From Paludisphaera mucosa (GTDB lineage: Bacteria > Planctomycetota > Planctomycetia > Isosphaerales > Isosphaeraceae), in the NCBI RefSeq assembly GCF_029589435.1, contig NZ_JARRAG010000001.1, positions 2,160,808 through 2,224,807 of the forward strand: a stretch of DNA of 64,000 nt, written 5' to 3'. The notes below the pieces were generated by a model. It saw nothing but the letters and a program-made list of their open reading frames with translations, did no database searches and was not told the origin of the DNA. Shown piece after piece: positions 1 to 64,000 of the stretch (the first letter of the stretch is position 1; each line of letters starts with the position of its first letter). The position numbers were made by a program, and so were the translations under genes.

Positions 1-1
1 C

Positions 2-991
2 CCCGACGGCCGGATCCAGTACCAGGTCGTCCACAGCCTGAGCGTCGGCCGCCGCAGCCAGGAAGTGCTGCGCGTGCTCTCGGCGCTCCAGTCGGGCGGG
101 CTCTGCCGGGAAGACTGGATGACCGACGGCTCGCACATCGACCCGTACACGGTCCTCCAGCCGGGTAACATCTTCTCGCACTATTACATGGATTCGGAGA
201 TCGGCGCGGGGACGTTCGCGCGGGTCTATCTGGCCCGCGACCTCCAGCTCGACCGCCCGGTCGCGCTGAAGGTCTTCAACCGCGACTGCCCGGTCACGCC
301 CAGCTCGGTCCTGGCCGAGGCCCGGTCGGTCGCGGCGCTCAACCATCCCAACATCTGCACGATCTACGCCGTCGACGACACGGCGGGCCTGCCGGTCATC
401 GCGATGGAGTACGTCCAGGGCCTCTCGCTGGCGAACCGGCTTCGCGGCGAGCCGGCGGCGATCGACGAGCTGCTGGCCATCGCCAGGCAGATCGCGGGGG
501 GGATGGCCGCGGCCCACGACGCCGGCATCGTCCACGGCGACCTGAAGCCGGAGAACATCATGGTCGGCGACGACGGCCTCGTGAAGGTCCTCGATTTCGG
601 CCTGGCGCGGCGGATCAACCGCGTCAACGCGACCGAATTGGAAGAGACCAGCGAGCTGGGCCTGGCCGAGGGGGGCGACGGCGTCTTCGGCACCCCGCGC
701 TACCTCGCGCCCGAGCAGACCCGGGGCGAGCCGGCGACCTTCGCCAGCGACGTCTTCGCGCTGGGCGTCGTCTTCTTCGAGATGGCGACCCGCCGGCCGG
801 CGTTCGCCGAGGGGAATGTGCTGCAGGTCATGGACCGGATCCGCAACGTCGACCCCGAGGCCATGGCCGCCGAGGCCGGCGAGCCGTTCACCCCCCTGCT
901 CCGCTCCATGCTCCTCGCCGACCCCACCCGGCGCGACGTCGCGATGCGACGGATCGTCGCCGAGATCGACGCCGTCTGCGAGTCGGTCTGA
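2..991 (+). CDS. Peroxiredoxin C-terminus fused to a Ser/Thr protein kinase (5' partial)
   Basis: The reading frame is open from the first bases of the window, so the gene starts outside it; 329 residues are visible. Counting from the first visible residue, positions 1-39 match the end of a typical 2-Cys peroxiredoxin: a PDGRIQYQVVHSL strand, a VGR turn, and GLCREDW, where C35 is the expected resolving cysteine. No stop follows. The chain runs directly into a Hanks-type kinase with a glycine loop GAGTFARV (68-75), Lys90 in VALKVF, HGDLKPEN (178-185), DFG at 198-200 and APE at 236-238. The catalytic loop is HGD rather than HRD. The kinase ends soon after its C-lobe and no membrane segment is seen. 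A kinase-only start at ATG 119 cannot be excluded, but the upstream homology in the same frame argues for one fused polypeptide. A redox-gated kinase is an inference. Confidence 0.85.
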   Translation, partial: PDGRIQYQVVHSLSVGRRSQEVLRVLSALQSGGLCREDWMTDGSHIDPYTVLQPGNIFSHYYMDSEIGAGTFARVYLARDLQLDRPVALKVFNRDCPVTPSSVLAEARSVAALNHPNICTIYAVDDTAGLPVIAMEYVQGLSLANRLRGEPAAIDELLAIARQIAGGMAAAHDAGIVHGDLKPENIMVGDDGLVKVLDFGLARRINRVNATELEETSELGLAEGGDGVFGTPRYLAPEQTRGEPATFASDVFALGVVFFEMATRRPAFAEGNVLQVMDRIRNVDPEAMAAEAGEPFTPLLRSMLLADPTRRDVAMRRIVAEIDAVCESV

Positions 992-1048
992 TGCGACGAG
1001 CCCGGCCCTCCCGCCCCATTCCTCCCCCGCCACCGATCGGAGCCCTCC

Positions 1049-1726
1049 GTGCCGCTTCCCGCCTCCGCGCCCCTCGCCATCTTCGACCATGACGGCGTGC
1101 TCGTGGACACCCTCAAGCTCCACCAGGACTCCTGGGTGGCCATGGGCCGCGAGACCGGCCTGGCCGTGACGCCCGAGCTGATCCTCGAGACGTTCGGGAT
1201 GACCAACGCCACGATCCTCCGGAAGATCCTGGGCGAGTCGCTCTCCGACGCCGACGTCCTGGCGTACTCCGACCGCAAGGAACACATCTATCGCGAGCTG
1301 GCCCGGGGCCGGATCGTGCTGATGGACGGGGCTCGCGAGTTCCTCGACGCCATGACCGAGGCCGGGGCGCTCTTGGCGATCGGCTCCAGCGGCGTCCGCC
1401 TCAACCTAGAGCTGACCGTCGAGGAGTGCGGCCTGCACGGCCGGTTCGCGACGATCGTCGCGGGCGAGGACGTCACCCGGGGCAAGCCCGACCCCCAGGT
1501 CTTCCTGCTGGCGGCCTCGCGCTCGGGCGTCCCGGCCGCGCGGTCGATCGTCTTCGAGGACGCCCCGGTGGGCATCCGCGCCGCGAAGGCCGCGGGCATG
1601 CTCGCCGTGGGGGTCACGTCGAGCCACGACGCCGCGGCTCTGCATGCCGCCGGGGCCGACCTGATCGTCCCCGACCTGAGCCGCTGCGACGCCCGCGAGC
1701 TGCTCGCCCGGCTCGATCAATCCTGA
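1049..1726 (+). CDS. HAD-superfamily hydrolase, phosphoglycolate phosphatase/beta-phosphoglucomutase-like
   Basis: A 225-residue protein with the HAD motif I DHDGVLVDT (nucleophile Asp13, acid/base Asp15), motif II around GSSG, a Lys in GKPDPQVF, and the late EDAPVGIRAAKAAGM motif that binds magnesium. The cap helices between motifs I and II place it in the subclass with phosphoglycolate phosphatases and beta-phosphoglucomutases. Its substrate cannot be read from sequence. The start is GTG 1049; no better start lies nearby. The last 10 bases overlap the convergent end of pnp. Its position beside nucleoside phosphorylases could point to a sugar phosphate such as (deoxy)ribose phosphate, which is a guess. 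Confidence 0.8.
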   Translation: MPLPASAPLAIFDHDGVLVDTLKLHQDSWVAMGRETGLAVTPELILETFGMTNATILRKILGESLSDADVLAYSDRKEHIYRELARGRIVLMDGAREFLDAMTEAGALLAIGSSGVRLNLELTVEECGLHGRFATIVAGEDVTRGKPDPQVFLLAASRSGVPAARSIVFEDAPVGIRAAKAAGMLAVGVTSSHDAAALHAAGADLIVPDLSRCDARELLARLDQS

Positions 1727-2619
1727 CGATAGGTCGGGAACTCGCCGCTGAAGCCGACGTTGCCGGGGGCGACGCCGGCCAGCCGCAGGACGACGCGGCG
1801 GATCAGCTTGCCGAGCATCGGCGTGGCCTTGCGGCCGGCTTCCAGGACGTCCTCGTGGCGGATCGGCGCGGGGAGCACGCCCGCCGCCGCGTTCGTGACG
1901 AGGGCCAGGCCCAGGACGTCCATGCCGCCGTGCCTCGCGACGATCGCCTCGGGGACGGTCGACATGCCCACCACGTCGGCCCCGAGCGTCCGGAGCATGC
2001 GGATCTCGGCGGGCGTCTCGTAGCTCGGGCCGGGGAGGCAGGCGTAGACGGCCGAGACCAGGTGGACGCCCAGCCGCTTGGCCTCCTCCTTGGCCATGTT
2101 CCGCAGCCGCTTCGAGTAGACCTCGGACATGTCCGGGAACCGCTCGCCGAGCCTGGGGTCGGCCGGGCCGCGCAGCGGGTTGGAGCCGATCAGGTTCAAG
2201 TGGTCGGACAGGCAGACGAGGTTCCCGGGCCTCAGCTCGGAACGGACCCCGCCCGTCGCCGCGGTGAGGATCACCTGCTGCACACCCAGGCGCTGGAGGA
2301 CTCGCATGGGAAAGGTGATCGTGCGGAGGTCGTAGCCTTCGTAGTAGTGGAAACGGCCCTGCAGCGTCAAGACGTCGGCGCCGTCGATCGAGCCCAGGAC
2401 GACGTTCCCGGCGTGGCCCTGGACGGTGGGGGTCGGGAAGAACGGAATCTGGGCGTAAGGGATCGTCTTGCGGTCGTCGAACCGGTCGACGAGCCCGTTG
2501 AGGCCCGAGCCGAGCACGATCGCGATCCGGGGCGGTCGGCCGCCGGCCGCCTGGCGGATGACCTCGGCGGCCTCGTCGGCCTTGGCGACGAGATCGGGGT
2601 TCTGGGACGTCGGGCTCAT
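1717..2619 (-). CDS. Purine nucleoside phosphorylase
   Basis: A 300-residue PNP of the trimeric (inosine/guanosine) type, which splits purine nucleosides with phosphate to free base and ribose-1-phosphate. Visible motifs are the phosphate loop GSGLNG (37-42), GHAGN near 70, the GRFHYYEGY segment, PGPSYETPAE, the VGMSTVPE segment and a late TNAAAG. The start ATG overlaps the nupC stop as ATGA (2616-2619), which suggests translational coupling. It is the last gene of the upp-deoA-nupC-pnp salvage operon. Its 3' end overlaps the HAD gene on the other strand by 10 bases. Confidence 0.93.
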   Translation of the reverse strand: MSPTSQNPDLVAKADEAAEVIRQAAGGRPPRIAIVLGSGLNGLVDRFDDRKTIPYAQIPFFPTPTVQGHAGNVVLGSIDGADVLTLQGRFHYYEGYDLRTITFPMRVLQRLGVQQVILTAATGGVRSELRPGNLVCLSDHLNLIGSNPLRGPADPRLGERFPDMSEVYSKRLRNMAKEEAKRLGVHLVSAVYACLPGPSYETPAEIRMLRTLGADVVGMSTVPEAIVARHGGMDVLGLALVTNAAAGVLPAPIRHEDVLEAGRKATPMLGKLIRRVVLRLAGVAPGNVGFSGEFPTYRQD

Positions 2620-4091
2620 AGCAGGATCCCCGCGATGCAGGCCGAGAGGAAGTTGGCCATGGTTCCGGCCAGCAAGGCCCGCCCGCCGAGCCGGGCCAGG
2701 TCCTTCCGGCGGTCCGGCGCCAGGGCGCCGATGCCGCCGATCTGGATCCCGATCGAGCTGACGTTCGCGAAGCCGCAGAGGGCGAAGCTGGCGATCACCA
2801 CCGAGCGTTCCATGAGGGCGGGCCGCATCGCGTCGAGCTGCTGGAAGGCGATCAGCTCATTCAGCACGGTCCGCGTCCCCATCAGGCCGCCGACGGCCCG
2901 GCAGTCCTCCCAGGGGACGCCGAGTAGGTAGGCGACCGGCGCCAGGGCCCAGCCGAAGACGTTCTCCAGCTTGTACCCCGTCGGGCTGAGAGTCAGGTTG
3001 ACGAGCGCGACCAACCCGACGAAGGCGATCAGGACCGCGGCGATGTTGAGCGACAGGCTGAGGCCGTCGCGCGTGCCCCGCGCGGCGGCGTCGAGGATGT
3101 TGGCGTCCTCGCGGTCGTCGTGGCGGCGGATCCCGCCCAGCGTCTCGGGCTTCTCGGTCTCGGGCACGAGCAGCTTGGACAGCAGCACCGCGCCCGGGGC
3201 CGTCATCACGACGGCCGTCAGCACGTGCCGCGGCTCGACGCCGTAGGCGAAATAGGCCGCCATCACGCCCCCCGAGACGTGCGCCATGCCGGCCGTCATG
3301 ACCGTCATCAGCTCGGAGTTCGTGAGCTTGGCGAGATACGGCCGGATGGTGAGCGGGGCCTCGGTCTGGCCCAGGAAGAGCGAGGCCGCGACGTCCAGCG
3401 ACTCGGCCCCGCTGATCCCCATCAGCCAGGCCATCGCCACGGCGAACGAGCGGACGATCCACTGCATCACGCCCAGATGGTAGAGCACCGCGAAGAGCGC
3501 CGCGACGAAGATCACCGTGGGCAGTACGCGGAAGGCGAAGACGAAGCCGACGGGGCCGTCGGCGTCGACCAGCGCGGGCCCGAAGACGAACCGGGCGCCG
3601 TCGAGTGCGCAGTTCAGCACCGACTCGACGAGCGTGCCGGCTTCGCGGAGAACTCGCACCCCCACCGGGGCGCGCAGCACGAGGATCGCGAAGAGCCACT
3701 GGAGCGCCAGGCCCCAGAACACGACGCGGCGCGAGATCGCCCGCCGGTCCGTCGAGAGATATACCGCGATCGCCAGGATCAGGGCCATGCCGACCAGGCC
3801 CCGGAGCCGGTCGGCCCAGTCGAAGAGGTCGACGTCCTCCGGCGCCGAAAACCGCAGGCTCCAGGGGCCCAGCGTTAGCCGGTATCCCTTCCGGACCTCG
3901 ACCTCTCCGACCCGCACGACCTCCGTCGCCTGCGCGTCGGGGGCCGCCGGATCGGCGGGGATGGAGGCGGAGGCCGCGGCCGCGGCGCGATCGTCGCCGG
4001 CCGAGGCCCCGCCGGCCTGGCCCGGGTCGGCCGCGGCCGAGGTCGCCGTCGCGAAGGCCGCGACGATCAGGATCGGGATCAGCCTTCGCAT
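2616..4091 (-). CDS. nupC: NupC/CNT-family concentrative nucleoside transporter
   Basis: A 491-residue inner-membrane protein of the CNT family, which imports nucleosides with H+ or Na+. The CNT core is clear: APVGVRVL, the GARFVFGP segment, SGAESLDVAASLFLGQTEAP, the GGVMAAY segment, and FANVSSIGIQIGG near the end. The N-terminus is unusual: a signal-peptide-like segment (MRRLIPILIVAAF...) and an Ala/Asp-rich stretch precede the first core helix, so about 80 residues may lie outside the membrane. The chosen start has GAAGGG a few bases upstream. An in-frame ATG at 4139 overlaps the deoA stop as ATGA and would add 16 residues; it remains possible. Confidence 0.9.
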   Translation of the reverse strand: MRRLIPILIVAAFATATSAAADPGQAGGASAGDDRAAAAASASIPADPAAPDAQATEVVRVGEVEVRKGYRLTLGPWSLRFSAPEDVDLFDWADRLRGLVGMALILAIAVYLSTDRRAISRRVVFWGLALQWLFAILVLRAPVGVRVLREAGTLVESVLNCALDGARFVFGPALVDADGPVGFVFAFRVLPTVIFVAALFAVLYHLGVMQWIVRSFAVAMAWLMGISGAESLDVAASLFLGQTEAPLTIRPYLAKLTNSELMTVMTAGMAHVSGGVMAAYFAYGVEPRHVLTAVVMTAPGAVLLSKLLVPETEKPETLGGIRRHDDREDANILDAAARGTRDGLSLSLNIAAVLIAFVGLVALVNLTLSPTGYKLENVFGWALAPVAYLLGVPWEDCRAVGGLMGTRTVLNELIAFQQLDAMRPALMERSVVIASFALCGFANVSSIGIQIGGIGALAPDRRKDLARLGGRALLAGTMANFLSACIAGILL

Positions 4092-4135
4092 CGATTCGCC
4101 CTTCGTCAACGATCCAGGAACACCCGACGGATGCT

Positions 4136-5452
4136 TCATTCGACCCTCACCAGCCGGTCCACGATCAGCGAAGGGGTCTCCACGGGCCCGTCCCTCCAGT
4201 GGTAGGCGGCCGCGATCTTCGCGACGGCGCGCTCCAGCTCGGACTCGTCGTTCACCAGGATCGTGCAGAGCGACTCGCCCAGCTCGACGGCGTCGCCGAG
4301 CTTCTTGTGGAGGATCACCCCCACGGCCGGGTCGATGGCCGAGTCGACGCGGGCCCTCCCCGCGCCCAGGAGCATCGTGGCGTCGCCGATCGGCCGGGCG
4401 TCGAGCCGGGCGACCCGGCCGGACCGGTCGGCCTTCAGCTCGATGGTCCGTCGCGGTTGGGGCAGCAGGCCCGGATCGTCGATGACCCGGGGATCGCCCC
4501 CTTGCGCCGCGATCAGGCGGCGGAACCGTTCCAACGCCGTGCCGTCGGCGACCGTCCGCTCGCAGATCCCGCGCGCCTCGTCGAGCGTCCCGGCCAGGCC
4601 CGCGAGCAGGACCATCTCGGCCGCCAGGTCGAGCGAGAGCCCCGTCAGGTCCTCGGGCCCCTCCCCCTTCAGGCAGGCGACGCTCTCGGCGACCTCGACC
4701 GCGTTGCCGACCGCCCGGCCCAGCGGCTGGTCCATCCTCGTGATCAGGGCGACCATCTTCTTGCCCATCGAGCGGCCGACGTCGCACATCGTCTCGGCCA
4801 GGAGCCGCGAGTCTTCGAGGGCCACCATGAACGCGCCGCCGCCGGTCTTGACGTCGAGGACCAGGCCGTCGATCCCCTCGGCCAGCTTCTTCGACATGAT
4901 CGACGCCGCGATCAGGGGGATCGACTCGACGGTCGACGTGGCGTCGCGCATGGCGTACAGGAACTTGTCGGCGGGCGCGATCTCCTTCGTCTGGCCGATC
5001 AAGACCAGGCCGGTCTCGCCGAGGATCTCGCGGTAGCGGTCGAGGTCGACGTCAACCGTGAAGCCGGGGATCGACTCCAGCTTGTCGAGCGTCCCCCCGG
5101 TGTGGCCCAGGCCGCGGCCCGAGACCATCGGCACGAGCACGCCGGCCGCGGCGGCGATCGGCGCCAGGATCAGCGAGGTCTTGTCGCCCACGCCGCCGGT
5201 GCTGTGCTTGTCGACCTTCGCGCCCGGGGTCGCCGACAGGTCGACCACGACGCCCGAGCGCATCATCGCGTCGGTCAGGGCCACGGTCTCGGAGCGGTCC
5301 ATCCCCTTCAGCACGATCGCCATCAGCAGCGCCGACCATTGGTAGTCGGCGACGTCGCCTCGCGCGATGCCCTCGACCATCCAGTCGATCTCGGCCGTCG
5401 CGAGCGCCTCGCCGTCGCGCTTCTTCCGGATGACGTCCACCGCGCGGACCAT
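4136..5452 (-). CDS. deoA: Thymidine/pyrimidine-nucleoside phosphorylase
   Basis: A 438-residue enzyme that phosphorolyses thymidine, deoxyuridine or uridine to base and (deoxy)ribose-1-phosphate. The family signature is present: KHSTGGVGDKTS (82-93) followed by SGRGLGHTGGTLDKLESIPG. The three-domain length (helical, alpha/beta phosphate-binding, C-terminal) is complete. Whether it is strictly thymidine-specific (DeoA) or a broader pyrimidine phosphorylase (Pdp) cannot be settled by eye. It lies 28 bases downstream of upp and just upstream of nupC, so the operon couples uptake to base recovery. Confidence 0.93.
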   Translation of the reverse strand: MVRAVDVIRKKRDGEALATAEIDWMVEGIARGDVADYQWSALLMAIVLKGMDRSETVALTDAMMRSGVVVDLSATPGAKVDKHSTGGVGDKTSLILAPIAAAAGVLVPMVSGRGLGHTGGTLDKLESIPGFTVDVDLDRYREILGETGLVLIGQTKEIAPADKFLYAMRDATSTVESIPLIAASIMSKKLAEGIDGLVLDVKTGGGAFMVALEDSRLLAETMCDVGRSMGKKMVALITRMDQPLGRAVGNAVEVAESVACLKGEGPEDLTGLSLDLAAEMVLLAGLAGTLDEARGICERTVADGTALERFRRLIAAQGGDPRVIDDPGLLPQPRRTIELKADRSGRVARLDARPIGDATMLLGAGRARVDSAIDPAVGVILHKKLGDAVELGESLCTILVNDESELERAVAKIAAAYHWRDGPVETPSLIVDRLVRVE

Positions 5453-5479
5453 GTCGATCGGCCTCCCTGATGCGGCTGG

Positions 5480-6124
5480 CTAGGATTCGTGGCGATCGGG
5501 CGTCGTGCCGAACTGGCGGTCGCCGGCGTCGCCGAGCCCGGGGTAGATGAAGGCGACGTCGGTCAGCCGATCGTCGACGGCGCCGACGTGGATGGGGACG
5601 TCTGGCATGGCCTGGGCCATCCGCGCGATCCCCTCGGGCGCGGCGATGAGCGAGATCAGCTTGAGCCGGGGGACGCCGGCGGCCTTGAGGATCTCGCAGG
5701 TGCGCACGGCGGAGCCGCCGGTGGCGAGCATCGGATCGACCACCAGCGCGACCGTCAGCCGGGGCCGCGCGGGGAGCTTGTTGTAGTACTCCATCGGCCG
5801 CAGCGTGGCCTCGTCGCGATAGAGGCCGATGTGCCAGACCTCGGCCTCGGGGAGCAGCTCGATCAGGCCGTCCGCCATGCCCAGCCCCGCGCGCAGCACC
5901 GGGACGATCCCGACGACGTCGGCGAGCACGAACGACCGCGCCGGGCCGAGCGGCGTCCGCACTGAGACCTCGCGCGTCGGCAGGTCGGCGGTCGCCTCCT
6001 GGCCGAGCAGGAGGGCGAGGCTCCGCACCAAGGCCCGGAATTCCGGCGGCCGAGTGGCGACGCCCCGGAGCGCCGCGAGCTTCTGATGGACGATCGGATG
6101 CGACGACGCGTAAACCGACGACAC
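5480..6124 (-). CDS. upp: Uracil phosphoribosyltransferase
   Basis: A 214-residue type I phosphoribosyltransferase that converts uracil and PRPP to UMP. The PRPP loop VDPMLATGGSA lies at 129-139, the VPVLRAGLGM segment near 74-83 and the uracil-binding YPGLGDAGDR near the C-terminus. It is the first gene of the salvage operon (upp, deoA, nupC, pnp): uracil released by DeoA is captured as UMP. The upstream 198 bases to the sulfatase stop should carry the operon promoter, but I could not pick one with confidence. Confidence 0.95.
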   Translation of the reverse strand: MSSVYASSHPIVHQKLAALRGVATRPPEFRALVRSLALLLGQEATADLPTREVSVRTPLGPARSFVLADVVGIVPVLRAGLGMADGLIELLPEAEVWHIGLYRDEATLRPMEYYNKLPARPRLTVALVVDPMLATGGSAVRTCEILKAAGVPRLKLISLIAAPEGIARMAQAMPDVPIHVGAVDDRLTDVAFIYPGLGDAGDRQFGTTPDRHES

Positions 6125-6322
6125 CGTACCCCTCCTCTCCCGAGGCTCAGAGCCCGCGGGCCGGGACGCCCGACGGGCCGGGCGCGAGGGGCCGTCCTCC
6201 GGCTTCGGATGCGACGACCCGGGCCCGACGCGCGATCGAAAAATGCAAGCTCACGAGGGGAGTCGCGACCTTCGCATTCTGTCCTATTCCGCGCGCCGAA
6301 GCCAGGGTCATGACCCGAGAGC

Positions 6323-7762
6323 TCAGTCCGACTGTCCCCAGACCCGCGGCGAGCGGAAGCCGGGCGGCTTGGGGGCGGCCCTGGGGGGGACGGCCTGCGC
6401 GGCGAGGGCGTCGTAACGGGCGCGCAGTTCGGCGACCTTGGCGGGCTGGCTCGCGGCCAGGTCGCGCTTCTCGTAGGGGTCTTCGGCGAGGTTGAACAGC
6501 AGGACGCGGCCGGCGTCGGCGGGGACGGCCGGGGCCGGGGCTCCGTCCGCCTCGGCTTCGCCGGGTCCGCCCGGTCGGCCCACGATCAGCTTCCAGTCGC
6601 CGACGCGGATCGCGCCGTTGGTCTGGGTGGCGTTGAGCAGGATGGCGTCGTGAGGCGAGGCCTTGCCCTCGACGATCGCCGACCAGGCGTCGCGGCCGTC
6701 GAGGGGCAGCGACTGGTCGGTCGATGCGCCGGCGAGCTTGAGGAAGGTCGGGTACAGGTCGACGATATGCAGCGGGGCGTTCACGACCGAGCCGGGCTTG
6801 ATCCGTCCCGGCCAGTTGGCGAACGCGGCGACCCGCACGCCGCCCTCGAAGAGCGTCGCCTTGGCCCCGCGGAGCGGGCCGTTGCTGGTCACTCGGCCGG
6901 GGTTCGGGCCGCCGTTGTCGCTGGAGAAGACGATCAGGGTGTGGTCGCCGATCCCCTTCTTCGCGATCGCCCCGGCGATTTGGCCGACCGCCTCGTCGAC
7001 CGCCGCGAGCATCCCCGCGTAGGTCCGTCGCGGCTCGGCGAGGGTCGAGTAAGGCTCCTTGTAGCGATCCGGGACCTGGTGCGGCGCGTGCACCCCGTTG
7101 AACGGGACGTACAGGAAGAGCGGACGGGCGACGTCGTGCTCGGCGATCACGCGGACGGCCTCGCCGGCGAGGAGGTGGGTGCTATAACCCTTGTCGTGGT
7201 TCTCCTTGTCGTCGCGGTGCCAGTCATGGCCGTCGTCGCGCACGTGGGTGTTGTAGTCGAGTGCGCCGTTGTAGTGGCCGTACTGGTGGTCGAACCCCCG
7301 GCGCGTGGGCAGGTACTCGGGCCGGAAGTGGCCGAGATGCCACTTGCCGGCGATCGCCGTTTCGTACCCGGCCTCCTTGAGCGCCTGAGGCAGCGTCCGC
7401 TCATCCAGCGGCAGCCCGTATTGTGCCCACGGCCGGACGACGCCCACCTGCAGCCCGTGGCGCATCGGATACCGCCCCGTCATGAACGCCGCACGCGTCG
7501 GCGAGCAGACCGGTTGGACGTAGAACTGCTCCAGCCGCGCCCCCGACGCCGCCAACCTGTCGAGGTTCGGGGTCGCGATCTGCGAGCCGTGCCAGCCGAC
7601 GTCCCCCCACCCCATGTCGTCCGCGAGGATCACCACGATGTTCGGCTTCTTCGGCTCCTCCGCCCGCGCCGATGGGGGCGTCAGGCATGCCGTCAGAGCG
7701 ACCGCCCCAGCCAACGACCAGAAAGCCGTACGTCCGCCGAACGTCATCCCGAACATGTTCAT
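6323..7762 (-). CDS. Secreted type I sulfatase (arylsulfatase family)
   Basis: A 479-residue sulfatase with an N-terminal signal peptide (hydrophobic 12-28, ending near ARA-EE). The metal-binding LADDMGWGD lies at 46-54, and CSPTRAAFMTGR begins at Cys86, the residue converted to formylglycine. GKWHLGH and the SSDNGG motif complete the active site. Such enzymes hydrolyse sulfate esters on polysaccharides or glycosaminoglycan-like substrates, and planctomycetes carry many of them. No maturase gene is visible nearby, so activation must come from elsewhere. The gene appears monocistronic; the exact substrate is unknown. Confidence 0.93.
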   Translation of the reverse strand: MNMFGMTFGGRTAFWSLAGAVALTACLTPPSARAEEPKKPNIVVILADDMGWGDVGWHGSQIATPNLDRLAASGARLEQFYVQPVCSPTRAAFMTGRYPMRHGLQVGVVRPWAQYGLPLDERTLPQALKEAGYETAIAGKWHLGHFRPEYLPTRRGFDHQYGHYNGALDYNTHVRDDGHDWHRDDKENHDKGYSTHLLAGEAVRVIAEHDVARPLFLYVPFNGVHAPHQVPDRYKEPYSTLAEPRRTYAGMLAAVDEAVGQIAGAIAKKGIGDHTLIVFSSDNGGPNPGRVTSNGPLRGAKATLFEGGVRVAAFANWPGRIKPGSVVNAPLHIVDLYPTFLKLAGASTDQSLPLDGRDAWSAIVEGKASPHDAILLNATQTNGAIRVGDWKLIVGRPGGPGEAEADGAPAPAVPADAGRVLLFNLAEDPYEKRDLAASQPAKVAELRARYDALAAQAVPPRAAPKPPGFRSPRVWGQSD

Positions 7763-7884
7763 GGGTGGTCCTCAGTCGCTCAAATTTACCCGATCCCGAT
7801 CGGATTAATGAGAATACTAAGAACCAGCGCGAGATCGCACAAGAGACCTGGCCGACCGTCGCGGCGTAACGCCTGGTCTTCAGC

Positions 7885-8691
7885 TCACGACGTCGTCGCC
7901 GCGAACCTCGATTCCAGGTCGCGAATCAACTCCGCGCGGGCGCGGGCGTCGGGCATGGGATGGACGCTGGGCGGCGGGACCTCGTCGTAGGTCCGGCCGT
8001 CCAGCTCGCGGCCCGCCTTCGCCTTACGAACGCCGCCCCACTGCTTGAAGAAGAACCGAACGCCCTGGGCGGCGCACTGGTCGCGGAGGCTCTCGACCCA
8101 CTCCGGTGCCATCGGCCGGGCGCCGTGGCCGCTCTCGCCCCCCACGATCATCCAGGCGATGCCGGCCAGGTCGACGTCACCCAGGTCCTCGAGCAAGGGC
8201 TCGACCGACAGAAATCGGACGACGGCGGGGGCGGCGCGGAGGTGCTCGATCCGCGGCAGGCCGTGGCGGCGGTTCTCGACGCTCACGCCCCACCAGACGT
8301 GGGATTCGCCGGCGCGGTCGCGCAGTTCGTTCGCCAGCATCGCGGCGAGTCTCTCGGAGCGCTTGGTCAGCACCTGGTAAGTGTGCCAGTTCGCGACGCG
8401 CATGACCTCGGCGACCCTCATGACGTACTCGTCGGTGACGTCCTTGTGGAAGAGGTCGCTCATCGAGTTGACGAAGACCATCCGGGGCTTCGTCCAGCGC
8501 AGGGGGTCGAAGAGCTTGTGGGGGACCGGCCGGAGGTCGAAGCCCCGTTCATAAGGGTGGCCGGGGACGCCCCGGAACCGCTCGGCGAAGGTTTCGGCGT
8601 AGCAGTGGGCGCAGCCGGGGGTGATCTTGGTGCAGCCCCGCACCGGGTTCCAGGTCGCGTCGGTCCATTCGATCCTGGTCTTGTCGCTCAA
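7885..8691 (-). CDS. Phage Gp37/Gp68-like (DUF5131) protein
   Basis: The conserved family N-terminus KTRIEWTDATWNP is followed by GCTKITPGCAHCYAE, a three-cysteine motif resembling a variant radical-SAM or metal-binding site, then VNSMSDLFH, TKRSERL, WWGVSVEN and the C-terminal GGESGHGARP and FFKQWGG. I start it at TTG 8691 because family homology begins there. In-frame ATGs at 8745 and 8775 would add 18 or 28 poorly conserved residues. The family is common in phages and genomic islands and often sits beside a TcmP (three-Cys-motif partner) gene; no partner is seen here. The biochemical function is not established. Confidence 0.85.
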   Translation of the reverse strand: MSDKTRIEWTDATWNPVRGCTKITPGCAHCYAETFAERFRGVPGHPYERGFDLRPVPHKLFDPLRWTKPRMVFVNSMSDLFHKDVTDEYVMRVAEVMRVANWHTYQVLTKRSERLAAMLANELRDRAGESHVWWGVSVENRRHGLPRIEHLRAAPAVVRFLSVEPLLEDLGDVDLAGIAWMIVGGESGHGARPMAPEWVESLRDQCAAQGVRFFFKQWGGVRKAKAGRELDGRTYDEVPPPSVHPMPDARARAELIRDLESRFAATTS

Positions 8692-8877
8692 ACGGCCCGC
8701 CCCTCTTGCATCCTCGCCCTTGCGGCTTTCCAGTCGATGTCGCATTGTACGGGCGACTCCTCGACGGGTGAACACGGCGACAGTGGGCTTGTCCCCGCGT
8801 CGCGGGACGAATTACACTTGTCTCCGTCAAGACGGATCGCCCGGTCGCGCCGATCACGGAGCGAGGTGGAAATCGAC

Positions 8878-9831
8878 ATGACCTTCCAGTTCGCCGTACT
8901 GGGCAGCGGCTCGAAGGGCAACTCCGCGTTGTTCCGGCAGCAAGGCGCGGGCCTCTTGATCGACGCCGGCCTCGGCGTCCGGCTGCTGGCCGAGCGGCTG
9001 GCGAGCGTCGGCTCGGACTGGTCGCACCTGTCGGCCGTCGTGCTGACCCATACCCACGGCGATCACGTCGACACCGGGGTCTTCCGGGGCATGGCGCGAC
9101 GCGGGATCCCGCTCTACTGCCACGAAGGCCACCACCAGAACCTCGATCGCGACGAGGGCTTCAAGGCCCTCGACCGGCTGGGCCTGGTCCGCTGCTACGA
9201 CGACCGGCCGTTCATGGCCCCGAGCGGGTTCCGGGTCGAGCCCGTGACCGCCTGGCACGACGGCGGGCCGACGTTCGGCTTCCGCCTCGAGGCCGGCGCG
9301 GGCCGCAAGCGGCGCGGGGTCGCGGTGGGCTACCTGACCGACACCGGGACCTGGTGCGACGCCACGGCCGACGCCCTCGTCGACGTCGACGTCCTGGGCG
9401 TGGAGTTCAACCACGACGTGATGATGCAGAGGACGTCGGGGCGGCACCCGGCCCTGATCGCGCGGAACCTCGGGGATCGCGGCCACCTCTCCAACCGCCA
9501 GGCGGCCGACCTGGTCTCCTCGATCCTCGCCCGCTCGCGGCGCGACCGGGTGAGCCACCTGGTCCTGCTGCACCTGAGCGACCAGTGCAACCGGCCGGAG
9601 ATCGCCCTCCGCGAGGCCGGCGAGGCGGTCCGCGAGAGCGGCCGGCAGGTCCTGATCCACGCGGCCCGGCAGGCCCCCGCGCACCCCGACCTGAGCTTCG
9701 GCCCGACGCGTTCGGCGGCCTACTGGAAGCCCCACGGGGCCGCGTCGAGGACCGCCCGGCCCAGCTCGGCCCGGCGGCGGCCGTCGGACGCCTGCGGGTT
9801 CCTGCCCGGCTTGAACCTGGAGAGTTCGTGA
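8878..9831 (+). CDS. MBL-fold metallo-hydrolase (YycJ/WalJ-like)
   Basis: A 317-residue metallo-beta-lactamase-fold protein. It begins FQFAVLGSGSKGNSALF, as in the YycJ/WalJ group, and carries the metal motif HTHGDH (58-63). Later ligands include GYLTDTG, EFNHD and GHLSN. The group is usually described as a probable exonuclease or nucleic-acid hydrolase linked to DNA metabolism, but the substrate here is inferred only. The start ATG 8878 has GAGGTGG upstream. The C-terminal 30 or so residues are a low-complexity basic tail. It is divergent from the Gp37-like gene and 30 bases upstream of the LpxH-like gene. Confidence 0.87.
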   Translation: MTFQFAVLGSGSKGNSALFRQQGAGLLIDAGLGVRLLAERLASVGSDWSHLSAVVLTHTHGDHVDTGVFRGMARRGIPLYCHEGHHQNLDRDEGFKALDRLGLVRCYDDRPFMAPSGFRVEPVTAWHDGGPTFGFRLEAGAGRKRRGVAVGYLTDTGTWCDATADALVDVDVLGVEFNHDVMMQRTSGRHPALIARNLGDRGHLSNRQAADLVSSILARSRRDRVSHLVLLHLSDQCNRPEIALREAGEAVRESGRQVLIHAARQAPAHPDLSFGPTRSAAYWKPHGAASRTARPSSARRRPSDACGFLPGLNLESS

Positions 9832-9861
9832 CCGTCGGCGACCGACGGCCGGAGAGGGTCC

Positions 9862-10626
9862 GTGAGCGACTACTTCCTGAGTGACGTCCACCTTCGCGAA
9901 GACCGCCCCGAGCGCGGCCGTCGCCTCGTCCAGTTCGTGGAACGGCTCGCCCCCGGCGACCGGCTCCTGATCGCCGGCGACCTCTGCGACTTCTGGATGG
10001 GGTCCCGCGGCACGCCCGAAGACCTGGCGAAAGACGAGACGCTGCGGGCGTTGATCGCCTTTCGCGAGGCCGGCGGCTCATTGACGATCCTCCCCGGCAA
10101 CCACGACCTCTGGCTCGTACCGTTCTACGAGCGAACCCTGGGCGCGACGATCCTGTCCGAGCCGGCCCTGGTGGAAAGTCATGGGCTGCGGCTCCACATC
10201 GTGCACGGCCACCTGCTGGGGGCGCGGCGGAAGTGGAAGGCCGCCATGGAATCGCGGGAATTCTTCCGGAGCTTCGGGGCGCTCCCCCACACGGCCGCTC
10301 GCGCGCTCGACGTCGTCCTCGAGGCCAAGAACCGGCGCGGTCTGGCGGCGGACGAGCAGCGCCACCTGGCGGTCTTCCGCGAGTACGCCGACCACCTGCA
10401 AGACGGCGCCGACATCGTCGTCTTCGGCCACGTCCACCGGGCCGTCGACCTGCCGGGTCGGCCTCGCCTGGTCGTCCTCGGAGGCTGGCAGAATCGCGTC
10501 AGCTATCTCGAGATCGACGCCGCCGGCGCGAGTTTCCACATCGAGGGCGGCTCGCCCGAGGACGGCCTCGCGTCGCCCTTCCCAGTCCCGCCGAACCGCA
10601 ACGATCCGAGCCACGCATCCTCATGA
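9862..10626 (+). CDS. lpxH: LpxH-like metallophosphoesterase (UDP-2,3-diacylglucosamine diphosphatase family)
   Basis: A 254-residue calcineurin-like phosphoesterase with SDVHL (6-10), AGDLCDFWMG, PGNHD, VHGH and FGHVHR in the order and spacing of LpxH. LpxH removes UMP from UDP-2,3-diacylglucosamine in lipid A synthesis, and planctomycetes do carry lipid A genes. LpxH-like paralogues of other function exist, so the assignment is probable rather than certain. The start is GTG 9862. The stop overlaps the next ATG as ATGA at 10623-10626, so the PHP gene is probably translationally coupled. Confidence 0.75.
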   Translation: MSDYFLSDVHLREDRPERGRRLVQFVERLAPGDRLLIAGDLCDFWMGSRGTPEDLAKDETLRALIAFREAGGSLTILPGNHDLWLVPFYERTLGATILSEPALVESHGLRLHIVHGHLLGARRKWKAAMESREFFRSFGALPHTAARALDVVLEAKNRRGLAADEQRHLAVFREYADHLQDGADIVVFGHVHRAVDLPGRPRLVVLGGWQNRVSYLEIDAAGASFHIEGGSPEDGLASPFPVPPNRNDPSHASS

Positions 10627-11255
10627 AATTCGATCATCATCTGCATACGTCCCGCCACTCGCCCGACAGCGTCATGGATCCGTGGAAGATGCTCGACCAG
10701 GCCCGGAAGATCGGCCTCGACGGCGTCGTGATCACCGAGCACGACCACCAGTGGGAGGCCGACGAGCTGGCCGAGCTGAATCGCGCCGGAAAGGGGCTGA
10801 AGGTCTTCTCGGGCGTCGAGGTCTCGGCGCGCGAGGGCCACTTCCTCGTCTACGGGCTGCCGGACCTGGACGAGGTCGGGCCGGGGATCGGCGTGGGCGA
10901 GCTGCTCAAGGTCGTCGACCGCCTCGGGGCCGCCATCGTGGCCGCGCACCCGTTCCGCTGGCTCCAGCCGTTCGACGAGATCGTCGCCCGCCACGGCGCG
11001 GCCTTCCACGGCGTCGAATACGTCAGCAACAACGTCACCGCCGAGACCCGCGCGCAGGCCGATACGCTCCTGGCGAAGTCGCCCATGGCCCGCACGGGAT
11101 CCAGCGACGCCCACGACGTCGACACCCTCGGCTGCTACTACAGCGAGTTCGACGGCCCTATCGAGTCGATGGCCGACTTCGTCGCGGCCCTCCGCCGAGG
11201 CGCCGTCAGCCCCCGCCATCGCGTCGGGGCGCGGCTGACTTCGGGGCCGGTCTGA
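10623..11255 (+). CDS. PHP-domain metal-dependent phosphoesterase
   Basis: A 210-residue PHP protein. The metal ligands are DHHLHTS (4-10), ITEHDH, GVEVSA, AAHPFRW and GSSDAHD. PHP domains hydrolyse phosphoesters (histidinol phosphate, nucleotides, oligonucleotides), and this short stand-alone form is usually annotated as a PHP-domain protein or a predicted 5'-3' exonuclease-like protein. It overlaps lpxH by 4 bases and runs 50 bases into the convergent end of the rhomboid gene. Confidence 0.85.
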   Translation: MKFDHHLHTSRHSPDSVMDPWKMLDQARKIGLDGVVITEHDHQWEADELAELNRAGKGLKVFSGVEVSAREGHFLVYGLPDLDEVGPGIGVGELLKVVDRLGAAIVAAHPFRWLQPFDEIVARHGAAFHGVEYVSNNVTAETRAQADTLLAKSPMARTGSSDAHDVDTLGCYYSEFDGPIESMADFVAALRRGAVSPRHRVGARLTSGPV

Positions 11256-12369
11256 CGGGCGGCGTCGCGGCGGGCCGGGTCCCGGCGGCCGACGCATCCA
11301 TCTGGCGACGCCCCGCCCAGTACGCCTTCAGGCGCGCGTCGGCGGCGTCGTGCAGCGGCTTCCGGACGGCCTCCAGGTCGCGGCGGAAGGCCTCGAGCTC
11401 GGCCGCCGTCGGCTTGCGACGGGCGAACTCGTTCGCCAAGGGGAGCATGCGACGATAGGCCGCCCGGGTCGGCTCGCGGTCGAGCAGCGCGACCTGCGAC
11501 CGCAGCAGCGTGGCCAGCCCGCGCGAATCGCCCCCCTGATAGGCCCATTGCCGGACCGCCAGGATCACGCGGTAGGCGGTGAAGTGGGCGTCGAGTTCCT
11601 GCCGAAGCGCCGTCATCGCGCGGGCGCCCCGCTCGTTCCGGTCCGAGCGGGCCTGGGCGAGCCCCCCCGCCACCAGGATCAGGGACCAAGCCACGCCCGC
11701 GCCCCAGACCCAGTGGCTGTACTGGTCGGCGCGCAGGCGGCGATGCGCCAGCCCGATCGGCAGGCCCACGAGCGCGCCGCCGGCGTGGCCCCAGTTGTCG
11801 ATGTAGCGAGGGAAGGCCAGCCCGAGCGCCCCGGTGATCGCCAGGGCCTTGAGCATCTGCCAGGTCAGCTCGCGGTCGCGCGACGACCGCGACGCCCATC
11901 CGGCCGCCGCGCAAAGGCCGATCAGCCCCATGATGACCACCGAGCCGCCGCCCGAGTGGATCAGCGGGTTGGAGCCGATCGCGCGCCTCGCCAGGGTCGA
12001 CAGCAGGTTGCCGAAGACGCCCGTGGTCCCGTAGATCGCGACCAGCGTCCACGATCCGTACCACGATTCCAGCAGGGCCCCCAGCAGGTAGAACGCGAAC
12101 AGGTTCATCCCGATGTGGATCGCGCTGTAATGCACGAAGTTGCACGTGATCAGCCGCCAGTACTCGCCGTTCGCCAGGTCCGCGATGGTCAAATCGCCGA
12201 AGCGGCGGCCGTCGCCCATGCCCGTCAGCAGCAGGCGGCCCCAGGTCGGCGCCGGGACGTCGCGGAGATGGACGGCGACCATCGCGACGAAGACGACGAC
12301 CCAGCTCAAACTGAAGAGGACCGTGGCGGGATACTCGCGGACTTCGCGGGCGAGGAGGCGGAGATTCAT
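11206..12369 (-). CDS. Rhomboid-family intramembrane serine protease
   Basis: A 387-residue protein with a six-helix rhomboid core. Active-site elements are His85 and Asn89 in IHIGMN, Ser143 in a GGGSVVIMGL segment, and His195 in NWGHAGG. The usual GxSG reads G-G-S-V here, so Ser is kept but the glycine after it is replaced. After the core a long cytosolic tail of about 170 residues, Arg- and Ala-rich, has no family I recognise. The start ATG overlaps the DUF1802 stop as ATGA. It is the last gene of the glc-gpsA operon and converges with the PHP gene with a 50-base overlap. Confidence 0.87.
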   Translation of the reverse strand: MNLRLLAREVREYPATVLFSLSWVVVFVAMVAVHLRDVPAPTWGRLLLTGMGDGRRFGDLTIADLANGEYWRLITCNFVHYSAIHIGMNLFAFYLLGALLESWYGSWTLVAIYGTTGVFGNLLSTLARRAIGSNPLIHSGGGSVVIMGLIGLCAAAGWASRSSRDRELTWQMLKALAITGALGLAFPRYIDNWGHAGGALVGLPIGLAHRRLRADQYSHWVWGAGVAWSLILVAGGLAQARSDRNERGARAMTALRQELDAHFTAYRVILAVRQWAYQGGDSRGLATLLRSQVALLDREPTRAAYRRMLPLANEFARRKPTAAELEAFRRDLEAVRKPLHDAADARLKAYWAGRRQMDASAAGTRPAATPPVRPAPKSAAPRRDGGG

Positions 12370-12956
12370 GCGGGCCGCCCGCCCGTCTCGTTCGAGCCGA
12401 TCGCCGCGAGCAGCCGGCCCCGCCTGTCGAGCCAGGCGGCGTCGTCGAGGGCCGGCGCGAGTCCGCTCGTCGCGAGCGGCGGGTCGAGCCAGACCCACGT
12501 CTTGCAGCCGAGCTGCTCGGGCGTCGCGGTCAGCTCCGTCGCCTGGCTCCGGGTCCACACGCGAACTCCCAGGGCCCAGAGCCCGGGGCGACGATAATGG
12601 AACCGCTTGAGGACCGTTTCGGGCGTCCAGACGTGGAACGTCTCCAGCGCGTCGAGGGCGTCCTCGCGTTCGAGGTGATGGATCGAATCGACGACCGCCA
12701 GGGAGCGGATCGGTACGATCAGGGGGTCGGTCGGTCCGGGGGTCGAGGCCGAGGGTTCGTCGCGGAGTCCCTGCTGCGCCTCGTGCAGGCGGGTCGGATA
12801 GAGCCAGAAGGCGCGATGTTCGGGCGTGAAGACGCCGCCGTCCTCGGCGATCCCGCCTTTGCGGAGGATGAGCGTCTGCCGCCCCGAGGCCAGGGCCTCG
12901 CAGACCCCGCTCCATTCCTTGAAGCCGACGTCGCAATCGGTCGGGAGTTCGCTCAT
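12366..12956 (-). CDS. DUF1802 family protein
   Basis: A 196-residue soluble protein matching DUF1802: FKEWSGVCEAL near the N-terminus, LRKGGIAE, the FWLYPTRLHEAQ segment, and a final RYRRPGLWAL-type region (here HYRRPGLWALGVRV). The function is unknown; the family has a possible nucleic-acid-related fold, but nothing here proves that. It is locked between gpsA and the rhomboid gene by ATGA overlaps at both ends (12953-12956 and 12366-12369), so all three are very likely translated from one mRNA. Confidence 0.8.
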   Translation of the reverse strand: MSELPTDCDVGFKEWSGVCEALASGRQTLILRKGGIAEDGGVFTPEHRAFWLYPTRLHEAQQGLRDEPSASTPGPTDPLIVPIRSLAVVDSIHHLEREDALDALETFHVWTPETVLKRFHYRRPGLWALGVRVWTRSQATELTATPEQLGCKTWVWLDPPLATSGLAPALDDAAWLDRRGRLLAAIGSNETGGRPA

Positions 12957-13951
12957 AGCTCCGACTCGTCCTTCGGCGTCCGCGTCATCAGGTCGACGAC
13001 CGCCGCACGCGGCGACTTGCCCTCGAAGAGGACCTGGTGAAGCTCGTGGGTGATCGGCATGTCGACGCCCATCCGCCCGGCGAGCGCGTGGACGCTGCGG
13101 ATCGTCGGCACGCCTTCGGAGACGTTCGCCATCTCGGCGAGGATCGTCGGCAGGCTTTCGCCGCGGCCGATGCGCAGGCCGACCTCGCGGTTGCGGCCGA
13201 ACGGGCTGTAGCAGGTGGTGACGACGTCGCCGACCCCGGCCAGCCCGTAAAACGTCTCGACCCGGCCGCCGAGCGCGACGCCCATGCGGGCGATCTCGAC
13301 GAGCCCCCGAGTGAGCAGCGCGGCCTTGGCGTTGTCGCCGACCTCCAGTCCGTCGCAGACGCCCGCGGCGATCCCCAGGATGTTCTTCAGCGCCCCCGCG
13401 ACCTCCACGCCGATCGCGTCGGCGTTGCGGTAGATCCGAAACGTCTTGTGGCTGAACGCGGCCTGCACGGCCTCGCAGAGCGGCTGCGACGAGCCGGCCA
13501 CGACCAGCGAGGCGGGCAGCCCTCGCGCCAGCTCCTCGGCATGGCTGGGGCCGGTCAGGACGGCCGTCTCGCGGGGGCCGAGCGTCTCGACGATGATCCG
13601 CGACGGCCGGGCGAACGTGCCGAACTCGATCCCCTTCACCACGCTGAGCGCGGGGACGCCGGGCGGGACCACGGCCGCCAGCGCGGACAGGCCGTCCCGC
13701 AGGTACGAGGTCGGGATCGACGCCAGGATCAGCTCGGCGTCGCGGAGCGCCTCCGCGGCGTCGCCGGTGATCGCGATGTCGTCCGGGATGCGGACCTCGG
13801 GCAGGTGGCGCGCGTTGCACCGGGAATCGGCCATGGCCCGCGCGCGGTCGGGCTCGCGGACCCAGAGGCGGACGTCGGACGCCGATCGGGCGAACACCAT
13901 CGCCATCGCCGTCCCCATCCCGCCGCCGCCCAGCACGGCCACTCGGTTCAT
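12953..13951 (-). CDS. gpsA: Glycerol-3-phosphate dehydrogenase [NAD(P)+]
   Basis: A 332-residue enzyme that makes sn-glycerol-3-phosphate from DHAP for phospholipid synthesis. The Rossmann motif GGGGMGTAMA lies near the N-terminus. The catalytic Lys is in VVKGIE, with GPSHAEE, the GALKNILGIAAG segment containing the second active-site Lys, and NAKAALLTRGL. It is complete in length. It starts 1 base after the glcF stop, so the glycolate oxidase subunits and gpsA form one transcript. Confidence 0.95.
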   Translation of the reverse strand: MNRVAVLGGGGMGTAMAMVFARSASDVRLWVREPDRARAMADSRCNARHLPEVRIPDDIAITGDAAEALRDAELILASIPTSYLRDGLSALAAVVPPGVPALSVVKGIEFGTFARPSRIIVETLGPRETAVLTGPSHAEELARGLPASLVVAGSSQPLCEAVQAAFSHKTFRIYRNADAIGVEVAGALKNILGIAAGVCDGLEVGDNAKAALLTRGLVEIARMGVALGGRVETFYGLAGVGDVVTTCYSPFGRNREVGLRIGRGESLPTILAEMANVSEGVPTIRSVHALAGRMGVDMPITHELHQVLFEGKSPRAAVVDLMTRTPKDESEL

Positions 13952-13952
13952 C

Positions 13953-15308
13953 TCAGGCGTCCCCCCGGTAGGCCCGGTCCAGCAGGTCGACCGGGTGGAC
14001 GACCTCGATCGCCGCGCCCCGCTCGCGGATCTGCCGCGCGATCTGCAGGGTGCAGCCGATGTTGCCGCTGGCGACCACCGTGGCGCCGGTGGCCTCGATG
14101 TTGGCCAGCTTGCGGCGGCCCAGGCGATGGGACATCTCGGGCTCGGTCAGGTTGTAGGTCCCGGCCGCGCCGCAGCACAGCTCGCTTTCGGCGAGCGGGA
14201 CCAGCTCCAGGCCGGGGATCATCGCCAAAAGCTGCCGCGGCTGGTTGCGGATCTGCTGGGCGTGGCAGAGGTGGCAGGCGTCGTGGTACGTCGCCTTGAC
14301 CGCCACCGGGTGCGTCGGCGGCACCGGCCCGAGGGCCATGAGGAACTCGGATACGTCCTTGACCTTGGCCACGAACTTCGACGCGCGCTCGTGCTCTTCG
14401 GGGGGCAGGATGTGCTCGTAACCCTTGAACATCGCCCCGCATCCGGCCGCGTTGATGACGACGGCGTCGAGGTCGTCGACGTCGAAGGCCTCCATGTTTC
14501 GCCGCGCCAGCTCGAGCGCGGGGGCCTCGGCGCCCGAGTGGTAGTGGATCGCGCCGCAGCAGGCCTGGCCGCGGGGGACGACGACCTCGCAGCCGTTCTG
14601 CTGGAGCACCCGGGCCGTCGCGCCCGTCGTCTGCGGGGTCATGACGTCGGTCACGCAGCCCAGGAAGAGTCCCACGCGGGCCCGCTTGGGGCCGATCGCC
14701 GGCAAGACCTCGGGCAGCCGCGAGGGGGGCTGCAGCGTGGGGACCATCGCCTCCATGTTCCGCAGCGTCGGCGGCAGCAGCCGCAGGACGCCGATGCGCT
14801 CGATCAGCCGCATCAGCCCCAGCTTCTGGAGCAGCCGCACCGGCAGCAGCGCGGCGCGGACGCGGGTGGCGTAGGGAAAAAGGTGGTGGAGGATGACCTT
14901 CTGCAGCAGGCTCAACCCCGCGCCGGCGGGGGCGTCGTCGAGCATGGCGATCTTGAAGGGCTCGATCAGCTTGCCGTACTGGACGCCCGAGGGACAGGCG
15001 GTCTCGCAGGCCCGGCAGTCCAGGCAGAGGTCCAGGTGGCGGCGGACGTCGGGGCCCATCGCGAGCCGGCCGTCGGTGACCGAGCGCATCAGGTAGATCC
15101 GCCCGCGCGGGCCGTCGTTCTCGTCTCCCGTCTCGACGTAGGTGGGGCAGCTCGCCGTGCAAAGGCCGCAGTGGATGCACTGCTGGAAGAGCGGGTAGTC
15201 GATCCGCTCGGCCAGCCAGGCCAGGTCGACGCCCGGGTTCGCGACGACCGCCGGCGCGGGCGGGGCCGTGGGATGCGCATCGGCCTTCTCGATCGTCTGC
15301 ATGTTCAT
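13953..15308 (-). CDS. glcF: Glycolate oxidase iron-sulfur subunit
   Basis: A 451-residue subunit with two ferredoxin-like cluster motifs, CIHCGLCTASCP and CLDCRACETACP, followed by two CCG domains (ACCGAIHYHSG and ELCCGAAGTYNL). In the GlcDEF complex it passes electrons from glycolate oxidised by the flavin subunits toward the quinone pool. It starts 7 bases after the glcE stop and ends 1 base before gpsA. The PRGRIYLMRS sequence after the first cluster is typical of GlcF. Confidence 0.94.
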   Translation of the reverse strand: MNMQTIEKADAHPTAPPAPAVVANPGVDLAWLAERIDYPLFQQCIHCGLCTASCPTYVETGDENDGPRGRIYLMRSVTDGRLAMGPDVRRHLDLCLDCRACETACPSGVQYGKLIEPFKIAMLDDAPAGAGLSLLQKVILHHLFPYATRVRAALLPVRLLQKLGLMRLIERIGVLRLLPPTLRNMEAMVPTLQPPSRLPEVLPAIGPKRARVGLFLGCVTDVMTPQTTGATARVLQQNGCEVVVPRGQACCGAIHYHSGAEAPALELARRNMEAFDVDDLDAVVINAAGCGAMFKGYEHILPPEEHERASKFVAKVKDVSEFLMALGPVPPTHPVAVKATYHDACHLCHAQQIRNQPRQLLAMIPGLELVPLAESELCCGAAGTYNLTEPEMSHRLGRRKLANIEATGATVVASGNIGCTLQIARQIRERGAAIEVVHPVDLLDRAYRGDA

Positions 15309-15314
15309 ATCAGA

Positions 15315-16586
15315 TCAAGCCTCGCCCACGAAACGGCCGGGATTCATCAGGCCCGGGGGGTCGAGCGCGCGCTTGACCGCGCGGCCGAGCGCCCAGCTTC
15401 CTCGGGGTTCGCCCCAGACGCGGATGCGGCCCTTCCACGCCGCCGGGCAGCGGGAGACGATCAGGTCGCCGCCGTCGCGGAGCGCCTCGGCGCGACGGGC
15501 GGAAACGGCCTCCGCGGCCTCGCCCTCCGTCCACGCCCCGAGCCCCTGCATCCTTACCACCCCGTTGCCCGCATGCGCCTGCAAGGCCCAGCGATCGGCG
15601 GGCATGCCGGCGAGGAACGCCGCGACCCTCGACGGCCGCAGGCTCGCCGTGCACGCCAACGGGCCGGGCGCTGCGACCTGGAACGCGGTGAGCGAGGCCC
15701 AGATCGGCCGGGTCGCCTCGTCGCGAAGGACGTCGAACTCGGAGGCGACTTCGCGGCGGAACTGATCGACCTGCCAGGCGACGGACTTCTCGTCGTCCTC
15801 GATCCCGACGACGAGGGTCCAGGAACGGCCGTCGAGCCCGGCGGGCTCGCCGACGATCGCCGCGGCCGACGGGTTCAGGAATTCGATCGCGACCGGCCGC
15901 ACCGCCGAGGCGTGGAACGCGGCGAGCCAGGCGTCGAGCTGTTCGGGTCGGTCCGCCCGCAGCCAGATCAGGGCCGACGCCCCCGGCAGCGGCCGGACCT
16001 TGAGCGTCGCCTGGGTGATGACGCCGAGCGTCCCCAGCGAGCCGGTCAGCAGCTTGGGGAAGTCGTAGCCGGCGACGTTCTTGACGACCCGCCCGCCTCC
16101 CTTGACCTCGACGCCGTTCGACGTGACGAACGACACCCCGATGATCGAGTCGCGGGGCCGTCCCAGGCCGTAGCGGCGGGGGCCGCAGACGCCCGTAGCG
16201 AGCGCCCCGCCCAGCGTCGCGCGGTCGCCGCCGGGGACGTCGAACAGGAGCCGCTGCTGCTTCTCGGCCAGCACGCCCTGCAGGGCCGCGACGGTCATCC
16301 CCGCCTGGACGGTGATCGTCATGTCGGCGTGAGGGTAGTCGACGACCTGGTCGAGCCCCGAGACGTCGACCGCCGCCCCGGGGCGTGCGGGCGTCCCGCC
16401 GTAATCGAGGGCCGACCGGCCCCCCTGCGGGTACACGGCGCCTCCCGAGGCGGCCTCGGAGCGGACGGCCTCGCACAATTCGTCGACCGTGGCGGGGCGG
16501 TGGACGGCCGTCGCGCAACGGCCGTCGCCGAGGGGGCCGGACCCGGGCGACTCGGGCCAGCCGGCGGCCTGGGCTTCGCGATTCAC
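15315..16586 (-). CDS. glcE: Glycolate oxidase FAD-binding subunit GlcE
   Basis: A 423-residue FAD-linked oxidase subunit. The PCMH-type FAD-binding motifs are present: VYPQGGRSALDYGG, a GGALATGVCGPRRYGLG region and a GRVVKNVAGYDFPKL motif characteristic of GlcE. The start is GTG 16586, which overlaps the upstream gene's stop as GTGA (16583-16586). GlcE works with GlcD and GlcF in oxidising glycolate to glyoxylate; glycolate could come from phosphoglycolate. Confidence 0.92.
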   Translation of the reverse strand: MNREAQAAGWPESPGSGPLGDGRCATAVHRPATVDELCEAVRSEAASGGAVYPQGGRSALDYGGTPARPGAAVDVSGLDQVVDYPHADMTITVQAGMTVAALQGVLAEKQQRLLFDVPGGDRATLGGALATGVCGPRRYGLGRPRDSIIGVSFVTSNGVEVKGGGRVVKNVAGYDFPKLLTGSLGTLGVITQATLKVRPLPGASALIWLRADRPEQLDAWLAAFHASAVRPVAIEFLNPSAAAIVGEPAGLDGRSWTLVVGIEDDEKSVAWQVDQFRREVASEFDVLRDEATRPIWASLTAFQVAAPGPLACTASLRPSRVAAFLAGMPADRWALQAHAGNGVVRMQGLGAWTEGEAAEAVSARRAEALRDGGDLIVSRCPAAWKGRIRVWGEPRGSWALGRAVKRALDPPGLMNPGRFVGEA

Positions 16587-17476
16587 GGGGCGCTCCCGGG
16601 AGAATGGCTCTCTGGGTCGGCGTAGAAGCGGACGTCCTCGCCGGAGAGGATCCGCTCGACCATCTCCTGCACCGATCGGATGGCGGCGACCGTCGGCTCG
16701 TCGAACGCGCCGGGCCAGGCCTCGGTGAGCAAGACCTGGGATTCCAGGGCCAGCCGATGCAGCGCGTATGCCAGCCGGCGTTCGAGGCCCGCGGCCCCGC
16801 GGTTGTCGTCCTCCAGCCTCCGCAGCGCCTCGAGCAGCTCGGCCGCGACCGAGGCGGGGACGGACTCGCCCCGACGCAGCCGAGGCAGGTAACCTTCGGG
16901 ATCGCCCCCCTGGGGGCCGACGTGTTTCCAGACGATGTCCATGGCGCTTCCGTCGGTGGCTTCGGGCGGCGGCTGGGCGGCGAGAGCCGGCTCGGGCCGC
17001 GGTCCCATTTCGAGGCGGATCGTGAGCGGCAGCGCGACCTGGTCGGCGCCGTCCTCGTCTTCGAGGCCGGGGAGGCGCACCAGCGGCACGGTCATCCCCG
17101 TCGTCGACTCCTCCCCCCCGCGGCTTGCGGCGTCGCGAGGATGATGGTGCTGCCATTCGGCGAGGAAGCGGGAATCGTGGGCGATCTCGTCGAGGCCTTT
17201 CATCGGCCCGCGCTCGGATTCGACCCGGGCCACCTTGCGGCGCACGCGCTCGTCCTCGAGCGAGCGCGCCAGGAGCCTCGCGCAGTATTCCTGGATCGTC
17301 GAGACGCCTTCGAGGTCGGCGAGGATCTGCGCCAGGTCGAGGAGGCTGCCCGGGAGGTAGAGGCTGAGCCGCTGGGTCTCGTCTTCGTAGCCCGGCAGCT
17401 TGTGCTCGCCCGAGCGGAAGACGGGGGGCAGCCGCCGCCATCGCGAGAATCGGTTCCTCTCCCCCACGTTCGCCAT
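16583..17476 (-). CDS. Uncharacterised protein between glcD and glcE
   Basis: A 297-residue soluble protein with no family I recognise. The N-terminal third has RLSLYLPGSLLDLAQILA and a helical CARLLARSLEDERVRRKV region that resembles a ribbon-helix-helix or coiled segment. The middle is Pro/Glu-rich. The C-terminal 90 residues form a helical region (AELLEALRRLEDD, RRLAYALHRLALESQVLLTEAW). No signal peptide or membrane segment is seen. It is coupled to glcE by a GTGA overlap, so it probably serves the same complex or regulates it. This is inference from position only. Confidence 0.75.
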   Translation of the reverse strand: MANVGERNRFSRWRRLPPVFRSGEHKLPGYEDETQRLSLYLPGSLLDLAQILADLEGVSTIQEYCARLLARSLEDERVRRKVARVESERGPMKGLDEIAHDSRFLAEWQHHHPRDAASRGGEESTTGMTVPLVRLPGLEDEDGADQVALPLTIRLEMGPRPEPALAAQPPPEATDGSAMDIVWKHVGPQGGDPEGYLPRLRRGESVPASVAAELLEALRRLEDDNRGAAGLERRLAYALHRLALESQVLLTEAWPGAFDEPTVAAIRSVQEMVERILSGEDVRFYADPESHSPGSAP

Positions 17477-17575
17477 GCCTTTCCGGCGTCCAGCCCGAGC
17501 TTGACCGCGACATGGGGACGTCGCCCCGAGCGTCCCATCATACGCCCCGCCGGCGTGCGGGCGGAAGGGCGGGGT

Positions 17576-19042
17576 TCAGGCCGGCGCGCGACGGCCGGGG
17601 CCGGTCCGCTCGATGCAGTGGCCGCCGACGGGGATCTTCTTCGCGGGGCTGCACCGGCCGTCGGGGTTGAGCGCGTCGTGGACGGCCGTCATCGCGGCGA
17701 GGTCGTCGGGGGTGAACAGCTTGGGCATCATGGCCAGCTTCTCCACGCCGATGCCGTGCTCGCCCGTCACGCTGCCGCCCAGCCGGATGCACTCGTCGAG
17801 GATCTCGACGCTGGCCTGGAGCGCCCGCCGGACCTGGTCCGGGTCGGCGTCGTCGAACAGGATGATCGGGTGCAGGTTGCCGTCGCCGGCGTGGAAGACA
17901 TTGGCGATCCGCACCTGGCAGCGCTCGGAGACCCCCTCCATGAACTTGAGGATGTGCGGCAGGGCCGTGCGGGGGACGACGCCGTCCTGGGTGCAGAACG
18001 TCGGGCTGACCCGGCCGATCGCGCCGAAGGCCATCTTGCGGCTCTTCCAGATCCCCTTGTACTCGGGCTCTTCGCGGGTCTTCCAGGCGATGGCCTTCTC
18101 GACCTTGCCGTGGTGGGCCTGGACGATCTCGGAGATCGCCTGGGCCTCGTGGTCGAGCGCGGCGTCGACGCCGTCGATCTCGATGATGAGGACGGCGCCC
18201 GCGTCGACGGGGAAGCCGAACTTGAAGGCGGCCTCGACGGCGCGGATCATGAGGTTGTCGATCATCTCGAGCGCCGCGGGGACGATGCCGGCGGCGACGA
18301 TCCCGCTGACGGCCTCCACAGAGGCCTCGACGGTGTCGAAGACGGCCAGGAGCGTCCGGCCCGCCTCGGGGTCGCGGCTGAGGCCGACGATGACCTTGGT
18401 GACGATGCCGAAGGTCCCCTCGCTGCCGACGATCAGGCCGGTCAGGTCGTATCCGGGCTGGTCCTCGACCACGCCGCCGATCTGGACGACCTCGCCCTCG
18501 GGCGTGACCATCTCCAGGCCCCGGACGTGGTTCACGGTCACGCCGTACTTGAGCGTGTGCGGCCCGCCGGCGTTCGTCGCCACGTTGCCGCCGATCGTGC
18601 AGGCGGTCTGGCTCGACGGGTCGGGCGCGAAGTGGAGGCCCGTCCCCGCCAGCGCCCGCGTCAGCCAGACGTTGACCACGCCGGCCTCGACGATCGCGTA
18701 GCGGTCGCGCGTGTCGACCTCCAGGATCCGCTTCATCCTCGTCAGGCCGATCATCACCCCGCCGCCGATGGGGAGCGTCCCGCCGGCCAGGCTCGTGCCC
18801 GCGCCCCGGGGGACGAACGGGACCTCGTGCCGGTTGCAGATCTTCACCACCGCGACGACGTCCTCGGTGCACGAGGGGAAGACGACGACGTCGGGCACGG
18901 CCTTCTCGATGACGTAGCCGTCGCACTCGTAGACCACCAGCTCGTCGCGACGATGCAGGACGTTGCCGGCGCCCAGGGCGGCCGTCAGTTCGGCGACGAG
19001 CCGTGCGGATGCGGGCGCCGAGGCGGCGACGGTCGCGGTCAT
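17576..19042 (-). CDS. glcD: Glycolate oxidase FAD subunit GlcD (FAD-linked oxidase)
   Basis: A 488-residue flavoprotein with VPRGAGTSLAGGTLPIGGG, TIGGNVATNAGGPHTLKYG, GSEGTFGIVTKV, a histidine-rich HAGDGNLHPIILF and the final SVTGEHGIGVEK motif, all typical of the GlcD/D-lactate dehydrogenase family. It oxidises glycolate, or a related 2-hydroxyacid, with FAD. The start ATG 19042 gives a family-length N-terminus. It is the first gene of the glc cluster; the leader upstream carries a pair of inverted repeats. Confidence 0.92.
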   Translation of the reverse strand: MTATVAASAPASARLVAELTAALGAGNVLHRRDELVVYECDGYVIEKAVPDVVVFPSCTEDVVAVVKICNRHEVPFVPRGAGTSLAGGTLPIGGGVMIGLTRMKRILEVDTRDRYAIVEAGVVNVWLTRALAGTGLHFAPDPSSQTACTIGGNVATNAGGPHTLKYGVTVNHVRGLEMVTPEGEVVQIGGVVEDQPGYDLTGLIVGSEGTFGIVTKVIVGLSRDPEAGRTLLAVFDTVEASVEAVSGIVAAGIVPAALEMIDNLMIRAVEAAFKFGFPVDAGAVLIIEIDGVDAALDHEAQAISEIVQAHHGKVEKAIAWKTREEPEYKGIWKSRKMAFGAIGRVSPTFCTQDGVVPRTALPHILKFMEGVSERCQVRIANVFHAGDGNLHPIILFDDADPDQVRRALQASVEILDECIRLGGSVTGEHGIGVEKLAMMPKLFTPDDLAAMTAVHDALNPDGRCSPAKKIPVGGHCIERTGPGRRAPA

Positions 19043-19077
19043 GGGCTTGCGTTTCCTGCAACGAGGCTCGAATCGAT

Positions 19078-19124
19078 CGCCCTTCTCCCCCCGGGAGAAG
19101 GCGCCGCGCAGCGGCGGATGAGAG
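19078..19124. repeat. REP-like palindromic repeat, unit A1
   Basis: A GC-rich element with an inner inverted repeat (CTTCTCCC...GGGAGAAG) followed by a GCCGCGC...GGCGGATGAG tail. The same architecture recurs at 57489-57540 and, more diverged, at 49102-49152. It lies in the leader of glcD and is paired with A2 in inverted orientation. Confidence 0.75.
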
Positions 19125-19178
19125 TCGTCGAAGTTCCGAGGGCATGTCGGGTGGCGAGAGGCGTCCGCGAAGCGCCGA

Positions 19179-19220
19179 GACCCTAATCCGGCCCTCCGGG
19201 CCACCTTCTCCCGGCCCTTT
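19179..19220. repeat. REP-like palindromic repeat, unit A2 (inverted partner of A1)
   Basis: It contains CCCTAATCCGGCCCTCCGGG then CCACCTTCTCCC, the inverse complement of the A1 layout, about 55 bases from A1. It closely matches 57594-57640. The rest of the 19043-19361 gap shows no gene; it should hold the divergent promoters of glcD and the glycosyltransferase. Confidence 0.75.
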
Positions 19221-19361
19221 TCTGCATCGACGAGATACCATCCTACCCCGCCGCCGCCGCGGCCGCCACGAGGGCCGGCCTCGCGTCGCCTTGCCCGATC
19301 CGGGCGGATCGAGTAGGTTCCGGCTCCGACCAGGTGCGATTATCACACGCAGGGAGCCGGC

Positions 19362-20627
19362 ATGGACGCCAGCATCCGAGAGCGGCAGCCCGGCGCGGGG
19401 GGTCTCGACCCCGCGACGCCACTTTTCGACGCGATCCCGCCGGCGCTCGCCGGGTTGAGGATCGCACTGGTGCACGACTGGCTGACCGGGATGCGGGGCG
19501 GCGAGAAGTGCCTGGAAGTGCTCTGCCGGGCCTTCCCGAAGGCCCTGCTCTATACGCTCATCCACCGCAAAGGCTCGACGAGCCCGGCGATCGAGTCGAT
19601 GGCGATCCGGACGTCGCCCCTGCAACGGGCCCCGGGCGTCTTCCGCTACTATCGCCAGCTCCTGCCCCTGATGCCGGCGGCGGCGGCGACGTGGAGGCTC
19701 AAGAACGTCGACCTGGTCGTCAGCCTGAGTCATTGCGTGGCGAAGTCGGTCCGGGTGCCGGCGGGAGTTCCGCACGTCTGCTACTGCTTCACGCCGATGC
19801 GCTACGCGTGGCAAGGTCGCGACGCGTACCTGGAAAGCTGGTCGGACCGGCCGATCAAACGCGCCGTGGCGCGGTCCCTGCTCAACCGCCTGCAGGACTG
19901 GGACCGCTCGACGGCGACGCGGGTCAGCCATTTCGTGGCGATCTCCGAGACCATCCGCGACCGCATCGCCGGCTCTTACCACCGCGAGAGCGCGATCATC
20001 CCCCCGCCGGTCGACACCGCCTATTACCACCCCGTGCCGACGACGCCCCGCGAGGACTTCTACCTCGTCGTCTCGGCGCTCGTGCCCTACAAGCGGGTCG
20101 ACCAGGCGGTCGCCGCCTGTCGGCGATCGGGACGGCGGTTGATCGTCATCGGCGCAGGTCCTGACCGGGCCCGGCTCGAAGCCGCGGCCGGCCCCGGGAC
20201 GACCTTCCTGGGCTGGCAGTCGGACGAGGCCATCCGCGACCACTACCGCCGATGCCGCGCCCTGCTCTTCCCGGGCGAGGAAGACTTCGGCATCGTGCCG
20301 GTCGAGGCGCTGGGATGCGGCTCGCCGGTCATCGCCCTACGACGCGGGGGTGCGGCCGAGACCGTGCCCGACGCCTGCGGCCGGCTCTACGACGCACCGA
20401 CCGCCGACGCCCTGGCCGCGGCGATCGACGCCTGGGAGGTCGAGGGCCGGCCGCACGACCCGGCCTTTGCGCGGGCCCAGGCCGAGACCTTCGCCCTCCC
20501 CGTCTTCCGCCGCCGACTGCTCGGCCTGCTCGCCGACGTGGCCGCGTCGAAGGACCGCCACGCCGGCGTCCCCCGCCCCCACATCGCCGCGCCGGGCGTC
20601 GCCGGGCGACGCCGGCGCGACGGTTAA
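19362..20627 (+). CDS. Glycosyltransferase family 4 (mannosyltransferase-like)
   Basis: A 421-residue GT-B glycosyltransferase. The N-terminal domain begins LRIALVHDWLTGMRGGEKCLE, and VCYCFTPMRYAW is a segment seen in WbaZ/mannosyl-type transferases of O-antigen or exopolysaccharide clusters. The C-terminal donor domain has SALVPYKRVDQAV, GAGPDRARLE and EDFGIVPVEALGCGSPVIA with the E-x7-E motif. The donor sugar is not determinable. The start ATG 19362 was chosen by reading frame and because homology begins about 30 residues later. It probably acts with the flippase and second GT4 downstream. Confidence 0.88.
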   Translation: MDASIRERQPGAGGLDPATPLFDAIPPALAGLRIALVHDWLTGMRGGEKCLEVLCRAFPKALLYTLIHRKGSTSPAIESMAIRTSPLQRAPGVFRYYRQLLPLMPAAAATWRLKNVDLVVSLSHCVAKSVRVPAGVPHVCYCFTPMRYAWQGRDAYLESWSDRPIKRAVARSLLNRLQDWDRSTATRVSHFVAISETIRDRIAGSYHRESAIIPPPVDTAYYHPVPTTPREDFYLVVSALVPYKRVDQAVAACRRSGRRLIVIGAGPDRARLEAAAGPGTTFLGWQSDEAIRDHYRRCRALLFPGEEDFGIVPVEALGCGSPVIALRRGGAAETVPDACGRLYDAPTADALAAAIDAWEVEGRPHDPAFARAQAETFALPVFRRRLLGLLADVAASKDRHAGVPRPHIAAPGVAGRRRRDG

Positions 20628-20688
20628 AACCATCCGCCGGGACGGACTGCCCCGCACGGTGAAAGCGGCCGGAGGGGCCGGACCGCCC

Positions 20689-21030
20689 TCACCCCTTGGG
20701 CTTGCGCGCGGCCTTCTCGACCAGGCCGCTCGTGCCGGAGCGTCGCTGAAGCTCGGCCTCGACGTCTCCCCAGGCGAGGTCGCGGTAGCCCAGCATGACG
20801 GCGGCGTGAAAGACCAGGTCGGCCACTTCCTTGACGAGGTGTTCGCGGCCGGCCTCGCCCGGCTCGTCGCCGGCCTCGACGACCTCGGCGGCCTCCTCGA
20901 CGATCTTGGCGCCGATGGCCGCCGCGCCGCCCTTCATGAGCTTGGCGACGTACGACGGCGGGCCCTCCGTCTGCGCCTTGCGCTCGGCGATCACCTTCAT
21001 GAGCGACGTCATGACCGAGGCTTCCACCAT
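20689..21030 (-). CDS. hisE: Phosphoribosyl-ATP pyrophosphatase
   Basis: A 113-residue MazG-fold enzyme that hydrolyses PR-ATP to PR-AMP in histidine synthesis. The HisE signature is present: VIAERKAQTEGPPSYVAKL, GAKIVEEAAEVVEA and the LVKEVADLVFHAAVML metal-binding helix. An inner ATG at 21012 would remove six residues and is equally plausible. It stands alone among polysaccharide genes, with no other his gene in the window. Confidence 0.93.
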   Translation of the reverse strand: MVEASVMTSLMKVIAERKAQTEGPPSYVAKLMKGGAAAIGAKIVEEAAEVVEAGDEPGEAGREHLVKEVADLVFHAAVMLGYRDLAWGDVEAELQRRSGTSGLVEKAARKPKG

Positions 21031-21347
21031 GATGATCTCGTCTTCAGAAGATGGCCCGCTCGCGGATTCGCGCCGAACCCGCCCGTCCGGGCGCTGGTGT
21101 CGACGCCAGGATACCCGCGGCGATCATCCTCCGGCAAGGTCTCTCGGGCATCCGTTCCGGCTCTCTGACAATGACTTAGGACGATCCAGGCGAGGCCCGT
21201 CGGCATCCCGCGGCCGACCCTGGGCGGATTTTCGTCGCGGGCGACGGGCGGACCGTTGGTGGTGGGCCGGCCGGCTCGTAAACTCGGGAGGAAGTCGCCG
21301 ACCGGCAGACCGCTCCGAACTCTGGGCCGCGAACGCGGAGATCGACG
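21031..21347. other. Intergenic region between divergent hisE and a small membrane gene
   Basis: About 320 bases with no convincing coding frame, RNA gene or strong hairpin. It should contain the divergent promoters for hisE (minus) and the small membrane protein (plus), but I could not place -35/-10 boxes confidently. Confidence 0.5.
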
Positions 21348-21593
21348 ATGCACGACGAGGATCAGATCCCGATCTGGCTGTTCATCGGCGTGATCCTGGT
21401 GATTTACGGCGTCCTGATCTTCGGGGCCGGTCTCTACGCGCTGATCTCCCCACCGCCCCCGGACGCACGGGTGGCCCTGTTCGACCTCCACGCCGACGTC
21501 TGGTGGGGTTTCTTCATGACGGTGATCGGCCTGATCTACGTCGTGCGGTTCCGACCCCGCCATCACGCTCCCCGCCCGCCCGTCCATTCTTGA
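21348..21593 (+). CDS. Small two-helix membrane protein
   Basis: An 81-residue protein with two membrane segments (about residues 8-31, IPIWLFIGVILVIYGVLIF, and 48-64, WWGFFMTVIGLIYVVRF) separated by a Pro-rich loop and ending in a His/Pro-rich tail. A GGAG lies near the start. Its size and topology suggest an integral inner-membrane accessory protein. I do not recognise a named family. Confidence 0.75.
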   Translation: MHDEDQIPIWLFIGVILVIYGVLIFGAGLYALISPPPPDARVALFDLHADVWWGFFMTVIGLIYVVRFRPRHHAPRPPVHS

Positions 21594-21957
21594 CCCGGGC
21601 GTCGGAATCGTGGCCCCGGCCGCTCGAAGCTTGAATTGACAGTATCGGGACACCCACCTACGATGCCGGGCGACTAGGGCCGAGGCCCTTCCCGAGGGCC
21701 TTTCTCGACCGCCGATTGCGCCGCGGCGGCCCGATTTTCGACTGCATCGAAAGTGGGGCTCGAAAACTCCGTCTTCAACGATTGACGCGGGGGCGAGGAT
21801 CGATCGGGCCAGCAGTGAGATCGGCCCGGGCGTGGCAGTGGGCCTGCTAAGGTGGAGAAGACGAGAAAGTCGATGGATCCTGGCGATCTGCGTGCGAGCT
21901 GATGAGGCTCGCAAGGAAGCGAGCTTTGCTCGAGCCCACAAGGAAGTGCCTTCTCGA
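21594..21957. other. Intergenic region upstream of the flippase
   Basis: About 360 bases in which I see no supported gene. It has slightly lower G/C than its surroundings and a short palindromic run near 21915-21935 (GAAGCGAGCTTTGCTCGAG). It presumably holds the promoter of the flippase-glycosyltransferase pair. Confidence 0.45.
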
Positions 21958-23517
21958 ATGGCAAGCCCGACCCTCAGCAAGCGGAAGCGGCGTCCGCCGG
22001 CGACGTTGACGCGTCCCGCGCCGGTCCGCCCGCCCGCCGCGACGGAGGAGACCTGTCCCCGCGCCCGCGGGCGGCGGATCGCCTCCAACGTCGCGTATCT
22101 GAGCCTCGCCGAGCTGTTCTGTCGGGCCTGCTCGGTGGGCGTGACCCTGACCCTGATGAAGCGACTGGGCGGCAGCGGCTACGGCCGGGTCGAGTTCGCC
22201 TTCAGCGTGGTCTTCTGGCTGGTCCTGCTCGTCCGCGACAGCAGCGACGTCATGGTCGCCCGAGAACTCTCCCGCCATCCCCGCCTGATCAAGCCGCTCG
22301 TCGACCACGTGCTGGCGTTCAAGTCGCTCTTGGCGGTCACGCTCTTCTCGGCCCTGACGCTGATCGGCTGGTTCACGCTCCGGGACCGCTCGGACTGGAC
22401 GATCCTGACGCTCTACGGCCTGATGCTGTTCACCACGGCGATCGGGCTCGACTTCGTCTATCGCGGGACCGAGCGGATGGGCCTGCTCGCGGTGTCGCTC
22501 TGCCTGCGGACGATCTTCTACGGCGCGGGGGTCCTGGCGTTCGTCGGCGACGCGTCGCGGATCGCCTGGGTGCCGATCTTCCTGGCGGTCGGCGAGGCCG
22601 GCGGCATCGCCCTGATCTGGCTGAGCTACCTGCGCGGCTACCGGATGCCGAGGCCGCGTTTCAGCTTCCGGTTCATCACGATCCTGATCCAGCGCGGCAA
22701 GACGGTCTGCGCCATCCAGCTCTCCCAGGCCCTGATCATCGCCGCCGACGTGCTCGTGGTCGGGATGACGAGCACCTGGGGCGACGTGGGGCGGTACGGC
22801 GCCCAGTATCGCATGGTGACGGTGATCCTGACCTTCGGCATGATCGTCCAGCACGCCACCTTCCCGACCCTCGCCCGGCTCTGGCGGCACCACCCCGACG
22901 CCGGCCGCGACGCGCTCGACTCGCTGGTCGAGGCGCTCATGACCGTCCTCATCCCGCTGGCGGTGGGCGTCACGCTGCTCGCCGAACCGTTGGTGGGGCT
23001 GCTGGGCTCGTCGGACTACGACGGCGCGGGGCTCTTGCTCGCGGTCGGGATCTGGCGGGCGCCGTTGTTGACGATCGCCTTCGGCTACCAGACGACGCTG
23101 ATCGCCCTCAATCGCGAAACGGTCGGCGTCGGCTCGCTGGTGCTGGCGGCGATCCTGATCGGCCCGCTGGTCTACCTGATGCGGCTCCAGTTCGGCCTCG
23201 TCGGCGCGACGGCGGCCGTCCTGCTGATCGGCCTGGCCCTGGTCGCGGCCGGCTACCAGAGCCTGGCCCGCGAGGGGAGGCAGCCGGCCTGGCATCACCA
23301 CCTGGCCCGGCCGCTGATCGGGTCGGCGGTGATGATCCCGACCTGCATCTTCCTGGTCCGCTGGCACGTGGGCCTCGCGGTCTCCGGCGGGGCCGCGGCC
23401 TACCTGATCACGCTCGTCGCGACGGGGGGCCTGGAACGGACCCGCCACTGGCGAGCCGCCTTCCACCCGATCGACGCCCCGGCGTCGGCCCCGATGCGGG
23501 TCGAGTCGCCGCTCTGA
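21958..23517 (+). CDS. Polysaccharide flippase (Wzx-like, MATE/MVF superfamily)
   Basis: A 519-residue integral membrane protein with 12-14 predicted helices. It has the typical opening SNVAYLSLAELFCRACSVG, GYGRVEFAFSVVFWLVL, and the mid-protein LIIAADVLVVGMTSTWGDVG seen in O-antigen/teichoic-acid flippases. It would move lipid-linked oligosaccharide across the inner membrane. The ATG at 21958 with AAGGAAG upstream is preferred over a GTG at 21832. The N-terminal 50 residues are basic and Pro-rich, likely cytosolic. The GT4 gene follows 46 bases later. Confidence 0.88.
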   Translation: MASPTLSKRKRRPPATLTRPAPVRPPAATEETCPRARGRRIASNVAYLSLAELFCRACSVGVTLTLMKRLGGSGYGRVEFAFSVVFWLVLLVRDSSDVMVARELSRHPRLIKPLVDHVLAFKSLLAVTLFSALTLIGWFTLRDRSDWTILTLYGLMLFTTAIGLDFVYRGTERMGLLAVSLCLRTIFYGAGVLAFVGDASRIAWVPIFLAVGEAGGIALIWLSYLRGYRMPRPRFSFRFITILIQRGKTVCAIQLSQALIIAADVLVVGMTSTWGDVGRYGAQYRMVTVILTFGMIVQHATFPTLARLWRHHPDAGRDALDSLVEALMTVLIPLAVGVTLLAEPLVGLLGSSDYDGAGLLLAVGIWRAPLLTIAFGYQTTLIALNRETVGVGSLVLAAILIGPLVYLMRLQFGLVGATAAVLLIGLALVAAGYQSLAREGRQPAWHHHLARPLIGSAVMIPTCIFLVRWHVGLAVSGGAAAYLITLVATGGLERTRHWRAAFHPIDAPASAPMRVESPL

Positions 23518-23563
23518 GACGAGCCGAGTCCGCTGCGAACGCCCGAGCGACAGGAGGTCGCCC

Positions 23564-24895
23564 TTGAAATTCTGCATGATCACCACCTTCTTCGGGCCGC
23601 ACAGCTTCGGGGGCGACGCCGCCTACGTGGACCGACTCTGCCAGGCGCTTTGCAGCCGCGGCCATGAGGTCCACGTCTTCTACTGCGTCGACGCCTTCAA
23701 CGCCGTCCGCGGCGACCACCCTCTGCGGTCGTATACGCCCACGCCGGGCCTGCACCTCCACCCGCTGGAGAGCGGCTACGGCACGCTCTCGCCGCTGGCG
23801 ACCCAGGCGACGGGGCTCCCGCTGTTCAAGTCGGAGGCGCTCCGCGAGGTGCTCGACTCCGACGACCTGGACGTCGTCCACTTCCACAACATCTCGCTCG
23901 TCGGCGGCCCGGGCGTCCTCGGCCTGGGCGCGAACAAGCGCGCCGTGCGGATCATGACGGCCCACGAGCACTGGCTGATCTGCCCGATGCACCTGCTCTG
24001 GAAATACGACCGCAAGGCCTGCGACTCGGCCGCCTGCCTGCGATGCACGATCGCCGGCGGCCGGCCCCCCCAGGCCTGGCGGTACACCCGGGCGATCCCC
24101 CGGGCCCTGCGCCATCTCGACGCCTTGATCTTCCCCAGCGCGCACGCCCTGAACGAGCACCGTCGCCGCGGGATGGCCCGCTGGGCTCCGCTGATCCACC
24201 TCCCCTACTTCCTCCCCGACGACTGGTCGGGAGGCGTCGAGGACGAGGGGCCGCCGACGGCCGAGCGTCCCTACCTGGCCGCGGCCGGCCGCCTGGTCGC
24301 CATGAAGGGCTTCCAGCGCCTGATTCCTCTGATGCGCAATCTCCCCGAGGCCGACCTCCGGATCGGCGGCACCGGCCCCTACGAGGCGAAGCTTCGGGAA
24401 CTCGCCGAGGGCCTGCCGAACGTCCAGTTCGAGGGCTTGCTGGGCGGGACCGGGCTCGCGCGATTATTCCAGGGGGCCCGCGCCGTGGTCGTCCCGTCGC
24501 TCTTCCCGGAGACCTTCGGCTACGTCGTGCTGGAAGCCTTCGCCACCGGAACTCCGGTCATCGTCCACGAAGGGGGCGGAGCGATCCGCGAGACGGGCGT
24601 CGACAGCGGCGGCGGCCTCGGCTATCGCACCGACTCCGAGCTGCTGACCGCCATGCGGCGGATGGTCCACGACGAGGACCTAAGGTCCGAGCTGGCGTCG
24701 CAAGGCTTCGCCCAGCGCATCGGCCCCTGGTCGGAGTCCGAGCACGTCCACCGTTACATGGAGCTGATCGCCGAGCGGCGAGCCCTCCGCGATTCCGGCC
24801 GACGCACCCGCCGCGACGGGGCCGACGCCGCTCATCCCACGGTCCTCGCGTCCCGCGCAAGCCGACGTCAGACCGAGACGGCAGACGAGGCTTGA
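23564..24895 (+). CDS. Glycosyltransferase family 4
   Basis: A 443-residue GT-B enzyme: GGDAAYVDRLCQAL at the acceptor side, a VHFHNISLVGG segment, MTAHEHWLICP, and a cysteine-rich CDSAACLRC motif seen in a subset of GT4 enzymes. The donor half has AAGRLVAMKGFQRLI and ETFGYVVLEAFATGTPVIV with the E-x7-E motif. The start is TTG 23564, backed by a strong AGGAGG about 8 bases upstream. It probably builds the same surface glycan as the flippase and the upstream GT4. Confidence 0.88.
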   Translation: MKFCMITTFFGPHSFGGDAAYVDRLCQALCSRGHEVHVFYCVDAFNAVRGDHPLRSYTPTPGLHLHPLESGYGTLSPLATQATGLPLFKSEALREVLDSDDLDVVHFHNISLVGGPGVLGLGANKRAVRIMTAHEHWLICPMHLLWKYDRKACDSAACLRCTIAGGRPPQAWRYTRAIPRALRHLDALIFPSAHALNEHRRRGMARWAPLIHLPYFLPDDWSGGVEDEGPPTAERPYLAAAGRLVAMKGFQRLIPLMRNLPEADLRIGGTGPYEAKLRELAEGLPNVQFEGLLGGTGLARLFQGARAVVVPSLFPETFGYVVLEAFATGTPVIVHEGGGAIRETGVDSGGGLGYRTDSELLTAMRRMVHDEDLRSELASQGFAQRIGPWSESEHVHRYMELIAERRALRDSGRRTRRDGADAAHPTVLASRASRRQTETADEA

Positions 24896-24917
24896 AGGAA
24901 CCGCGAAGCGGAAGCCG

Positions 24918-25313
24918 TCAGCCACAGTCAAACGCGTCGACCTTGACCTGTCCGATCCGGCCACCTTCGGCCGTCGGAGGGCTCTTGTGAAAGCATAGGG
25001 CCAGGACCGCCGGGTAGCCTCGCTCGATCCTACGCCAGTTGACGAACGCCGCGCACTCGGCCAGAGCCTCGTACTGCTCGCGGCACCGCTTCATGAAGAG
25101 GTCCACGTGCTCCAGTTCCAGGACGAGCACGCCGTCGGGCCGGGCATGCACTTGGGACATCTCGGCAGTCGGGTCATCGAGACAGGTCATTCAGTCGATC
25201 CAGGCATTCATGTTCCTCCCGTGGAACTCGGGGAAGCCGAATGCTTCCGCAAAGGCATCGTGGAAGGCGTCCCAGTCGGTGATGCGTCGGGTGTCGAGCT
25301 TGACGAGCTGCAT
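24918..25313 (-). pseudogene. Barstar-family (ribonuclease inhibitor-like) gene with in-frame stop
   Basis: Two adjoining frames on the minus strand make one barstar-like protein. Codons 1-40 from ATG 25313 read MQLVKLDTRRITDW, DAFHDAFAEAFGFPEF and GRNMNAWID, the classical barstar N-terminal fold. Codon 41 is TGA (25191-25193). The same frame then resumes at ATG 25190 with TCLDDP and continues for 90 residues through VLVLELEHVDLF and AFVNWRRIERGYP to the natural stop. Members I recall have Cys at codon 41, so one base change would explain the stop. No barnase-like toxin is visible beside it. It may be a decaying gene, a sequence error, or two pieces made separately. Confidence 0.8.
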
Positions 25314-25459
25314 GACGAGCAAATCCGTACGGTTCCACGCCTCTCCATGCGTAAAGAGGAGATCAGGGCCGCCGCAAGGCGACTGCTCTGCCGTGCTGCC
25401 GATCAGTCAAGAATCTCAGAATTTCGGGGCAGCAGCAGGCAGTGCGTGAACGAGTTTGG

Positions 25460-26794
25460 TCAACGACGCTCGGGGGCCGTCGCTTGCGACCGGGCGATGA
25501 GCTGTTCCAGCGGGTCGGGAGTGCCGGCGGCGTTCTGCCGGAACAGGATCGCGGTGGGGTCCTCGGCGGATCTCCGGGGGTCGAGGCGGGGGAGCATCCG
25601 GTTGTAGAGGAGCGTGACCGACGACTTCGGGCGCGAGCCGCGATGCCGCTCGATCTCGCGGATGGCGTCTTCGAGGGGCCAGCCCTGCTTGGCGAACCGG
25701 TACATGCCCACCCAGGCGGGCGAACGGTCCATGCTCGCGTGGCAATGGACCAGGACCGGCCAGTTCGCCGGGTCGTCGGCGAGCGCCAGGGTCTGGGGGA
25801 TGCTCTTGATGCCCGTCGGATCCTCGGCCGGCTGCTGGAAGCAGGCGATCCCATGCTCGCGGGCGAAGCGCTGCTCCTCGGGCCAGTACGGGCTGCGCTG
25901 GTCGGTGAACTCGGGGAACAGGTTGATGATCGTCTTGAAGCGGTAACGCCCCTGGGCGAGCTTCAGGCCGTCGTACGTCGGCATCGCGCTGAGGTAGAGT
26001 CGGCCCGGGATCAATTCCTTGAGCCGGCCGATGGGCCGCTGGTACCAGAAGATCCCCCGGCCGCCGAAGTCCAGACCGAGTGAGACGGCGACCAGGGCCG
26101 CGGCCACCAGCACGCCCCGCCGTCCCGGCGCGACCGGAGGGGCCAGCCGCAGCATCGCCAGCGCCCACGCAAGCACCCCCCAGGCGTACACCCAGCGAGG
26201 CCAGTAGCCGAAGGGCTCGCGATCGATCCAGGGGAGCTGGCGGGCGATCATCAGGCCCAGCGCGACCGCCGTCAGGCCGAGGACTCCGTTCGTTCGCGCG
26301 TCGGCCGCTAACGTCCGGAGATTCCAGGGACGAGCCGCAAGAGCGACGATCGCCGCGAGGGTCATAGCGCAGACGGCCAGCGCCGCGCGCTGGGCGGAGG
26401 GCGCGCGGGAGTCGAAGATCGTCCTCCAGCCCAGTCCGTACCAGCCGTCCAGGAGCGGGCCGGGAGTCGCGGCGTGCCAGAAGGCCGCCATCGAGAGGGC
26501 GAGCGCCGCGTGGCGCAGGCGGCGCCGCGGCTGGCGACAGCATCCCCACGCGGCGAGCACCAGGGCCGCCGACGAGATGTAGACGGCGATGCAGTCGATG
26601 GTGTCGCCGGCCTCGGCCAGGCGATACGCGGCCGGCGGATACGCGCTGTAGGTCTGGCGCGCGACCCGCGGGAACTCGGGGTCGACGTCGTGTTCGAACA
26701 CGAGGATCGACCAGGCCGCCGGGATCAGGGCGACCCCCAGCGCGACCCAGGGCCAGATTCCTCGCCGCGCGGGCAAGCCTTGCAGATCGGTCAA
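25460..26794 (-). CDS. Polytopic membrane protein with C-terminal dual-specificity phosphatase-like domain
   Basis: A 444-residue protein. About 270 residues carry six to eight hydrophobic helices (IWPWVALGVALIPAAWSIL, ISSAALVLAAWGC, and a VLVAAALVAVSLGLD region). Next come RLYLSAMPTYDGL and IINLFPEF, then the phosphatase loop HCHASMDRSP with Cys351 and Arg357 (C-x5-R), matching the cysteine-phosphatase P-loop. The start TTG 26794 has AAGGGG upstream; no ATG or GTG suits. It could dephosphorylate a lipid, a protein or a nucleotide-sugar intermediate; the target is unknown. The kinase-like gene directly upstream on the same strand may be its counterpart. Confidence 0.8.
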   Translation of the reverse strand: MTDLQGLPARRGIWPWVALGVALIPAAWSILVFEHDVDPEFPRVARQTYSAYPPAAYRLAEAGDTIDCIAVYISSAALVLAAWGCCRQPRRRLRHAALALSMAAFWHAATPGPLLDGWYGLGWRTIFDSRAPSAQRAALAVCAMTLAAIVALAARPWNLRTLAADARTNGVLGLTAVALGLMIARQLPWIDREPFGYWPRWVYAWGVLAWALAMLRLAPPVAPGRRGVLVAAALVAVSLGLDFGGRGIFWYQRPIGRLKELIPGRLYLSAMPTYDGLKLAQGRYRFKTIINLFPEFTDQRSPYWPEEQRFAREHGIACFQQPAEDPTGIKSIPQTLALADDPANWPVLVHCHASMDRSPAWVGMYRFAKQGWPLEDAIREIERHRGSRPKSSVTLLYNRMLPRLDPRRSAEDPTAILFRQNAAGTPDPLEQLIARSQATAPERR

Positions 26795-26895
26795 CTCTCG
26801 TCGCCCCTTCCCTGGCTCTCGTCGAGGCCCCGCGCGAGAGGTGCGCAGGATCGCCCGCCGGACGAGGGCCGATGATCCCGATCCCGGCGATTTCG

Positions 26896-27762
26896 TCAAG
26901 CCGCCTGACGATCCGACGGGGGCGTCGCCCGCAGGGCGTGCTCGGCGAACTGTTCGGATTCGACACGACCCCGACCCGTCCGCACGCCGATCCGGACCAG
27001 GAGCCGCCGCCGCATCTCGCGGAGCGGCCGCGCGATCAGCCGATGCGCCCGGATCCACCAGGGCCGCCGCGTCGTCAGCCCGCCTTCGCCGAAGCCGCAT
27101 TGATCGGGGCGGCACCGCGACCAGTGCTTCTGGAGGTGGTACTCGTCGCTCCCCGACAGGATCGGGAAGATCGGTCGCAGCGGCAGCCAGCGGGGCCAGG
27201 CCACGCTGATCTGGAAGTCGAACAGGCAGGGCTCGCCCTTCGCGTCGACGAGAACGTTTTCGCGCTTGTGGAGGTCGACGTAGACGATCCGTCGGCCGTG
27301 CATGGCCCTCAGGAGCGTCTGGAGCGCCGGGAAGAAGCGGTCGTCGACGGCCTCGCGATCGCCCAGGGGATGCCCTTCCAGATAGGCCCGGGCGACCCCG
27401 TTGCGCTGGAGGACCCCGTCGCGCGAGACCGGCCCCGACAGCTCGGGGATGCCGGGCAGGTCCGCCAGGGCTCGCAGCATCCGGGCCTCGCGACGGGCCG
27501 TCATCAGGCCGATCCACCCCAGGGGGACGCCGAAGGCTGACGCCTTGCGATGGAGCTTGACGACCTTTCGATGGCCGTCGGAATCGGCGTACATCGCGGT
27601 CGCCGCCCACGAGTCGTGCTTGAAAATCTCGACGAGCCGGTGCTCGCGGCCGCCGACCTCCAGCCGCTGCGGGGGCGCGTCGTCGCCCAGGGCCCTCAGC
27701 CATCGGGGCCGCGGGCGGGGCTGGGTGGTCGGATCGAGCGGCTCTGCATTCGTCCTTGACAT
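26896..27762 (-). CDS. Kinase-like protein (Kdo/heptose-kinase or RIO-like fold)
   Basis: A 288-residue protein with a minimal protein-kinase fold. Candidate elements are a beta-3 Lys in RKVVKLHRK, MTARREARML as the alpha-C helix region, RRIVYVDLHKRENVLVD as the catalytic loop (Asp and Asn kept) and LFDFQIS in place of DFG. This pattern is closest to lipopolysaccharide-core or Kdo kinases and RIO-type kinases. I start at ATG 27762; an upstream ATG at 27888 would add 42 residues, but its GAGGG is too close to the ATG. It lies about 100 bases upstream of the membrane phosphatase, in the same direction. Confidence 0.7.
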   Translation of the reverse strand: MSRTNAEPLDPTTQPRPRPRWLRALGDDAPPQRLEVGGREHRLVEIFKHDSWAATAMYADSDGHRKVVKLHRKASAFGVPLGWIGLMTARREARMLRALADLPGIPELSGPVSRDGVLQRNGVARAYLEGHPLGDREAVDDRFFPALQTLLRAMHGRRIVYVDLHKRENVLVDAKGEPCLFDFQISVAWPRWLPLRPIFPILSGSDEYHLQKHWSRCRPDQCGFGEGGLTTRRPWWIRAHRLIARPLREMRRRLLVRIGVRTGRGRVESEQFAEHALRATPPSDRQAA

Positions 27763-27951
27763 GCCGGCTGGCTTCCCTGCTTCGTCGTCTCCGCAAGCGA
27801 GATCTCGACGCACGCACGATTCTTCTTCGACCGTCCGCGGCGATTCCGTGAACTTCCTCGCCCGGCGGACGGCTTGGAACACCTTCATCCCTCAATTCCG
27901 GGTTTTCGGCAAGATCGAGAATCCGCGAAGCCGGGCGACTGGCGCGCGAAA

Positions 27952-27981
27952 AACCGCCGGAGGGAAGGCCCTCCGGCGGTT
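27952..27981 (-). terminator. Intrinsic terminator after the small lipoprotein gene
   Basis: A perfect 13-base inverted repeat (AACCGCCGGAGGG / CCCTCCGGCGGTT) with a 4-base loop. Read on the minus strand it is followed by a run of five T residues. It lies about 40 bases past the lipoprotein stop. Confidence 0.9.
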
Positions 27982-28021
27982 CGACGTCAATCGGATTGGC
28001 CTGGCGAAGACCGGCAGGGGC

Positions 28022-28234
28022 TCAGGGCGTGGGGGCAGGCTTCTCAGCCGGGGCCACGACCGGCGGGGCGTCGCCCGTGGTCTTGACCTTCTCTTCGGTC
28101 GTGACCGTCGTCGACCCGTTCGGGCCCTTGGCGGTGGTCTCGCTGGTGACGCTGGAGGTCTCGCCGCAGCCGATCGCGAACAGCGACGCGGACAGCAGGC
28201 CGGCGAACGCCAGGTAGTTGAGTGACTTCTTCAT
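28022..28234 (-). CDS. Small secreted lipoprotein
   Basis: A 70-residue protein with a lipoprotein-type signal (MKKSLNYLAFAGLLSASLF) ending in AIGC, giving a lipobox Cys at about position 23. The mature part is short, Thr/Pro-rich (TSSVTSETTAKG, then APPVVAPAEKPAPTP) and probably unstructured. Such short Ser/Thr/Pro lipoproteins are common in planctomycetes and have no assigned function. It is transcribed alone and ends at a clear terminator. Confidence 0.8.
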   Translation of the reverse strand: MKKSLNYLAFAGLLSASLFAIGCGETSSVTSETTAKGPNGSTTVTTEEKVKTTGDAPPVVAPAEKPAPTP

Positions 28235-28625
28235 GGCTCGATTTCCACTCCACCTCGTGGGATTCAGCAACCCGCGACCTCGCTCGAGGCCATCACGGCG
28301 GCCGCCGATGTCGGATAGGGTATCGCAAGAGCCATGCCCAAAGCTCTCGAATAAGCCCGCCGGCTCGGAATTCCTTCGTTTTGGCTCCGAAACCATCCCG
28401 GTGCGACGGACCGGTCGGCCCGATCGGCCTTTCGGTGCTCGTCGATGGGCAGCGTCCTTCCCGGCGAGGATCACCCGACGCCTCGACTCCGAATTCGCTT
28501 CGAACGACGACTGGCGGGCGCGCGCCGACGTGGCATAGACTCGATAGCCGTCGGTGGGGTCCCGTCGATCGGGCGATCGCTCGCCCAGACCGCGGCGGCC
28601 AGCCGACTTCGAGGGCGTTGGGAAC
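28235..28625. other. Divergent intergenic region
   Basis: About 390 bases between the lipoprotein gene (minus) and the DHH phosphoesterase (plus). Frames through it show no family resemblance or good start signals. It presumably contains both promoters; I could not identify convincing boxes. Confidence 0.45.
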
Positions 28626-29714
28626 ATGACCGGCGACGGCGATGAACGAGACGGCGTCCACGAGTACGACCCGATACGCCGCGTCAGGTCGGACAGGTTG
28701 CTGTCGGTCTTGCAGCCTTACAAGCGGGTCGTCGCCGTCTCGCACGTGAACCCGGATCCGGACTCGCTCGCGAGCATGCTGGGGATTCGCGAGCTGATCC
28801 TGAAGTGCCAGCCGGGCAAGCCGGTGATCATGACCGTCGACGGCATGATCGCGCGGGCCGAGAACCGCGCGATGGTCGAGTTGATCCCGATCGACCTGGT
28901 CCCCGTCAAGTCGGTGGTCGTCGACCGCGAGACGGCCGTGGTCATGGTCGACACCCAGCCCCACACCGGGCGTCGCAGCAGCGAGAGCGCCACGCCGCAG
29001 GTGGTCATCGACCACCACGAGACCGGCGGCGACCTCGAAGGCGTGCTCTTCCACGACATCCGCACGCAGATGGGGGCGTCGAGCACGATCGTCACCGGCT
29101 ATCTGCTCGAACAGAAAGTCGTGGTTTCTCCTCAACTTGCGACGGCCCTTCTGTACGGCATCGATTCCGAGACCACCGGCTACCCCCGCGAGGCCTGCTC
29201 TCTCGACGACGGCGCGCTGGTCTGGCTCTTCCCCAGGGCGGACAAGGAGTTGCTCGCGCGCATCCGCAATCCCAAGCTCCCGCAGAGCCATTTCGCGACC
29301 TTCCAAAGGGCCCTGGCGAACGCCTTCCTCTACCGCGACCTGATCGTCGCCTGGTGCGGCGAGGTCTCGCAGCCCGACATCGTCGCCGAGGTCGCCGACT
29401 TTTTCATCCGCTTCGACCAGGTCAACTGGGTCCTGGCCGTCGGACTCCACGACGGGGCCCTCAAGCTCTCCCTCCGCGCCAGCGAGCTGGGCCGTCAGGC
29501 CGGCGAGATCCTCCGCGACGTCGTCGACGGCACGGGCAACGCCGGCGGCCACGACAAGCGGGCGGGCGGGCTGGTCACGCTGGCCGATCCCAGCCCCAAG
29601 GGCATCGACCAGGCGCTGACGCAACTTCGACGTCGACTCCTCGCACATCTGGAGATCGACGAGCATCAGGGCCGGCGGCTGCTCAACGACTTCTCACGCA
29701 TCCCCGCCCCCTGA
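28626..29714 (+). CDS. nrnA: DHH/DHHA1 phosphoesterase (NrnA-like oligoribonuclease / pAp phosphatase)
   Basis: A 362-residue DHH-superfamily enzyme. Motif I is SHVNPDPDSLASM (an N replaces the usual D of DHxDxD), motif II includes a VVMVDTQP segment, motif III is VIDHHET with Asp129-His130-His131, and motif IV is GIDSETTGYP. The C-terminal DHHA1 region ends in GGHDKRAGG. NrnA-type enzymes degrade short RNA oligomers and 3',5'-pAp, which would link it to the sulfate assimilation genes 9 kb away, though this is only a thematic link. The ATG 28626 is chosen over an upstream in-frame ATG at 28554 because homology begins about 20 residues in. Confidence 0.82.
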   Translation: MTGDGDERDGVHEYDPIRRVRSDRLLSVLQPYKRVVAVSHVNPDPDSLASMLGIRELILKCQPGKPVIMTVDGMIARAENRAMVELIPIDLVPVKSVVVDRETAVVMVDTQPHTGRRSSESATPQVVIDHHETGGDLEGVLFHDIRTQMGASSTIVTGYLLEQKVVVSPQLATALLYGIDSETTGYPREACSLDDGALVWLFPRADKELLARIRNPKLPQSHFATFQRALANAFLYRDLIVAWCGEVSQPDIVAEVADFFIRFDQVNWVLAVGLHDGALKLSLRASELGRQAGEILRDVVDGTGNAGGHDKRAGGLVTLADPSPKGIDQALTQLRRRLLAHLEIDEHQGRRLLNDFSRIPAP

Positions 29715-30204
29715 AATCGGCCCGGCCAATCGGAATCGCATCGGCCCGGCTCCGCGCAGACGCATCCACGCCGGCATGCGCATTCATGAGGAACCCATCA
29801 TCTTTGTGTTCGCTTGCCCACTGGGCTGCGTTATACTCATGGAGCGACCGCAATCCCCGAGTCGTTAGGCTTCGTCGCAAGGTCGTCCGACGGTCCCAGA
29901 CGTCGCGAAACCAAGCGTGCGAGGAGCCAGGCTCGGTCGCAGCCGTTGATCGAATGTTTGAATCGGCCACCTGTTGCGTCGAATTCTGAACTGTGTATAA
30001 AGGTCTTTCGAGGAGCGTGGAAACGGTGGCCGCGGGGTGCCGACGAGCGACCTCATCCACCCATGTTTTCACGCGTCTCGACGACGAAGGATCGTCGCGT
30101 CTCTTCGGTCGACGGTCCGGCGTGTTAGATACGTCCGGGGCGATAGGCTTGAGCGGGCGTTTTGCGTCGTGCATCGGTCATGAACGCGATGGAGTCGGCT
30201 TGCG
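29715..30204. other. Long leader region of the first DUF1559 gene
   Basis: About 490 bases without a supported gene. The only long minus-strand frame here lacks any family features. The region carries a plausible promoter (29974-30001) and a small hairpin (CGACGA...TCGTCG, 30082-30097), implying a 5' leader of about 200 bases. Confidence 0.5.
29974..30001 (+). promoter_or_regulatory. Candidate sigma70-type promoter for the DUF1559 gene
   Basis: TTGCGT at 29974-29979 and TATAAA at 29996-30001 with a 16-base spacer, in a locally AT-richer patch of a very GC-rich region. It would place the transcript start about 200 bases before the prepilin-like gene. Confidence 0.5.
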
Positions 30205-31242
30205 ATGAATGGGCGAATTCGAGCCGGTTTCACCCTGATCGAATTGCTGGTCGTCCTCTTCATCATCGCGGTGCTGCTCGCGCTGCTGCTGCCGGCGGTG
30301 CAGTCGGCCCGCGAGACCGCGCGGCGGCTGAAGTGCACCTCGCACCTCAAACAGATGGGGCTGGCGATCCACAACTACGAGTCCTCCTGGGGCGTCCTGC
30401 CCCCCCCCGTCCTGTTGGCGGCGGGGGCCCGCAGCGCCTCGATCTCGAAGGGCTGGAGCGCCCACGCCCGGCTCCTGCCGGTCCTGGAGCAGGGCGGCCT
30501 CTTCGACGCCGTCAATTTCGGCCTGACCTTCGAGAACGCGTCCAATGCGACGGTGGCGGGGACGTACGTCGAGGTCTTCAACTGCCCGACCGAGACCAAC
30601 TATCCGACCCAGGACGGCCTCGCCGATTTCCCGACCCTGCCCACGGCCGCGGCCAGCAACTACGCCGTCTGCTCGGGCGACTGGTACGTCTGGGGGGGGT
30701 TCGGCGCGGGCACGAATCGATCGGCGTTCACGCCCAACCGGATCCCCCGCACCGCCGAATTCAGCGACGGGCTCAGCGGCACGATCCTGATGAGCGAGGT
30801 CCGGACGCGGCAGTATCAGATCACCGAGTGCGGCGGTCAGCTCGTCACCCGATACCCCGAGCAAGTGCCCGGCACGGACATCCCCCTCGAACGGCGGATG
30901 CTGGTCCGCGACGAGAGCTATTGCACGCCCTGGACCTCCGGCCACAGCCTCTGGGCGGCGGGGGGCGTCGACCAGACCGGGTTCACCACGGCGGAGCCCC
31001 CGAACGCCCCGCTGGTCTCCGACTTCTCGCGCGGCAACGAGTCCGACATCATCGGCACCCGCGAGTGGCTGGGAGGGCCGACCTATGCGGTCGTCGTCGC
31101 CCGCAGCCATCACCCCGGGGGCGTGAACACCCTCTTCGGCGACGGCTCCGTCCACTTCATCAAGGATACGATCGACCCTTCGATCTGGCGCGCGCTGGGG
31201 ACCAAGGCGAGCGGCGAGATCGTCGACTCGGCCGGCTACTAG
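30205..31242 (+). CDS. DUF1559 prepilin-like protein
   Basis: A 345-residue protein of the planctomycete-expanded DUF1559 family. It begins with a type IV pilin/pseudopilin signal ([17 protein letters not shown], cleavage expected before Phe9) followed by the [14 protein letters not shown] helix. It ends with the family H-x9-D-G signature in VNTLFGDGSVHFIKDTID. The N-terminal helix anchors it in the inner membrane for export by a type II/IV-like machinery; its exact role is unsettled. Confidence 0.93.
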   Translation: MNGRIRAGFTLIELLVVLFIIAVLLALLLPAVQSARETARRLKCTSHLKQMGLAIHNYESSWGVLPPPVLLAAGARSASISKGWSAHARLLPVLEQGGLFDAVNFGLTFENASNATVAGTYVEVFNCPTETNYPTQDGLADFPTLPTAAASNYAVCSGDWYVWGGFGAGTNRSAFTPNRIPRTAEFSDGLSGTILMSEVRTRQYQITECGGQLVTRYPEQVPGTDIPLERRMLVRDESYCTPWTSGHSLWAAGGVDQTGFTTAEPPNAPLVSDFSRGNESDIIGTREWLGGPTYAVVVARSHHPGGVNTLFGDGSVHFIKDTIDPSIWRALGTKASGEIVDSAGY

Positions 31243-31370
31243 GATTCCGTCGATCGGACTCGGGGGGCCCGGCTTCCCCCGGGCGGCGCCGGCCTATAAT
31301 ATCCTGGGAAAGCCGCCGCTCCCGCGATCGCCGGGGCGGCGTCGGCGTTTTCGGGGGGCCCGCGAGTTCG

Positions 31371-32105
31371 ATGACGATGCAGCCTGCGAACCCTCCGCTG
31401 GAGATCTACCTCCTCGGCGCGGTCGACTTCGGCGAGGTCCAGCAGCTCCAGCGTCGGCTCGTCTACGAGCACGGGGAACGCGGCGGCGCGACGCTGTTGA
31501 TCTGCGAACACCCCCCCACGCTGAGCGTCGGCCGCACCGGCAGCCGGGCGCACATCGCGCCCGACGACGCGGCGCTCGCGGGGATGGGGATCCGGACGTA
31601 CTGGGTCAACCGCGGCGGCGGCTGCGTGCTCCACCTTCCGGGCCAGCTCTCCGGCTACTTCGTGACGCCCCTCGACGCGGGCGGCCCGCCGGCCATGCGG
31701 CACGTCGACCGGCTGCAGGACGTCCTGCTCGGCGTGCTCGAAGAATTCGAGCTGAGCAAGGAGGCCCGCCGCTCCCCCGACGGCGTCTTCCTGGGGGCGG
31801 CGCGGGCGGCGTCGATCGGGGTGGCGGTCAGCCGGGGGATCGCCTACCATGGATTCACGCTCAACGTCGGCCCGTATCTCGACCTGTTCGACGTGCTCGT
31901 CGAGCCGGGGCCGGCCGGATCGCCCCTCCGTCAGACGTCGATGGAATCCCGGCGGCAGCGTCCAACCCAGATGTCCAAGGTGCGCGAGGCGTTGGTCCGG
32001 CATACGGAACGGGTGTTCCAGCTCGACCGGCACCACCTCTACACGCATCATCCGCGGCTAAGGCGGAAGGTCCTCACCCATGCTTACGCTCCCAGTCCTG
32101 GATGA
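31371..32105 (+). CDS. lipB: LipB-family octanoyltransferase homologue with altered active site
   Basis: A 244-residue LipB homologue: CEHPPTLSVGRTG, NRGGGCVLHLPGQLSGY (the RGG..T.H.PGQ motif) and YHGFTLNV are all recognisable. By eye against E. coli LipB, the catalytic Lys of the KxxSLG segment is Arg here (GAARAASIG) and the catalytic Cys of the NPCG segment is Gly (VEPGPAG). The normal thioester route therefore looks impaired. It overlaps the intact lipA by 26 bases, so it is probably still expressed with lipA. It could be a pseudoenzyme or a variant with another nucleophile. Confidence 0.8.
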   Translation: MTMQPANPPLEIYLLGAVDFGEVQQLQRRLVYEHGERGGATLLICEHPPTLSVGRTGSRAHIAPDDAALAGMGIRTYWVNRGGGCVLHLPGQLSGYFVTPLDAGGPPAMRHVDRLQDVLLGVLEEFELSKEARRSPDGVFLGAARAASIGVAVSRGIAYHGFTLNVGPYLDLFDVLVEPGPAGSPLRQTSMESRRQRPTQMSKVREALVRHTERVFQLDRHHLYTHHPRLRRKVLTHAYAPSPG

Positions 32106-33018
32106 ACGTCCGGACGACGGGGACCCCTCCTCGTCCGGCCCGTCGGCCCAGGTCGTCGAGATCGGCCGCAAGCCGCGCCGGCTCCCCGAATGGCTCAAGC
32201 GCCCGGTCCCCTCGGGGGGCGGGATGTACTTCGCCAAGAGCCTGATCGGCGAGCTCGGCCTGGAGACGATCTGCGAGTCGGGCAAGTGCCCGAACCGGTC
32301 GGAGTGCTGGTCCCGGCGCACGGCCACGTTCATGATCCTGGGCGAGACCTGCACCCGCCCTTGCGGCTTCTGCGCCGTGCGTCGGGGCAAGCCCGAGGCC
32401 GTGGCGGCCGACGAGCCCGAACGCGTCGCCGAGGCTTGCGCGCGGCTGAAGCTCCGCCACGTCGTGATCACCTCGGTCACCCGCGACGACCTCCCGGACG
32501 GCGGCGCGGACCACTTCCGGCGCTGCATCCTGGCCGTCCGCGAGCGCACCGGGGCCACGATCGAGGTCCTCACCCCCGACTTCAACGGCCGCGAGGACCA
32601 GGTTGCGACCGTCCTCGACGCCAAGCCCGAGGTCTTCAACCACAACATGGAGACCGTCGCCCGGCTCCAGCAGCACGTCCGCCGCAAGAGCCAGTACGAG
32701 GTCAGCCTGCGCGTGCTGGAGATCGCCAAGAAGCTCAGCCCCGAGACCCGCACCAAGAGCGGATTCATGCTCGGCCTGGGCGAGACCACCGGCGAGCTGC
32801 TCGACACCCTGGCCGACCTCCGCTCGGTCGGCTGCAACCTGCTGACGCTCGGCCAGTACCTGCAGCCCTCGCCGCGGCACCTGCCCCCCGAGCGCTACCT
32901 GCCGCCGGCCGAGTTCGACGAGCTGGGCCGGCTGGCCCGGCTCATGGGCTTCGACGAGGTCGCCAGCGGGCCGTTCGTCCGCTCCAGCTACCACGCCGAC
33001 GAGATGGCCAAGGCCTGA
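32080..33018 (+). CDS. lipA: Lipoyl synthase
   Basis: A 312-residue radical SAM enzyme that inserts two sulfurs into protein-bound octanoyl groups. The auxiliary-cluster motif CESGKCPNRSEC (C-x4-C-x5-C) and the radical SAM motif CTRPCGFC are intact, followed by TSVTRDDLPDGGA, FNHNMETV and the final GPFVRSSYHADE. ATG 32080 overlaps the end of lipB and has AAGGCGGAAGG upstream. All catalytic features look normal. Confidence 0.96.
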   Translation: MLTLPVLDERPDDGDPSSSGPSAQVVEIGRKPRRLPEWLKRPVPSGGGMYFAKSLIGELGLETICESGKCPNRSECWSRRTATFMILGETCTRPCGFCAVRRGKPEAVAADEPERVAEACARLKLRHVVITSVTRDDLPDGGADHFRRCILAVRERTGATIEVLTPDFNGREDQVATVLDAKPEVFNHNMETVARLQQHVRRKSQYEVSLRVLEIAKKLSPETRTKSGFMLGLGETTGELLDTLADLRSVGCNLLTLGQYLQPSPRHLPPERYLPPAEFDELGRLARLMGFDEVASGPFVRSSYHADEMAKA

Positions 33019-33099
33019 GCGAACCCGCGTCCTCCTGCCGGGCTCCATCCCATATTTGAACCTCCCTCCCTTTCGACGAGCTTCCGAGGTGGATCGGGC

Positions 33100-34506
33100 A
33101 TGTCAGCGACACTGTTTCAGAAGGTCTGGGACCGCCACGTCCTGAGCGTTACCAACGAGGCGACGCTCCTCTACATCGACCGCCACCTGGTCCACGAAGT
33201 GACCAGCCCCCAGGCTTTCGACGGCCTCCGGCTCGCCGACCGCAAGGTGCGGCGCACCGACCTCACGTTCGCCACGATCGACCACAACGTCCCGACCGAC
33301 GACCAGCTAGACATCCGCGACGCCCTGTCGAAGCGGCAGATCGAGACCCTGCGGGCCAACTGCCGCGAGTTCGGCGTCAACCTCTACGACATCAAGAGCG
33401 GCCGCCAGGGGATCGTCCACGTCATCGGCCCCGAGCTGGGCCTGACCCTCCCCGGCTCGACGATCGTCTGCGGCGACAGCCACACCAGCACCCACGGCGC
33501 GTTCGGGGCGCTGGCGTTCGGCATCGGCACCAGCGAGGTCGAGCACGTCCTGGCGACCCAGACCCTCTGGCAGGGCAAGCGGCCCGCCGCGCTCGGCGTC
33601 GAGGTCACGGGGACGCTCGGCCGCGGCGTCGAGCCCAAGGACGTCATCCTGGCCGTCATCCGCGCCATCGGCACCGCCGGCGGGACGGGGACCGTCATCG
33701 AGTACCACGGCCCGGCCATCCGCGCCCTCTCGATGGAAGGCCGGCTGACGATCTGCAACATGTCGATCGAGGCCGGCGCCCGCGCCGGGCTGATCGCCCC
33801 CGACGACGTCACTTTCGAATACTTCGCCCGCACCGACCGCCCCTACGCCCCGAAGGGCCGGGCCCTCGAAGCCGCGATCGCCGACTGGAAGACGCTGGCG
33901 ACCGACCCCGACGCCCCGTTCGACTCGAAGGTCACGATCGACGCCTCGAAGCTCGTGCCCCAGGTCACCTGGGGCACGAACCCCTCGATGACCGTCGACG
34001 CCGACGGCCGCATCCCGACGCTCGACGAGCTGCCGACCTCGCTGCGGGCCGAGGCCGACCGGGCCTTCACGTACATGGGGCTGATCCCGGGGACGCTGCT
34101 TTCCGAGATCCCGATCGACGTCGTCTTCATCGGCTCGTGCACCAACGGCCGGATCGAGGACCTGCGGGCCGCGGCCCAGGTGATGAAGGGTCGCAAGGTC
34201 GCCGCGGGCGTCCGGACGCTCGTCGTCCCCGGCAGCGAACAGGTGCGCAGCCAGGCCCAAGCCGAGGGCCTCGACCGGGTCTTCGAAGAGGCCGGCGCCG
34301 AGTGGCGGGAGGCCGGCTGCAGCATGTGCCTGGCGATGAACCCGGACCGGCTCCAGCCCGGCCAGCGCGCCGCCAGCACCAGCAACCGCAACTTCGAGGG
34401 CCGGCAGGGGCCGGGCGGGCGGACCCACCTGGTCAGCCCGTCGATGGCCGCCGCCGCCGCCGTCACCGGCCATTTCACCGACGTCCGCCGGCTCCTGGAC
34501 CGCTGA
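33100..34506 (+). CDS. leuC: 3-isopropylmalate dehydratase large subunit
   Basis: A 468-residue aconitase-family subunit that, with LeuD, isomerises 2- to 3-isopropylmalate in leucine synthesis. The [4Fe-4S] ligands are in [11 protein letters not shown] and [10 protein letters not shown]. Other family motifs are [39 protein letters not shown] and [14 protein letters not shown]. It is followed by leuD 59 bases later. Confidence 0.97.
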
Positions 34507-34565
34507 GCCCCGCCGCCCCCGCGTCCGGACTTTTCACACACGACCGTACGAGAGACGAGATCCCC

Positions 34566-35228
34566 ATGAAGCCGTTCACCGTCCATCGGGGCAAGGTCGC
34601 CGTCCTGGACTGGACCGACGTCAACACCGACCTCATCATCCCCGCGCGCTACCTCAAGCGGATCGAGCGGATCGGCTACGGCCCCCTGCTCTTCGCCGAC
34701 AAGCGCTACGCCCCCGGCGCGGCGCCGCCGATCGACGACCCCGAGCGCCACGGCCCGCTCGACCCGTCCTTCCCGCTCAACCGTCCCGAGAATCAAGGGG
34801 CGTCGGTGCTGGTCGTCGGCCGCAACTTCGGCTGCGGATCCAGCCGCGAGCACGCCGTCTGGGCCGTCGCGCAGGGCGGCTTCGCCGTCGTGATCGCGCC
34901 CGGCAAGGACGAGGGCTTCGCCGACATCTTCGAGGGCAACGCCCTCAACAACGGCCTGCTCGCCGTCGAGGTCCCCCAGGCCGACTGGGACCGCATCGTC
35001 GACGTCGCCGGCGCGGGCGGGGCCGAGGCCGTCGTCGACCTCACGTCGCTCACGATCACCGTCCAGAACGGCCCGGCCGCGGTGGAAGTCCCGTTCCAGA
35101 TCCCCGAGACCCGCCGCGAACGCCTGCTCCAGGGCCTCGACGCAATCTCCGAGACGCTCCTGCTCGAATCCGACATCGCCCGATACGAGCAGGCGGCCCC
35201 CGCCTGGCTCAAGCCCGTGACGAATTGA
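34566..35228 (+). CDS. leuD: 3-isopropylmalate dehydratase small subunit
   Basis: A 220-residue swivel-domain subunit that partners LeuC. Motifs: NTDLIIPARYLKRI, VVGRNFGCGSSREHAVWA, and NALNNGLLAVEV. The start ATG 34566 fits family length. The last 20 bases overlap the convergent end of cydB. No leuA or leuB is present in the window. Confidence 0.96.
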   Translation: MKPFTVHRGKVAVLDWTDVNTDLIIPARYLKRIERIGYGPLLFADKRYAPGAAPPIDDPERHGPLDPSFPLNRPENQGASVLVVGRNFGCGSSREHAVWAVAQGGFAVVIAPGKDEGFADIFEGNALNNGLLAVEVPQADWDRIVDVAGAGGAEAVVDLTSLTITVQNGPAAVEVPFQIPETRRERLLQGLDAISETLLLESDIARYEQAAPAWLKPVTN

Positions 35229-36285
35229 CCGGTCCCTCTTCGGCGGCGGAGGCGACGGCGAGGTCGGCCCGGAACGTGTGCCCCTTGAAGACCCGGAACA
35301 GGTAGATCAGCGAGGGGATGAGGACGACCGATCCGCACCCCAGCGCGATCAAGAGCAACTGGTGGACGAGCCGCGGCGCCGCCCCGCGCACCATGTCGAA
35401 GTGGGGCGGCACCAGGTAGGGGAACTGGGCCGTCCCCGCCCCCCAGAGGATCATCGCCGCCTGGAACATCGCCGCGAGCCGGGCGACCGAGTACCACCGC
35501 AGCCAGAGGGCGGCGATCGCCGTGATCGCCATCGCGCCCGTCGCATACCGCAGCGACGCCCCCCAGGACGAACGGCTCAGGCCCTCGTGCACCAGGGGGG
35601 CCTCGATCCCGGCGAGAAAGTAGACGAGCCAGGCCACGGCCCCGAGCGTGACCGCCGAGACCAGCGCCTTGAAGCGGAAGTCCTCCTGCAAGGCGGGATC
35701 GTCCGTCTCCAGGGTCAGGTAGACGGCGGCCAGGTAGGCGAAGAGGTTCAGGGCGAACAGGCCCACGGCCAGCGGGAAGGGCCGCAGCCACGTCGCGAAG
35801 AGCGGCGCCGCGCCCCCCGCCTCCGCCGCCCGGCCCGGCTCGCCGGTCGCGATCGCGCCGATCACGGCCCCCAGCAGCACGGGCGTGACGACGCTGGGGA
35901 TCGAGAAGACCCGGTTCCACCGCCGCCGCGCCAGCTCGGTCGCGTCGTAGCTGCGAAAGGTGAAGGCCGACCCGCGGAGGACGATCCCGATGAGCAGCAG
36001 CGAGAGCGGGACGTGCAGCGTGGTCATGACCGCCGTGAACGCCGCCGGGAATCCGGTGAAGAGGAGAACGATGATGATGATCAGCCAGACGTGGTTCGCC
36101 TCCCACACCGGGCCGATCGCGTGGGCGATCAAATCGCGCTGGGCCTGGGCGCGGGGGCCACGCGCCATCAGGTCCCAGACCCCCGCGCCGTAGTCGGCGC
36201 CGCCCAGCAGGGCGTAGGCGATCAGGGCGAGCAGCATCACGGCCGCGACGCCCTCGGCGGGGGAGATGGTCGTCAGGAAGCCCAT
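35209..36285 (-). CDS. cydB: Cytochrome bd-type quinol oxidase subunit II
   Basis: A 358-residue integral membrane protein with 8-9 helices: LLALIAYALLGGADYGAGVWDL, GPVWEANHVWLIIIIVLLFTGFP, and RGSAFTFRSYD are characteristic. With CydA it forms the bd or cyanide-insensitive oxidase that reduces oxygen without pumping protons. Its ATG shares one base with the cydA stop (TGATG), so the pair is translationally coupled. It overlaps leuD by 20 bases tail to tail. Confidence 0.94.
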   Translation of the reverse strand: MGFLTTISPAEGVAAVMLLALIAYALLGGADYGAGVWDLMARGPRAQAQRDLIAHAIGPVWEANHVWLIIIIVLLFTGFPAAFTAVMTTLHVPLSLLLIGIVLRGSAFTFRSYDATELARRRWNRVFSIPSVVTPVLLGAVIGAIATGEPGRAAEAGGAAPLFATWLRPFPLAVGLFALNLFAYLAAVYLTLETDDPALQEDFRFKALVSAVTLGAVAWLVYFLAGIEAPLVHEGLSRSSWGASLRYATGAMAITAIAALWLRWYSVARLAAMFQAAMILWGAGTAQFPYLVPPHFDMVRGAAPRLVHQLLLIALGCGSVVLIPSLIYLFRVFKGHTFRADLAVASAAEEGPVNSSRA

Positions 36286-37619
36286 CAGTGCGAGTCCTCC
36301 GTCAAGGCCGCGGCCAGCTCGTCGGCCCGGGGGCTGCTGCGGAACTGGTGCAGCAGCAACATCACGACGATCCAGCCCAGCCCCGCGTAGAGCACCGTGT
36401 AGACCGCCAGCGAGATCCCCAGGCCGGGGACGCTGGTCACGGCGTCGGTCGTGCGCATCACGTCGTGAATGATCCAGGGCTGGCGGCCGACCTCGGTCAC
36501 CGTCCAGCCCGCCTCGATCGCGATCATGCCCAGGGGGCTCGCCAGCGCCACCGCCCAGAGGAAGGCCCGGGCCGTCGGGACCGACCGCGACCGCCACCAC
36601 GACAGCCCAGCCCAGAGCGACACGCCCGCCATCGCCATGCCGCAGGCGACCATGACCTGGAAGGAAAGGTGGACGACCCGCACCGGCGGCCGGACGTCGC
36701 TCGGGAAGGCTTCCAGCCCCTTCACCTCGGCGTTCGGGTCGTTGTAGGCCAGGATGCTCAGCCCGGCGGGGATCTCCAGCGCGTAGGGCGTCGTGCCGGT
36801 GCCGGGGTCGGGCAGGCCGCCGATCCGCAACGGGGCTCGCCGCTCGGTCTGGAACTGCCCTTCCATCGCCGCCAGCTTGACCGGCTGCGTCTCGGCCACG
36901 ACGTGCGCCGCGTAGTGGCCGCTCATCGGCTGGAGGATCGACGCCAGGCCGCCGACCGTCAGGGCGATCCCGAGGGCCTTGCGGTGGAACGGATTCTCGC
37001 GATCTTTCATGAGCAGGACCGCATGGACTCCGGCCACGAGCAGGCCCGTCGCCGCATAGGCCGCCAGGCTCATGTGCAGGGCCTCGGCGAGCATCGCCGG
37101 GCTCACCAGCGCCGCCAGCGGGTCGATCTCCACCGCCCGGCCGTTGACCAGCCGGAACCCGGCCGGCGTGTTCATCCAGGCGTTCACCGAGAGGACGAGG
37201 ACGCCCGACAGCGCGCCGCTGGCCGCCACGATCGCCCCGGCCAGCCAGTGCGCCCGAGCGGGGAGCCGTTCCCAGCCATACAGATAGAGGCCCAGGAAGA
37301 TCGCCTCGGTGAAGAACGCGAAGCCTTCCAGCCCGAAGCCGAGGCCGATGATCGGGCCGGCGAACTTCATGAACCCCGGCCAGAGCAGCCCCAGCTCGAA
37401 CGAGAGGACCGTGCCCGAGACCGCGCCGACCGCGAAGAGGATCGCCGCCCCCTTGGCCCATCGTCGGGCGAGGACGCGGTAGACCGGGTGGCCGGTCCGC
37501 AGCCAGCACGCCTCCGCGATGCACATCATCAGGGGCAGGGCGATCCCGATCGCCGCGAAGATGATGTGGAACCCGAGCGACATCGCCATCTGTAAGCGGG
37601 CGGCGAGCAGATTCGTCAT
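36285..37619 (-). CDS. cydA: Cytochrome bd-type quinol oxidase subunit I
   Basis: A 444-residue heme-bearing subunit. His18 in LGFHIIFA is the first heme ligand; GFGLEGFAFFTEAIFLGLYLYGW carries the conserved Glu pair, and MSGHYAAHVVAETQPVKLAAMEG is the quinol-binding/Q-loop region. The Q loop is short, as in the cyanide-insensitive (CIO) group. First gene of the cydAB pair. Confidence 0.95.
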   Translation of the reverse strand: MTNLLAARLQMAMSLGFHIIFAAIGIALPLMMCIAEACWLRTGHPVYRVLARRWAKGAAILFAVGAVSGTVLSFELGLLWPGFMKFAGPIIGLGFGLEGFAFFTEAIFLGLYLYGWERLPARAHWLAGAIVAASGALSGVLVLSVNAWMNTPAGFRLVNGRAVEIDPLAALVSPAMLAEALHMSLAAYAATGLLVAGVHAVLLMKDRENPFHRKALGIALTVGGLASILQPMSGHYAAHVVAETQPVKLAAMEGQFQTERRAPLRIGGLPDPGTGTTPYALEIPAGLSILAYNDPNAEVKGLEAFPSDVRPPVRVVHLSFQVMVACGMAMAGVSLWAGLSWWRSRSVPTARAFLWAVALASPLGMIAIEAGWTVTEVGRQPWIIHDVMRTTDAVTSVPGLGISLAVYTVLYAGLGWIVVMLLLHQFRSSPRADELAAALTEDSH

Positions 37620-37665
37620 GAGTCCTGCGCTCGTGTAAAGTCGGCCCCGAAAGTCCGTCGCACGC

Positions 37666-38238
37666 TCAGCGTGAGCAGGTCGCCGAATCGCCCCCGGCCT
37701 GGTTCCAGGGCATGCGCGCCAGGCTCATCCCCATCGGGCAGACGTCGGTCACGCCCGCGAACACGAGCCCCGCGCCGATGAACGCGGAGAGGCCCGTGAA
37801 CCAGGGGCTCACGACCGCGCCCAGGACCACCCCCAGGACGACGATCGAACCGGCGATGATCCGGATCTGGCGTTCCAGCGAGATCGTCTTCTTACCCCTC
37901 GCCACCGGCAGGCCGCCCTGCTCCCAGGCCAGCGTGCCCCCCTCGACGTTCACGACCTGGTCGCCGAAACCCGCCGCCGCGAACGCCTCGCACGCCTGCC
38001 GGCCCCGCGAACCGGAACGGCAGATGACGTACAAGGGGTCGTCCGGGCGCTCGCGATTCTGCATGAGCCCGACTGGATCCAGGCGATCCAGGGGGACCGA
38101 ACGGGCCGGCGTCGCATGGATTTCGCGGAACTCGGCCGGCGTCCGGACGTCGATCAGCTCGATCGGACCCTTCGACTGCGAGATCTCGAACAGCTCGGCC
38201 GGCGAGATGGACGCGATCGACGCATGTGCGTTCGCCAT
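37666..38238 (-). CDS. Rhodanese-domain protein with DUF2892-type membrane tail
   Basis: A 190-residue protein: residues 1-110 form a rhodanese domain with ELIDVRTPAEFREIH and the active-site loop CRSGSRGRQA (Cys is the sulfur carrier). Residues 125-180 carry two membrane helices and end in TDVCPMGMSLARMPWN, a DUF2892-like tail. It thus presents a sulfurtransferase domain at the inner membrane, most likely on the cytosolic side. The start MANAHASI at 38238 fits rhodanese homology better than an upstream ATG at 38331. It lies divergent to the sulfate assimilation cluster. Confidence 0.87.
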   Translation of the reverse strand: MANAHASIASISPAELFEISQSKGPIELIDVRTPAEFREIHATPARSVPLDRLDPVGLMQNRERPDDPLYVICRSGSRGRQACEAFAAAGFGDQVVNVEGGTLAWEQGGLPVARGKKTISLERQIRIIAGSIVVLGVVLGAVVSPWFTGLSAFIGAGLVFAGVTDVCPMGMSLARMPWNQAGGDSATCSR

Positions 38239-38394
38239 GACGGTCTCCGAGGGTGCCAGGCTTCGAGCGGGGCGAGACGCGGCCGACGTCGCCAAGGTCT
38301 CCCAGGACATTCTAGCAGCCCAGGACGCCATTCACAGCAATCGCCCCCCGCCGCCCTCGCCCCCCGGTCACCGGCCGCATCTCGACGCCGAATG

Positions 38395-38423
38395 TTGACT
38401 TTGAAACCCAAGTTACTTACCAT
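38395..38423 (+). promoter_or_regulatory. Candidate promoter of the sulfate assimilation cluster
   Basis: TTGACT (38395-38400) and TACCAT (38418-38423) with a 17-base spacer, 40 bases upstream of cysH, in an unusually AT-rich short stretch. The adjacent Rrf2 gene suggests regulation, but I see no clear dyad operator. Confidence 0.55.
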
Positions 38424-38462
38424 TAGGCCGGTTCCAAGGCCCTCCTGGAGTCTCGACGAGTC

Positions 38463-39185
38463 ATGGCTACCGTGACTGAACTCATTTCGACGGAAGAGAT
38501 TGCGGAAGCGAACGACTTGCTCTCCGGCGCCGCTCCGACGGAGATCTTGAAGTGGGGCGTCGAGCGGTACGGGTCGCGGCTGACGATGGCCACGGCGTTC
38601 GGGCCCGAGGGCTGTATCCTGATCCACATGCTGGCCGAGATCGGCGCCAACATCCGCCTCTTCAATCTCGACACCGGCTACCAGTTCCCCGAGACCCTGG
38701 CGTTGCGGGAGCAGTTGATCGCGCGGTACGGGCTCGAGATCGAGCTGGTGTCCGCCGAGAAGTCGCCGGCCGAATACGAGCGCGAGCACGGCGGGCCGTT
38801 GTACGTTTCCAACTCCGACCAGTGCTGCTATGATCGCAAGATCGTCCCTTTGCGGCGGGCGCTCGCCGGATACGAGGCCTGGATCACGGCCATCCGCGCC
38901 GACCAGTCCGCGGCGCGGGCGCAGGCCAAGACGATCGGCTGGGACGCCAAGTTCGGCCTGATGAAGGTCAACCCGCTCTTGAGGTGGACCCGTCGCGACG
39001 TCTGGGCGTTCATCGTCTCGAACAAGATCCCGTACAACCCGCTCCATGACCGGGGGTATCCCTCGGTCGGCTGTTTCCCCTGCACGAAGGCCGTGGGCGC
39101 CGGGGAAGACGAACGGGCCGGGCGTTGGGCCGGGCAGGCCAAGACCGAGTGCGGCCTGCATTCGCTCGACAGCAGCCAGCTCTGA
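38463..39185 (+). CDS. cysH: Adenylyl-sulfate (APS)/PAPS reductase
   Basis: A 240-residue assimilatory reductase. The nucleotide region TMATAFGPEGC and LDTGYQFPET are present. It carries the two cysteine pairs of the iron-sulfur type: CC in SDQCCYDRKIVPL and CxxC in GCFPCTKAV, and the C-terminal ECGLH with the catalytic Cys. Such CC/CxxC enzymes usually prefer APS. It makes sulfite for cysteine or methionine. It leads a three-gene cluster with an Rrf2 regulator and the ATP sulfurylase/APS kinase gene. Confidence 0.93.
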   Translation: MATVTELISTEEIAEANDLLSGAAPTEILKWGVERYGSRLTMATAFGPEGCILIHMLAEIGANIRLFNLDTGYQFPETLALREQLIARYGLEIELVSAEKSPAEYEREHGGPLYVSNSDQCCYDRKIVPLRRALAGYEAWITAIRADQSAARAQAKTIGWDAKFGLMKVNPLLRWTRRDVWAFIVSNKIPYNPLHDRGYPSVGCFPCTKAVGAGEDERAGRWAGQAKTECGLHSLDSSQL

Positions 39186-39236
39186 CGCCCCGCGACCGGC
39201 CGGCGGGCGCCCCGCGGCTCCGAGGTCCTGGGCCCG

Positions 39237-39656
39237 ATGAAGGTATCCGCGAAAGCCGAGTACGCCTGCCTCGCCGTGCTGGCGCTCGCGCGCCAGGGCC
39301 CGAACGCCCCGCCGCTGCGGATCCGCGACATCTCGGAATCCCACGGCATCCCCGAGCGCTACCTCGTCCAGATCCTCCTCCACCTCAAGGGGGCGGGCCT
39401 GGTCGTCAGCACCCGGGGAGCGTCGGGCGGCTATCAGCTGGCGCGGCCGCCCGAGGCGATCTCGGTCCGCGAGATCCTCACCGCCGTCGACGGCCCCGAC
39501 GACGCGGCCCGCGAGACGCCCGCCGCCGACCGTCGCGCCTCGCAGATCCTCAACCGCCTCTGGGACCGCGTCCGCGAGGCCGAGCGGGCCGTCCTCGACC
39601 AGACCACCGTGGCGACGCTCGTCGCGCAGGCCACGCCCCACGAATGGACGATCTGA
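39237..39656 (+). CDS. Rrf2-family transcriptional regulator
   Basis: A 139-residue winged-helix regulator (VSAKAEYACLAVLALA, a RIRDISESHGIPERYLVQIL recognition region, then GASGGYQLARPPEAISVREI). It lacks the three Cys of IscR/NsrR iron-sulfur sensors; only Cys11 is present. It therefore resembles CymR-type regulators, which sense sulfur status through a partner or ligand. Its place inside the sulfate assimilation cluster suggests it controls that operon. This is inference from location. Confidence 0.87.
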   Translation: MKVSAKAEYACLAVLALARQGPNAPPLRIRDISESHGIPERYLVQILLHLKGAGLVVSTRGASGGYQLARPPEAISVREILTAVDGPDDAARETPAADRRASQILNRLWDRVREAERAVLDQTTVATLVAQATPHEWTI

Positions 39657-39701
39657 GGTCTCTCTTCTCCTCACCGCCCGAATCTCGAACGGAGACCTGC
39701 G

Positions 39702-41432
39702 ATTAGCGCCTCGGCCCATGCCAGAGGGAGTCTGAACTCGCCCTACGGCGGGACCCTGATCGACCTGGTCGTCGATACCGCGCGGGCGGCCGAGATGAAG
39801 GCCGCCGCCGGCGACTGCGCCAGCATCACCCTCGACGAGCGCGGGGTCTGCGACCTGGAGCTGCTCGCCGTGGGCGGCTTCTCGCCGCTGAAGGGGTTCC
39901 TGGGGAAAGCCGACTACGACCGAGTCGTTCGCGAGCAACGGCTCGCCGACGGCACGCTCTGGCCGCTGCCTGTCACTTTACCCGTGACGCCCTCCGAAGG
40001 GGTCGCCGAGGGGAAGACGCTGGCCCTCCGCGACGTCTACGGCAACCTGCTCGCCTTCCTCCACGTGGAGGAAATCTACCAGGCGGACAAGGATGCCGAG
40101 GCGCAGTGCGTCTACGACACGCTCGACGCCAAGCCTCCGGCCGACGCCGACCTCGGCCGCTGCCCAGGCCACTATGCCGCCGGTCGGCTCGAAGTGGTCC
40201 GCACGCCCCCGCATTACGACTTCGTCGACCTGCGGCGGACCCCCGCCGAGCTTCGCGAGCATTTCCAGTCGCTCGGCTGGTCCCGCATCGTCGCCTTCCC
40301 GACCCGCGACCCCATCCACCGCGCCCAGGAGGAGACGGCCCGGCGTGCGGCGGAGGAGATCGGCGGCGGCCTGCTCATCCAGCCGATCGTCGGCGCGACC
40401 CGGCCCGGCGACGTCGACCACTACACCCGCGTCCGTTGCTACCGGGCGCTTCTCGAAGACGACGACAGGTCGGGGGCGCTCGTGGTCACCCTGTTGCCGC
40501 TGGCCGAGCGTATGACCAGGCCCCGCGAGGCCCTGCTCCACGCGATCATCGCTCGCAACTACGGCTGCACCCACCTCCTCGTCCGCCGCGACCAGGCCGA
40601 CCGGCCCTTCGACGATCCACACGCCGCCCTGGAGGCCCTGTCGAAGTACATGGACGAGATCGGCGTGGAGATGGTCGTCTCCACGCCGATGGTCTACCTG
40701 CCGGACATGGGCCGCTACGAGGCCGTCGACGCCGTCCCCGACGGTGTCAGGACGGCTCGAATCTCCGACGCCCAGGTCCGCGACGACTACCTGGCCGGGG
40801 GGGTCTTGCTCCCCGAGTGGTTCACTCGCCCGGCGGTCGCCGCGATCCTGAACGAGGCCAACCCCCCCCGCCAGCGCCAGGGGCTGACGATCTGGTTCAC
40901 CGGCCTCTCCGGCTCGGGCAAGAGCACCGTCGCGCAGGCGCTCGTCGAGCGGCTCGCCGAGTACGGCCGCAACTGCTCGCTGCTCGACGGCGACGAGATC
41001 CGCACTCACCTGTCGAAGGGCCTGAGCTTCAGCAAGGAAGACCGCGACGTCAACATCCGCCGCGTGGGCTACGTCGCCGGCCTGGTCGCCCAGCACGGCG
41101 GCACCACGTTGTGCTCGGTCATCAGCCCATACAAGGCCGTCCGCGACGAGGCCCGCCGGCAGTCGAAGGGGAACTTCGTCGAGGTCTACTGCTCGACCCC
41201 CGTCGACGTCTGCGAGTCGCGCGACGTCAAGGGACACTACGCCAAGGCCCGCGCCGCCGTCGCGGCGGGCCGGGGCATGGGCTTCACCGGCGTCGACGAC
41301 CCGTACGAGGCCCCCGATGACGCCGAGGTCACCCTCGACACATCCCGGCTCGGCGTGGCGGAATGCGTCGACGCGATCGTCGCCAAGCTGCTCGCCCTGG
41401 GCTACATCCCGCCCCGCGGCCGCGCCGGCTGA
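39702..41432 (+). CDS. sat/cysC: Bifunctional sulfate adenylyltransferase / APS kinase
   Basis: ATP sulfurylase (N-terminal, about 390 residues) fused to APS kinase (C-terminal, P-loop [16 protein letters not shown]). Sulfurylase signatures include RNPxHRAQE-like [10 protein letters not shown] and [13 protein letters not shown]. Family homology ([12 protein letters not shown]) starts well before the first ATG at 39795, yet the frame back to the Rrf2 stop holds no ATG, GTG or TTG. A GGAG placed 7 bases before ATT 39702 makes ATT the best start (576 residues), with CTG 39732 as the alternative. The product makes APS and PAPS. Confidence 0.85.
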
Positions 41433-41574
41433 GGCCTCCGGCCCTCCCTCGCGATCGATCCGACGCCCGCCCCGGAGCCGTCCGGCGCGGTCGTCGTTCC
41501 GTTCGAAGTCTGCGAATATTCCGCCGTGCGACGGCGGCGCCCGCGGCTTCGAACCGATCGACTCATACAAAAAC

Positions 41575-41589
41575 TATGGAATGTCCATA
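41575..41589. promoter_or_regulatory. Palindromic operator-like site
   Basis: TATGGA and TCCATA form an exact inverted repeat around a 3-base spacer in the AT-rich presumed promoter of the DUF1559 gene. The dyad size fits a dimeric regulator; the regulator is unknown. Confidence 0.4.
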
Positions 41590-41640
41590 ATTCGATTGCT
41601 ATCTTGCAGGTCGGTCGCTTCCGCTGTCGAATACGAAGGT

Positions 41641-41677
41641 CGCGGCCGTACGCGGGTCTCGATCCCGCGTGACCGCG
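41641..41677 (+). promoter_or_regulatory. 5' leader hairpin upstream of the DUF1559 gene
   Basis: Outer stem CGCGG/CCGCG and inner stem ACGCGGG/CCCGCGT around a 7-base loop, ending about 45 bases before the start codon. No uridine tract follows, so it is more likely an mRNA-stability or translation element than a terminator. Confidence 0.5.
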
Positions 41678-41721
41678 GCCCATCCTTTCTAGTCGTCTTT
41701 CGATCGTGCGAAGGAGATCCC

Positions 41722-42792
41722 ATGTCACTCAGTCGTGCCGCCCGACGGGGCGGGTTCACGCTCATCGAACTGCTCGTCGTCATCGCGATCATCGCGGTCC
41801 TGATCGCCTTGCTGCTGCCGGCCGTCCAGTCGGCGCGCGAGGCCGCCCGGCGCTCGCAGTGCGTCAACAACCTGAAGCAGATCGGCCTCGGCCTGCACAA
41901 CTACCACAGCGCCAACAACGCCTTCCCGATGGGCGGCACCAAGTCGCCCATGAGCCCGGACATGACCTACGGGACCTGGTCGAACTGGAGCGTCCAGGGC
42001 CAGTTGCTGCCGTTCGTCGAGCAGACGCCGGTCTACAACGCCGCCAACTTCATGATCTCGGTCGACCCGGACTGGAACGACCTGCCCAGGGTCAACCGCA
42101 CCGTCCGCGACACGGTGATCAACGCCTTCCTCTGCCCGTCGGACACGAACAACCTGAAGCCCGGGCTGAACAACTACTTCGCCTCGATGGGCACGACCTC
42201 CCGGAACTGGGAAGGCGACTGCGGCTGGTCGAACGCCCCCTGCAAGCCCCAGGGCGTGACCGGCTTCTTCGGCCTGTTCATCAGCTACGGCCTCGCCGAC
42301 GTGCCCGACGGCTCGGCGAACACGATCCTGTTCGCCGAGAAGCTGACCGGCAAGGCGAACGGCGGCAGCTCGTATCGCGGCAACGGCGTGACCGGCGCCA
42401 ACCTGACCCAGGCGATCTACGACGCCTCGTCGAACGTCGCCGGCACCATGTCCGACCTGCAAGCCTGCGCGACGGCCTTCAACGCCAACAACAACATCAG
42501 CGATCAGGCGGGCCGCTACTGGGCCTTCGGCGCAACCGGCTACACCCTGTTCAACACGATCCAGACGCCCAACGACAACCAGTACAAGTTCGGCTCCTGC
42601 CGCTGGGGATGCGGCGGCTGCGGCATCGACGCGTCGAACTACATCGACGCCAGCAGCGCGCACTCCGGAGGCGTGAACGTCCTCCTGGGCGACGGCAGCG
42701 TCCGCTTCGTCAAGGATTCGGTCAACCGCGCCACGTGGTGGGGCCTCGGCACCCGCGACAACGGCGAAGTCATCAGCAGCGATGCTTTCTAA
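41722..42792 (+). CDS. DUF1559 prepilin-like protein
   Basis: A 356-residue paralogue of the 30205 gene. It has the pseudopilin signal [17 protein letters not shown] after a short basic leader, the [17 protein letters not shown] helix and the [18 protein letters not shown] motif. It closes with [26 protein letters not shown] precedes the ATG. A small lipoprotein gene and a terminator follow, defining a two-gene unit; this pairing of DUF1559 with a small lipoprotein is common in planctomycetes. Confidence 0.94.
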
Positions 42793-42825
42793 AGCGTTCG
42801 CTTCGTTTTACAAGGATCCCACCCC

Positions 42826-43062
42826 ATGCGTTCTTTGACGAGGCTTTTCCCCGCGGTCGTGATCGGCCTATTCCTGTTCGCCGCTCCGGGCTGCGAGCAG
42901 TCGGCCACCCCCCCATCGCCCGCGCAGGAAGCCACGCGCGTCTCCAACGAGAAGGCCGCGATGGAGAAGTTCCACGCCACCAACAAGAGCGGCAAGCCGA
43001 CCGCGGCCAAGCCCGGCGAACAACCCAAGGACGTCGCGCCGACCGAAGCCCCCAAGCCCTGA
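42826..43062 (+). CDS. Small lipoprotein downstream of DUF1559
   Basis: A 78-residue protein: signal MRSLTRLFPAVVIGLFLFAA with lipobox APGC (Cys23), then a short Glu/Lys/Pro-rich mature part (ATRVSNEKAAMEKFHATN). It is co-transcribed with the DUF1559 gene (33-base gap) and ends at a strong terminator. Function unknown; an accessory lipoprotein of the DUF1559 export system is possible. Confidence 0.82.
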   Translation: MRSLTRLFPAVVIGLFLFAAPGCEQSATPPSPAQEATRVSNEKAAMEKFHATNKSGKPTAAKPGEQPKDVAPTEAPKP

Positions 43063-43092
43063 TCGAGCGGCTCGCGAGCCGCTGAAATCCGA

Positions 43093-43133
43093 GGGCCTCC
43101 CGACGGTGCAACGCCGTCGGGAGGCCCTTTTTT
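43093..43133 (+). terminator. Intrinsic terminator of the DUF1559-lipoprotein unit
   Basis: A 14-base perfect stem (GGGCCTCCCGACGG / CCGTCGGGAGGCCC) with a 7-base loop and six T residues directly after. Confidence 0.95.
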
Positions 43134-43161
43134 CGTCGTGCGCGTCGCGACGAGATCGCGA

Positions 43162-43473
43162 TCAGGCGGACGTCATGTCGGCGTCGAACACGCGGACTTG
43201 CTTCCACTTGGGTTTGTTCTCGTCCACGAACTGCAAGTGCCGGGGCGCGACCTGATAGGCGTCGTGCGAGGCCTTCGAGTCGAACACGACGTGCAGGGCG
43301 ACCTCGAAGGCCTGATCGTTGACCGGCCGCGTAAGTTCCTTGTTGAGCGTGCCGACGCCGAAGAAGACCACGCCGGGGTGGTCGTTCAGGTAGGTGTGGC
43401 AGGCCGTCAGGAGTTCCTGGATCGAGGCCGGCGACGGGTCGTGGAGCGAGAAGAAGACGCTGTGGGCCAGCAT
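43162..43473 (-). CDS. Dabb (stress-responsive alpha/beta barrel) protein
   Basis: A 103-residue Dabb-domain protein: LAHSVFFSLHDPSP at the N-terminus, a GVGTLNKELTRPVND segment, the FEVALHVVFDSKASHDAYQ strand-helix, and HLQFVDENKPKWK. Such ferredoxin-like dimers act in stress responses or as small enzymes in polyketide and sugar metabolism; no specific role can be given here. It is 33 bases downstream of mtnA, so it may share its transcript. Confidence 0.82.
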   Translation of the reverse strand: MLAHSVFFSLHDPSPASIQELLTACHTYLNDHPGVVFFGVGTLNKELTRPVNDQAFEVALHVVFDSKASHDAYQVAPRHLQFVDENKPKWKQVRVFDADMTSA

Positions 43474-43506
43474 GGCGGGTCGATTCCGATGGGGTGAGGG
43501 AAGGAT

Positions 43507-44655
43507 TCAGGACGCGGCCTGGGGCGTCCCGAGCACGGCGCGGATCGTGGCGGCGTCGACCGGCCGGACGAGGCCCCGCTCGGTGACGATGCCGGTGATC
43601 AGGGCGGCGGGGGTGACGTCGAACGCGGGGTTGTAGACGCCGACGCCTTCGGGCGCGGTGCGGCGGCCGAAGCCCTCCGTGATCTCGCGGGGGTCGCGCT
43701 CCTCGATCGGGATCCCGGAGCCGTCGGCCAGCGAGAGGTCGAAGGTGCTGGAGGGGGCGGCGACGTAGAAGGGGATGCCGTGGGCCTTCGCCAGGACGGC
43801 CACGCCATAGGTGCCGATCTTGTTGGCGGCGTCGCCGTTGGCGGCGATCCGGTCGGCCCCGACGACGACGACCTGCACCTTGCCTTCCTTCATGACCTGG
43901 GCGGCCATGTTGTCGCAGATCAGGGTGACGTCGATGCCGCGGTTGGCCAGCTCCCAGGCCGTCAGCCGCGCCCCCTGGAGCAAAGGCCGGGTCTCGTCGG
44001 CGAAGACGTGCACCGCCTTGCCCTGCTCGTGGGCCGTGAAGATCAGGGCCAGCGCCGTGCCGTAATCGGCCGTGGCGAGCCCGCCGGCGTTGCAGTGGGT
44101 CAGCACGCCGTCGCCGGCCGCGAGCAGATCGGCACCGTGCCGGCCGATCGCGCGGCACATGGCGCGGTCCTCGTCGGCGATGGCGTGGGCCTCGGCGAGG
44201 AGGTGATCGAGCAGCGGGACCTCGGCGACGCGCCGGGCCGAATCGGCGGCGGCCTCCATGCGGTCGAGGGCCCAGAACAGGTTGACGGCCGTCGGCCGGC
44301 TGGTCCGGAGGTGCGCCGCGGCCTCGCGGAGGGCCTCCCTGATCGTGGCGGGGTCGGATGTCCCGCGCGACCGGGCGCCGATCACGGCCCCGTAGGCCGC
44401 GGCCACGCCGATGGCCGGCGCCCCGCGCACGCTGAGCGTCTTGATGGCCTGCCAGACCGACTCGACGTCGTTGCAGTCGATCTCGATGAAGCGGGTGGGC
44501 AGGAGCGTCTGGTCGATCATCCGCAGCCGGCCGCCGAGGGCGTCGCCGATCCACTGGACCGTCCGGAACGCTCGCCCGCCCTCACCGTCGGCCCCGGCCG
44601 GCGCGGCCTCCTCGCGGAGGCCGGCCCCGGGACCGCCGTCGCGGACGGTCGTCAT
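43507..44655 (-). CDS. mtnA: S-methyl-5-thioribose-1-phosphate isomerase
   Basis: A 382-residue enzyme that converts methylthioribose-1-P to methylthioribulose-1-P in methionine salvage. Signature motifs: RGAPAIGVAAAYG, THCNAGGLATADYGTALAL with the catalytic Cys, and GADRIAANGDAANKIGT with the catalytic Asp. The N-terminal 30 residues are a low-complexity extension before FRTVQW. The start overlaps the upstream acidic gene as ATGA (44652-44655). No other mtn gene is in the window. Confidence 0.94.
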   Translation of the reverse strand: MTTVRDGGPGAGLREEAAPAGADGEGGRAFRTVQWIGDALGGRLRMIDQTLLPTRFIEIDCNDVESVWQAIKTLSVRGAPAIGVAAAYGAVIGARSRGTSDPATIREALREAAAHLRTSRPTAVNLFWALDRMEAAADSARRVAEVPLLDHLLAEAHAIADEDRAMCRAIGRHGADLLAAGDGVLTHCNAGGLATADYGTALALIFTAHEQGKAVHVFADETRPLLQGARLTAWELANRGIDVTLICDNMAAQVMKEGKVQVVVVGADRIAANGDAANKIGTYGVAVLAKAHGIPFYVAAPSSTFDLSLADGSGIPIEERDPREITEGFGRRTAPEGVGVYNPAFDVTPAALITGIVTERGLVRPVDAATIRAVLGTPQAAS

Positions 44656-44969
44656 TCGTCTTCCTCGTCGCCCTCGTCCTCGTCCTCTTCCTCGCTCTCC
44701 TCCGGGTCGATCCAGGAGTAGAACTCGGCGTAGACGTCCCAGATGCTCCGCAGCGCGTTGCGGACGTCGCCCGGCTTGAGAGCGCCGTGGGGGCCGGCGT
44801 AGCCGGCGACTTCCGAGGCGATCTTCAGCAGCTCGAGGTTCTGACGACGCATCTCCAGGAAGATCTGGCTCTGCGTGTCGAGTTCGAGGGCCTCTTCGAG
44901 CGCCTCCTCGACGTCGTGTTCGTGCTCGGCGCCGGGCTCGAGGTCGGGTTCGTGTTCGTCGTGGCTCAT
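44652..44969 (-). CDS. Small acidic helical protein, coupled to mtnA
   Basis: A 105-residue protein with acidic low-complexity ends (HDEHEPDLEPGAEHEHD at the N-terminus, a run of Glu/Asp at the C-terminus) and a helical middle (QIFLEMRRQNLELLKIASEVAG, RNALRSIWDVYAEFYSWID). No named family recognised. It overlaps mtnA by 4 bases, so it is translated with it. Its extreme acidity suggests a binding or chaperone-like role, which is a guess. Confidence 0.72.
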   Translation of the reverse strand: MSHDEHEPDLEPGAEHEHDVEEALEEALELDTQSQIFLEMRRQNLELLKIASEVAGYAGPHGALKPGDVRNALRSIWDVYAEFYSWIDPEESEEEDEDEGDEEDE

Positions 44970-45096
44970 CAGCGTCTTCGCTCCCTTGGTCTATCTGGTC
45001 GTGGGAAAGGAGATGGCCGGGGCGTCGTCGGCGACGCGTGGTCGGTCGGCGACGGCCGGCTCGGTCAACGGAATCTCGCGGTGGATCGCGGCGGCG

Positions 45097-46248
45097 TCAT
45101 TCCTTGGGGCTCGACGAGGCGCCGACCAGGGCCGCCGAGGGCCGGTCGCGCCAGTCTTCGAAAGGGAGCCCGAAGGTCGTCGCGACGGCCTGGTTGGTCA
45201 CCCGCCCGGCGTGGACGTTGACGCCCGCCGCAACGCCCGCGTCGCGCTCGGCGACCGCGCGCCAGCCCTGGTTGGCGAGCTGCAGGACGTAGGGGAGCGT
45301 GACGTTGCAGAGGGCGTACGTGCTCGTCCGCCCCACCGCGCCGGGCATATTGGTGACGCAGTAGTGGACGACGCCGTCCACCACGTAGGTCGGCGCGTGG
45401 TGCGTGGTCGGTCGGCTGGTCTCGATGCAGCCCCCCTGGTCGATGGCGACGTCGACGATCACCGCGCCCGGCTTCATCCGGGGCAGGTCGACGCGGCGGA
45501 CCAGCCGGGGCGCCCGCGCGCCCACGACCAGGACGGCGCCGATGACCAGGTCGGCCGCCTCGACGGCCTCGCGGATCGTGTGGCGGTCGGAATAGAGGGT
45601 CGTGACGTTGGGCGGCATGATGTCGTCGAGGTAGCGCAGGCGGTCCAGGTTCACGTCGAGGATCTTGACGTTGGCGCCCATGCCCGCGGCGACCTTGGCC
45701 GCGTTCGAGCCGACCACGCCGCCGCCCAGGATCGCGACTTCGGCCGGGGCCACGCCCGGGACGCCCGAGAGCAGGATGCCGCGGCCTTCCTGGGGACGTT
45801 CCAGGAACTTCGCCCCCTGCTGGATGCTCATCCGGCCGGCGACCTCGCTCATCGGGGTCAGCAGCGGCAGGGCGCCGCGGGCGTCGCGGAGGGTCTCGTA
45901 GGCGATGGCCGTCGCGCCGCTGGCGATCACGGCCCGGGTGAGGGCCTCGTCGGCGGCGAAGTGGAAGTAGGTGAAGAGGGTCTGGCCGGGGCGGATCCGG
46001 GGCCATTCCGACGGCATCGGCTCCTTCACCTTGACCACCAGGTCGGCCTGGGCCCAGATGTCGGCGACGTCCGCCGCGATCGTCGCGCCGGCGGCCTCGT
46101 ACTGGGCGTCGGCCAGGCCGCTCCCCTGCCCCGCGCCGGCCTCGACGAGGACCTTATGCCCGGCCTGGGTCAGCTCCTCGACGCCGACGGGCAGCATCGC
46201 GACGCGGTATTCGTCGGACTTGATCTCCTTCGGCACCCCAACGATCAT
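45097..46248 (-). CDS. ald: Alanine dehydrogenase
   Basis: A 383-residue NAD-dependent enzyme that interconverts L-alanine and pyruvate plus ammonia. It begins MIVGVPKEIKSDEYRVAM and has KVKEPMPSEW with the pyruvate-binding Lys, the YFHFAAD His, the LGGGVVGSNAAKVAAGMG nucleotide loop and VVHYCVTNMPGAVGRTST. The chosen start gives the family N-terminus; upstream ATGs would add a non-homologous leader. Confidence 0.95.
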   Translation of the reverse strand: MIVGVPKEIKSDEYRVAMLPVGVEELTQAGHKVLVEAGAGQGSGLADAQYEAAGATIAADVADIWAQADLVVKVKEPMPSEWPRIRPGQTLFTYFHFAADEALTRAVIASGATAIAYETLRDARGALPLLTPMSEVAGRMSIQQGAKFLERPQEGRGILLSGVPGVAPAEVAILGGGVVGSNAAKVAAGMGANVKILDVNLDRLRYLDDIMPPNVTTLYSDRHTIREAVEAADLVIGAVLVVGARAPRLVRRVDLPRMKPGAVIVDVAIDQGGCIETSRPTTHHAPTYVVDGVVHYCVTNMPGAVGRTSTYALCNVTLPYVLQLANQGWRAVAERDAGVAAGVNVHAGRVTNQAVATTFGLPFEDWRDRPSAALVGASSSPKE

Positions 46249-46378
46249 CGGCTCGCGACCCCCCGCCCCGTCTGCTCCGCGGCGCGCGACGACGCGCCCT
46301 CGATTCGTCATAAACATTCGATCAGACGGAGCTTCCCGAATCAAGGGATCGTCCCGCAATCGCCGCGGGCGGGCGGGC

Positions 46379-46933
46379 TCAGGGGCCGGGCAGGACGACC
46401 TCCAGGACGTTGGTGGCCACCGGCTCCATCCGGCCCTCCTGATACACGACCCGGATCCTGTAGGCGCCCGGCGCCAAGAGCGCGTACAGGCCGCGGACGT
46501 CGACGGGCTCCCAGGCCGCGTCGACCTCGCCGGGCTCGAGATTCCGGCCGGCGTTCTTCTCGCGGGGCCCCTCCGGGTCGAACGCCCTGCGAAGCGACAG
46601 GCCGGCGGGCGTCGAGGGGGCGGGCTCGCCGTCGGGACGGGTCACGTCGATCCGGTGGTTGGGCCAGAATCCGCTGTGCCAGACCGTGCGGCCGCGCCGA
46701 TCCACGTTCTGGATCTCGTAGCGGACGATGATCGGGTCGTCGGGGCGGGCCGGAGTCGTCTCCAACCGGATCCGCGAGCGGAGCCCGTCCGAGGGGCCAC
46801 CCCAGGGACGTCCCGCATCGGCCGGGCCTTCCGGGTCGGGCGCGAGATCCTCACGATCCGACCCGAAGGCCGCGGCGAGCGCCCAGCAAAGGGCCACGAG
46901 CAACGTGTCCATCCCGACCGCACGCAGGATCAT
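46379..46933 (-). CDS. Secreted protein of unknown function, Ig-like beta fold
   Basis: A 184-residue protein with a signal-type N-terminus (LRAVGMDTLLVALCWALAAAF) and a beta-rich mature part: RIRLETTPARPDDPIIVRYEIQN, then LLAPGAYRIRVVYQEG and a NVLEVVLPGP end, a pattern of immunoglobulin-like domains. It is probably periplasmic. The start at 46933 has GAGGGGAGG upstream; an ATG at 46969 would add 12 residues. No family name can be given with confidence. Confidence 0.7.
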   Translation of the reverse strand: MILRAVGMDTLLVALCWALAAAFGSDREDLAPDPEGPADAGRPWGGPSDGLRSRIRLETTPARPDDPIIVRYEIQNVDRRGRTVWHSGFWPNHRIDVTRPDGEPAPSTPAGLSLRRAFDPEGPREKNAGRNLEPGEVDAAWEPVDVRGLYALLAPGAYRIRVVYQEGRMEPVATNVLEVVLPGP

Positions 46934-47047
46934 CGCAGCCTCCCCTCGTCGAACGCCCGTCCCGATCATGACGTCGGCGATCCCGCGATTCCACCCGACC
47001 GTCCCGTGTCGCGGGCCGAGCCGACGAGGCGTTCGAGGATTTTCCGC

Positions 47048-47992
47048 TCAAGCCGCATCACGCGACTCGTCGGGGCGGCCGGAAACCGCTTTGCGGCGAC
47101 GTGCGGCCCCGACCAGGCCGAGCGCCCCCATCGCGATCACCGAGAGCATCATCGATCCGGGCTCGGGCACGCAGAGGCAGTCGTCGGTCACTGTGTAGCC
47201 GTCGGGGGCCTGTCCCGGCGCGGGAAGGAACGGCATGTTCGGCGAGCTGGCCCAATTCGTGATGAGCCCGGACATCACGTTCGACATCCCGGCCGTCCAC
47301 GCGAAGTTGGCGAGGTCCGTGCCGCCGTTCTGGTTGATGGAGTAGCCCCAGGTGAAGCCCGCGAGCCAGTGGATCTCCATGCCGGAGTAGGAGACGAGCG
47401 CCGTCTCGAAGGTGATCGAGTTCCCCTTGTTGGCGCTCGACTGGCTGGCGATGTCGATGAACTGGGAGCCGGGGACGTTGTTGAGCATCCCCTGATCGGC
47501 CGTGTTCGCCTCGGGCGTCGTCCAGTAGAACGGCAGCGGGTCGTCGCGGTTGAAGGGGTCGAGGTACGGCGGAGGGCCGATCGTGCCGACGCCGCCGGTC
47601 ACCACCTGCACCCACTGGTAGTTCATCTTGCACGCGTCGGGATCCACGTTGAGCACCGCCTGCATGATCGCGCCGTTGCGATTGGGCAGCTTCGGATCCT
47701 GGTAGAACCCCGAGTCCGTGTACGGGTTCCGGGGGGTGTAGGCCGCATTGGCGTCGGCCGTCCAGCCGTAATAGTTGGTGATCTGGAGCTGGCCGACCAA
47801 GGCGTCGTCGCAGTACACGTCCATCGGGTTGGGGTCGACCGGCTTCTGGATCAGGCCCCCGAAAGCCTGCGAGGCCGTCGCCAGGCCCATGAAGGCCGCG
47901 ACGAGCCAGCGCATCGGGACTCGGCCCGCCCCGAGTGCCCGCCCCTCGCGACGCGCCCCGACGCGGGCGCCCACAGCCGTCATCGCTGCCAT
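47048..47992 (-). CDS. PEP-CTERM sorting-domain protein
   Basis: A 314-residue exported protein with a basic leader, signal helix (RWLVAAFMGLATASQAFG) and a C-terminal VPEPGS motif followed by a hydrophobic segment and an ARRRK anchor: the PEP-CTERM signal handled by an exosortase. The mature part is Asn/Thr/Gly-rich and beta-like (ITNYYGWTADANAAY, FTWGYSINQNGG). Such proteins often accompany exopolysaccharide. GGAGG is well placed before ATG 47992. No exosortase gene is in the window. Confidence 0.9.
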   Translation of the reverse strand: MAAMTAVGARVGARREGRALGAGRVPMRWLVAAFMGLATASQAFGGLIQKPVDPNPMDVYCDDALVGQLQITNYYGWTADANAAYTPRNPYTDSGFYQDPKLPNRNGAIMQAVLNVDPDACKMNYQWVQVVTGGVGTIGPPPYLDPFNRDDPLPFYWTTPEANTADQGMLNNVPGSQFIDIASQSSANKGNSITFETALVSYSGMEIHWLAGFTWGYSINQNGGTDLANFAWTAGMSNVMSGLITNWASSPNMPFLPAPGQAPDGYTVTDDCLCVPEPGSMMLSVIAMGALGLVGAARRRKAVSGRPDESRDAA

Positions 47993-48394
47993 AGCGGCCT
48001 CCGATCAGTTTGATACCGTCATTTCTTGTTTTTCTTCATGCTTTCACGTCTGAATCCGAATCCCTGGCTCGGATCGTCGCAGAGGATAGACGAGGCCGCG
48101 GGGGGCGGACAGGGCCGCCACCCGCGGGGGTCGAATATTATGAACCTAATGGCCGATTTCGGTGAAAAGGCAGGACGCGCGTTGCGGGCCGGCAACATTT
48201 GGAAGGCGAGGACGGCGATCGCGGCGTCGGACGCCCCGAAGATCCGCGAGGTCGTCGCGGCGGCGGGCGGAGCGAGCGGGCGCAGCCCCCCCGATTGTGG
48301 GACCGGGACGGCGGGCCTAGAATGGAGGCTCCCGAGGCGGATGCGGCGACGACGCGCCGTCCGATTTCGAGTGGTCGTTTGAGGAGAGTTTCCG
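47993..48394. other. Divergent intergenic region
   Basis: About 400 bases between the PEP-CTERM gene and the DUF1080 gene. A frame from ATG 48140 (MNLMADFGEKAGRALRAG...) looks slightly protein-like at first but loses character quickly and has no family match I know; I do not call it. Otherwise nothing is seen. Confidence 0.45.
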
Positions 48395-49087
48395 ATGCGC
48401 GAATCGAGCGTGCGCAGGGGCCTGGTCGCGGTCGCCGCGGCGGCGACCGTCCTGATGCTGGGCGCCCAGAAGGCCGGCGACGTCCCGAGCGCCCTGGAGG
48501 CGGATCCGGCCGGCTGGAGCGACCTGCTCGCCCCCTCGGGCGCGGGCCTCGACGCCTGGACCCGCGAGCCGATCCCCGGCGGCGGCGACCTGATCGAGTC
48601 CTCGCCCTGGAAGCTCGACGCCTCGACCGGCGTCCTGTCCGCCGTCGCCCCCGGCGCCGACCGCGAATGGCTGCGGCTCGACCAGGTGTTGCTCGACTTC
48701 ATCCTCCACGTCGAGTGGCGGATCGTCCCCGACCCGGCCGCGAAGGCCCCCGGCGGCGGGGTCTACGTCCGCAACTCCAACGACGCCGGCAAGTGGCACA
48801 GGGCCCAGCTCGGCGACGGCAAGGGGGGCTACCTCGTCGGCGCGACCTATGCCAACCAGGTCGCCAAGCCCTTCAACCTCGAAGCCGAGGTCAAGGACCA
48901 GCGCGTGAAGCCCGCCGGCGAATGGAACACCTATGAACTCACCTGCAAGGGCCGGTCCGTGACCCTCTGGGTCAACGGCGCCGTGGCGAACCAGTGGAAA
49001 GGCTGCGGCGTCCCCCGCGGCTACATCGGCCTCGAAGTCGACGGCGGCCGCGTCGAGTTCCGCAACGTCAAGCTCAAGTCGCTTTGA
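48395..49087 (+). CDS. DUF1080 (3-keto-disaccharide hydrolase-like) secreted protein
   Basis: A 230-residue secreted protein with a signal peptide (RRGLVAVAAAATVLMLGA) and a concanavalin/laminarin-type jelly-roll domain: WSDLLAPSGAGLDAWTR, LHVEWRIVPDPAAKAPGGGVYVRN, GEWNTYELTCKGRSVTLWVNG, and GYIGLEVDGGRVEFRNVKLK at the end, all matching DUF1080. Members act on sugars or bind carbohydrate; the family is highly expanded in planctomycetes. GAGGAG lies upstream of the ATG. Confidence 0.9.
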   Translation: MRESSVRRGLVAVAAAATVLMLGAQKAGDVPSALEADPAGWSDLLAPSGAGLDAWTREPIPGGGDLIESSPWKLDASTGVLSAVAPGADREWLRLDQVLLDFILHVEWRIVPDPAAKAPGGGVYVRNSNDAGKWHRAQLGDGKGGYLVGATYANQVAKPFNLEAEVKDQRVKPAGEWNTYELTCKGRSVTLWVNGAVANQWKGCGVPRGYIGLEVDGGRVEFRNVKLKSL

Positions 49088-49101
49088 GCCATCCGGACCC
49101 T

Positions 49102-49152
49102 GACGGCCTTCCCTCGCGGGGAAGGTGGCCGAAGGCCGGATGAGGGGGAGGA
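49102..49152. repeat. REP-like palindromic repeat, unit B1
   Basis: Contains CTTCCCTCGCGGGGAAGG, then GGCCGAAGGCC and GGATGAGG: the same layout as A1 and C1 but with diverged stems. It lies directly downstream of the DUF1080 stop and pairs with the inverted copy at 49788-49837. Confidence 0.7.
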
Positions 49153-49208
49153 CGTGTAAGGCGGACGACGTCTATAGGTGCGGCTTGCCGGTGTTCCGAG
49201 GAGGCGAC

Positions 49209-49706
49209 ATGATCCAGTCCGGCCGACGCGGCCGCTACCACTGGTTGGTCTCGGAAACCGCACTGCCATCGCTTGGAGAGGCAACCGTCCGATTCCATCC
49301 CGGGGCGCGTCTCTGCATCACCGCCTACGATAGCGGGCCGATCCAACCGTGGCCCGAAGAAGAAGGGTTGGGCTGGACGACCCGAGGAAGCGTCATGATG
49401 AGCCCGCCCCTCGCCGGTGGGCTCCACATCCCGCAGGATGACTACGACGAGTGGTATCTCCTTAATGAACCGCCACGCCCCGACTGGCGACCCGAAATCT
49501 TCGTGAACTACAGCGGATTCAGTCTGGTGCCCGTCGACGATCCGACGAGCGATCGCCTCGGCCTGGAGTACCTGGTTCCCATCCAGGAACGGTTCTGGGC
49601 CCAAATCGAGCAGATCGACCCTGCGTCGTACATTGCGATAGGCGACCAGGACGTCGTCGTCTCGAAACATCGCGAATTCATCGATCACATACGTGATAAC
49701 AAATGA
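49209..49706 (+). CDS. Uncharacterised protein, possible accessory cassette gene
   Basis: A 165-residue soluble protein with many aromatic residues: RRGRYHWLVSETALPSLGEATVRF, the PPLAGGLHIPQDDYDEWYLLNEPP region, and YLVPIQERFWAQIEQIDPASYIAIGDQD. No signal or membrane segment. The compact, acidic, Trp/Tyr-rich make-up resembles small immunity-type proteins, but no family is recognised. Its codon use is less G/C-biased than its neighbours and it is followed by a strikingly AT-rich run (49694-49739). It is bracketed by an inverted repeat pair (49102-49152 and 49788-49837). ATG 49209 has GAGGAGG upstream. Confidence 0.75.
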   Translation: MIQSGRRGRYHWLVSETALPSLGEATVRFHPGARLCITAYDSGPIQPWPEEEGLGWTTRGSVMMSPPLAGGLHIPQDDYDEWYLLNEPPRPDWRPEIFVNYSGFSLVPVDDPTSDRLGLEYLVPIQERFWAQIEQIDPASYIAIGDQDVVVSKHREFIDHIRDNK

Positions 49707-49787
49707 TTATTTGATAATATTTATTTAGATGATAGTTCGCGGGTCAACCTCAAGCTGGTCGATCTGCCCTTTTCGGCTGGCTCGTCG

Positions 49788-49837
49788 CCCCCCTCATCCG
49801 GCCCTTCGGGCCGCCTTCCTCCGCGAAGGGAGGAGGC
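49788..49837. repeat. REP-like palindromic repeat, unit B2 (inverted partner of B1)
   Basis: Carries CCCCTCATCCGGCCCTTCGG then CCGCCTTCC, followed by CGCGAAGGGAGG: the inverse of the B1 layout. It ends about 10 bases before the 3' end of the helicase-associated gene. Confidence 0.75.
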
Positions 49838-49846
49838 TGTTGTGGT

Positions 49847-52138
49847 CTACGATGACTGATCGAACTCCACGCCGAACCGCTTCAACGCGGCGCGAAGGCG
49901 GTCGAGCGACGCTTCGGGGACGACGACGGAGACGGGGCCGAGGCGGTCGCCGAGGAGGGGGCGGGTTTCGGGGTGCTGGAGGACGCCGTCGAGCACCTCG
50001 GCGGACGGGGCGGTGAGGACGAGGAGCTTGCGGGCGGGCCAGGGCTTGGCGTCGGCGGCGAGCGCGGAGGGGCGCATCATCAGGCGGACGGCGGCCGGCG
50101 GACCTTCGCCCGTTCGGCGACGGAACCAGTCGGACAGGACGCCGAGGGTCATCCCCGCGTCGACGCCGCGTTCGAGCGACGCGGTGGAGATCGTGAATCG
50201 CCGACGCGCCGCGGTCCCACGCGTCGGGGAGGTCGCCATGGGCTCCTCGTCGGCGAACCGGGCCAGTTCGGCTTCGACGAGGAGGTCGGAGCGGGCGGGG
50301 TCGAGGGTCAGGGTGACGCCGTCGGCCTCGGCGGTCACGCAGCGCTCGGGGGGGAGCCGATAGTCGCGCGACGCCGAGGTGCTGATCCGGCCGGTCGGGA
50401 TGTCTTGCGCGTCCTCGACCAGCAGGAAGCGGTCGCCGACCGCGACGAACGGCCGCCGCGCGACGCCCTCGGCGGTCCAGGTGGCCAACGCCTGGTCGCG
50501 ATCGGCGCGGGCGATGAACTCGATCAAAGTCGCGGAGGGGTAGAACGTCACCTGCTCGCGGCGGTCGGCCCAGCGGTCGACGGCGTCCTTGACGCTCCCG
50601 GGCAGGGCGCGCTGGCTGTGCTTGGCCAGGACTTCGAGGATCTGCGCGGCCGAGAACCCCCATTCCAGCCCCAGCGCGATCGATTCCTGCGTCAGCCGAA
50701 GCTCGACCGCCGCGCCGATCTTCGACCACCAGGCGAACCGGCTCAGGCGGCCGATGATCGGCGGCGTCAGGCCCTGGCGATAGGCGATGATCTCCAGGTT
50801 GGGCTGGACGAACAGGAAGTGGTCGAACGTCGGCCGCGGCGGCGGGGGCGGGCCGACCGCCATGACGTATCGCCCCAGCGGCGTGAGCTGGACGACCCGG
50901 CGTCGCGACTCCTGCTCCTCGGCGACCTTGACCAGGCCCAGGGCGTAGGCCCCGCCCAGGAGGATGCGCTCCAGCACGCGCGTCGCCTGGGCCTCCTTCG
51001 TGAACGTCTGGCCGCGTTTGGCCGCGCGGGCGCGGCGGGCGTTGGCGGCGGCCTCGTCCTCGAAGGCCACGCGCTCCCAGCCGGGGGCCTGGGCGTCGAG
51101 CCTCGCGGCGAGGTCGTCGAGCGCAATCCAGGCCTCGGGCTCGACGGTGGCGAGCCAGAGGAGCACGGCCGGGCGGAGGTAGATCAGGGGCAGCCCCGGC
51201 GACGGCGCCTCGGGCGTCGGCTCCGCCCACTCGGCCCACGACCGCAGGCCGAGCCAGGCCGAGGCGATCATCTGGGGCAGATGGACGGCGTTCTCGGTCC
51301 AGAACTCGGCGGGGGCGGCGTGCAGCGACTCGTCGGTCCGGTCGACGTGGATCAGGCCCACGCGGCGTGCCAGGCCCATCCAGAGCGTCGCCAGCGCGGG
51401 AAGCTCGACGATCGCGTCGTCGATCGTCGCGGTCAGGACGCCGTCGTCCTCGATCCTCTCGCGGTCGCGTTTGTAGAGGACGCCCTGCTGGGTCCGCCGC
51501 AGCGGGCCCGCGCCGGTGCGCTGCCAGAGGGCGGCCAGGCGGAGGATCGGCTCCAGGCCGTCGGACTCGCGGACCTGGGCCACCGGTCCCGCGGTCGCGA
51601 GCGGCGGGTCGATCGGCAGCCGCAGACGCCCTCCCTGGATGAGCGCCGGGTGGGCCCAGGCCTCGACCTCGCCCGCCGCCGACGAGACCAGGAGCGTCGT
51701 CGGGTCGACTCCCTCGAACTCGACCGGCGCCTCGACGGTCAGCAGGCCGCGCCGGAAGAGGCCGATCAGGACGGCGTCGGCGTCGACCGCGAGCGCCGCC
51801 AGGGCGTGTCGGAGGCCGGCCAGGGGCCAGCTCCGGGCTTCGGTCAGGCCGAACAGTCCCAGGGCCAGACGATCGCCGTCGGTCAGGCCCTTGCGGAGGA
51901 GGGCCTGGGTGAGAGGATCGTCGACCTGGTCGGTCAGCTCGGCGGCGAGAGTCGAGGCGCGCGTCGCCTCGGATTCGTGGTTGCGGAGCTGGGCGATCGC
52001 GCGGAGGACGGCGTAAGGGGTGCGCGCGAGGAGGCTGCGGAAGACGAACCGGGGGTCGGCGTCCTCGGCGAACAGGCTGGGCGGCTTTCCCGACCGTTCG
52101 GCGGCGGCGCCGGTGCTGGGGCTGGGTATCGAGGCCAT
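49847..52138 (-). CDS. Helicase-associated protein (XPB/Ssl2 N-terminal-like, Helicase_C_3)
   Basis: A 763-residue protein of the group with an XPB/Ssl2-like N-terminal domain annotated as helicase-associated or helicase C-terminal (PF13625). Typical segments: FDHFLFVQPNLEIIAYRQGL, KHSQRALPGSVKDAVDRWAD, RPFVAVGDRFLLVED. There is no Walker A or DEAD motif, so it is not itself a helicase. It lies downstream of the XPB-like helicase with one small gene between, all in one direction, which suggests a DNA repair complex; the role is inferred from context. Confidence 0.82.
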   Translation of the reverse strand: MASIPSPSTGAAAERSGKPPSLFAEDADPRFVFRSLLARTPYAVLRAIAQLRNHESEATRASTLAAELTDQVDDPLTQALLRKGLTDGDRLALGLFGLTEARSWPLAGLRHALAALAVDADAVLIGLFRRGLLTVEAPVEFEGVDPTTLLVSSAAGEVEAWAHPALIQGGRLRLPIDPPLATAGPVAQVRESDGLEPILRLAALWQRTGAGPLRRTQQGVLYKRDRERIEDDGVLTATIDDAIVELPALATLWMGLARRVGLIHVDRTDESLHAAPAEFWTENAVHLPQMIASAWLGLRSWAEWAEPTPEAPSPGLPLIYLRPAVLLWLATVEPEAWIALDDLAARLDAQAPGWERVAFEDEAAANARRARAAKRGQTFTKEAQATRVLERILLGGAYALGLVKVAEEQESRRRVVQLTPLGRYVMAVGPPPPPRPTFDHFLFVQPNLEIIAYRQGLTPPIIGRLSRFAWWSKIGAAVELRLTQESIALGLEWGFSAAQILEVLAKHSQRALPGSVKDAVDRWADRREQVTFYPSATLIEFIARADRDQALATWTAEGVARRPFVAVGDRFLLVEDAQDIPTGRISTSASRDYRLPPERCVTAEADGVTLTLDPARSDLLVEAELARFADEEPMATSPTRGTAARRRFTISTASLERGVDAGMTLGVLSDWFRRRTGEGPPAAVRLMMRPSALAADAKPWPARKLLVLTAPSAEVLDGVLQHPETRPLLGDRLGPVSVVVPEASLDRLRAALKRFGVEFDQSS

Positions 52139-52157
52139 GACGTCGTTCCACCTCGCC

Positions 52158-52382
52158 TCAGCGCGCGATCCGGGGGGTGTGGCCCATCTTCCGCAGCTCG
52201 TCGACGGCCGCGTCGGCCTCGTCGGGCTTCACCAGCAGGACGGTCTCGGACAGCCGGGCGAGCACCAGGCGGGCCAGGGTCTTGCGCGCCAGCAGCTCCT
52301 CCGCGAGGATCGGCTCCGACGTCCGTATCAACGTCACGTTCCTGTGCAGCTTGACCGGGGTCCGGACGTTCGCTCGTGTCAT
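52158..52382 (-). CDS. Small conserved-context protein between XPB and its associated protein
   Basis: A 74-residue basic protein (VKLHRNVTLIRTSEPILAEE, KTLARLVLARLSETVLLVK, then DEADAAVDELRKMGHTPR) with a beta-alpha-beta-like ferredoxin outline. It lies 19 bases upstream of the helicase-associated gene and 60 bases downstream of the XPB gene, in the same strand. No named family recognised. Tight spacing suggests it belongs to the same unit. Confidence 0.7.
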   Translation of the reverse strand: MTRANVRTPVKLHRNVTLIRTSEPILAEELLARKTLARLVLARLSETVLLVKPDEADAAVDELRKMGHTPRIAR

Positions 52383-52442
52383 CGGTCGGGTCCAGGTCGG
52401 GGACGGTTCGATCCGCGGTCGAGCACGATCGGCCCGCCGGCG

Positions 52443-54161
52443 TCAGCCGCCGGCCTTCGACTCTTCGAGGATCTGGGCCGACAGCTCGGATTCGTCGAGG
52501 ATCTCATAGCTGTAGCCCTGCTCGGTGAGGAAAAGCTGGCGGTGGTGGGCGAAATCCATCTCGCGGGTGTCGCGCGTCACCAGGGTGTAGAAGCAGGCGG
52601 GCCGCTCCTCCTCCTTGGGGCGGAGGATCCGGCCCAGCCGCTGGGCCTCCTCCTGACGGCTGCCGAAGGTCCCCGAGACCTGGATCATGACGTTGGCGTC
52701 GGGGAGGTCGATCGCGAAGTTGCCGACCTTCGAGAGCACCAGCCGGCGGATCTCGCCGGTGCGGAACCGCGCGTAGAGGTCCTCGCGCTCGCCGTTGGTC
52801 GTCGAGCCGGTGATGATCGGGATGTCGAACCGCTCGGCGATCCGGCGGAGCTGCTTGATGTACTGGCCGATGACCAGGACGCGGTCCTCGGGATGGTCGT
52901 GGCGGCCCAGCAGCTGCTCGATCAACTCGTCCTTGACGGGGTTCTCGCTGGCGAGCCGGAACTTGTCGCGCCACTCGGCGATGGCGTACTCCATTCGCAG
53001 CGCGGGCGGCAGGCCCAGGCGGATCTCGTGGCACTGGGCCTCGGCGATCCAGCCCCGCGACTCCAGCACCCGCCAGGGGACGTCGTACTTCTTGGGGCCG
53101 ATCAGGCTGAAGACGTCTTCCTCGCGATGGTCCTCGCGGACCAGGGTCGCGGTCAGCCCCAGCCGCCGGCGGGCCTGGATGTCGGCCGTGATCCGGAAGA
53201 CGGGGGCCGGCAGCAGGTGGACCTCGTCGTAGATGATCAGGCCCCAGTCGCGGCTGTTGAACAGGCCGAAGTGGGGGAAGTCGCCGTCCTTCCGGGGCCG
53301 GTAGGTGACGATCTGATAGGTCGCCAGCGTCACCGGCGCGATGGCCTTGGACTCGCCGGTGTAGGTGGCGACCTGCGAGTCGTCGAGGTCGGTCTTGTCG
53401 AGGATCTCGCGCCGCCACTGCTCGACCGACGTCGTGCTGGTGGTCAGGACGAGCGTCTCGGTCTTCAGCTGGGCGAGGGCGGCGATGCCCACGATCGTCT
53501 TGCCCGCGCCGCAGGGGAGGACGATGACGCCCGAGCCCCCCTTGACGTCGCCGCCGGCGTGGAAGGTGTCGACGGCCCCGCGCTGGTAGTCGCGGACCTT
53601 GAACGGGTGGCCCGATCGCGAAATCTCGCGCAGGCCGACTTCCAGGGCCGTCCCCTGCGCGTAGCCGGCGAGGTCCTCGGCCGGGTAGCCGACGGCGATC
53701 AGGCCCTGCTTGAGCACGCCCCGGTCGATGTCCTCGACGGCGAAGCTGACGGGGTCGATCCGCTCGCCCAGGTATTCGCGCACGCCCTTCTGCCGCGCCA
53801 GCTCCTCGATCAGGGGCTGGTCGCCGGCGATCAGGCGGAGCGCCCCGTCGATGCGCTGGAGCTTCACGCGGCCGTAACGCCCGACCATGTCGCGGAGGTC
53901 GGCCGGCAGGTTCGTCGGCAGCGGGAACTTCGAGAACTTCTCCAGGGCCGCGACCATGGCGTCGGACGACAGGCCGGCCGCGGCGGCGTTCCAGAGCGAG
54001 AGCGGGCTCAGCCGATACGTGTGGATATGCTCAGGGCTCTTCTCCAGCTCGGCGAACGGCGCGATGGCGTCGCGGGCCTCGGCGTGCAGCGGATTGTCCA
54101 CCTCCAGGAGGATCGTCTTGTCCCCCTGGACGATCAGCGGGTTGGCCGGGTTGTACTGCAT
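52443..54161 (-). CDS. XPB (ERCC3)-type DNA repair helicase
   Basis: A 572-residue SF2 helicase. The N-terminal 230 residues form the XPB-specific damage-recognition-like domain (NPLIVQGDKTILLEVDNP). Motif I is PCGAGKTIVG, motif II the DEVH box in IIYDEVHLLPA, and the XPB RED motif is LVREDHREEDVFSLIGPKKYD-like. Motifs V/VI run GNFAIDLPDANVMIQ and RQEEAQRLGRILRPK. In archaea and eukaryotes XPB acts in nucleotide excision repair; bacterial copies occur in scattered phyla. AAGGAG precedes ATG 54161. Confidence 0.93.
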   Translation of the reverse strand: MQYNPANPLIVQGDKTILLEVDNPLHAEARDAIAPFAELEKSPEHIHTYRLSPLSLWNAAAAGLSSDAMVAALEKFSKFPLPTNLPADLRDMVGRYGRVKLQRIDGALRLIAGDQPLIEELARQKGVREYLGERIDPVSFAVEDIDRGVLKQGLIAVGYPAEDLAGYAQGTALEVGLREISRSGHPFKVRDYQRGAVDTFHAGGDVKGGSGVIVLPCGAGKTIVGIAALAQLKTETLVLTTSTTSVEQWRREILDKTDLDDSQVATYTGESKAIAPVTLATYQIVTYRPRKDGDFPHFGLFNSRDWGLIIYDEVHLLPAPVFRITADIQARRRLGLTATLVREDHREEDVFSLIGPKKYDVPWRVLESRGWIAEAQCHEIRLGLPPALRMEYAIAEWRDKFRLASENPVKDELIEQLLGRHDHPEDRVLVIGQYIKQLRRIAERFDIPIITGSTTNGEREDLYARFRTGEIRRLVLSKVGNFAIDLPDANVMIQVSGTFGSRQEEAQRLGRILRPKEEERPACFYTLVTRDTREMDFAHHRQLFLTEQGYSYEILDESELSAQILEESKAGG

Positions 54162-54277
54162 GGGCTCCTTGCCGGGTCGGATCGAGTGAGCAGGACGAAC
54201 GGGCCGTCGGCGTCGCGCCACCGGGACCTCGGAACGCGAACGCTCCATGTTAGACGGACGCGTCGCGGGTGGCAAGG

Positions 54278-55624
54278 TCACGAACCGGCGCCGAGGACCT
54301 CCACCCGCATCCGGTTCCGGTAGGTCCCCGCCCGATGCCCCACGCAGTCCCACCCCCGGCCGACGGAGGTGCCGGCCAGCGTGACGTAGATCGTGGCCGC
54401 CGACGTCGGCTCGTCGCCCGCCAGGCTGAACTCGATCGCGTTCGCCGGGGCCCCCCAGCCGGCCGTCGGGGAGAGCTGCGTATCGAGCTGCGCCGACCAG
54501 TCGTCCATGGTGATCCGCGCGACGGCCGCGTCCTGGTCGAAAAGCGTGATCGTCAGCGGCTCGCCCCGGGCCAACGGCCCGCCGGCCAACTGCCGGAACG
54601 GGCCCTTCTCACCGCTCGTGGCTTCGACCACGCGGAACCGGCCGGTCGCGTCCAGGAACGCGAACCGCAGCGGCCGGCCGACGGGATAATCCATCGGCTT
54701 CACCTCGACGCGCGTCTCCGGGCAGGGCGAGAACGCCAGCGACAACCGCCGATGCCCCGAGACATCGACGTCGCAGAACGAGTTCAGGTGCGACCACACG
54801 CGCTTTGGGAGGAACGATATCGGCTCCAGCACGATCGGCCCGTCCGCCGAGGTGACGCGAAGGGCGGCGTCGTAGTCGGACCGATACCGCAGGTCGAGCC
54901 CGCCGGGGATCGCCTCGGCCCCGACCAGCCGGAACTCGCGGCCCTCGCGCAGGCGGGACGGCACGAGGATCGTCGGCGCGCCGTCCGGCGACCGGCTGAG
55001 GAACCGCAAAAGGGGCTGCACCGAGATCGTCAGCGGCTTCGCCTTGATCGAAGCCGAGCCATCGCCGAGGTGGACGAACAGGCCGGGCTTCAGCCCTCCC
55101 TCAACCGGGGCGACGCGGCGGATCTCCGCCGGCATCGAATAGGGCGACGGGTGTGTATCCGCGACGGGGGGGCGGAAGCCCAGGGGAAGCAAGGCGCCGA
55201 ACGCAGCCGCCGCCATCTGGACGAGGGTTCGCACGCGTCCGCCACCGTCCCTCCGATCGCGGAAGGGCACCAGCACCGCGATGTTCATCACGACGGCGAC
55301 GCAGAAGAACGTGAAGAGCGCCGCGTAGGCGAACGTCGTCGGGAAAGCACGCATGGCGGAAAACCCGGCGAAATACCAGGCGATCGGGAACGCCGCCAGG
55401 AGAGTGACGAGGACCGCCACCCGCCCGCGACGAGCCGCCCAGACGGCCGTCGCGACCGTCGCCAAAACGACGACCGGCGCGACGCGGTTCGTCCAGAAAC
55501 GCAGGTGGTCGACGGGGAAGCCGCCGGGCGCGAGCCACCACCACCCGGCCGCCGCCACGGCGTGCAGCCCCAGCACGAGGAGCCAGAAGATCCGCCACGG
55601 CGAGGCCATCGTCGCCGATCCCAT
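54278..55624 (-). CDS. Membrane protein with large C-terminal exported domain
   Basis: A 448-residue protein. The first 150 residues contain about five hydrophobic helices (IFWLLVLGLHAVAAAGWWWL, VAPVVVLATVATAVWAA, VAVLVTLLAAFPIAWYFAGF, FAYAALFTFFCVAVVMNIAVLV, a fifth near 135-150). The remainder is beta-rich (LKPGLFVHLGDGSASI, FRLVGAEAIPGGLDLRYRSDY, LSLAFSPCPETRVEV) and probably sits outside the membrane. No family is recognised. It lies between the XPB locus and the riboswitch-controlled operon, transcribed away from the latter. Confidence 0.72.
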   Translation of the reverse strand: MGSATMASPWRIFWLLVLGLHAVAAAGWWWLAPGGFPVDHLRFWTNRVAPVVVLATVATAVWAARRGRVAVLVTLLAAFPIAWYFAGFSAMRAFPTTFAYAALFTFFCVAVVMNIAVLVPFRDRRDGGGRVRTLVQMAAAAFGALLPLGFRPPVADTHPSPYSMPAEIRRVAPVEGGLKPGLFVHLGDGSASIKAKPLTISVQPLLRFLSRSPDGAPTILVPSRLREGREFRLVGAEAIPGGLDLRYRSDYDAALRVTSADGPIVLEPISFLPKRVWSHLNSFCDVDVSGHRRLSLAFSPCPETRVEVKPMDYPVGRPLRFAFLDATGRFRVVEATSGEKGPFRQLAGGPLARGEPLTITLFDQDAAVARITMDDWSAQLDTQLSPTAGWGAPANAIEFSLAGDEPTSAATIYVTLAGTSVGRGWDCVGHRAGTYRNRMRVEVLGAGS

Positions 55625-55813
55625 CGAGAAGCCTCCGGTCGTCGGGATTATCGCGCCGGGCCGACGCCACGGCAGGCTCTACGACATTTGTAACAGTTTC
55701 GTCCACCGGCATCAAGCCGCGCCAGCCCCGGCCCCGAGGAGGCGTATTCGCGCCGCGACCGCTTGACGGCGTCGTCCGGCGGGGGATACACTCGGGCCTC
55801 ACAATTCGGCGCG

Positions 55814-55977
55814 CATCTTATCCAGAGTGGCTGAGGGAAGGGCCCTACGACGCCACAGCAACCGGTCCGCCGACAAGGCGGATGCTGGTGCTAACTCCTG
55901 CCCAGCGCCCGCTCGGGCGATCCCGGGGACGATTTCCTCGGATCGACGAACGCGGTGCACATGGGACAGATAAGATG
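55814..55977 (+). promoter_or_regulatory. SAM-I (S-box) riboswitch
   Basis: The conserved core is readable: CTTATCCAGAG then GGCTGAGGGA, GGGCCC, ACAGCAACC and GGTGCTAACTCC, in the order and spacing of SAM-I aptamers. P1 is a 9-base exact pairing of CATCTTATC (55814-55822) with GATAAGATG (55969-55977). P3 is the GTCCGCC...GGCGGAT region. The P4 side is longer than usual, with about 60 bases between the GCTAA core and the closing P1 strand. It lies 225 bases upstream of the threonine-synthase-like gene and should turn it off when SAM is plentiful. Confidence 0.92.
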
Positions 55978-56070
55978 GTTTTCGGCGGGGGCGCTGCATA
56001 CCGGCCTCCCCCCCTCGAAGCCACCTGACCGCCCCCCCGATTTCGACTCTGGCTGGGATACGCGACGACG

Positions 56071-56092
56071 CGGACGGATGATGATCCGTCCG
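56071..56092 (+). promoter_or_regulatory. Hairpin in the riboswitch expression platform
   Basis: An exact 9-base stem, CGGACGGAT / ATCCGTCCG, with a 4-base loop, between the aptamer and the gene. No uridine run follows, so it is not an obvious intrinsic terminator; it could act in an alternative fold. The rest of 55978-56202 shows no other element. Confidence 0.5.
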
Positions 56093-56202
56093 ATCGAACA
56101 TGCATTCCAGGCCGACTCGAAAATGTCACGAAACTCGAAGCGTCCGCGAATCCGCCCGGCCGTCCGCCGCCCGCGACGTCGCGTCCGCTGTACCACTTTC
56201 GC

Positions 56203-57486
56203 ATGATGGGGGCCGAACTGGTGTCAGGTGAACTGGTGACGGGTCTGAAGTGTCGTCTCTGCGGCAAGCTCTACCCCAAGGAAGCGCTCAACTTCTGCAC
56301 CGACGACTTCGGGCCGCTGGAAGTCGCGTACGACTACGAGGCCGTCGGCCGCACGTTCACCCGCGAGGCGATCGCGACCCGCCCCCGCAACATGTGGCGC
56401 TATCGCGAGCTGCTCCCGGTCGACGGCGAGCCGACCGTCGGCCGCCACGTCGGCGGCACCCCCCTGATCCGCGCCGACCGGCTGGCGAAGCTGCTGGGCG
56501 TCGCCGAGCTGTACATCAAGAACGACGCCGTGAACCATCCGTCGCTCTCGTTCAAGGACCGGGTCGTCGCCGTGGCGCTCTCGAAGGCGGTCGAGCTGGG
56601 CTTCGAGACCGTCGGCTGCGCGTCGACGGGGAACCTCGCCGGCAGCGTGGCCGCGAACGCCGCGGCGGCCGGGCTCGAGGCCTACGTCCTGATCCCCGAG
56701 GGGCTCGAACAGGGCAAGGTCCTCGGCGCCACGATCTACGGCGCGAAGGTCGTGGCCGTCCGGGGCAACTACGACCACGTCAACCGGCTCTGCTCGCAGA
56801 TCGCCTTCCGCTACGGCTGGGGGTTCGTGAACGTCAACCTGCGCCCCTTCTACGCCGAGGGGTCGAAGTCGATGGGCTTCGAGATCGCCGAGGAACTCGG
56901 CTGGCGCGCCCCCGACCAGGTCGTCGCGCCGATGGCCGGCGGCAGCCTGATCGGCAAGCTCCACAAGTCGTTCCTGGAGCTGGAGACGCTCGGCCTTCTG
57001 AACGGCCCCGTGCGGACCAAGATGTTCGGCGCCCAGGCGACCGGCTGCAACCCGATCTCCAACACGGTGAAGACCGGCGCGGGCAAGGTGAAGCCGGTTC
57101 GCAACCCGGAGACGATCGCCAAGAGCCTGGCCATCGGCGACCCGGCCGACGGCTGGTTCGCCTCCAAGCTCATCCGCGAGACCGGCGGCTGGAGCGAGGA
57201 CGTGAGCGACGACGCCATCGTCGACAACATGCGGCTGCTCGCCGAAACCGAGGGCGTGTGGGCCGAGACCGCCGGCGGCGTCACCCTGGCCGTCGCCCGC
57301 AGGCTCATCGACGAGGGCAAGATCGACCGCGACGGCTCCATCGTCCTCTGCATCACCGGCAACGGCCTCAAGACGCAGGAAGCCCTCGTCGACCACCTGC
57401 CCCGTCCCGTGGTGATCAGGCCGACGCTCGAAGAGTTCGAAGCCCTCGTCGAAGCCGGCGTCCCCGCCGTCCTCGCCTCGGCCTGA
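56203..57486 (+). CDS. thrC: Threonine-synthase-like PLP enzyme under SAM riboswitch control
   Basis: A 427-residue fold-type II PLP enzyme of the ThrC family. It has an N-terminal zinc-ribbon-like Cys set (C17, C20, C32), VGGTPLIRADRL, the PLP Lys118 in SLSFKDR, CASTGNLAGSVAANAA, and MAGGSLIGKLHK and TAGGVTLAVARRL later. Canonical ThrC turns O-phosphohomoserine into threonine. The upstream SAM-I riboswitch and the downstream sulfur carrier, E1 and desulfurase are unexpected for plain threonine synthesis. They raise the possibility that the enzyme makes homocysteine from O-phosphohomoserine and a thiocarboxylated carrier. The ATG at 56206 is an equal alternative start. Confidence 0.88.
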   Translation: MMGAELVSGELVTGLKCRLCGKLYPKEALNFCTDDFGPLEVAYDYEAVGRTFTREAIATRPRNMWRYRELLPVDGEPTVGRHVGGTPLIRADRLAKLLGVAELYIKNDAVNHPSLSFKDRVVAVALSKAVELGFETVGCASTGNLAGSVAANAAAAGLEAYVLIPEGLEQGKVLGATIYGAKVVAVRGNYDHVNRLCSQIAFRYGWGFVNVNLRPFYAEGSKSMGFEIAEELGWRAPDQVVAPMAGGSLIGKLHKSFLELETLGLLNGPVRTKMFGAQATGCNPISNTVKTGAGKVKPVRNPETIAKSLAIGDPADGWFASKLIRETGGWSEDVSDDAIVDNMRLLAETEGVWAETAGGVTLAVARRLIDEGKIDRDGSIVLCITGNGLKTQEALVDHLPRPVVIRPTLEEFEALVEAGVPAVLASA

Positions 57487-57488
57487 CC

Positions 57489-57540
57489 TTCCCTTCTCCC
57501 GCCGGGAGAATGTGCCGCGCAGCGGCGGATGAGGGGCGTC
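57489..57540. repeat. REP-like palindromic repeat, unit C1
   Basis: Nearly the same as A1: CTTCTCCC-GCCGGGAGAA then GTGCCGCGC-AGCGGCGGATGAGG. It follows the thrC stop directly and pairs with the inverted copy 54 bases away. Confidence 0.8.
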
Positions 57541-57593
57541 AAGCAAAGAGTCGGTTTGGGTTCGAGAAGCGCAGGTCCGCTCGAAGCGCGTCG

Positions 57594-57640
57594 ACCCTCA
57601 TCCGGCCCTCCGGGCCGCCTTCTCCCGGGGGGAGAAGGGG
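57594..57640. repeat. REP-like palindromic repeat, unit C2 (inverted partner of C1)
   Basis: CCCTCATCCGGCCCTCCGGG then CCGCCTTCTCCC and GGGGGGAGAAGG. Nearly identical to A2 over the first 30 bases. The pair splits the thrC-moaD junction (215 bases) but leaves the genes intact. Confidence 0.8.
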
Positions 57641-57701
57641 AGTACGGGCGTCGCTGACTTCACATCGTGTATAGAATCTCTCTGTAGACAGGATTTCCTT
57701 C

Positions 57702-57971
57702 ATGGCACTGGTCCGCATCCCGACCCCCCTCCGGCCCCAGACGGGCGGACTCGACAAGGTGGAGGCCGCCGGCTCGACGGTCGGCGAGGTCCTGGCCGAC
57801 CTCGGCCGCCAGCACCCGGCGATCCAGGATCGCCTGTTCGACGGCGCCGAGATCCGCCGCTTCGTCAACATCTACGTCAACAACGAGGACGTCCGCTTCC
57901 TCGACGACATGGACACGCCGGTCGCCGACAAGGACGAGGTCAGCATCATCCCGGCCGTCGCCGGCGGCTGA
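57702..57971 (+). CDS. MoaD/ThiS/CysO-family sulfur carrier protein
   Basis: An 89-residue ubiquitin-like protein. It begins VRIPTPLRPQTGG, has TVGEVLADLGRQHPAIQDRLF, RFVNIYVNNEDVRFLDDMDT and ends KDEVSIIPAVAGG, with the terminal Gly-Gly that is adenylated and thiocarboxylated by an E1-like enzyme. Its length and PVADKDEVSI segment are closest to the CysO-type group, which serves amino-acid synthesis rather than molybdopterin. It lies between the ThrC-like enzyme and its likely activator MoeB. Confidence 0.93.
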   Translation: MALVRIPTPLRPQTGGLDKVEAAGSTVGEVLADLGRQHPAIQDRLFDGAEIRRFVNIYVNNEDVRFLDDMDTPVADKDEVSIIPAVAGG

Positions 57972-58028
57972 CCCGCGAACCGCCCGCCCCGCCCCGACCG
58001 AGACTCGACGCACGACCCGGAGCCCGAC

Positions 58029-59090
58029 ATGCCCGCGCCCGCCCCCGCCGCGACGACCCCCGACCCGCTCGACCGCTACTCGCGCCAGGTCCGCTTCCCC
58101 GCCCTCGGCGAGGCCGGCCAGCGCGCCCTGATGAAGAGCCGGGTGACGCTCTGCGGCTGCGGCGCCCTGGGGACCGTCCTGGCCAACCACCTCGCCCGCG
58201 CCGGGGTCGGCCACCTGCGGATCATCGACCGCGACTTCATCGAGACCCACAACCTCCAGCGCCAGATCCTCTTCGACGAGCAGGACGTCGCCGACAACCT
58301 CCCCAAGGCCGAGGCCGCCGCGCGGAAGCTCCGGCTGATCAACAGCAGCATCGAGATCGAGCCGGTGGTCACCGACATCGACCACACGAACGCGATCGAC
58401 CTGATGGGCGACGCCGACCTGATCCTCGACGGCACCGACAACTTCGAGACCCGCTACCTGATCAACGACGCCTCGGTGAAGCTGAACAAGCCCTGGATCT
58501 ACGGCGGGGTCATCGGCTCGGAAGGCCAGACGATGACCATCATCCCCGGCGAGACCCCCTGCCTGCGGTGCGTGATCGAGACCGCGCCCCCGCCGGGGAT
58601 GACCCCCACCTGCGAGACGGCCGGCGTGCTGGGGCCGGCGGTCGCCGTGATCGCCTCGTTCGAGGCCGTCGAGGCGATCAAGATCCTCTCGGGGGCGAAG
58701 GCCGCGCTCAACCGCGACCTGATCATGGTCGACCTGTGGGACTGGACCTTCCGCCAGCTCAAGATCTCGGGCCTGCACGGCAAGGTCGACTGCCCCTGCT
58801 GCAAGCATCGCAAGTTCGAATGGCTGGAGGGCGAGATGGGCTCGCACACGACGGCCCTCTGCGGGCGCAACGCCGTGCAGGTGGCCAGCCGCCGGCCCGA
58901 GCCGCTCAAGTTCGCCGAGATGGCCGACCGCCTGAAGGGCGTCGGCGACGTCCGCCACAACGCCTTCATGCTCCGGTTCGCCACCGAGGGCTACGAGTTC
59001 ACCGTCTTCCCCGACGGCCGGGCCATCATCAAGGGGACCAACGACATCGCCAAGGCGCGCACGCTCTACTCGCAGTTCGTCGGCGTCTGA
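58029..59090 (+). CDS. moeB: MoeB/ThiF-like E1 adenylyltransferase
   Basis: A 353-residue E1-type enzyme. It opens with DRYSRQVRFPALGEAGQ, the Rossmann loop GCGALGTVLANHLARAG, Arg and Asp in IDRDFIE and LQRQILF, the DGTDNFETRYLINDASV segment, TPTCETAGVLGP with a Cys in the usual E1 position, and zinc ligands CPCCKHRKF. It would adenylate the Gly-Gly end of the neighbouring carrier. The C-terminal 70 residues are not a rhodanese but a short alpha/beta extension (TVFPDGRAIIKGTNDIAKA) seen in ThiF relatives. Confidence 0.93.
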   Translation: MPAPAPAATTPDPLDRYSRQVRFPALGEAGQRALMKSRVTLCGCGALGTVLANHLARAGVGHLRIIDRDFIETHNLQRQILFDEQDVADNLPKAEAAARKLRLINSSIEIEPVVTDIDHTNAIDLMGDADLILDGTDNFETRYLINDASVKLNKPWIYGGVIGSEGQTMTIIPGETPCLRCVIETAPPPGMTPTCETAGVLGPAVAVIASFEAVEAIKILSGAKAALNRDLIMVDLWDWTFRQLKISGLHGKVDCPCCKHRKFEWLEGEMGSHTTALCGRNAVQVASRRPEPLKFAEMADRLKGVGDVRHNAFMLRFATEGYEFTVFPDGRAIIKGTNDIAKARTLYSQFVGV

Positions 59091-59166
59091 GCCGCGGCCC
59101 CGCTTCTGACCGATCTCTCGCTCGCCCGCGAGCCCGCCGCCGCGGCCGACCTCCCTGGAGCCTGCC

Positions 59167-60321
59167 ATGATCTATCTGGACAACGCCGCCACCAGCTTCC
59201 CCAAACCCGAGGCGGTGTATCAGGAACTCGACCGCTTCGCCCGCCGCTCCCTCGCCAACCCCGGCCGCGCCGGGCACCGCATGGCGATGGCGGCCGAGAA
59301 GATGCTGGACGACGTCCGCCACGCCTTGAACCAGTTCTTCCGCGGCGAGGCCCCCGACCGCTGGATCTTCACGCTCAACTGCACCGACGCCCTCAACATG
59401 GCGATCAAGGGGATCGTCCAGGAGGGCGACCACGTCGTCCTGACCGACCTCGAGCACAACTCGATCAGCCGGCCCATCCGCGCGCTCGAGAAGGCGGGCA
59501 AGATCACGTCGACCCGCGTCGTCTCGCGCGACGGCTACGTCGCGGCCGAGGACGTCGCCGCCGCGATCACCCCCAAGACGACCCTGGTCGCCATGACCCA
59601 CGCCAGCAACGTGCTGGGGACCGTCCAGCCGATCGCGGCCGTCGCCCAGGCCGTCCGCGCCGCCGGGGCGCTCTTCCTGGTCGACGCCGCCCAGTCCGCC
59701 GGCGTCGTGCCGATCGACCTGAAGGCGACCCCCATCGACCTGCTCGCCCTGCCCGGCCACAAGGGCCTGTACGGCCCGACCGGCACCGGCGCGCTCTACG
59801 TCGGCCCCCGCGTCGACGGCCGGATCCGCGCCTGGCGCGAGGGGGGGACCGGCGGCGACTCGTCCAGCGAGCTGCAGCCGACGCTCCGCCCCTACTTCCT
59901 CGAAGGCGGATCGCCCAACGTCCTGGGCCTCGCCGGCCTGGGCAAGGGGATCGCCTGGGTCGCCGAGCGCGGGCCCGACGCCCTCCGCAAGCACGAGGTC
60001 GGACTGCTCCAGCAGGTCGTCGACTGGGCCGGCCGCTCCGAGGGCTGGCGCGTCGCCGGCCGCTGGGACCCCGAGACCCACGTCGGAGCCCTCTCGCTCT
60101 TCACCCCCGACGGCCTCCCCCCCCAGGACCTGGCCGCCATCCTCGACGTGACGTTCGACATCGCCGTCCGCCCCGGCCTGCACTGCGCCCCCTACATCCA
60201 CCGCAACCTGGGCTCGTTCCCCGACGGCCTGCTGCGGCTCTCTCCTTCGCCCTTCACGACGTCCGACGAGATCGCCCAGTTCCTCGGGGCCCTCTCCGAG
60301 ATCACCGCCGGCGTGGCCTGA
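59167..60321 (+). CDS. Cysteine desulfurase (SufS/Csd-like)
   Basis: A 384-residue PLP enzyme of the NifS/SufS class. IYLDNAATSFPKP starts it, with the THASNVLGTVQPI segment, DAAQSAGVVPIDLK, the PLP Lys199 in GHKGLYGPTG and the catalytic Cys340 in GLHCAPYIHR. It provides persulfide sulfur from cysteine. Being the last gene of the riboswitch-led series, it probably supplies sulfur to MoeB and the carrier, rather than to iron-sulfur assembly, for which no suf/isc genes are seen here. Confidence 0.9.
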   Translation: MIYLDNAATSFPKPEAVYQELDRFARRSLANPGRAGHRMAMAAEKMLDDVRHALNQFFRGEAPDRWIFTLNCTDALNMAIKGIVQEGDHVVLTDLEHNSISRPIRALEKAGKITSTRVVSRDGYVAAEDVAAAITPKTTLVAMTHASNVLGTVQPIAAVAQAVRAAGALFLVDAAQSAGVVPIDLKATPIDLLALPGHKGLYGPTGTGALYVGPRVDGRIRAWREGGTGGDSSSELQPTLRPYFLEGGSPNVLGLAGLGKGIAWVAERGPDALRKHEVGLLQQVVDWAGRSEGWRVAGRWDPETHVGALSLFTPDGLPPQDLAAILDVTFDIAVRPGLHCAPYIHRNLGSFPDGLLRLSPSPFTTSDEIAQFLGALSEITAGVA

Positions 60322-60539
60322 CGGTCGATCCCAGTTGCTCGTCGATCGGTCGCGGAGGGAGAGTCAGACTCCGATTGATGGATACGTTTCGCTCGTCGAA
60401 AACGCCGAGGGTCGTCCTCGGTCGGTCGCCCGGGGGGCGTGTGCAACTCCCCAGGCGACCGCCGAGGCGGCCCTCGAAAACGGCGCCAAACAATCTGAGA
60501 CCTGATCGCGAATCGGACCGTTCCGACTCTCGCGACGGC

Positions 60540-61211
60540 TCAGCGCGGCAGGCGACCGCGGAGCGGATCGCGGCGCCAGGCCAGCGCGCCGACCAGCCCG
60601 AGCCCGAGCAGGGCGAGCGAGCCGGGCTCCGGGACGGCCGTGACCGAGACGCCGCCCTGGATGTAATCCAGCGCCTGGGCTGACGTCGCGACGGCGACGC
60701 CGTAGGTGGGGCCGTTTCCGAAGTCGCCGCCGCTCCAGAAGTTGACCACGCGGCCGCCGCCAATGTCGAAGAGCAGCCCGTAGATGTCGAAGAATCCGCC
60801 GTGGAATTCGTAGTCCGAGGCGGTCTGCGGCGAGCCGTTCGGCCAGAACAGGTTGGTATAGCTCAGGCTGTTGTTGCTGATGGGATCCAGCCCCGACTGG
60901 ACGGAGAACCTGCTGAAATCGTTCGGCGCCAGGAGATTGGTGGATTCGGGCGCGTCTCGCCTGATCGCCACGAGACCGAGGATCGCCGCGTCGACGATGC
61001 CCAGGCCGTTGTTGGAATCGGAGAAGGTCCCGCGGATCCCGGTCACCTCGAATGCGTCGGGATACTTCGCGTCCGTCGCCGGGCCGTAAGTCAATTCGAT
61101 GACGCCGCCGACCCCCGGGCTGGCGAAGCTGAAATTGAACGTGCCGGCCTGCACCTGGCTCGCGAACGACGCCGACAGCAGCATCGCCGAGACGACGAGT
61201 TTCTTGATCAT
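60540..61211 (-). CDS. PEP-CTERM sorting-domain protein
   Basis: A 223-residue exported protein: signal peptide (KKLVVSAMLLSASFASQVQA), a beta-rich middle with many Gly/Ser/Asn (TFNFSFASPGVGGVIELTYG, a GGRVVNFWSGGDFGNGPTYG region), and C-terminal VPEPGSLALLGLGLVGALAW with an Arg-rich end, the PEP-CTERM anchor. Function unknown; likely surface or exopolysaccharide associated. Convergent with the desulfurase gene, with 218 bases between. Confidence 0.9.
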   Translation of the reverse strand: MIKKLVVSAMLLSASFASQVQAGTFNFSFASPGVGGVIELTYGPATDAKYPDAFEVTGIRGTFSDSNNGLGIVDAAILGLVAIRRDAPESTNLLAPNDFSRFSVQSGLDPISNNSLSYTNLFWPNGSPQTASDYEFHGGFFDIYGLLFDIGGGRVVNFWSGGDFGNGPTYGVAVATSAQALDYIQGGVSVTAVPEPGSLALLGLGLVGALAWRRDPLRGRLPR

Positions 61212-61999
61212 ATGCTAAATCTCCTGATTTCCAAACGTGCCCAAACACCGAAGTCCGAAGATCTTAGCCGTGGAAACCAGCGAGGGCAATCACCTAACCT
61301 CTCACCGTCCCGAGGGCCTGCCGACGGCGTCGTTTCATCACGCTTTTCCCGACCGGGCGTTCGTGGACGATCCGAGAGTTCAGGCGGCTCGGGTTCGCCT
61401 TTCGTCGTTTTGAACGCCACAGCCGCAAGTCATGGCGGCTTGCTCGCGCCTTAAAGCTCCGAGGGTTGCACCGGATTTCTCTCGAGTCGTCGCCCGGCAG
61501 TCGGACGCTTTCCGATCGCCCCGCGACCGGATTCCGCCGTTCGACGCCCGGCCCCTCCGAGCGATCTCGTAAACGATTCGACCGTTATGTCGTATCCTCT
61601 TAGGTAGGGCCTCGGCCGGATCGCTCTTCACTCACCCGGGTCCGACGAGGCCTGGAGAAACGACGTGAAAGACGACTAACGAACCCAATTCCAGAGGCCT
61701 GTTAGATCGACCTAAATCAATTTCAACGAATGACTTGTGACGGATTTGACCTCCAAGAATTGCGCAGTAACGAAACCAAGTGAAGCCGACCGGCGATCCG
61801 GGCACCAGACGACGGCGCTGGATTTTTCACAAAACCTTTGATAATCGAAACTTAAAGCAGATCTTCCTGACATCGCCGGCCCCCGACGATCTCGATTTCG
61901 AGCTACCCGACGCCTCGGCCGATGAGCTACACTCGATGCTCCCCAGTCGGCCTCTCAGGACGCCACGCCCCGCCTACCCGCACCGGAGATCCTCGCCCG
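61212..61999. other. Long intergenic region with an AT-rich patch
   Basis: About 790 bases with no supported gene on either strand. Base composition drops noticeably between about 61660 and 61870, which is unusual in this genome; the stretch has several short T/A runs but no recognisable RNA, repeat or terminator. It may contain the promoters of the divergent PEP-CTERM and GT2 genes, or a small RNA, which I cannot show. Confidence 0.4.
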
Positions 62000-63223
62000 A
62001 TGTCGCTCGCCGGCCTGTTCGCGGTCCTGGTCATCGGGTTGAATTTCGTCGCCCTGCCCTTCCTGCTGATGCTGCTGCTCTCGGCGCTGGCGGCCCTCTT
62101 CGCTTCGCGGCGGACGAAGCTGCCGGCCTCGCCGGAATCGCGGTTCCTGATCGTCATCCCGGCGCATGACGAGCGGGAGGGGATCGCCCGGACGGTCCAG
62201 AGCTGCCGGGCTCAGGCGTATCCGGTCGAGCTGTTCCAGGTCCTCGTCATCGCCGACAACTGCACCGACGAGACCGCCGCCATCGCCGAGGCCGAGGGGG
62301 CCGAGGTCGTCGTCCGGAACACGACCGACAGGCGGACCAAGGGGTACGCGCTCGAGTACCTGATCGAGCGGCTCCAGGAATCGGGCCGGTTCGACCGCCT
62401 CGACGCCCTTGTGATCATCGACGCCGACACGGTGGCCTCGGCCGACCTCCTGCGCAAGTTCGACGCCAGGATCCGCGAGGGGGCCGACTGGCTCCAGTGC
62501 TACTACACGGTCGCCAACGCCGACGCCTCGTGGCGGACCCGGCTCATGACCTACGCCTTCAGCCTGGTCAACGGCGTCGGCCCGTTCGGGCTGGACCGGC
62601 TCGGCCTCAGCTCGCCGCTGAACGGCAACGGCATGGGCTTCACGACCCGGGGCCTGAAGCGGGTGCCGTGGAAGGCGTATGGGCTGGTCGAGGACTACGA
62701 GTATTCGTGGATCGTCCGCATGGCCGGCGAGCGGATCGCGTTCGTCCCCGACGCCGTGGTGAAGGCGACCATGCTGGAGCAAGGCGGCGAGGCCGCCGCC
62801 GCCCAGCGCCGGCGGTGGGAGTTCGGCCGCAAGGAGATCAAGAAGCGGCTCTTCGGCGAGGTCCTCCGCGACCGCCGCATGGGCCTGTTCGAGCGGCTGG
62901 CTTCGGCCGTCGAGCTGAAGACGCCGCCGATGATGAAGCTGCTGGCCGCGCTGACCTTGCTGGCGTTCCTGAACGCCGCGGCCGCGTTCGCCTTCGCCGA
63001 CCCGCTGGCGCACCCGGCGTCGTGGGTCCTGCTGGGCTCGACCCTGCTGATGATCGCCGCGGTCGGCCTTTACGCCCTGGCCCCGTTCGCCGTATTCGGC
63101 CTGCCCCTCGGCTACCTGGCGACGCTCGCCTACATCCCGATCTATGCGGCCTGGAAGCTGACCGTCCGGCTCGGCGACAAGCCGGCGGAGTGGGTGCGGA
63201 CCGCGCGGACCGCCGGCCGCTGA
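62000..63223 (+). CDS. Glycosyltransferase family 2, membrane-bound
   Basis: A 407-residue processive-type GT2. An N-terminal membrane helix (FAVLVIGLNFVALPFLLMLLL) precedes the GT-A domain with IVIPAHDEREGI, IADNCTDETA, the DAD metal site in IIDADT, the GNGMGFTTRG acceptor motif and QRRRWEFGR (Q-x2-RW). Three C-terminal helices follow. The layout suggests polymer synthesis or transfer at the inner membrane. The donor is unknown. ATG 62000 gives the natural helix start. Confidence 0.88.
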   Translation: MSLAGLFAVLVIGLNFVALPFLLMLLLSALAALFASRRTKLPASPESRFLIVIPAHDEREGIARTVQSCRAQAYPVELFQVLVIADNCTDETAAIAEAEGAEVVVRNTTDRRTKGYALEYLIERLQESGRFDRLDALVIIDADTVASADLLRKFDARIREGADWLQCYYTVANADASWRTRLMTYAFSLVNGVGPFGLDRLGLSSPLNGNGMGFTTRGLKRVPWKAYGLVEDYEYSWIVRMAGERIAFVPDAVVKATMLEQGGEAAAAQRRRWEFGRKEIKKRLFGEVLRDRRMGLFERLASAVELKTPPMMKLLAALTLLAFLNAAAAFAFADPLAHPASWVLLGSTLLMIAAVGLYALAPFAVFGLPLGYLATLAYIPIYAAWKLTVRLGDKPAEWVRTARTAGR

Positions 63224-63261
63224 CGGGGGCCGCGAGGGGACCAGCATCTTGCCAACCCGTG

Positions 63262-63267
63262 TATAAT
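63262..63267 (+). promoter_or_regulatory. Candidate -10 element for gapA
   Basis: A perfect TATAAT 212 bases upstream of gapA in otherwise GC-rich sequence. No good -35 sits 17 bases before it, so the call rests on the -10 alone; the resulting leader of about 200 bases would be long. Confidence 0.35.
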
Positions 63268-63478
63268 CGAGTCAGATTGATAGGATTGAACACAGGGTCC
63301 AGGATGGGGCCAGTCGGGTCTTTGGGGCGCCGGAATCCTCCGGCCCCCGGCCGTCTCCCGTGATCGTCCGCCCGGCCGACCGGAACGCCGTCCCGATCCG
63401 TGTGCATGTTCGAATATGCTCGGGCCGGGTCGCGACCACGTTTGGCGCGGCCGACGGGCGTATCACTGGAGATCTTCG

Positions 63479-64000
63479 ATGTCTGTCCGCGTCGGTATCA
63501 ACGGTTTCGGTCGCATCGGGCGCCTCGTCTTCCGCGTGCTCGCCCAGCAGCCCGACAAATTCGACGTCGTTGCCATCAACGACCTGGCCGATCCCAAGCA
63601 CCTGGCCTACCTGCTCAAGTACGACAGCGTCCACGGCCGCTTCAAGGGGACCGTCGAGGCCGCCGACAAGGCCCTGATCGTCAACGGCAAGAAGGTCGCG
63701 ATCACGTCCGAGAAGGATCCGGTCAACCTGCCCTGGAAGTCCCTCGGCTGCCAGGTCGCCCTCGAGTCGACCGGCTTCTTCACGAGCAAGGAACAGCTCC
63801 AGAAGCACATCGACGCCGGCGCCGAGCGCGTCATCCTGAGCGCCCCGGCCAAGGACACGCTCGACGCCACGATCGTCCTCGGCGTGAACGACCAGGTCAT
63901 CAACAAGGACCTGAGGATCGTCTCGAACGCCTCGTGCACGACGAACTGCCTCGCCCCGCTCGCCAAGGTGATCAACGACACCTTCGGCATCGAGAAGGGC
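63479..64000 (+). CDS. gapA: Glyceraldehyde-3-phosphate dehydrogenase (3' partial)
   Basis: The first 174 residues of GAPDH run to the window edge. The NAD site [15 protein letters not shown] is at the N-terminus, then AINDL and the YDSVHG segment, ALESTGFF, and [14 protein letters not shown] with catalytic Cys153. It converts glyceraldehyde-3-P to 1,3-bisphosphoglycerate in glycolysis. GGAG lies 8 bases before the ATG. The C-terminal half is beyond the window. Confidence 0.97.

Follow-up and report, generated by a model that had tools for sequence, protein, structure and literature searches.

The window analysed here, a stretch of 64,000 nucleotides of the Paludisphaera mucosa genome (G000:C1:2160808-2224807), opens inside a gene that encodes an AhpC/Prx1-type 2-Cys peroxiredoxin followed by a Hanks-type Ser/Thr kinase in one continuous protein. 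The 5' end of this gene is cut off by the window edge; the 3' part occupies positions 2..991 (+) as a single frame, open at the edge and with no internal stops. Extended leftward, the frame begins at an ATG at G000:C1:2160410 (L011:9603) and encodes 462 amino acids, the first 133 codons lying left of the window and residues 134-462 within it. There is an alternative in-frame GTG 24 bases upstream, and the ATG was taken as the start because the alignment of relatives begins at about that point. The peroxidatic cysteine, C51, lies within FYPRDFSMVCPTE, upstream of the window. A sequence-only reading of the window had described a frame running without a break from peroxiredoxin residues into a kinase domain, and had proposed extending the sequence leftward to confirm the peroxidatic cysteine and the true start; the unbroken frame was borne out, and both features were found upstream in it.

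Pfam assigns an AhpC-TSA domain to residues 6-140 of the full protein (E 1.4e-33; 115.9 bits against a gathering cut-off of 26) and a Pkinase domain to residues 196-445 (E 1.9e-43; 149.2 bits against 31.7), the latter at 188..937 (+). In phmmer comparisons the peroxiredoxin part aligns with Prx1 and Prx2 from the PDB as far as residue 181, beyond the resolving cysteine and into the C-terminal arm; the C-terminal part of this domain (residues 134-181) fills 2..145 (+) and ends at the IDP of the arm. The resolving cysteine, C168, sits in GLCREDW (104..106, +), and a linker of 32 residues (107..202, +) leads from it to the glycine loop of the kinase. Next come the ATP-binding lysine K223 (269..271, +), the catalytic HGD motif H311-D313 (533..541, +) and the DFG motif D331-G333 (593..601, +). 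The residues that the sequence-only reading gave as K90, D180 and DFG 198-200, numbered from the window edge and equal to K223, D313 and D331-G333 of the full protein, are all present, as is its cysteine in GLCREDW. No chain covering both domains was found among the best 60 of 85 PDB matches.

Neither a stop nor a frameshift separates the two domains in the window's gene, and all five further genomes of the genus that were searched carry the gene intact (76-87% identity over residues 1-462, or 1-459 in one, with no stops). An assembly or frame artefact, or a pair of separate genes, was therefore ruled out.

Gene neighbourhood

A gene for a HAD-family hydrolase, outside the fusion, follows 57 bases downstream (1049..1726, +). 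Of 13 f1 genomes examined, 9 have this gene next to the fusion, and it was not found in the four of genus g20 or in the loci of other families examined; it is a possible partner of the fusion protein. Left of the window, 120 bases upstream of the fusion, is an ATC hydrolase gene (PF14196, 1.5e-35; L011:8868-9482), for which the loci examined gave one other occurrence, in the congeneric genome G031. Further into the window, the frames at 1717-6124 (-), judged by eye, resemble what we take to be a nucleoside salvage cluster, presumably encoding a purine nucleoside phosphorylase, a nucleoside transporter, a thymidine phosphorylase and a uracil phosphoribosyltransferase.

The survey of neighbours covered ORFs of at least 80 amino acids in flanks that spanned roughly 1.5 to 10 kb, with alternative-frame ORFs judged by eye. 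In 38 loci, no neighbour recurred between families besides the fusion itself, alternative-frame ORFs and one gene pair, so that the neighbourhood indicates no pathway, regulon or reductase. This pair, two adjacent genes near the fusion, is common to one f5 genome (G086, L132) and one f8 genome (G219, L036). The window's genome as a whole has 106 kinase matches. It also has a separate stand-alone peroxiredoxin with both cysteines (L171), which means that the fusion need not be the protein that clears most of the peroxide. In five genomes searched, one or more additional peroxiredoxin-like matches turned up in each.

Distribution of the fusion

The sequence-only reading had proposed looking for the same architecture in other planctomycetes, and it was found there: within the class, 42 of the 397 genomes searched carry it (22/185 genera), as do three more in the phylum. 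The family search gave 17/45 genomes and 6/21 genera, the order search comprised the same 45 genomes, and scoring 36 candidates per genome in the family returned the same 17 members. By family, the class matches number 17 in f1, 15 in f2, three in f3, two in f5, one in f8, three in f13 and one in f23; a separate search of f3 (3/81) returned the same three. Part-length matches occur among the 42; all 42 reading frames were inspected and both domains are present in each, with one frame carrying a TAG in between. In G155 a TAG lies inside the kinase N-lobe, and in the six other carriers of its genus the fusion has no stop there. The phylum search matched 12/392 genomes, the three outside the class being G422, G439 and G499. 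A Pirellulaceae MAG (L042) brings the total to 46 genomes. It came from a contig scan that returned at least 80 loci, of which L042 alone spans both domains among the matches listed; the scan gives no measure of frequency, and its pattern contains the cysteine, placing the members with TGA described below outside its reach. As four first-look candidates were scored per genome in the class, phylum and Acidobacteriota searches, the fusion counts are lower bounds.

Acidobacteriota gave no match in 396 genomes at E 1e-95, a threshold that planctomycete members pass with the same model at 9.5e-155 or better. Among 24 genomes reached through loci (23 of them non-planctomycete by title) searched at 1e-60, a match to both domains was listed in the Pirellulaceae genome only. 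One scan of viruses returned no relative of the peroxiredoxin part; 413 plasmid records match it, the best at 47% identity.

Two of the three genomes outside the class deserve mention. The G422 protein (L161) is a peroxiredoxin-kinase-kinase in a frame of 839 amino acids, and one of its kinases is of the HGD type (HGDIKP) while the second has HRD. In G439, a planctomycete genome of 12.3 Mb, the fusion model had 1088 first-look candidates, a hint that its complement of kinases is very large.

Conservation of both domains and of the linker

The conservation alignment (n = 43) comprised the 42 members of the class and L042. On the peroxiredoxin side C168 and R127 are invariant (43/43), P44 is kept in 42/43, position 48 is Ser in 42/43 and Thr in one, and position 51 is Cys in 41/43 and a TGA codon in the other two. 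The second Gly of a GGLG-like motif is present in 43/43 and the fourth in 32/43. On the kinase side K223, E239, H311, G312, D313, K315, N318 and D331 are each found in 43/43, and DFG is complete in 42/43. The exception, L036 (G219), reads DY; its activation segment is nearly deleted, and this kinase may be inactive. The arginine of HRD is replaced throughout: a Gly precedes the catalytic Asp in 43/43 fusions, placing them outside the RD subclass, whereas HRD was found in 67/67 motif hits of other kinases (eight hits from nine loci in the same genome, 59 from 79 loci in others), with a strict pattern that recovered 21 HGD in 31 fusion loci.

The distance from the resolving cysteine to the glycine loop is 32 residues in 38 of 41 measured members and 33 in the remaining three; with other patterns it is 32 in 39/42 and 33 in 3/42. 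The activation segment ranges from 25 to 66 residues across 39 measured members. Several core segments, among them those from the peroxidatic cysteine to VGR and from the glycine loop to the lysine, are likewise constant in length, so the near-constant linker may partly reflect a single descent with few indels. Pairwise dN/dS between the window's genome and four of its genus was 0.13-0.20 for the peroxiredoxin, 0.03-0.36 for the linker and 0.10-0.39 for the kinase; all three parts are under purifying selection in these five genomes. A FastTree phylogeny from one alignment groups 44 fused kinases in a single clade apart from 62 others, with support 1.0; the 62 non-fusion kinases were chosen by an HRD pattern, and two fusions were left out, L139, which is broken, and L132, which the pattern missed.

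These data bear on whether the two enzymes are coupled at all. Independent enzymes joined by a chance gene fusion would be in keeping with the lack of operon partners conserved across families, with the abundance of kinases in the window's genome and with the presence there of a further peroxiredoxin. However, the fused kinases are a single well-supported clade, the fusion has been kept in seven families of the class and also outside it, and the length of the linker is nearly fixed; we regard a chance joining as very unlikely.

AlphaFold2 prediction of L042 gave a good kinase but low confidence across most of the peroxiredoxin part (block pLDDT values of about 26-67), from an alignment of 31 rows in which the first row alone covers the whole peroxiredoxin. 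The peroxiredoxin part and the arrangement of the domains were left without resolution in this model.

Probable selenocysteine forms

Two members of family f3 from different genera, L033 (G332) and L035 (G308), have TGA at position 51, after which the frame stays open through the whole kinase. Both genomes contain a tRNA-Sec with anticodon TCA and a SelB match above the curated cut-off, and it is on this machinery that we read the TGA as probably encoding selenocysteine. An in-frame TGA at the redox cysteine together with Sec machinery in the genome, our mark of a selenoprotein, is thus seen in two relatives. Use of selenocysteine in G308 is further supported by a second peroxiredoxin (L173), probably a selenoprotein too, whose peroxidatic codon is TGA. 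The two assemblies with TGA members are drafts of 79% and 86% completeness, so contamination by Sec genes is possible. The third f3 member (G198) has tRNA-Sec and SelB and keeps the cysteine; G219 has tRNA-Sec and no SelB above the cut-off; and the window's genome has no SelB above the cut-off, while its tRNA-Sec score, 47.7 bits against 47, is marginal.

According to an extract of a recent review, a bSECIS has a loop of 3-9 nt with G in the first two places, an upper stem of 4-16 bp, a distance of 16-37 nt from the UGA and an energy of at most -7.5 (PMC13188914). Hairpins within these rules occur in both TGA genes (2/2), at 17 nt, and also in 6/43 Cys genes, at other spacings; 45 of 46 genes were recovered by pattern for this comparison, L134 being missed. 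The two TGA-gene hairpins share an ACCGC/GCGGU stem, that of L033 lying exactly at the energy limit. At that place, which was picked after looking, all five pairs can form in 2/2 TGA genes as against 0/43 Cys genes. Counting against a bSECIS is the minimum-energy fold of L033, a different hairpin whose loop is too near the UGA.

Two other hits contain a stop codon. L175 (G001) was considered as a selenoprotein with a TGA inside and rejected, as it is an ordinary Cys-containing PrxQ-type protein that ends normally at this TGA. A peroxiredoxin match with one internal TAG lies at G755:C27:44487-45002, in the genome to which L056 belongs, titled as a Desulfuromonadaceae MAG.

The conservation of the redox residues can be set against the idea that the peroxiredoxin ring is a mere oligomerisation scaffold, or a local peroxide shield, for the kinase and that no signal passes through its redox cycle. 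Decamers of Ser-type 2-Cys peroxiredoxins, which have Ser and not Thr in the catalytic triad, are the more stable ones according to an extract of PMC8300647, and would cluster the attached kinases; with Ser at position 48 in 42/43 members, the same property was counted for a sensor. A scaffold would need neither C51, C168 and R127 (43/43, with two of the C51 positions as TGA) nor selenocysteine at the peroxidatic site; a shield would need them, so the argument bears on the scaffold form alone. We consider this explanation, taken as a whole, unlikely.

Discussion

In this family an intact peroxiredoxin (P44, S48, C51, R127, C168) and an intact Ser/Thr kinase make up one continuous chain and are conserved as a unit. 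The conserved active sites, the probable exchange of Sec and Cys and the near-constant linker fit the direct peroxide sensor-kinase proposed by the sequence-only reading, and suggest that the fusion is a kinase that feels hydrogen peroxide directly. Our main reading, to which we give a probability of roughly 0.6, is that a single soluble (cytosolic) protein both senses peroxide and signals it, with the kinase attached to the peroxiredoxin's mobile C-terminal arm.

Typical 2-Cys peroxiredoxins cycle through a sulfenic acid and an inter-subunit disulfide, with local unfolding. By analogy, peroxide would oxidise C51 to the sulfenic acid, which would then form a disulfide with C168 of the partner chain, a step expected to unfold the active-site loop and the C-terminal arm. 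The arm ends freely in an ordinary peroxiredoxin and here would run directly into the N-lobe of the kinase. Its movement, together with a change of oligomer (a peroxiredoxin dimer or ring), could bring the kinase domains into new positions and so switch them, most probably by permitting trans-phosphorylation between kinases held on one peroxiredoxin assembly, and a thioredoxin-type reductant would reset the sensor. We slightly favour oxidation switching the kinase on rather than off. The Arg of HRD normally reads the phosphorylated activation loop, and control through the N-terminal peroxiredoxin domain is plausible for a kinase that lacks it. A more specific picture, which we hold tentatively and at somewhat less than even odds, is that of a peroxide-gated kinase ring, in which each peroxiredoxin dimer or decamer would carry several kinases, and redox cycling of Cys or Sec would move the shared arm so that neighbours phosphorylate each other.

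Several observations weigh against a peroxide sensor. The searches found no fusion in 355 of the 397 class genomes. Among the members, L036 has an abnormal DFG and another is interrupted by a TAG, and the loci show no partner gene kept across families. Furthermore, a plain peroxidase would be expected to show the same conservation of catalytic residues, selenocysteine among them. Another explanation is that the kinase phosphorylates its own peroxiredoxin domain, in cis or in trans, and so tunes scavenging, the output being peroxidase activity rather than signalling. Both catalytic sites are conserved, as this would require, and eukaryotic peroxiredoxins are controlled by phosphorylation (one example appears in an extract of PMC7912311). 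Nevertheless, with a further peroxiredoxin-like match in each of five genomes, a dedicated scavenger that bears a kinase seems costly, and we think self-phosphorylation improbable as the main role.

Eukaryotic peroxiredoxins pass peroxide signals to kinases via transient contacts; a natural and conserved one-chain form would make such signalling directly testable on purified protein. If the sensor reading is true, the fusion would be a bacterial peroxide receptor unlike OxyR or PerR, which are receptors of another kind. If the ring reading is also true, receptor and kinase for peroxide would be united in a single protein, of which a selenoprotein version exists as well. The probable Sec form would link a selenoprotein to a kinase output.

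The sequence-only reading knew of no characterised example of this fusion, in agreement with the open-licence PMC text, where no description of a peroxiredoxin-kinase fusion appeared among the matches listed for the fusion, for planctomycete kinases and for Sec-peroxiredoxins. A survey of planctomycete Ser/Thr kinases describes, in the portion available, 105 accessory domain groups (PMC11032199); the terms peroxiredoxin, AhpC, redox, redoxin and thioredoxin have no hits in the available main text, and its supplementary tables may list the architecture. The available text of the 2026 selenoproteome review (PMC13188914) contains peroxiredoxin six times, kinase twice (both as PSTK) and planctomycet not at all. 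SELO, a kinase-like selenoprotein in an extract of PMC3281104, is unrelated to the fusion.

The fusion can be compared with four known systems. Like typical 2-Cys peroxiredoxins (Prx1/AhpC, and Prx1 and Prx2 of rat and human), it has the AhpC-TSA domain, the PxxxSxxC motif, the catalytic Arg, a resolving Cys in the arm and a GGLG-like motif, and its best PDB match has E 1.4e-37. In these proteins the terminal segment bears the YF motif; in the fusion, that segment is replaced by the kinase. NCBIfam equivalog scores fall below their cut-offs (99.3 of 272 bits for AhpC and 117.8 of 270 for PrxU), so we have not filed the fusion as AhpC or PrxU proper. Like the bacterial Hanks-type kinases PknB and StkP, it has all the catalytic motifs (7.7e-38 to StkP and 1.9e-34 to PknB in the PDB), but it carries an N-terminal peroxiredoxin instead of their other domains, which are PASTA domains, and HGD instead of HRD. 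With the Sec peroxiredoxins, PrxU and others, it shares a peroxidatic TGA in two relatives and Sec machinery in the genome; to our knowledge those are stand-alone proteins, whereas the peroxiredoxin of the fusion is joined to a kinase. Finally, the proposed working resembles the eukaryotic relays Tpx1-Sty1, Prx1-ASK1 and Tsa1-PKA, as peroxide would be taken up by a peroxiredoxin and conveyed to a kinase; however, those relays employ two separate proteins, and in the planctomycete fusion both partners are one chain.
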